This document shows positions 1 through 20,132 of a DNA stretch of 20,132 nt, one piece after another; position 1 is the stretch's first letter, and every line of letters starts with the position of its first letter. The translations under genes and the position numbers were made by a program. A model generated the notes under the pieces. The model saw nothing but the letters and a program-made list of their open reading frames with translations, was not told the DNA's origin and made no database searches. The DNA is from a virus. The stretch covers positions 1 through 20,132 of IMG/VR virus record IMGVR_UViG_3300030380_004838; one strand, 5' to 3'.

Positions 1-35
1 CATTCGAAAAAATCCACAGGGTTCTGGGCTGGCGT

Positions 36-111
36 ATTCTATTCAAGTCACGCCCCCCATAAGAATATGGGGCGAATGAATCGAATAGAGTCCGATTCTA
101 TTCAAGTCACG
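36..111. repeat. Pair of 17-bp direct repeats upstream of terminase
   Basis: The 17-mer ATTCTATTCAAGTCACG occurs at 36-52 and again, identical, at 95-111, 59 bases apart. The right copy also pairs with a partial inverted copy: GAATAGA at 83-89 and TCTATTC at 97-103, a 7-bp stem with a 7-base loop. The repeats lie directly before the terminase ribosome binding site, so they could be late-promoter or regulator sites, or part of a packaging (cos/pac) region. The sequence does not decide which. Confidence 0.75.
51..74. other. GC hairpin between the two leader repeats
   Basis: CCCCATA (55-61) pairs with TATGGGG (66-72) around an AGAA loop. Two further pairs (51-52 with 73-74) form if two cytosines bulge out. 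The hairpin lies between the 17-bp direct repeats in the only non-coding stretch before the late operon. There is no following T-run, so it is not a standard terminator on the + strand. It may be an operator or part of a packaging signal. Confidence 0.5.
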
Positions 112-134
112 GATAGGCCTACGGAAGGAACAGA

Positions 135-1850
135 ATGACTCGAAACGTAACGCACCCGACCGACTACGCTCGGGACGTAATCGCTGGCAGAATTCGGGTC
201 AACAACAACGTAATGATGGCTGCAAAACGGCACATGCACGATCTGACCAGGAAAGACATCTATTTCGACGAAAAGGAACTGGAACGTCTCAATAACTTCG
301 TGGCGGACCTTGAAGTGGCGGACGGCCATGAATTGACGGGGCAGAAAATCGTGATGCTGCCTTGGCAGTCGTTTTTCCTGGGGTCGATCCTCTGCTGGAA
401 ATTCACCGAAACGGACGGGATCCGCTACAAACAGTCGTTTGGGGAGTACGCCCGTGGTGCCGGAAAATCGACCATGTGCGGGGTGCTGCTGCTCTACGTC
501 TCAATGTATTGGGAAGGGTCCGATAATCTTGTGCTGGCAAACAAGATGGACCAGGCCCGCCAAGCCTTCGACGCTGCGAACAAGATTGCCAACCGGGCAT
601 TTGGTGATTGGCGTGCTGAGGACGACGAAGAGGCAAATTCTGCCGAATACGAAACCACGATTCGCGAAACCCGCTGCCGACGCTCAAAAGGCCGATTCCG
701 GCCTATGGCGTCGAAAACCGGCACTTTGGACGGCACAAAGGCGATTCTCTACGTTTGTGATGAGACTGCCGAGGCAAAAGAGGACTACATGCAGAAGGTG
801 GTGTCTGCCCTGCCCAAACTCCGCGATTCCCTCATGGTCAGCGTCACAACGCCAGGATCCCCCGAACTCGGACTCGATAGTCCGTATTACACACGTCGGA
901 GAGTGGCGGAAGAAGCCCTGAAACCCGAAAACTGGGACGAATTGGACGTTTTTGCGGTGTTCTACGGGCTGGACGAGGACGACGATTTCCGAGATGAATC
1001 CACCTGGATCAAGGCCCAACCGAGCCTCGGACACGTCATTCCGGTCTCAAACTACCGCCGACTGCTCAAGGAATACACCGCGCAAGACGCCCTCGACAAC
1101 TGGGAGCGTTACCAATGCTGCCGATACTCCCTTCAGGGCTTGCAATGGATCCAACTTTCGGAGTGGCGGACGGCCAACGCCAAAGTGGACCGCCCGCCGC
1201 CAGGAACGCCGATCTACTGCGCGATTGACTTCTCAAAAGCGTTCGACGTAACCTCGCTTTGCTACGGATGGTGGATTGACGGCAAATTCCACGTCAAATG
1301 GCACCATTGGGCCATCCGAGACCCCCATGTTGAGGGCGTAAAGCGGCATTATCAGCGGTTCGTCGAGAATTGGGCGCGGCACGACAACGTGACGATCTGC
1401 ACTCATCAGGTGCAATACGACCTCGTAAAGCAGAAATTAGACGAGTTGCGGACGTGGGGCGAGGTCAAAAGGATCGGATATGACGCCCTGGGGGGCATGA
1501 AAACCGAGGTTCAGGCTTGGGGCGACATCGACGACCGCTACAACCCCGAAACCGACCTGCCCATGTGGTCCATGCCGCAGACCATCATGGTCATGGGTCC
1601 ATCGACCTACCTCGCCGAGTCATACATCCGGCACAAGAACCTGGTGTTAGATGAAGACCTAGTCGTTGAGTACGCTTTGGCGAATGTGCAACTAGAAAAG
1701 AACATAAATGGCGACAGAAGACCTTGCAAACTCAAATCAATGGGTATTATTGACCCCGTTGTAGCGTTTGTTATGCTTTGCGGCGTCTTGATCCGCGAAG
1801 GGGCCGAGCGTCCCGGCGCATACTCTGATCTGGGGAACATCGCGTGTTAG
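135..1850 (+). CDS. terL: Terminase large subunit
   Basis: This is the ATPase-nuclease motor that cuts concatemeric phage DNA and pumps it through the portal into the prohead. The 571 residues match the usual size of the Terminase_1 (HK97-like) family. An adenine-binding type segment LPWQSF lies near residues 75-80. The Walker A variant RGAGKST is at 107-113, Walker B ILYVCDE ends at D209-E210, and the coupling motif TTPGS is at 238-242. The C-terminal RNase H-like nuclease begins around AIDFSKAFD (D364), with further acidic positions in GYDALGG and near the C-terminus. GGAAGGA at 123-129 is a good ribosome binding site for the ATG at 135. It is first in the late operon and overlaps the portal start by 7 bases. 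No small terminase subunit is visible upstream. Confidence 0.95.
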   Translation: MTRNVTHPTDYARDVIAGRIRVNNNVMMAAKRHMHDLTRKDIYFDEKELERLNNFVADLEVADGHELTGQKIVMLPWQSFFLGSILCWKFTETDGIRYKQSFGEYARGAGKSTMCGVLLLYVSMYWEGSDNLVLANKMDQARQAFDAANKIANRAFGDWRAEDDEEANSAEYETTIRETRCRRSKGRFRPMASKTGTLDGTKAILYVCDETAEAKEDYMQKVVSALPKLRDSLMVSVTTPGSPELGLDSPYYTRRRVAEEALKPENWDELDVFAVFYGLDEDDDFRDESTWIKAQPSLGHVIPVSNYRRLLKEYTAQDALDNWERYQCCRYSLQGLQWIQLSEWRTANAKVDRPPPGTPIYCAIDFSKAFDVTSLCYGWWIDGKFHVKWHHWAIRDPHVEGVKRHYQRFVENWARHDNVTICTHQVQYDLVKQKLDELRTWGEVKRIGYDALGGMKTEVQAWGDIDDRYNPETDLPMWSMPQTIMVMGPSTYLAESYIRHKNLVLDEDLVVEYALANVQLEKNINGDRRPCKLKSMGIIDPVVAFVMLCGVLIREGAERPGAYSDLGNIAC

Positions 1851-3136
1851 GAAAACTCGTAACAGAGATCCGACGCAAGTTCTCACATACCAAGTTCGGC
1901 GGCTCCGGCCACGTTCTGCCTGACACCTGGTGGAACTGGGAGAAGCCGACTACTGCAAACGACGTAGTAGCCGATCCGTACACCGCCCTCGGGTTGTGTC
2001 CGGTGCAGCGTGCCGTCTCGGTTGTTGCTGGAGACGTTGCCCGGCTCCCGATTCAGATTCAGAAATACAACGATGGTCGATGGGAGGAGTGTGATGAATA
2101 CCCCGACCTCGACGACATCCTGAACCAGCACACCAACAAGTATTTCACAAGCCACGAATGGCGTCGTCACATGATGACGAACGCAATGGTTTGGGGGAAC
2201 GCTTTTGCGCTCATCTCGCGCGTTGCTGGCGAGGTTGATGAACTGATCCCGGTGCGACCCTGGGACGTACAGTTGCTCCCAGACGCCGAGCGTGGCGGTT
2301 GGTATTACCGATCGAGCGAATACGGCGACCTCGACCCCAAGGATGTCGTGCATTGGAGAATGCCCGCACACCAGCGGATGCTTTGGGGTGAAAGCCCCAT
2401 CGTCGTCGCTCGCCGTGCGATCGAACTCGGCGCACAGCAAGAAATCGCCGGGATGCAGGCGTTCAAGATGCCGGGTCTTGGCAAGATTGCCATCACCACG
2501 AAGGAAACGGTCGGGGCAGACGCAATCCGAGCAATGCAGGACGCATTCAAGTACGCCCACGGCACGGTCGAAGGCATGCTGCGTCCGATTGTTGTGCAGA
2601 ACGAATCCGACGTGAAGCAGGTGGGCCAGTCGCTCACTGACCAGGATTGGATCGCTGCGCGGCGATTTACGATCAACCAGGTGTCGCAAATGTACGGGGT
2701 TCCGCCGCAGTACCTCTACAACCTGGAGAACTCGACGCAGGAGCAGACCAGTGAGATGTCGCGGGCTTACGTCGACACCTGCCTCGGTTCGTACCTTGCA
2801 TCGATCCAGACCGAACTCGGGTTCAAGTTGCTACCGGGCCGGGAATCCGAGGGTCGGTATCGGGTGTGGTTCGACACCGCACCTCTTGTTCGCGGCACGT
2901 TCAGCGAACAGGTGACTGCGATTCAGACGGCGATTCAGTCGGGCATCATGACCCGAAACGAAGCCCGCGCGATGATGGGGTACACGCCCATCGAAGGCGG
3001 AGACGAAGTTCTCATCGGTCCGAACATGCTCCCGGTGGAGCAGAATCAGGAAATGGCTAATGGCGAAGATCGAACACCGAATGATGCCGGCGGAAGCGTT
3101 GACGAAGACGCGGTCGGGGTCGTATCGGATGATTGA
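1844..3136 (+). CDS. Portal protein (HK97 family)
   Basis: Portal proteins form the dodecameric ring at one capsid vertex through which DNA enters and leaves and to which the tail attaches. The 430-residue product has the HK97-type signature SVVAGDVARLPIQI near the N-terminus, and a central region with WRMPAH and later QMYGVPPQYL, typical of the clip/stem region. The last 30 or so residues are acidic and low-complexity and overlap the protease gene. The start is GTG at 1844, giving MLGKLV and a 7-base overlap with the terminase stop. Position between terminase and protease is the canonical one. Confidence 0.93.
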   Translation: MLGKLVTEIRRKFSHTKFGGSGHVLPDTWWNWEKPTTANDVVADPYTALGLCPVQRAVSVVAGDVARLPIQIQKYNDGRWEECDEYPDLDDILNQHTNKYFTSHEWRRHMMTNAMVWGNAFALISRVAGEVDELIPVRPWDVQLLPDAERGGWYYRSSEYGDLDPKDVVHWRMPAHQRMLWGESPIVVARRAIELGAQQEIAGMQAFKMPGLGKIAITTKETVGADAIRAMQDAFKYAHGTVEGMLRPIVVQNESDVKQVGQSLTDQDWIAARRFTINQVSQMYGVPPQYLYNLENSTQEQTSEMSRAYVDTCLGSYLASIQTELGFKLLPGRESEGRYRVWFDTAPLVRGTFSEQVTAIQTAIQSGIMTRNEARAMMGYTPIEGGDEVLIGPNMLPVEQNQEMANGEDRTPNDAGGSVDEDAVGVVSDD

Positions 3137-3560
3137 AGGCGTGGCGGTTCCCTACCGCAGCCTTTCTGTCATCCTTCGAGATCGACCGCGACCCTATCGG
3201 GAGCGGATTGCTCCTGGTGCGATGGAAGTCGACGATTCTGTTTCGATGTTCATTCAACACGATCATGGTGGTGTACCTCTTGCCAGAACAGGCGCGGGGA
3301 CGCTTCGATTTGAAGAGAGAGAAAATGAACTCGGATTTGCCTGCGACTTGCCGGAATGCCGACAAGACGTGATCGAAGCACTCGAAAGAGGTGATTTCGA
3401 TGGTTCCGTTTCAGTGGGTTTTATCGTTGCTGAGGACGGCGACACTTGGCAACACCGTCGATCAGGTCCGAGCGTCCGCACGGTGCGGGCGGCTCGCCTG
3501 GTCGAATTGTCTTTGGTGACGGCGGGGGCCTATAGGTCCGCGAAGTCCCGTCTTACTTAG
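3060..3560 (+). CDS. Prohead protease (HK97 family, peptidase S78)
   Basis: This serine protease acts inside the prohead, removing the N-terminal scaffold part of the capsid protein and digesting itself before DNA packaging. The 166 residues fit the family. The catalytic triad can be proposed from FIQHDHGG (H67 or H69), GSVSVGF (S116 or S118) and LVELSLV (E149). The conserved GTL and R-rich C-terminal half are present. The ATG at 3060 lies inside the end of the portal gene, with AGGA a few bases upstream, giving a 77-base overlap. The MAKIEHR start is needed for the usual N-terminal strand. It ends 10 bases before the capsid gene. Confidence 0.93.
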   Translation: MAKIEHRMMPAEALTKTRSGSYRMIEGVAVPYRSLSVILRDRPRPYRERIAPGAMEVDDSVSMFIQHDHGGVPLARTGAGTLRFEERENELGFACDLPECRQDVIEALERGDFDGSVSVGFIVAEDGDTWQHRRSGPSVRTVRAARLVELSLVTAGAYRSAKSRLT

Positions 3561-3570
3561 GAGTCCTCCA

Positions 3571-4911
3571 ATGGACGACGCACGGAGTCTCCGCGAGCAG
3601 CGGGACGAACTCGCGGGCAAGATGAACGACATCCTGCTCCGCAACGACAGCATCGACGACGTTGAGTCGATCGAACTTCTGGAGAACGGTGAGGCTCGCC
3701 TCGCTGAACTCGACACGCAGATTCGTGGTGCCGAGGCACGCGAAAAGGTGTCCAACCTCGTCAAGAAGCCGTCCTTCGGTTTCACGCCTGGAGCGGCTAC
3801 CCCCGCCCGTGAGGATCGGCGATACCGATTCGAGATCAACGGAACCGAGGTCAAGGTCGTCGGTGGCAACCCTGACGTTCGAGTCAACCCGCTCGGCGGT
3901 GGTTCGGATGGCTCTGCGGCTACGTTTGACGCTGGCACGGCGCAAGATCCGATTGCTGGTGCCAGCATTCCGGTTGATCTGCTGGCGCAGATGATTCGCA
4001 AGTTGCCGAAGGTGGCCGTCCTTCGTCAGCAACTTGCCGTGCGTACCTACAGCAACGATGTCGAACTCCAGAGAGTCAACGCTCGTATCGACATGAGTAC
4101 CGACGCCTACGTTGCGGAAAGCGGCGACTACAACGAACACGTCGGTTCGTTTGAGCGTGTGCGGGTTCGCAACTTTAAAAGCGCGGCTCGGTCGAACGTC
4201 ACCGAAGAATTCCTTCGTGACGCTCGCGGCAACGCCGTTCAGGAAATGCTGCTCCAGCACGCCGAGGAACACGGACTTCTCTGGGATTCGTCCTACGCAA
4301 CCGGAATCGGTTCGGACGACGCCCCGGAACCGATCTTTCTCACGCCTGAACAGTGGGCAACCCAGCAGGCTGACTACGCCAACGCCGCCGCAACTCCCAC
4401 CGCCATCTTCACCGGCCAAAACGGCCAGAAGACGGACATTGACATCACCATCATGGATGGTGCTGACAAGGCGGCTGCCGCGACGGAAGTCACGCAGGCT
4501 CTCACGACTCTGCGATACGAGAAGATCCCCGCCCAGTATTGGGGCGGACTCAAGTGGATCATGGGACAGGAGACGTTTGCGGCTATCGCCAACATGGTCG
4601 ATGGCAACAGCCGACCTCTGTACCAGCCGCTCCTCACTTCGACGATGGGCGAGTCGAACTACATCGGCACGATCCTGGGCCTTCCGGTTGCAGTCAGCAA
4701 CAACCTTCCCGGCAAGACGGACGGCAACGTTGCTGCGGTCCTGATGCACACCGAGGATTACGGCATTTTCGATCGTGTTGGGTTCAGCCAGTTGCTCGAC
4801 CCCTACACCGACAGCGCCAAGGGCGAGGTGCGATACCTCACCCGAATGCGTTCGGACGGTCGATGGCTTCGCCCCTACGCGGCGGGCCAGTTGGTCTGGT
4901 CGGAATCCTGA
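3571..4911 (+). CDS. Major capsid protein (HK97 fold) with N-terminal scaffold domain
   Basis: This is the main shell subunit. The first 60-65 residues are charged and predicted helical (RSLREQRDELAGKM and similar), as expected for the delta/scaffold domain removed by the upstream protease. A linker rich in G and A follows, and the capsid fold begins near residue 125 (IAGASIPVDLLAQM). The C-terminal RVGFSQLLDPYTDS and RYLTRMRSDG segments resemble the conserved end of the family. Length is 446 residues, normal for an uncleaved precursor. AGGAG at 3559-3563 overlaps the protease stop and sits 7 bases before the ATG. A strong hairpin follows the stop. Confidence 0.93.
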   Translation: MDDARSLREQRDELAGKMNDILLRNDSIDDVESIELLENGEARLAELDTQIRGAEAREKVSNLVKKPSFGFTPGAATPAREDRRYRFEINGTEVKVVGGNPDVRVNPLGGGSDGSAATFDAGTAQDPIAGASIPVDLLAQMIRKLPKVAVLRQQLAVRTYSNDVELQRVNARIDMSTDAYVAESGDYNEHVGSFERVRVRNFKSAARSNVTEEFLRDARGNAVQEMLLQHAEEHGLLWDSSYATGIGSDDAPEPIFLTPEQWATQQADYANAAATPTAIFTGQNGQKTDIDITIMDGADKAAAATEVTQALTTLRYEKIPAQYWGGLKWIMGQETFAAIANMVDGNSRPLYQPLLTSTMGESNYIGTILGLPVAVSNNLPGKTDGNVAAVLMHTEDYGIFDRVGFSQLLDPYTDSAKGEVRYLTRMRSDGRWLRPYAAGQLVWSES

Positions 4912-4934
4912 CCACTCATCTTTCTCCTTCTCCG

Positions 4935-4960
4935 CCTCCCCCACCTTCGGGTGGGGGGGG
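4935..4960 (+). promoter_or_regulatory. UUCG-capped hairpin after the capsid gene
   Basis: Immediately downstream of the capsid stop, CCCCCACC (4938-4945) pairs with GGTGGGGG (4950-4957) around a TTCG tetraloop, and the stem extends a few pairs further. It is very stable, but no T-run follows; the next bases are TTGGGGAGGAGGA, the ribosome binding region of the next gene. I infer an mRNA-stabilising, partially terminating or processing element that would raise capsid expression relative to downstream genes. The right arm includes an 8-G run (4953-4960). Confidence 0.7.
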
Positions 4961-4983
4961 TTGGGGAGGAGGACGGGGATCAC

Positions 4984-5529
4984 ATGGCGCACACGCTCTC
5001 CAATCTCGGCACACACCAGTTCCAACTCTCCGAGTTCAAGGATCACATCCGCCTGGAGATCACGGACGACGACCCCGCTGCGCAGCGATCGCTGGATGCA
5101 GCGGTGTTCGCAGTCGAGAAGTGGACCGGGCGTCTCATGCGGTCGGGGACGGTCACGCAGGAAGCGGGCTACTACCGACCGCCGTTCCGAGCAGAGGTCG
5201 GGTCGCCGACGAACATCGGTACCATCACCGAAGTCGATGCGGCACTGGACACGACCACGGACGTAACGTCCAAGTTCTATCTGATGACGAGCGCGGGCTG
5301 GTGGTACGCGATGGTGCGTCCCGACAAGTCCTGCGAATACCGCAAGTATTACCGCTGGGAATACGCAGTAAACACGCCAGAGATTTCGCAGGATCTCAAG
5401 TTGTGCGTGTTCGGCCTGGGCGCGAACTTCTACGAGAACCGCGAGCAGGTGCAGCAGAACATCAACCTGACCAAGTTGCCCATCGGCTACAGGTCGTTGC
5501 TGGATAACTTCCGGGACGGTGCAATGTGA
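4984..5529 (+). CDS. Head-tail connector (HK97 gp6-like)
   Basis: This is probably the first connector ring protein bound under the portal. The 181-residue product has an N-terminal helical part (LSEFKDHIRLEITDDD, then a helix through VEKWTGRL) and the gp6-like ending NFYENREQVQQ followed by LPIGYRSLLDNF, where phage connector proteins carry the pattern FY-NRE then LP-G--LL. I chose ATG 4984 rather than GTG 4951, because GGGGAGGAGGA at 4963-4973 is a strong ribosome binding site 10 bases upstream of 4984 and the extra residues would come from the hairpin. The gene overlaps the next by GTGA. Confidence 0.8.
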   Translation: MAHTLSNLGTHQFQLSEFKDHIRLEITDDDPAAQRSLDAAVFAVEKWTGRLMRSGTVTQEAGYYRPPFRAEVGSPTNIGTITEVDAALDTTTDVTSKFYLMTSAGWWYAMVRPDKSCEYRKYYRWEYAVNTPEISQDLKLCVFGLGANFYENREQVQQNINLTKLPIGYRSLLDNFRDGAM

Positions 5530-5855
5530 ATAGTGGCGGCGCACGACATCGGATTACCGTGACGTGTAGCACGCCCGCGACCGGCAACGTCGGTCAGTCC
5601 GACTACATCGGCGGCACCGACACCACCATCACGCGGTGGGGCCAGGTCAAGAGCATCAAGGGGAAACTCGACGACCAGGGCATGCAGCAGATGGAAGGAC
5701 GCCGGTTCTTCCAGATCAAGATGCGGTATGACTCGGGAATCGACTACGGCTGCCGCCTGACCTACAAGGGTCGGGAACTGGCGATCGAGCGGATCGAAGA
5801 CGTACGAGAAGTCGAGCATGAACTGGTGATCTACGCTTTCGAGGTGGATCTCTAA
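5526..5855 (+). CDS. Head-tail joining / head closure protein
   Basis: This 109-residue protein probably seals the connector after packaging and links it to the tail (Phage_H_T_join / SPP1 gp16-like family). It begins with the short basic N-terminus RHRITVTC and has a central WGQVKSIKGK followed by several beta strands (FFQIKMRYD, CRLTYKGRELAIERIEDV), which fit the small beta-barrel of this family. The start is GTG 5526 in a GTGA overlap with the connector. Position, third after the capsid gene, supports the call; the family assignment is by pattern and context. Confidence 0.75.
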   Translation: MNSGGARHRITVTCSTPATGNVGQSDYIGGTDTTITRWGQVKSIKGKLDDQGMQQMEGRRFFQIKMRYDSGIDYGCRLTYKGRELAIERIEDVREVEHELVIYAFEVDL

Positions 5856-6418
5856 TGGAATACAGCGTCAACGAAAAGCAGATCCAGCGGGATCTCCAGA
5901 TGCTTATCGACAAGGGCGGTCTAAACAAGACCTACGCCCGCATGGCTGCGAAGCGAGCCACCGAGGTCGTCGACGACGTTGCGAGGCGCGGCTACCGGAA
6001 TGGGGCGTACAAGTACGGAAGCAGCAAAACGCATCTGCGTGGCAACATGCTTACGCCGGTGAACAAGCCGATTTACATTGCTCGGGAGCGATTTCGCAAG
6101 TGGGCAGGACGACGCGGCAGCATCAAGTTCGCGCCGAAGAAGCAGCGAAAGACAGATTTCTGGTTTCGCTCAATGGTCAAGCGAGTGGCGAACGGCAGGG
6201 GCAACCCCTCGACGCTTTCTCACCTGATTGAAGATGGTGCCAGGAACGTGCGAACAGGCAGGAAGAACATGGCACACCAGATTCGCCGGGAAGCATTCAG
6301 GCGGAAGCGACAGGAGGCGTTGCGGGTGCTAAACAAGGGCATCGAACTAGCCTGCGCTAACGCGACCAAGGCTACAAAGATGGGCCTGATCGACTTCCGC
6401 AGGAGAACGCAGCCGTGA
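5855..6418 (+). CDS. Putative tail completion / neck protein (HK97 gp10-like position)
   Basis: The product is 187 residues, very basic (many RK pairs) and mostly helical, starting with a helix NEKQIQRDLQMLIDKG. In HK97-type operons this slot, between head-closure and tail-terminator genes, is usually filled by a gp10-like neck protein of similar size with an N-terminal helix and a basic body. I see no decisive motif, so the role is inferred from position. It starts at ATG 5855, sharing one base with the TAA stop of the preceding gene, and overlaps the next gene by 4 bases (GTGA). Confidence 0.6.
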   Translation: MEYSVNEKQIQRDLQMLIDKGGLNKTYARMAAKRATEVVDDVARRGYRNGAYKYGSSKTHLRGNMLTPVNKPIYIARERFRKWAGRRGSIKFAPKKQRKTDFWFRSMVKRVANGRGNPSTLSHLIEDGARNVRTGRKNMAHQIRREAFRRKRQEALRVLNKGIELACANATKATKMGLIDFRRRTQP

Positions 6419-6774
6419 GCATCCCGGACGACGTATACGATTTCTTGGACGCGGCGGTCGATGCTCCGGTGTCTCCGTTCGTTCGGAATCACGCGGCAGG
6501 TTTTCCGGCGGTCATCTACACGTTTGAGGGCGACGACTTTCTGAACCCGATCCCAGCGGTGACCAGCCCCAGGCTTGTGCGGTACAACGCGATGGTGCTT
6601 TCTCGCACGTTGGAAGAGGCCGAGACGATCGGCCAGTTGATCGTCGTAGCAGCAAGATCAGTCGAGTGTCCGATGCGTGTGACCTCGGTAGGCCGAGACT
6701 ACGAACCCGCCTATGACGGTGAGCGTCAGGGCATCTACATCCACACGACTTCTTTGGAGTTCTTTGCGTCATGA
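6415..6774 (+). CDS. Putative tail terminator protein
   Basis: This 119-residue protein lies directly before the tail tube gene, the normal place of the tail terminator (lambda gpU / HK97 gp10 or gp12 neighbourhood), which caps the tube and joins the head. The sequence is mixed alpha/beta, with RYNAMVLSRTLEEAETIGQLIVVAARS as a strand-helix unit and EFFAS at the end, as in many minor tail proteins of this class where a strand-helix core is followed by C-terminal strands. It starts with GTG 6415 in a GTGA overlap and ends in an ATGA overlap. Identification rests mainly on position and size. Confidence 0.55.
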   Translation: MSIPDDVYDFLDAAVDAPVSPFVRNHAAGFPAVIYTFEGDDFLNPIPAVTSPRLVRYNAMVLSRTLEEAETIGQLIVVAARSVECPMRVTSVGRDYEPAYDGERQGIYIHTTSLEFFAS

Positions 6775-7163
6775 CATTTCGACTTGGCAACAAACTGACC
6801 GGCGCGTTTACGGGAACCGCATCAGAAATCACTTTTGCGATTACCGGTTTTTCGTGGAGCGGTGGCGATCGCCCAGAGATCGACATCACCACGGGCGGAG
6901 ACGACCGCCGCAAGGTCCTGGCCGGGCTTGCCAGCCCGGAAGAATACACGCTGTCGATCAAGTACAACGGCGAAGACCTGACGGGAGAAATGGAGGATTG
7001 TTCTGTCGGTAGCCTTACAGTCAGTCTTGCTCCGGACGATAATTGCGGAAGTCCAACTGCTGTTCTTTCTGCTGTTCCAGTTGACATCGTTTCTTGGAAT
7101 CACTCGGTTGAACTTGACGGCATCCTCGAAGGTGAAGTCACGTTCCGAAGGCGGCACTCCTGA
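6771..7163 (+). CDS. Major tail tube protein
   Basis: The product is 130 residues and rich in beta strands, T, S and G, with little charge clustering. The N-terminal GNKLTGAFTG and the central EYTLSIKYNGED with SLTVSLAPDD look like alternating strands of the small tube fold. It would polymerise as stacked hexamers around the tape measure protein. Its place, immediately before the overlapping tail-chaperone genes with a frameshift and then the tape measure gene, is the diagnostic order of siphovirus tails. It starts at ATGA 6771 and ends sharing a base with the next ATG (TGATG). Confidence 0.75.
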   Translation: MTFRLGNKLTGAFTGTASEITFAITGFSWSGGDRPEIDITTGGDDRRKVLAGLASPEEYTLSIKYNGEDLTGEMEDCSVGSLTVSLAPDDNCGSPTAVLSAVPVDIVSWNHSVELDGILEGEVTFRRRHS

Positions 7164-7396
7164 TGTTTGAACCTAAGAAGGAAAAGCACACCGTCCGGGG
7201 CGAAGAGATCACCATCCGCGAGTTGGAAGCAGATGTCCTCGCCAACCTGGACGAAGCGATGTCGGCGGCAGTCGCCGCCTCGCTGGTGCCGGAAAGAACG
7301 CAGGCCGAAGTCGCCCAATGGCCCGCTCAAGTCGTCACCGAAATCTTTGGACTGGTGGCGAATCTGAACGGGTGGGACATTGAGGGAAAAGGCTAG
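7163..7396 (+). CDS. Tail assembly chaperone, short form (lambda gpG-like)
   Basis: This 77-residue acidic protein (FEPKKEKHTVRGEE, ITIRELEADV, then a helix with LDEAM) corresponds in position and layout to lambda gpG. It binds the tape measure protein and is not part of the finished tail. It ends DIEGKG at a TAG at 7394-7396, directly after a slippery heptamer, so a fraction of ribosomes should continue into the longer product listed next. The codons read in the zero frame are GAG GGA AAA GGC TAG. Confidence 0.8.
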   Translation: MFEPKKEKHTVRGEEITIRELEADVLANLDEAMSAAVAASLVPERTQAEVAQWPAQVVTEIFGLVANLNGWDIEGKG

Positions 7397-7581
7397 AGCC
7401 GATCGACATGCTGATCCACCGGGTCGCAACCGAGATCGGCATGATGGCTCGGCAAGTGCGGGAGGGGATGAGTTCGCGGGAGTTGTTGGACTGGGCTGAG
7501 TACTTCCGCCGCCAGGCGGGCGAACAGACTGAAGAAGAGATCGCGGCAGCGATACGAGGTGCATTCAAATGGCGAACGTAG
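7163..7581 (+). CDS. Tail assembly chaperone, frameshifted long form (gpGT-like)
   Basis: A -1 slip on G GGA AAA (7384-7390) changes the frame at 7390 and extends the chaperone by 63 codons to the TAG at 7579-7581, giving about 139 residues. The extension reads RLEPIDMLIH then a helical part with ELLDWAEYFRRQAGEQ and EEEIAAAIRG. Its acidic, W/Y-containing helix is what the T extension of lambda-type chaperones looks like; the extension recruits tail tube subunits to the tape measure complex. The -1 frame is open from before the shift site through to the start of the tape measure gene, which would otherwise leave a 170-base gap in a very tightly packed operon. The join is at 7390. Confidence 0.82.
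7384..7440 (+). promoter_or_regulatory. Programmed -1 ribosomal frameshift signal
   Basis: The heptamer GGGAAAA at 7384-7390 is phased as G GGA AAA, the form needed for double-tRNA slippage; lambda uses GGGAAAG at the same place. A 7-base spacer containing the zero-frame stop is followed by a stem: GCCGATC (7398-7404) with GATCGGC (7434-7440). A nested stem GATCC/GGGTC (7413-7417 with 7421-7425, one U-G pair) could form in its loop. Spacing and stem position match known stimulatory structures. Confidence 0.82.
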
Positions 7582-8402
7582 GCAATCTCTTCATCAACGT
7601 GACAGGGAACACGAAGGGCTTGACCAAAGCCCTGAGTTCCGCCAAGTCCAAACTGGAGACGTTTGACAAGCAGGTCGGCAGACCGCGCGGCGACTTCATG
7701 CGTCGGGCGCGTGGTCGCTTTACGTCTGCGATGGGCGAACGACGAAGATTTGAACAGGGCATGGCAACAATGAAACAAATGGCCCTCGGACACGGCATGG
7801 CATCGCCGGTCTCGGAGGGACAAGAAGCACTAATGCGAGGTCGACTCGGCAAGAAAGAAAAGGGAGCGAGGCAGGCGTATCGCCAGGCACAACGTGAACA
7901 GGTCATCAGTGGAATGCAAAGGCGGCAGAAGATGATGATGGGTGCGGCCCTGGGGGTTATTGGGCTCACGATTGGCGCTGCCACAATCATCGGACGAAAG
8001 GCACTTTCGCAAGTCAACGCGGCAAAGCAGGGTGTCGAGAAATTTCGATTTCTTGGTCCAAGCGCAGACCGAATTATTGCTGCCGAAGTTGGGATGCGTC
8101 TGAATTCAATTCAGACGGCAATGCGACCAGAAGTATCCGCAGCGCTTGCAGAAAAGGCTGAGGCTCAATTGTTAGCCCAACAGCAATCAAACGCTGGCGG
8201 CGGCACTGTAATGAGCCTGACAGTAGACACTTATTTTGAACGCATGGGCGAAGCAATGATTAACGCGGTGTCCGGGTTTTTCAATAATCCCGCCGCTGGC
8301 GTAACTGCGTTTATGACAAATAATCCAACCCTAAACACCGCTTTGAACGCGGCAGCAACTACCGGGCCGGTTTCAACAACAGGAAACACAGGCGGACCAT
8401 GA
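7569..8402 (+). CDS. Short tape measure protein
   Basis: The tape measure protein sets tail length and lies in the tube lumen. The N-terminus ANVGNLFINVTGNTKGL followed by SSAKSKLETF is a common beginning in this family. The middle is basic and helical, a hydrophobic segment runs from about residue 122 to 142 (MMMGAALGVIGLTIG), and the C-terminal quarter is A, N and T rich with low complexity. At 277 residues it is very short; at about 1.5 angstrom per residue it would specify a tail of roughly 40 nm. It starts inside the end of the chaperone extension and overlaps the next gene by ATGA. Confidence 0.78.
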   Translation: MANVGNLFINVTGNTKGLTKALSSAKSKLETFDKQVGRPRGDFMRRARGRFTSAMGERRRFEQGMATMKQMALGHGMASPVSEGQEALMRGRLGKKEKGARQAYRQAQREQVISGMQRRQKMMMGAALGVIGLTIGAATIIGRKALSQVNAAKQGVEKFRFLGPSADRIIAAEVGMRLNSIQTAMRPEVSAALAEKAEAQLLAQQQSNAGGGTVMSLTVDTYFERMGEAMINAVSGFFNNPAAGVTAFMTNNPTLNTALNAAATTGPVSTTGNTGGP

Positions 8403-9568
8403 CCTGCATCCCAGACATCACTGTTTTAAAGAGTTCCAATGCCACCAGGACCGGCGGTCTGTTTCAGACCAGCACCGCGACGGTGACATTGGTCGTCAAC
8501 TATTGCGGCGAATGCACTGGCGAGGGCGAGGCACCGCCGGACACGCCGTTTCAAGTTCTCGAAGATGTAAACGGGACGTATTGGGACATCGTGGTCGGGC
8601 GACCGCTTGCAGAGATTGACGGGTCAGGCAATCGAACTGCTTGGCTTGAGGCTTACAGTGCGGACATGACGCTCGGTGAAATCACCGATGTAAATAATGG
8701 AACGATTCCTTACGCTTACTATTACGTCAAAGATTACTCATGCAGGCAAATGCCGAGTGGTAACCCTGGTCTCTGGGAAATCACCGTAAATGTCGCGATG
8801 ATGAAAATCGACAACAGTGAGCAATTCCCGCATTGCTCTGTCGATGTTCAGACGGGTTCAAGAATGGCGAGCGCGTGGCGTCTTGGACCTGGAGATGCAA
8901 ATGACATCTTCAAGGTTCCAACAACCAACACCACCGGCACTGGACCCGCTCTAGGAACTATTGCGAACGGGTATTGGGAACCGAAGAACTGGCGAGGCCA
9001 AGTCGCTGCTTACCAAGACGTAGATGGATTCGACGTTGACGAAAACGGTAACCCGGTAAGCGTTGCTGTCGAACAGATCCGATATGTGATTTCGTTCGTT
9101 GTCCGTAGACCGTACTTGGAATTCATTCCAGCCACGGGAACCTCAACCTTTAAAACCAATGAGTCATACGTCGAATTTGTGACGAATGCCCAGTGCTACG
9201 TCAACAAGCGAAACGACATTGAGATGTTCGGTTTCCCCCCCGGCTCTTTGCTGTGCGAGTCAATCAATGTCTCGGCAATTGACGAGCAGTTCAGCAAGGT
9301 CGCCATGACTCTGACCTGGGACGAGTGGGGACACTTCGACCAGAACATTTGGGCAGAAGGTGGAAACGTCGGAGGTTTGTCGGATCAATGGTATTCTAAG
9401 GCTGGAACTAAAGACCGAGTTATGACCACTGCGTTCGCTGTTTTCTGGACGACCTCGTACCACGAAGCGTTCCGAGTCACCAGCATGTCAGACCTGATGC
9501 CTCAAGCGGTGTGGTCAGTTGCTTCTGCCGCAATCACGGCTCCGGTTTGTTATTACCCAGCGGAATGA
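8399..9568 (+). CDS. Distal tail / baseplate-like structural protein, function unknown
   Basis: I do not recognise the family of this 389-residue protein. It starts MTCIPDITVL and is strand-rich with many aromatic residues (W, Y) and glycine, without a signal peptide or membrane segment. Cysteines are scattered, with a C-x-x-C pair in NYCGECTGEG and a C-terminal PVCYYPAE. Directly after the tape measure gene, siphoviruses normally encode the distal tail and hub proteins, so a structural role at the tail tip is likely. The coding sequence is less GC-rich than that of the head genes. Its start overlaps the tape measure stop by ATGA. Confidence 0.6.
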   Translation: MTCIPDITVLKSSNATRTGGLFQTSTATVTLVVNYCGECTGEGEAPPDTPFQVLEDVNGTYWDIVVGRPLAEIDGSGNRTAWLEAYSADMTLGEITDVNNGTIPYAYYYVKDYSCRQMPSGNPGLWEITVNVAMMKIDNSEQFPHCSVDVQTGSRMASAWRLGPGDANDIFKVPTTNTTGTGPALGTIANGYWEPKNWRGQVAAYQDVDGFDVDENGNPVSVAVEQIRYVISFVVRRPYLEFIPATGTSTFKTNESYVEFVTNAQCYVNKRNDIEMFGFPPGSLLCESINVSAIDEQFSKVAMTLTWDEWGHFDQNIWAEGGNVGGLSDQWYSKAGTKDRVMTTAFAVFWTTSYHEAFRVTSMSDLMPQAVWSVASAAITAPVCYYPAE

Positions 9569-9571
9569 TCC

Positions 9572-9964
9572 ATGTTTACGGGAATTTGGTACGGTCCCAT
9601 CATGTGCAAGGTCCAGTCTTCGGTCAGGGTTTACCCTGACGGAGAAGACGATGGCGTGGACCGTGGCAAATGGGTTTACTCGATCAAGTCAATGGACTGG
9701 GGCGACGAGTACGCTTTTCCCGCTGGTGTGCAGACTGACTTGGGTTTCGAAAGTACGACTGCCTTGAACCTTTGGGAACTTGGCAACGACGCGACGACGC
9801 AGTATGGAATTACGGTCGCCAATCTTCCAGGAACTTACGAACTAAAGCCGGTTCCGGACGGGGCCTACGTCATGGCTTGGACTTCGACCGCAAAGCCTGA
9901 CACGCAAGACTTTCAACTTGTTGTCTTCCAGTACCCCAACCAGTTCGATGGGGCCTGCACATGA
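9572..9964 (+). CDS. Small distal tail protein, function unknown
   Basis: This 130-residue protein is of unknown family. It is W, Y, D and G rich (MFTGIWYGPIMCK, DGEDDGVDRGKWVY, SMDWGDEYAFPAG) and appears beta-structured, with an acidic centre. It sits between two larger cysteine-containing tail proteins and is coupled to the next one by ATGA at 9961-9964. It may be a tail-tip accessory or a chaperone for its neighbours; nothing in the sequence decides this. The start is ATG 9572, three bases after the preceding stop. Confidence 0.55.
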   Translation: MFTGIWYGPIMCKVQSSVRVYPDGEDDGVDRGKWVYSIKSMDWGDEYAFPAGVQTDLGFESTTALNLWELGNDATTQYGITVANLPGTYELKPVPDGAYVMAWTSTAKPDTQDFQLVVFQYPNQFDGACT

Positions 9965-10920
9965 CGCTTGCGCGGCTTTGCTGCTGTTCGGATTACGTCT
10001 ATTTCCGTCCGTGTTACTTTACGACCGGGCAAGTTCTTCGTATGCCTGCAACAGACTTTGAAACGTGCGGGTTTGACCAAAGCAAGGTCTACAAATACAC
10101 CGGGGGAAGCAACAATTTCTGCGGACACTGGGGGGACTTTTCAAGCAGTTACGACGTAGAGGTAACGACTTGCACGGACTTTTCGACTGCGTTCGATGAT
10201 TGTTGCGATTGCATCACCGACATTTTCCCGAATGATTGCTGCGGGTTTGACGAGTGCATGAAATACAAGTACGACAATTCGCTCTCTCCTGGGTTCCAAA
10301 TCACTGGGTACAGCGGTGGCGGGGCTTTGGTTGTCAGCAGCAACGCCGGAGTCGACCAATACCAGTGGCGTGTAGACGGCATTAGCGCAGGCAACTATTC
10401 GATCGTGTCAGTGGGATCTGGCAAATACGAAATCGAGGTTGACCTTACGATTAGTTTCAGTGTTTACAACTATCTCGACAGCGGCACAACAACGTGCGAC
10501 GGCTCAAGGCTTCCGAAGAACTCTTGGGCTTGGTCGTGGTCAGAAACAAAGACTTACCGTCTGGGGTGCGGATGGACGTTTACTCGAACAGACGAAGGCG
10601 GCGACTGCCGTGGCGATCTGATTTGCGACGGGGACGTTGAGGTCGGGCAGACCCTGATCGGTGCGGTTTGCGATCGCTGGCAGTCGGGGGCAGGAACGGC
10701 CACATCCACAACAGTCAACTACACGCCTGGAACGGATTGCACCCAGACCGGCACGTTCTCTGCCACGATTCCGGTAGACGTTCGGCCTGACCGATTTCCG
10801 CCAGCCAGCACCAACCCGTGCTGTAGTGGGTTTGACGCGACTGGCACGCTGGATCAAATTTGGATCAATGCCCAGACCACCAGAGAGCAAGACATCACTT
10901 TGACCGGGAGTTTCGTATGA
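9961..10920 (+). CDS. Cysteine-rich tail protein, function unknown
   Basis: The 319-residue product contains 21 cysteines, 13 of them in the first 100 residues: C7, C8, C9, C18, C36, C54, C71, C81, C82, C84, C93, C94 and C99. There are clusters such as RLCCCSDY, DDCCDCITD and NDCCGFDEC. The middle is strand-rich (VDLTISFSVYNY, WAWSWSETKTY) and the C-terminal third has further pairs including NPCCSGF. Such density suggests a metal- or disulfide-stabilised fold. Placement in the distal tail region points to an exposed tip or adhesin component. There is no signal peptide. It is coupled by ATGA on both sides. No family recognised. Confidence 0.6.
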   Translation: MTLARLCCCSDYVYFRPCYFTTGQVLRMPATDFETCGFDQSKVYKYTGGSNNFCGHWGDFSSSYDVEVTTCTDFSTAFDDCCDCITDIFPNDCCGFDECMKYKYDNSLSPGFQITGYSGGGALVVSSNAGVDQYQWRVDGISAGNYSIVSVGSGKYEIEVDLTISFSVYNYLDSGTTTCDGSRLPKNSWAWSWSETKTYRLGCGWTFTRTDEGGDCRGDLICDGDVEVGQTLIGAVCDRWQSGAGTATSTTVNYTPGTDCTQTGTFSATIPVDVRPDRFPPASTNPCCSGFDATGTLDQIWINAQTTREQDITLTGSFV

Positions 10921-11090
10921 AACCGCTGAAGAAAATGGACGGACTTGGCGACCTGGTGGAGAGGATCACCGAGAAGACCGGCATCAAGGCCGTGGTCGAG
11001 AAGGTGGCCGAGAAGACGGGAAAGGATTGCGGATGCGGGAAAAGGCGTGATAAACTGAACAAGGCAATGCCATTCGGGGACAAATCGTGA
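10917..11090 (+). CDS. Small CGCGKRRDKLN-motif protein
   Basis: This 57-residue protein starts with ATG 10917 in an ATGA overlap and ends in a GTGA overlap with the fibre gene, strong signs that it is real. The N-terminal helix (LGDLVERITEKTGIK) is followed by an internal echo, EKVAEKTGKDC, and then C38-G-C40 with GKRRDKLNKAMPF. From memory, short phage proteins with a D-C-G-C then K-R-x-x-x-L-N ending recur in the distal-tail region of unrelated phages; their function is unknown to me. The two cysteines could be a ligand pair in a multimer. Confidence 0.6.
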   Translation: MKPLKKMDGLGDLVERITEKTGIKAVVEKVAEKTGKDCGCGKRRDKLNKAMPFGDKS

Positions 11091-12910
11091 GTTGCAATCC
11101 AACCAGAATCCTTCTGTCGAACAGCGGTGCGACCACCATGAACGTCACGGTGTCTCCGGACCCCGGCGACGGCGTTAGCGTCACGTTCCAGGTCGATGGG
11201 CTGACCATCAGCGACTCCGAGCCTACCAGCGGCGGCACGGCGGCCTTTTCTATCGCCACGGTCGTTGCCACCAATAACTCGATTTGGGATGCCACCCTCC
11301 AGATCGGATCCAACACCCCGGTCGAGGCAGAGGTCCAGGTGGTCGAGAGCAACGGCTCGCAGACCATCGGTGTGACCCTGACGGACTCCGAGGTGACGTA
11401 CTGCTCCCCGACCTCCACGGGCGGCAGTGGGTCGGTTACAGAGGTCACCGGCGTCACCCCCATCTCGGTCGCGAACGGCACCACCACTCCGGCGGTGTCG
11501 CTGGACGACGCCGGCATCACAACGGCAAAGATCGCCGACGATGCGGTAACCGCTGACAAGATCGCGGACACCGCAGTCACGCCCGGCTCGTACACCACAG
11601 CAGACATCACGGTCGATGCCCAGGGTCGCATTACCTCCGCGTCTACAGGATCCCCCCCCGCCGGTACGGTCACGTCTGTGACAGCAGGTTCCGGGCTGAC
11701 CGGCGGCACGATTACCAGCAGCGGCACGATCGCCCACGGGCCGGGTACGTTCGTCGGATCCGAGGAGTACCCCGTCAAGATCGTGGTGGACTCGTTCGGC
11801 CACGTCCAGGTCAACGAGTCGGAATCGACGGCTGCCGATTACCGCAACGCGGTGGGGGCCAACGACGCAGACAACCTGACCTCCGGGACAGTGGCAATTG
11901 CAAGGGGCGGAACAGGATCTGCAACTGCTCCCATGATCGGAGTAGTTACGGCGGCAAACGAAACCGCAGCCCGATCTGTCTTGCAACTTGGTACGGCTGC
12001 GACTGAAGACGTTGGTACGAGTGGACAGAACATCGTCCAGTTGGACAACGCTTCCAGGCTTCCGGCGGTGGACGGTTCGCAGTTGACGAACCTACCAAGC
12101 AGCGGTGGCGGCGGAAACGAATGGGGCGGCGGAAATCCCGACGCAACTACCGTTCGGTATTTCGATGATGTTCTTTACACCGGACCCGATGATCTGGGAA
12201 GCGGTCATAACGGCGTGTTTCTCCGCACCGGACAATCTGGAATTACATACGAATCAGCCGTAAAAGCGGGCGCAATGGGGCCGGTTCTGATGACGATCAA
12301 CGGACAATATGATCGTGCAAACTGGTGGGGTCCAACGATGTTCGAGACTTCTGACCTTGCAGACGGACACGAAATACTTATCGAAGCAAGGGGAAGGATT
12401 GACAACGCTGACAGTTCCCAGGACATGATGACTCTATTTACGGTTGGGTTCATTGAGTGGACTTCGGACTTTGGAGAAAACGTGACTCCTCCGAACACGT
12501 TTTACTCCAGTGGCAAGCACGCCCTTATGAGGCACGCAAACCCCCACAGCACAGATAGTCAAGCCTACTCAAACGTCATTGGGTATGTGAAAGATGTCAC
12601 AGCCGCCGGAAGTTCCACCGTCGACTCAACCACGATTACGAACGCTTCCGTGTTGAACAACTGGGTCCGACTCGCCGTCAAGATGGTTTACGACAACTCG
12701 AATAGTAGGTGGGACATCACCGGGTACGTCGATGGCACGATTCGATGGAATGATTCTCGCACGCTCACACAAGGCTCCGGTACAGCATTGATGCCGTTGG
12801 TCAGTTTTAGTGGCGGAGGACGCGGCGGAAGTGGGACGTTCAGTACATACCTCGATTGGGTTTCGCTGCAATTCAAGCGTCCGTCCGCAACGAGTTATGT
12901 GAGCATCTAA
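11087..12910 (+). CDS. Tail fibre / receptor-binding protein
   Basis: The 607-residue product starts with GTG in a GTGA overlap. The N-terminal 100 residues look like a beta-sandwich attachment domain. A fibrous middle follows with hallmark tail-fibre repeats: TTAKIADDAVTADKIADTAV, then TADITVDAQGRIT, GSGLTGGTI and VAIARGGTGSAT, and later QLDNASRLPAVDGSQLTNLP, all known from trimeric phage fibres. After a glycine linker (SSGGGGNEWGGG) the last 240 or so residues form a lectin-like domain of F, W and Y rich strands (LDWVSLQFKRP), a likely receptor-binding head. An 8-C tract lies at 11652-11659. Base use changes near 11890. Confidence 0.85.
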   Translation: MSCNPTRILLSNSGATTMNVTVSPDPGDGVSVTFQVDGLTISDSEPTSGGTAAFSIATVVATNNSIWDATLQIGSNTPVEAEVQVVESNGSQTIGVTLTDSEVTYCSPTSTGGSGSVTEVTGVTPISVANGTTTPAVSLDDAGITTAKIADDAVTADKIADTAVTPGSYTTADITVDAQGRITSASTGSPPAGTVTSVTAGSGLTGGTITSSGTIAHGPGTFVGSEEYPVKIVVDSFGHVQVNESESTAADYRNAVGANDADNLTSGTVAIARGGTGSATAPMIGVVTAANETAARSVLQLGTAATEDVGTSGQNIVQLDNASRLPAVDGSQLTNLPSSGGGGNEWGGGNPDATTVRYFDDVLYTGPDDLGSGHNGVFLRTGQSGITYESAVKAGAMGPVLMTINGQYDRANWWGPTMFETSDLADGHEILIEARGRIDNADSSQDMMTLFTVGFIEWTSDFGENVTPPNTFYSSGKHALMRHANPHSTDSQAYSNVIGYVKDVTAAGSSTVDSTTITNASVLNNWVRLAVKMVYDNSNSRWDITGYVDGTIRWNDSRTLTQGSGTALMPLVSFSGGGRGGSGTFSTYLDWVSLQFKRPSATSYVSI

Positions 12911-12913
12911 AAG

Positions 12914-13618
12914 ATGACTCGCGTCCTCGTCATCGGCGACGTTCACGAACCTGCTTGTCATCCGGGGTACATGGCATTCTGCCAGTCCCTTGCTGAGAAG
13001 TGGGAAACCGATCGCGTCGTTTTCATCGGTGACATCCTGGACATGCACTGCATCTCGTTCCACGCCAAGGAACCGGATGCACCAGGGGCCGAGGACGAAG
13101 CAGCGGAGACGTTCGAGCGAGTCCGCAGGTGGCACGATGCGTTCAGTCCAGCGACTGTCACGATCGGAAACCATGACGCACGGGTCTACCGACTCGGCGC
13201 GTCTGTTTCTATCCCCCCCCGGTTCATCAAGGGTTACTCGGAAGCATGGGACACCCCCGAATGGAAGTGGGTTCAGGACGTGACCATCGACAAGGTAAAA
13301 TATGTTCATCAGGGCGGGGGCGGCATGGCACCGGCCCTCTCTGCCGTGAAGAAAGCACTGGTCAGTGTGGTTTGCGGACACAACCATTGCGCGGGAGGCG
13401 TTCACTACATTTCCGGGCCAAATGGGGTCCGGCTTTTCGGCCTAGACACCGGCTGCGGTATCGACGAAGAACATGCCGCAATGCGCTACGGTAAGGGGTT
13501 GTGGCAGCGTCCCAATCTAGGTGCTGGCATTGTGATCGACGGAGTGGGATACTATGAACCGATGCCTTCTGGAAGGGGCGAGCCATTCCACCGTTCCAAA
13601 TTCAAGGGCAAGCGATGA
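12914..13618 (+). CDS. Calcineurin-like metallophosphoesterase
   Basis: This is a 234-residue dimetal phosphoesterase. Motifs in order: GDVH at 8-11, GDILD at 39-43, GNHD at 85-88, a single H132 in KYVHQGG, and GHNH at 155-158. These are the metal ligands of the family, all intact, so it should be active on a phosphodiester or phosphomonoester substrate. The substrate cannot be read from the sequence. Three bases separate it from the fibre stop, and it is coupled to the next gene by ATGA, so it is expressed late. An 8-C tract at 13213-13220 is in frame. Late phage phosphoesterases might act on nucleic acid, a nucleotide signal or the host envelope. Confidence 0.88.
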   Translation: MTRVLVIGDVHEPACHPGYMAFCQSLAEKWETDRVVFIGDILDMHCISFHAKEPDAPGAEDEAAETFERVRRWHDAFSPATVTIGNHDARVYRLGASVSIPPRFIKGYSEAWDTPEWKWVQDVTIDKVKYVHQGGGGMAPALSAVKKALVSVVCGHNHCAGGVHYISGPNGVRLFGLDTGCGIDEEHAAMRYGKGLWQRPNLGAGIVIDGVGYYEPMPSGRGEPFHRSKFKGKR

Positions 13619-13857
13619 CGCCGAAGCAACGCGACCAGGCCGTGCTACGAATCCAGAACCAACTGATCGAAGAGGTTTCCGCTGACGCGGTGCTGATCGT
13701 CTACTCGCGCACCAACCGCCGAGGGACCAAGGTTTTCATGACTGCTTGGGGGAACGACCTTGCCTGCGAGGGGCTGGCGAAGCACGCCTTCGCCCATTAC
13801 GTCGAAATGGAAACCGAGGAGATCGAAGAGGAAGAGGAGGAGGAGACCGATGAATGA
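13615..13857 (+). CDS. Small acidic-tailed protein, unknown
   Basis: The protein has 80 residues, with an N-terminal helix (KQRDQAVLRIQNQLIEEV), a central strand pair (DAVLIVYSRTNRRGTKVFMTAWG), and a run of glutamates at the C-terminus. Family unknown. Coupling to the phosphoesterase by ATGA and an 8-base overlap with the following membrane-protein gene support expression. The polyacidic tail may be a protein-interaction or DNA-mimic feature, but that is a guess. Confidence 0.65.
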   Translation: MTPKQRDQAVLRIQNQLIEEVSADAVLIVYSRTNRRGTKVFMTAWGNDLACEGLAKHAFAHYVEMETEEIEEEEEEETDE

Positions 13858-14134
13858 CTTTATCATCACCGTCGCTTCGACCCTGACGCCGGCGGCAATC
13901 TGCTATGTCGCGTTCAAACTGGAAAAGGTCACCCATGAGATTCACTCCCTTTCTGCTCGCGTTGCCAATCTTGAGCGGATGCTCGGTCAAGGGTTTCCCC
14001 CAACTGGAGGGAGATTTCCATTCCCCGGGGCAACTGAGGTCCGCGGCGGCTATCGCCAAGGCCCAGGGGCAGGCCCTGGAGGAGATCGCCGACCAGCAGC
14101 AGGGGATGATGCAGTCGGTTCTCCAGACTGCTGA
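13850..14134 (+). CDS. Small single-membrane-segment protein (holin- or i-spanin-like)
   Basis: The 94-residue product has one N-terminal membrane segment (residues 4-24, FIITVASTLTPAAICYVAF) followed by a short coiled-coil helix (EKVTHEIHSLSARVANLERML, about 24-45). From about residue 46 on it is glycine, proline and arginine rich, the character of a frame forced by the overlapping lipoprotein gene. The topology suggests a holin, antiholin or inner-membrane spanin. No endolysin was found nearby. Start ATG 13850 overlaps the previous stop. The true protein may be functionally just the first 45-50 residues. Confidence 0.55.
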   Translation: MNDFIITVASTLTPAAICYVAFKLEKVTHEIHSLSARVANLERMLGQGFPPTGGRFPFPGATEVRGGYRQGPGAGPGGDRRPAAGDDAVGSPDC

Positions 14135-14312
14135 GGGGGTCGCGGGATCCCTTGGGGCGCCTGCGGTCCTCACGGGCCTTCTGGGGGCCGCTGGGGGCTT
14201 TCTGGTGCCGACACCCGGCCAGAGGCGTCGAGAGGCTCTAAAGCGGTCTGAAGGGCTTGCCGAGGGCGTGGCTGGGAAGGCTGGATTCGATTCAAGTCAG
14301 GTCGAGGCATAG
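13935..14312 (+). CDS. Candidate unimolecular spanin (lipoprotein with C-terminal membrane segment)
   Basis: This 125-residue frame begins with ATG 13935, inside and out of frame with the preceding gene. Residues 1-15 form a lipoprotein signal (RFTPFLLALPILSG) with lipobox L13-S14-G15-C16. A helical periplasmic stretch follows (IAKAQGQALEEIADQQQ) and then a hydrophobic segment at about 70-92 (APAVLTGLLGAAGGFLV) ending before RRREALKR. Outer-membrane lipid anchor plus inner-membrane C-terminal segment is the plan of u-spanins such as T1 gp11, which is similar in length. u-Spanins disrupt the outer membrane at the end of lysis. A competing view is a plain lipoprotein with an amphipathic end. 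It is the last gene of the + operon. Confidence 0.65.
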   Translation: MRFTPFLLALPILSGCSVKGFPQLEGDFHSPGQLRSAAAIAKAQGQALEEIADQQQGMMQSVLQTAEGVAGSLGAPAVLTGLLGAAGGFLVPTPGQRRREALKRSEGLAEGVAGKAGFDSSQVEA

Positions 14313-14342
14313 GGGTCTGACCAGATTGACCAGAAACAACAA

Positions 14343-14362
14343 CCCTCCCGGTGAGGGGAGGG
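14343..14362. terminator. Terminator hairpin between convergent operons
   Basis: CCCTCCC (14343-14349) pairs with GGGAGGG (14356-14362) around a 6-base loop. Read on the - strand the stem is followed by TTGTTGTTT, an acceptable T-rich tract, so it should end the leftward operon after the HNH gene. On the + strand no T-run follows, so it may slow rather than end the late transcript. The rest of 14313-14409 holds no gene that I can see. Confidence 0.7.
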
Positions 14363-14409
14363 CTGTCGGACGTTTCTCGGCGAAAGGGGACCGAGGCGTC
14401 TCGCTGGCT

Positions 14410-14691
14410 CTACATGGCTCCATTCCATTCCTGGAAAGGCGGGGGCTTGGGCTTCAGGCGTCCAGCGTCGAGGAGTCGGTGACACTCTCTGCAACATGGT
14501 AGCAAGTTCGACTGATCGAATGCAAGATCAGGCCGGCGGACGATCGGTTCGATGTGGTGAACCGTCTCCGAAAGCCGGTCGCACTGGCGGCACCTCGGCT
14601 CCCGCTTCAACATCATGTCCCGGATTGCCCGCCACCTTCTGGTGCCTCGCGGGTCGCGTCCTGATCCGAAGACATCTCGGAATCTCGCCAT
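14410..14691 (-). CDS. HNH endonuclease
   Basis: This 93-residue protein has a basic N-terminal helix with RGTRRWRAIRD, a zinc pair C34-x-x-C37, the HNH core VHHIEPI (H45-H46), N62 in QSNLLPCC, and C67-x-x-C70-H71 (CRECH). All ligands and catalytic residues are present. Small phage HNH proteins are known to assist terminase cleavage or resolve DNA in packaging; this one is expressed with replication genes rather than next to terminase. The ATG at 14691 is needed to keep the N-terminal helix, giving a 79-base overlap with the previous frame. It is last in the leftward operon. Confidence 0.85.
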   Translation of the reverse strand: MARFRDVFGSGRDPRGTRRWRAIRDMMLKREPRCRQCDRLSETVHHIEPIVRRPDLAFDQSNLLPCCRECHRLLDAGRLKPKPPPFQEWNGAM

Positions 14692-14789
14692 TGTTTATCC
14701 CAGTTCTTGGCTTGCTGGTCGGGTGTGGGGTAGAAGCGTTCGCCGTTGACGGCATCCCAGTCGGGTGATCCTGGTCGGTAGTCTTTCAA
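14613..14789 (-). CDS. Small hypothetical protein (TTG start)
   Basis: The frame starts with TTG at 14789, overlapping the RusA stop as TTGA, and encodes 58 residues: KDYRPGSPDWDAV, then NGERFYPTPDQQAKNWDKQWRD, and an acidic, disordered end. The first two thirds look like real protein rather than a shadow (regular W, Y, D, P spacing). The last third overlaps the HNH start region and could have drifted. No ATG is available. Family unknown. Confidence 0.5.
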   Translation of the reverse strand: MKDYRPGSPDWDAVNGERFYPTPDQQAKNWDKQWRDSEMSSDQDATREAPEGGGQSGT

Positions 14790-15205
14790 AACGGCACTCC
14801 GTTGTAATCTGCGAAGGGCTTGGCGTGAATGTCGCACGTTCCGGGTTGTCCGGTGAAGATGTCCGGGTCCGCGTCCTCGCGGTGGACGATCAGCGAACGG
14901 ATATAAGAGTCGTCGGCGATGAACCCGTTTCTGACGATGAGGTCCAGGAGAGGCTTCACCGGTCCGTCGATGTCCCGCTTTCGCTTGTCCGGCCACCGAA
15001 TGGTGATCTTGACGTGCAGTTCCTTGTCGTCGGTCATCGGGTCGCAGGCGTTCCGGATGTATACCGCTGCATCCTTCTCCCACTTCCTGAACTTCGGTGA
15101 CTTGATGAGGCGTCCGCGGCCCTGCATGCACATCGGCATCAGCCGGTGGTTCGATGTAGGCGGCAGCGGAATTTCGTACAGATTGATGTGGTTCAGATAC
15201 GTCAT
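14786..15205 (-). CDS. rusA: RusA-family Holliday junction resolvase
   Basis: The enzyme cuts Holliday junctions or branched replication intermediates so that concatemers can be packaged. The 139-residue length suits RusA. The N-terminal IPLPPTSNHRL is the usual first strand and turn. The acidic active site is visible as KRDIDGPVKPLLD (D78, D80) and IADDSYIRSL (D98, D99), with the conserved GF before it. ATG 15205 overlaps the helicase stop as ATGA, so the two are translationally coupled. Upstream in-frame extension is rejected since it lies within the helicase gene. Confidence 0.88.
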   Translation of the reverse strand: MTYLNHINLYEIPLPPTSNHRLMPMCMQGRGRLIKSPKFRKWEKDAAVYIRNACDPMTDDKELHVKITIRWPDKRKRDIDGPVKPLLDLIVRNGFIADDSYIRSLIVHREDADPDIFTGQPGTCDIHAKPFADYNGVPF

Positions 15206-16317
15206 ACCAGGTAATACCTTGTGTTTCGGGTGTTGCCGTCTCGACGGACGGCGTTCTTGGATACGAGCGTTCTCATCGCTCTCTGGAATCGACTTCCCTT
15301 CATTTCGACGCCCTCCATGATTTCTGACTTCTCGAATCCACCGAACTGATCGTCTTCGATGGTTCCGGGGATCGGAGTGTTCATCTTTACCCATTGCAGG
15401 ATGCGGTCGGCATCATCACCCTGCGGGTTCATGGGTCGAACGGCACCGACGTGATCGGTTCCGTGGTACTGGGCGTCTTCGTACCAAAGTCCCATGCGGT
15501 GAACGATCTCGTCGAACCGCCCGGTTCCCTCCAGGACTCGCACGGTTTCGGGGTTCGATGCCTCGTCAACTTCCTCCCCATCGCGTGGCTTCCGCAGCGT
15601 CAGGATCACGTCTACGTTCTGAAGGAACGCACTGGCACCGCGAGCCTGACCGCCTGCCTTGCCGGTGTGGTGCAACATCAGCAGGGCGCAGTTCCCCTCG
15701 GTGGCGATCCGTTCCATCTCCATCATGGCGGAAAGAACCTCCATGTTGTCGTTCTCGGATGTCAACGCGAGGAACCGCGTCACCGGGTCAACGACCACCA
15801 TGTCGATATTGTGCAATTTCACGATCTCGATAACCGCATCAACCCAATACTTTCGTTCGTCCGCACGCACGGGTGCGATCCCGGTGTGCCTCCGATCGTA
15901 GAGTTGAAACCAATCGAAATCCGACTGCGGCTCTCGGTCGGCGGACCAAGAGGAGCGGCACACCTCATCCTCCTGCAACCCCGCGAAAAACGCATTCCAC
16001 GCGAACGGGTTTTCCTCCGAGAAATAAAGCACTTTCGCAGCCTTCACCAGCCGGTCGGGCAGAACGAAGTGCGAGTGCATGTTCTCGTTGAAGTGTGCGA
16101 GTCCGATGCGGCGGATCCAGTCGCGGATCAGCGTGGACTTGCCCGCCTTCGGTGCGCCCGAAAGCAGGGTGGTGTGTCCTCGCCACGCCACACCTGGGAG
16201 TATCGACTCCGGTGGCGTCGGGTCATCAACTGCGGCGTCCGTCCCGGTGATCGGAACCGGGAACGTGAACCGCGTCGTGGTGACGCCCTTGTTGTCTTTG
16301 ATGTCTTCGAGCGGCAT
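15202..16317 (-). CDS. RepA/AAA_25-type replicative helicase
   Basis: This 371-residue protein is a RecA-fold ATPase like plasmid RSF1010 RepA and phage relatives. Walker A is GAPKAGKST (54-62). The catalytic acid is probably E102 in LYFSEEN, Walker B is MVVVDPV with D177, and the sensor-like LHHTGKAGG at 215-223 is followed by RGASAFLQNVD, typical of the family. The last 70 residues form a winged-helix-like domain (GFEKSEIMEG, FQRAMRTLVSKNAVRR). It likely unwinds DNA as a hexamer at the phage origin. AAGGGAG lies just before the ATG at 16317. It precedes the RusA gene by ATGA overlap. Confidence 0.88.
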   Translation of the reverse strand: MPLEDIKDNKGVTTTRFTFPVPITGTDAAVDDPTPPESILPGVAWRGHTTLLSGAPKAGKSTLIRDWIRRIGLAHFNENMHSHFVLPDRLVKAAKVLYFSEENPFAWNAFFAGLQEDEVCRSSWSADREPQSDFDWFQLYDRRHTGIAPVRADERKYWVDAVIEIVKLHNIDMVVVDPVTRFLALTSENDNMEVLSAMMEMERIATEGNCALLMLHHTGKAGGQARGASAFLQNVDVILTLRKPRDGEEVDEASNPETVRVLEGTGRFDEIVHRMGLWYEDAQYHGTDHVGAVRPMNPQGDDADRILQWVKMNTPIPGTIEDDQFGGFEKSEIMEGVEMKGSRFQRAMRTLVSKNAVRRDGNTRNTRYYLV

Positions 16318-16329
16318 TCGCTCCCTTTC

Positions 16330-16497
16330 TTACATGAGTCCCAGCAGACTCAGAAATTCGTACTCGGTCAGAATACCCGCCAAGATCATTTCGGTGAAGA
16401 CCGCGACGAGGTATTCCGCGTCCTCTTCTCCGATCCGCGCCTTGAGGTCTTCAAACGCTCGGTCCAGATCCCGATGGAATTCCGTTCGTTCTTCCAT
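16330..16497 (-). CDS. Small acidic helical protein, unknown
   Basis: This 55-residue protein is almost entirely helical: EERTEFHRDLDRAFEDLKARIG, then EDAEYLVAVFTEMILAGILTEYEF. A good AAAGGAG site lies 11 bases upstream of ATG 16497. It ends 12 bases before the helicase start, in the same operon. It overlaps the end of the preceding frame by 112 bases in another frame. The composition of this frame is more protein-like in the overlap than the other one. Function unknown; possibly a helicase loader or partner by position only. Confidence 0.55.
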   Translation of the reverse strand: MEERTEFHRDLDRAFEDLKARIGEEDAEYLVAVFTEMILAGILTEYEFLSLLGLM

Positions 16498-16862
16498 GCT
16501 TCTAGGAACTCCTTTCTTGCGGCGTTTCCCTGCTCCCCGCCCAGCGAACAGTAGAACGGATGCAGTTCCTTCATCGCTTGCCAGCGTAACGAGGCCACGG
16601 CGTAAGTGCCACTTCCGACTCCGGTTCCTCGCAGGATTTGATCTCGACCCTGGAACATACGTTGCGCTTTCCCGACGATTACCGCGAAGCAATCCGCACG
16701 TTCTTCCGGGGTGGTCTGATCGAAATGGTCGGGGATGTTGTAGGTTGAAACCGATGGTTTCCTGGTGACGTAAGAACAATTCCCGTCAACGGCCCGCCAC
16801 CAGTATGGTGGCAGACCGAAGACGGGCGCGGTTTCGCGGATGATGCGATCGACGATAGACAT
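16386..16862 (-). CDS. Hypothetical protein in replication operon
   Basis: This 158-residue protein starts at ATG 16862, sharing a base with the SSB-like gene's stop (TGATG). The N-terminal part (SIVDRIIRETAPVFGLPPYWWRAVDG) and the middle (RADCFAVIVGKAQRM, SGTYAVASLRWQAMKELHPFY) are aromatic-rich and look structured. The last 35 residues are arginine, serine and threonine rich and lie over the next small gene, so that end may be constrained by overlap. I do not recognise it. Its place between SSB-like and helicase genes suggests a replication accessory role. Confidence 0.6.
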   Translation of the reverse strand: MSIVDRIIRETAPVFGLPPYWWRAVDGNCSYVTRKPSVSTYNIPDHFDQTTPEERADCFAVIVGKAQRMFQGRDQILRGTGVGSGTYAVASLRWQAMKELHPFYCSLGGEQGNAARKEFLEAWKNERNSIGIWTERLKTSRRGSEKRTRNTSSRSSPK

Positions 16863-17299
16863 CAGAACGGTATGTCCACGGGCTCGGTGACGACCTGCAC
16901 GTCCTTGAGGTTCACAAACCTGCCGTCCTTGGAGGTCTGGAGAATGCCCTTGATCTTGGTGTTCGGTGGCATCCCCCGCACCGCGTCGGCCGCCTTGTCC
17001 CACGCGGATACCCACTGCGATCGCTCGCCGTTGGATGCAACCGAGACGCGGCAATACTTGCCCTTGTCTTCCACCTGGCCGACGACCATGTCGGTCACGT
17101 CACCCCGCCCCCCCGCCGGTTTGGCGTGTGGAGTTGAGTACCCACCCGGATTCTCGGTGGCGGGTCCAGCCACGCGGTCGATCATCTGGATAAACTGCTT
17201 CAACGTCACCTCGAACGAGTCGTCGGGGACACTGTAATTCCCTGACTCAATCATGCTTTTCATTACCGCGAGTGCGGTGATCCTGGCATCCTTACTCAT
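16862..17299 (-). CDS. SSB-like / OB-fold single-stranded DNA binding protein
   Basis: The 145 residues comprise an N-terminal helical segment (1-45), a flexible G/P/K linker, then a strand-rich C-terminal half (VTDMVVGQVED, KYCRVSVAS, IKGILQTSKDGRFVNLKDVQVV) that could be an OB-fold. It ends VDIPF: an I-P-F end preceded by acidic residues is the hallmark of bacterial SSB C-terminal tips, which recruit repair and replication partners. The order, fold after the linker rather than before, is unlike cellular SSB, so the call is by tail, strand pattern and neighbours. AAAAGGAG lies upstream of ATG 17299. Confidence 0.55.
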   Translation of the reverse strand: MSKDARITALAVMKSMIESGNYSVPDDSFEVTLKQFIQMIDRVAGPATENPGGYSTPHAKPAGGRGDVTDMVVGQVEDKGKYCRVSVASNGERSQWVSAWDKAADAVRGMPPNTKIKGILQTSKDGRFVNLKDVQVVTEPVDIPF

Positions 17300-17419
17300 G
17301 AATCGGCTCCTTTTCTGCCGTTTCTGGACTTCGTGAAATTCGTCACGATGTCCTAACTGTTATTTCGGACCTCGGGGTCGTTGTTAGCATCGCGCGGTCC
17401 GATAACGCGCTGCCGTCTG
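17300..17419. promoter_or_regulatory. Intergenic control region before the SSB-helicase operon
   Basis: This 120-base gap holds several symmetrical sites: TCGTGA/TCACGA (17331-17348), the 14-mer CGGACCTCGGGGTC at 17366-17379, and GCGCG/CGCGC (17392-17410) with GTCCGATAA (17397-17405) as its loop. The 14-mer and the GTCCGATAA box recur in the right-end intergenic region, which is good evidence of a shared regulator or promoter class. I see no clear sigma-70 -35/-10 pair. Transcription should run leftward from here. Confidence 0.5.
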
Positions 17420-17704
17420 TTAGTTCGCTCCGATAGTTTCCATCGGTTCTGGAATCGCGGGATCATGCTCTCCGTCCGGATCCGCGAGAATCTCCATCAG
17501 GACGAGCGCGCCGCGTTGGCATTGAACGATGCCGGACATCGGGCGTAGCGGCGAGCGGGCAACCTCATAGCCTGCGGCGCGAGCGCTGCGATATCGGTTC
17601 GCCAGTCCGTGTCGGCATCGGGACCGGCTTCCGACGTACTGGAATGAATGGATCGCCTCGTCGTCGCTAGGGCGTCCGATCGTGATTCGGAGAATGTAGT
17701 TCAT
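17420..17704 (-). CDS. Small hypothetical protein
   Basis: The frame gives 94 residues from ATG 17704: NYILRITIGRPSDDEAIHSF, then RCRHGLANRYRSARAAGYEV and an acidic C-terminus. The alternative start at ATG 17761 would add 19 arginine-rich residues encoded by the GGGCCC repeat unit, so I prefer the later one. A distinct ribosome binding site is not seen. The sequence has a plausible strand-helix pattern but no known family. Confidence 0.45.
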   Translation of the reverse strand: MNYILRITIGRPSDDEAIHSFQYVGSRSRCRHGLANRYRSARAAGYEVARSPLRPMSGIVQCQRGALVLMEILADPDGEHDPAIPEPMETIGAN

Positions 17705-17719
17705 GGTGGTCCAATCGAG

Positions 17720-17826
17720 ACGGGCCCGAGAACGCCTGGTGAGACGTTGACGGGCCCGCATGGGGTTTGGGATGGAAAACGGGCCCGCGCCGTCCAGAGA
17801 CGAACACGGGCCCGCATGGGGTTTGG
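17720..17826. repeat. Four-copy CGGGCCCG palindrome array
   Basis: ACGGGCCCG occurs at 17720, 17750, 17779 and 17806, steps of 30, 29 and 27 bases. Each contains the perfect 8-bp palindrome CGGGCCCG. Copies two and four continue identically for 21 bases (17750-17770 and 17806-17826). The array fills the gap between two leftward genes. Iteron, operator or partition-like roles are possible. It lacks the length and regularity of a CRISPR array. Confidence 0.75.
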
Positions 17827-17840
17827 ATTGTCGCGCTAGG

Positions 17841-17990
17841 CTACGCGGGCTCCGATTTGATCCGGATGGACCGGCGCCCGTACTGCTGGATCAATCTCCG
17901 GACATATTCGGCCGCTTCAAATCGTGGAAGCCGAACCGATCCGGACTGGCCGGACGTCGTCGACCACGATATGCGAACGTGGTCGATCAT
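17841..17990 (-). CDS. Small basic protein, 49 residues
   Basis: ATG 17990 overlaps the stop of the preceding gene as ATGA. The product begins with a strand (DHVRISWST), followed by SGSVRLPRFEAAEYVRRLIQQYG, probably a helix, and ends RRSIRIKSEPA. The strand-helix-strand layout and conserved coupling suggest a real gene. It is followed by the GGGCCC array. Function unknown; a small nucleic-acid binding protein would fit its charge. Confidence 0.6.
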   Translation of the reverse strand: MIDHVRISWSTTSGQSGSVRLPRFEAAEYVRRLIQQYGRRSIRIKSEPA

Positions 17991-18169
17991 CGGCAAGCCC
18001 TCCACGTACCATCGGGGCGCGTTTCGTACTTCGTCCCGTTTCCATCACAACCGGTTCGATACTTGAAACGGGATCCAGAATTGTGAGTCGGCACTAGGCG
18101 CGTCGATGTCCAAACGACAATCCGGACATCCCGCGCCGGTCCGTGCGGCGGGCGGAATTTGATCATCAT
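17987..18169 (-). CDS. Small basic protein, 60 residues
   Basis: I place the start at ATG 18169, which overlaps the preceding stop as ATGA, rather than at 18184. The product reads MMIKFRPPHGPARDV, RIVVWTSTRLVPT, then SRFKYRTGCDGNGTKYETRPDGTW, probably a small beta domain with one cysteine. It ends in ATGA coupling with the next gene. Family unknown. Confidence 0.6.
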   Translation of the reverse strand: MMIKFRPPHGPARDVRIVVWTSTRLVPTHNSGSRFKYRTGCDGNGTKYETRPDGTWRACR

Positions 18170-18363
18170 GCGATCACCGTCCATTCATGCGCGTGATTCC
18201 GTTTGATTTGCGCCGGGGTCCGATCCGAATCGTATACGCGGCACAATTCGCGCGCGGTTTCGCGGCATCGATCCGGGTTGATGTCTTCGATTTCTCGAAT
18301 CGTCCGACATTTGTCGATCGGTTTCGTGGGCGGCCATGTCCGCGCGAATATCTTAATTCTCAT
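18166..18363 (-). CDS. Small hypothetical protein, 65 residues
   Basis: ATG 18363 is coupled by ATGA to the end of the DUF7227-like gene. Residues run MRIKIFARTWPPTKPIDKC, then a helical part (RTIREIEDINPDRCRETARELCRVY) with three cysteines overall, then RTPAQIKRNHAHEWTVIA. The same frame stays open upstream to 18588 inside the preceding gene, in the -1 phase relative to it. Function unknown. Confidence 0.6.
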   Translation of the reverse strand: MRIKIFARTWPPTKPIDKCRTIREIEDINPDRCRETARELCRVYDSDRTPAQIKRNHAHEWTVIA

Positions 18364-19130
18364 GAGGTTGATCCAATCGTTAGAGGTTGAATTGTGACGC
18401 GCTTCCGCGCTTTCCCGTGCGCATGAATTGAAACGGAACGAACCCGTTCGTAATGCTCGGATGGAACTCCCGCGCATAGCCTGCAATTCGCGCAGGTTTT
18501 TTTTCGTCCCGATTCTTCGGACGCAGGGCATGGAATATCCCCTTCGGCATGTTCGGCGCCGACTGGGATTACCGAAAATGTCCGCCACCCGCGCCGGACC
18601 GCTTCGATCCGATCGGATTCATCGTCGCATGAAGCCATGCATACGGATTTCAGACTCGGAAACCGGCGCCACTGGTGGGTATAGCCGGTATGACCGGACG
18701 CGGCGCGGGCGAGCGTTTTCCAAACCTTAACCGGCACCGCTCCGGGATCGCCGTATGATCCGATCCGAAGCGCGCGCCCGCCGATCATGCTCGCGATTTT
18801 ATGGGGCGGCACGAATGGGTAAATTCCGCGCCGGAATCCGTCGAACACGGAATTGAATGCGAATGGAAGAACGTAGCACGTTCGGATCCCGCTTCCGGGT
18901 TGCGCCCGGTGTGGGCAGTTACCGCATATGGCCGAATCCGCGCCGGTCCGAATCGCATCCGTGGGATGGATGTCCGATCGAATGATCCACGTTTGTAGCA
19001 TATCTCCGGTTTTCGGATTCGATGACGCTGTACGCAATCCCGTTATGATCGCGACGATAGGCGAGCCGTCCAGGCGCGAGGGTCCGCGCCACAGCACGGC
19101 GCCGTTGAATTTCGGCCGTTTCACCTTCAT
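18360..19130 (-). CDS. Cysteine-containing phage protein, probably DUF7227 family
   Basis: The product is 256 residues from ATG 19130, coupled to the zinc-ribbon gene by ATGA. Visible landmarks are CGNCPHR (C69, C72), C85, RIGSYGDPGAVP (122-133), GYTHQW (149-154), C164 and C168, the segment EAVRRGWRTFSV, and CPASEESGRKKTCANCRLCAG (C201, C213, C216, C219). This set matches, from memory, a widespread phage and plasmid family listed as DUF7227, whose biochemical role is not established. The cysteine pattern suggests one or two zinc or Fe-S sites. An in-phase run of eight A (18504-18497) lies in the last motif. Confidence 0.75.
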   Translation of the reverse strand: MKVKRPKFNGAVLWRGPSRLDGSPIVAIITGLRTASSNPKTGDMLQTWIIRSDIHPTDAIRTGADSAICGNCPHRAQPGSGIRTCYVLPFAFNSVFDGFRRGIYPFVPPHKIASMIGGRALRIGSYGDPGAVPVKVWKTLARAASGHTGYTHQWRRFPSLKSVCMASCDDESDRIEAVRRGWRTFSVIPVGAEHAEGDIPCPASEESGRKKTCANCRLCAGVPSEHYERVRSVSIHAHGKARKRVTIQPLTIGSTS

Positions 19131-19309
19131 GATGCATATCCCATAATCAGTAATTCGGGCGCGCCGTAGACAGTCGGCGTTTGACACTCCTCGCAAATGT
19201 ATTTGCGGGCGTCCGGCTCGATTCCATAGTGCTCCTCTCCGCATCCGATACAAAACCCGATCGGTTCATCGGATTCCAGAACCGAGATCAAATATTCTGG
19301 ATCTATCAT
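19127..19309 (-). CDS. Small zinc-ribbon protein
   Basis: This 60-residue protein has C20-x-x-C23 (FCIGCGEEHYG) and C39-x-x-C42 (ICEECQ) separated by EPDARKY, a compact ribbon of a type common in small phage proteins, where the ending VYGAPELL also recurs. ATG 19309 is preceded by GGAAGGA within a conserved leader. ATGA coupling joins it to the DUF7227-like gene, so the two probably work together or must be made in fixed proportion. Confidence 0.75.
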   Translation of the reverse strand: MIDPEYLISVLESDEPIGFCIGCGEEHYGIEPDARKYICEECQTPTVYGAPELLIMGYAS

Positions 19310-19352
19310 CGGTGCTTCCTTCCATTGTGAGGCGCGGCCAGCGTGGCCGCGC
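19310..19352 (-). promoter_or_regulatory. Leader hairpin element, copy 1
   Basis: On the - strand a 9-bp stem GCGCGGCCA/TGGCCGCGC (arms 19332-19340 and 19344-19352, 3-base loop) is followed by CACAATGGAAGGAA and then the zinc-ribbon ATG. GGAAGGA serves as ribosome binding site. Copy 2 has the identical stem and the same CACAATGGAAGGAA box. Confidence 0.8.
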
Positions 19353-19359
19353 GGGTGAG

Positions 19360-19590
19360 TCAATAACGCGCGTTCGGTCCGTATTGAATCACGACGCATT
19401 CGCGAACTCGTCGCGGCGCAAAATAATCCTTCTGGAATTCGACGCGGCCAGTCTCGACCCTACTTAGGGTCGAGGGATTCTCCTCGGGATCGCCGATGAC
19501 GACATGCTTCGAACCGTTTCCCCAGCGCTGCTGATCCTGCAATTCCCGTACGAGATCGTTCACGGTCATATAAAGATTCTTGCGTTTCAT
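19360..19590 (-). CDS. Small hypothetical protein, 76 residues
   Basis: The product MKRKNLYMTVNDLVRELQDQ begins with a helix and continues SKHVVIGDPEENPSTLSRVE, RVRECVVIQYGP. A helix ELQ with a following strand and D-P-E turn resembles small phage proteins in which TV-x-x-L-x-x-x-L precedes V-V-I. The start is set by the leader element copy 2, with GGAAGGAA before ATG 19590. A 22-base near-perfect palindrome (19453-19474) lies inside the gene. Confidence 0.65.
   Translation of the reverse strand: MKRKNLYMTVNDLVRELQDQQRWGNGSKHVVIGDPEENPSTLSRVETGRVEFQKDYFAPRRVRECVVIQYGPNARY
19453..19474. repeat. Inverted repeat inside a coding region
   Basis: CTCGACCCTA (19453-19462) and TAGGGTCGAG (19465-19474) are exact inverted copies separated by two bases. 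They fall in the codons for PSTLSRVE of the 76-residue protein. A site for a dimeric DNA-binding protein or an mRNA hairpin are both possible. Confidence 0.7.
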
Positions 19591-19634
19591 GGGTTCCTTC
19601 CATTGTGAGTGAGGCGCGGCCAGCGTGGCCGCGC
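19591..19634 (-). promoter_or_regulatory. Leader hairpin element, copy 2
   Basis: The stem GCGCGGCCA/TGGCCGCGC (arms 19614-19622 and 19626-19634) is identical to copy 1 and is followed on the - strand by CACAATGGAAGGAA, then CCC and the ATG of the 76-residue protein. Four extra bases separate stem and box compared with copy 1. Confidence 0.8.
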
Positions 19635-19646
19635 GGGATAAGGTTA

Positions 19647-19862
19647 TCAGGATTCAAGCCAATCCGTCACTTGGACAAAGCGACTGGACGACCACCGGGC
19701 AGTATCGACCACGACGATATATCCGTCATGATCGTCGGACCAACAAACGCGAACATCGGGCCGGTTGCCGCATTTCGCGAGCAATTGATTCGCAACGCGG
19801 TCCGCGTAGGCTTCGAGCATGACCGCTGCATCGGCTAGGTCGGGCGAAAGAATCGGTTCCAT
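19647..19862 (-). CDS. Small hypothetical protein, 71 residues
   Basis: The product from ATG 19862 is a helix (SPDLADAAVMLEAYADRVANQLLAK) followed by strands (DVRVCWSDDHDGYIVVVDT) and VQVTDWLES, a likely alpha/beta mini-domain. An in-frame ATG 15 bases upstream (MEGNP) belongs to the conserved leader box, so I choose 19862. First gene of the leftward block; family unknown. Confidence 0.65.
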   Translation of the reverse strand: MEPILSPDLADAAVMLEAYADRVANQLLAKCGNRPDVRVCWSDDHDGYIVVVDTARWSSSRFVQVTDWLES

Positions 19863-19906
19863 GGGGTTTCCTTCCATTGTGAATGGCCGATCCAGCGTGG
19901 TTCGGC
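19863..19906 (-). promoter_or_regulatory. Leader hairpin element, copy 3 (diverged)
   Basis: The stem arms are GCCGATCCA (19886-19894) and TGGTTCGGC (19898-19906), with the same loop and apex bases as copies 1 and 2 but different outer pairs; 8 of 9 still pair. CACAATGGAAGGAA follows on the - strand, then CCCC and the ATG at 19862. Pairing is kept though the sequence changed. Confidence 0.78.
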
Positions 19907-20132
19907 TTATATCAATATCGACCGAATCCGCATCGGTGTCCAGCGATCTATAAAGGTTTCTCGCGATTGTGGATGCGCTGTGGACAATGGCGGAGCATGG
20001 CGGAAAGCCGCGAACGCATTATCGGACGACCATCGACCTAACTAACACTTCGCAAGAGTTAGTAATACCGGACTTCGAGGTCTGTTATAACAGCCCCCCC
20101 CTTATCGGACCCCAGGGCTTATTACCGGATGC
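19907..20132. promoter_or_regulatory. Right-end intergenic control region
   Basis: No gene is seen in these 226 bases. It contains two DnaA-box-like sequences (TGTGGATGC 19968-19976, TGTGGACAA 19979-19987), TTATCGGAC at 20019-20027 and 20102-20110, an imperfect hairpin ACTAACACTT/AAGAGTTAGT (20041-20063), the 14-mer CGGACTTCGAGGTC (20069-20082), the palindrome CTGTTATAACAG (20082-20093) and a run of eight C (20094-20101). It likely holds the promoter and operators of the leftward early genes. I cannot place a convincing -35/-10 pair. Confidence 0.55.

Follow-up and report, generated by a model that had tools for sequence, protein, structure and literature searches.

Since 2011, phages have been reported to carry repeated elements of no assigned function directly before start codons, and the authors who described those of cluster K argued against RNA hairpins. 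In the early genes of T7, RNase III sites are hairpins in the gaps, just before ribosome sites, with longer, interrupted stems, and the genome paper on cluster M is said to note repeats suggestive of translational control. The nearest described elements to the unit reported here are the SAS and ESAS of the cluster K mycobacteriophages, in which departures in the two arms are not, in general, compatible with RNA pairing and for which Pope et al. favoured DNA binding (PMC3203893); the ESAS contain SigA-like promoters (PMC11373665). Microbacterium phages of clusters EF and EG carry their own start-associated motifs, of SAS/ESAS-like and inverted-repeat kinds, including in cluster EG an 18-bp inverted repeat located 14–22 bp upstream of starts (PMC7302621). 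Additionally, a scattered palindrome is found in cluster O phages (PMC4351075).

The stretch of DNA analysed here (the window) comprises 20,132 bases and represents a whole virus record. Its rightward genes encode the terminase, portal, protease, and capsid, and its right end is occupied by leftward early genes, including those for an AAA_25 ATPase and a RusA-like nuclease. Three ORFs of 71, 76, and 60 aa (starts at 19862, 19590, and 19309) stand at the 5′ end of this block, and a phrog_2554 gene comes next; the 71-aa ORF had no PHROG match, and no relatives of the 76-aa gene were found in homologue and PHROG searches. Each of the three ORFs is preceded by the same arrangement, composed of a 9-bp stem with a CGC loop, a short gap, the box CACAATGGAAGGAA, a few bases, and the ATG, which bears out the preliminary description of this DNA; the exact box occurs in the window only these three times, always on the − strand. 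That description had also claimed that the stems of copies 1 and 2 are identical and that the arms of copy 3 change together in all but one pair. The first two stems indeed lie inside a 29-bp exact repeat, and copy 3 differs from them at four pairs, of which pairs 3, 4, and 5 have changed on both sides and still pair, while pair 6 is an A.A. The gap between hairpin and box is not constant, copy 2 bearing an extra TCAC, and in all three copies the hairpin ends 8–12 nt upstream of GGAAGGAA and the start. Copies 1 and 2 have their hairpins in the spaces that separate one early gene from the next, immediately ahead of the ribosome site; copy 3 stands at the head of the operon, and upstream of it no gene was found.

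Regarding known classes of element, the three hairpins were absent from a scan for intrinsic terminators, and their 3′ flank reads CTCAC or CATTCAC, without a T run. Rfam returned no match above the gathering cut-off in the window or in eight related loci, and no credible match at a relaxed E-value. No promoter-like (sigma-70-like) match fell inside the hairpins, and one was located just upstream of copy 3 (19942-19914); the total of such matches in the window was within about two standard deviations of shuffles, for a consensus that may not be that of the host.

When compared to the cluster K elements, the window unit is likewise repeated, oriented, and situated directly upstream of starts, overlapping the ribosome site, in all three copies and on one strand, and the extended cluster K form also has an inverted repeat upstream. 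The arms differ: those of cluster K are imperfect, 17 bp long, and separated by spacers of mostly 4–13 bp, whereas those in the window are 9 bp long around a 3-nt loop, with pairing kept. The preliminary description had proposed SAS/ESAS as an analogue unrelated in sequence. The 13-bp SAS GGGATAGGAGCCC had no match in the window at up to 2 mismatches, and the analogy, good as regards position and repetition, does not carry over to mechanism, since the ESAS lack general RNA pairing and contain SigA-like promoters (PMC3203893, PMC11373665). The EF and EG motifs resemble the window unit in being phage-specific repeats before start codons and differ from it in sequence: the cluster EF motif GGGAAAGGACCCC had no match in the window at up to 2 mismatches, nor had the cluster EG inverted repeat GATCAACCNNGGTTGATC at up to 3. 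Covariation is not among the features reported for them in the motif sections of the source (PMC7302621). Judged by its sequence, the window element behaves as a start-associated repeat outside the SAS, EF, and EG families, from which it differs by its predicted RNA pairing.

A search of IMG/VR with the AAA_25 protein identified two contigs, L203 (95% identical) and L204 (86%), and no more distant AAA_25 relatives. A prophage and host search of bacterial genomes with the AAA_25 and portal proteins found none, and named phages showed only distant homology to the window. In both contigs, the first leftward gene follows a leader orthologous to copy 3. In L203, the stem is GCTGGACCA-CGC-TGGACCGGC, with the A.A mismatch retained and one U-G, and in L204 it is GCCGGTTCA-CGC-TGGATCGGC, in which all nine pairs form, two G-U among them, and a T-A pair takes the position of the A.A found in copy 3 and L203. 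The preliminary description had looked to relatives for compensatory changes and for the box beside the stem. Both contigs keep the stem with pairing-compatible changes and carry the leader, so this check went in favour of the description; beyond the window and these two, the core-plus-box pattern and relative searches found the leader sequence nowhere in IMG/VR. The ATG within the box was rejected as a start codon because copy 3 alone has it in frame, unlike copies 1 and 2, and because L204 has lost it (AACGG); since L204 lacks it, the part of the box that is conserved as its core is the Shine-Dalgarno.

The gene behind the leader begins MPLVQTIDNGW... in L203 and L204 and MEPILSPDLA... in the window. 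Nucleotide homology spans the leader and ends before the start codon, where the unrelated gene begins; thus, the window has kept the leader with a different, larger gene block and two extra internal copies. Because copy 3 is common to the three genomes and has no upstream gene that could be found, the unit appears tied to the downstream start. The right end of the window (20132) and the contig ends L203:1 and L204:1 agree to within about 11 bases and may therefore mark a natural end of the genome or a site of packaging; at the left, the window and L203 end at different points.

Table 1. Leader units and adjoining genes at the right end of the window.
Feature	Position	Strand	Description	Basis or remark
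Copy 3 hairpin	19886-19906	-	GCCGAACCA-CGC-TGGATCGGC, 8/9 pairs, one A.A	Orthologous in L203 and L204
Copy 3 box	19868-19881	-	CACAATGGAAGGAA with Shine-Dalgarno GGAAGGAA	Pattern match
ORF, 71 aa	19647-19862	-	Behind copy 3	Other, unrelated gene at the same place in L203 and L204
Copy 2 hairpin	19614-19634	-	GCGCGGCCA-CGC-TGGCCGCGC, 9/9 pairs	Stem scan, repeat, folding
Copy 2 box	19594-19607	-	CACAATGGAAGGAA	Pattern match
ORF, 76 aa	19360-19590	-	Behind copy 2	ORF call
Copy 1 hairpin	19332-19352	-	GCGCGGCCA-CGC-TGGCCGCGC, identical to copy 2	Stem scan, repeat, folding
Copy 1 box	19316-19329	-	CACAATGGAAGGAA	Pattern match
ORF, 60 aa	19127-19309	-	Behind copy 1	Overlaps the start of the phrog_2554 gene
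phrog_2554 gene, 256 aa	18360-19130	-	Cysteine-rich, function not assigned	PHROG match

Across the four distinct stems of this lineage, 94.4% of cells were paired and 4 pairs had changed on both sides, each measure being matched by 2/500 shuffles, and versions of the stems with slid partners gave 0–1 double-changed pairs. The changes among the orthologues (window copy 3, L203, and L204) are pairing-compatible and mainly affect the left arm; the double changes mostly reflect one split, between copies 1/2 and the copy 3 group, and the independent evolutionary events behind the covariation are few. The CGC loop and the inner pairs are nearly constant across the leaders, the orientation is fixed, and CACGCTGG, located in the loop and the inner part of the stem, is unchanged in 5/5 leaders over a varying basal stem. 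Perfect 9-bp stems with 3-nt loops are expected 0.12 times per dinucleotide-shuffled window, and the leftward strand has three, including copies 1 and 2. Besides copies 1 and 2, this strand has a perfect hairpin of this size at 8097-8117 (−), within the rightward structural genes. Stems with 8/9 pairs are expected 3.3 times per shuffled window, so copy 3 taken alone is unremarkable and is notable only for adjoining the same box with the same loop. Allowing 3 mismatches, the box is not rarer than chance in the window, and the 14-mer was rejected as a marker, its 119 IMG/VR stretches being unrelated matches with no second case of the unit; the feature is therefore the whole unit and not the 14-mer. 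In minimum free energy folds, the stem forms in 5/5 leaders (the window copies, L203, and L204) and leaves the Shine-Dalgarno uncovered. The folding z-scores were −1.5, −2.7, and −0.9 for copies 1, 2, and 3, +0.1 for L203, and +1.0 for L204, and stability by itself is weak evidence for the leaders.

The phrog_2554 gene, which has relatives in many IMG/VR contigs and 148 phage records, was the route by which other phages with hairpin leaders were found. Several phages that have just this gene in common with the window bear their own repeated leaders before it or its neighbours, unrelated in sequence to those of the window, the copies being similar within each phage and unrelated between phages. 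The unit had been described as phage-specific, and this is accurate for the sequence, found only in the window, L203, and L204, but not for the architecture, which recurs. For example, contig L147 has three leaders, each composed of two tandem hairpins followed by GGAAGGGA, in which 97.2% of cells are paired and 9/25 pairs have changed on both sides, with 0/500 shuffles as high. In the cluster M Mycobacterium phage Bricole, leaders precede nine to ten consecutive small genes, and among seven aligned copies 9/16 pairs have changed on both sides, the covariation score being matched by 0/500 shuffles. As in the window, the Bricole leaders place a hairpin and then a conserved Shine-Dalgarno before small genes, with strong covariation; unlike the window, they have much longer two-part stems and another sequence. 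Covariation thus backs an RNA hairpin for the window lineage, and the backing is stronger for a pair of unrelated phages, of which one, Bricole, is an isolated mycobacteriophage; the RNA-structure signal predicted in the window is confirmed as modest but real, strengthened by unrelated phages of the same architecture.

Other leaders include the L133 type, with a GNRA loop and one compensated pair, which is weak on its own, leaders with UACG loops (L182, L167, L184, and L194), and other stems (L132, L199, L130, L135, and L164). Caulobacter phage S2B has two leaders (L205:1145-1212 and 1996-2065) whose inner stems differ yet pair; its outer stem GGGGCTCC/GGAGCCCC takes in GGAG, so these leaders may act differently and could hide the ribosome site. 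Among 13 phages and contigs, a Shine-Dalgarno and start followed within 6–45 nt after 32/37 hairpin copies, against a background of 10–26% at random positions, in a sample where many families were picked partly because hairpins preceded starts. Leaders with z below −2 were found in 11/46 phrog_2554 lineages, and the overall shift was not significant (p = 0.08). Repeated hairpins were present at 15/47 phrog_2554 loci and in 5/119 other IMG/VR contigs, two sets that differ in base composition; the same survey with shifted anchors gave 14/47 loci and for that reason does not prove start-association. The global enrichment of shared start-anchored 11-mers (0.00109 vs. 0.00091 at random positions) was not useful. 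The hairpin leader is a recurrent architecture, neither universal nor a rule.

The invariant cysteines of the phrog_2554 protein include C69, C72, C85, C213, C216, and C219. A model built from 20 sequences was confident (pLDDT 85) and had no Foldseek match below E 0.001, and a second structure comparison placed radical-SAM proteins (QueE, TYW1, and viperin-like) at the top with middling Z values (best 5.0). As a candidate trans-acting factor, the protein was set aside, the predicted structure giving a Foldseek null and middling Z values, which do not settle its function.

The unit could be a portable translation-initiation cassette acting as RNA, a reading to which we assign a probability of about 0.5. 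A short stable hairpin just 5′ of the unpaired Shine-Dalgarno GGAAGGAA would insulate each accessory early gene's ribosome site from upstream sequence, and a structured element fronting the message could slow 5′ decay. Since such a cassette would be self-contained, genes could be added or exchanged behind it. The repetition of the unit, its position, the pairing maintained despite arm change, the Shine-Dalgarno outside the stem, and the gene swap behind the leader are demonstrated in the sequences compared; the insulating or protecting effect itself is what we infer. The stem leaves the Shine-Dalgarno free, occurs before the first gene, and has no T run, features that speak against a terminator or a classical occluding switch and favour an RNA element that serves the start following it. 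Against the cassette are the few independent events, the folding energies of copy 3, L203, and L204, which are not clearly below shuffled, and a hairpin enrichment before phrog_2554 genes that is weak overall (p = 0.08). Given the support from covariation, repeats that had been unexplained now pose a testable question, namely whether accessory early genes sit behind interchangeable RNA start cassettes and whether a phage factor reads them. A wider proposal, which we consider possible though less likely than not, is that covarying hairpin and Shine-Dalgarno leaders form a recurrent phage RNA class that arose repeatedly, from unrelated sequences, in phages whose hosts differ, serving accessory early genes as a modular expression cassette, with its own cognate factor reading it in each phage.

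The conserved apical loop exceeds the needs of a pure insulator and would be compatible with a bound protein. A phage or host RNA-binding protein reading this loop might switch the three genes on or off jointly as an RNA regulon, much as MS2 coat protein and T4 RegA act on leaders, and we regard this as possible though rather unlikely. A constant CACGCTGG in five leaders over a varying basal stem is the usual pattern of loop recognition, and copies alike within a phage and unrelated between phages would also fit; however, the likeness within a phage may also stem from recent duplication, no candidate protein was identified, and because the Shine-Dalgarno lies outside the stem, repression by a bound protein would need an added occlusion step.

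Hairpins 1 and 2 stand in gaps of the early gene block and immediately precede the ribosome site, which recalls the T7 RNase III sites, although cutting is only putative here. By that analogy, a polycistronic early message would be cut at each hairpin to release single-gene mRNAs, which we consider improbable. The longer stems in L147 and Bricole would suit such processing, but for RNase III a stem of 9 bp is short, and no gene was found upstream of copy 3, the first in the operon.

In contigs L149, L156, and L181, palindromes such as GCCTAACAAATTTGTTAGGC and CGTTACAACTTGTAACG occur before several starts (phrog_2554 and neighbours), in both orientations and uncompensated, and are likely to be DNA operator sites. 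A DNA-level role for the window unit, as a palindromic operator or promoter part of the kind proposed for the cluster K ESAS, would draw on these palindromes and on the core CCACGCTGG, itself a short dyad; it is highly improbable, given that the flanking arms co-change, the orientation is fixed in the window lineage, and the hairpins contain no promoter-like match. Finally, it is very unlikely that the inverted repeats are by-products of template switching, homogenisation, or recombination junctions with no role in expression: template switching can make imperfect stems perfect and mimic covariation, and homology ends at the leader as it would at a recombination junction, but template switching would not be expected to yield G-U changes or constant loops, and the unit is kept just before the Shine-Dalgarno in three genomes, as are most copies elsewhere.

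Other sites in the window are recorded here. Upstream of the leftward block, at 20040-20110, the motifs GTCCGATAA and TTATCGGAC are repeated together with the dyad CTAACTCTTGCGAAGTGTTAG, with one change in L203, and similar motifs are found at 17330-17420 before the gene starting at 17299; these motifs may mark a common operator or promoter region serving two early operons. At 17703-17826 (−), there are two near-copies of CCAAACCCCATGCGGGCCCG, the first belonging to a terminator-like stem ending CGGGCCCGTTTTCC, and, judging from L203, position 17703 is the probable start of the gene that is listed from 17761. Before the terminase gene, at 34-135 (+), ATTCTATTCAAGTCACG occurs twice (36-52 and 95-111), and a 9-bp/3-nt hairpin GAATAGAGTCCGATTCTATTC at 83-103 (+) is followed by CGGAAGGAACAGA and ATG, an architecture like that of the − strand leaders with an unrelated stem.
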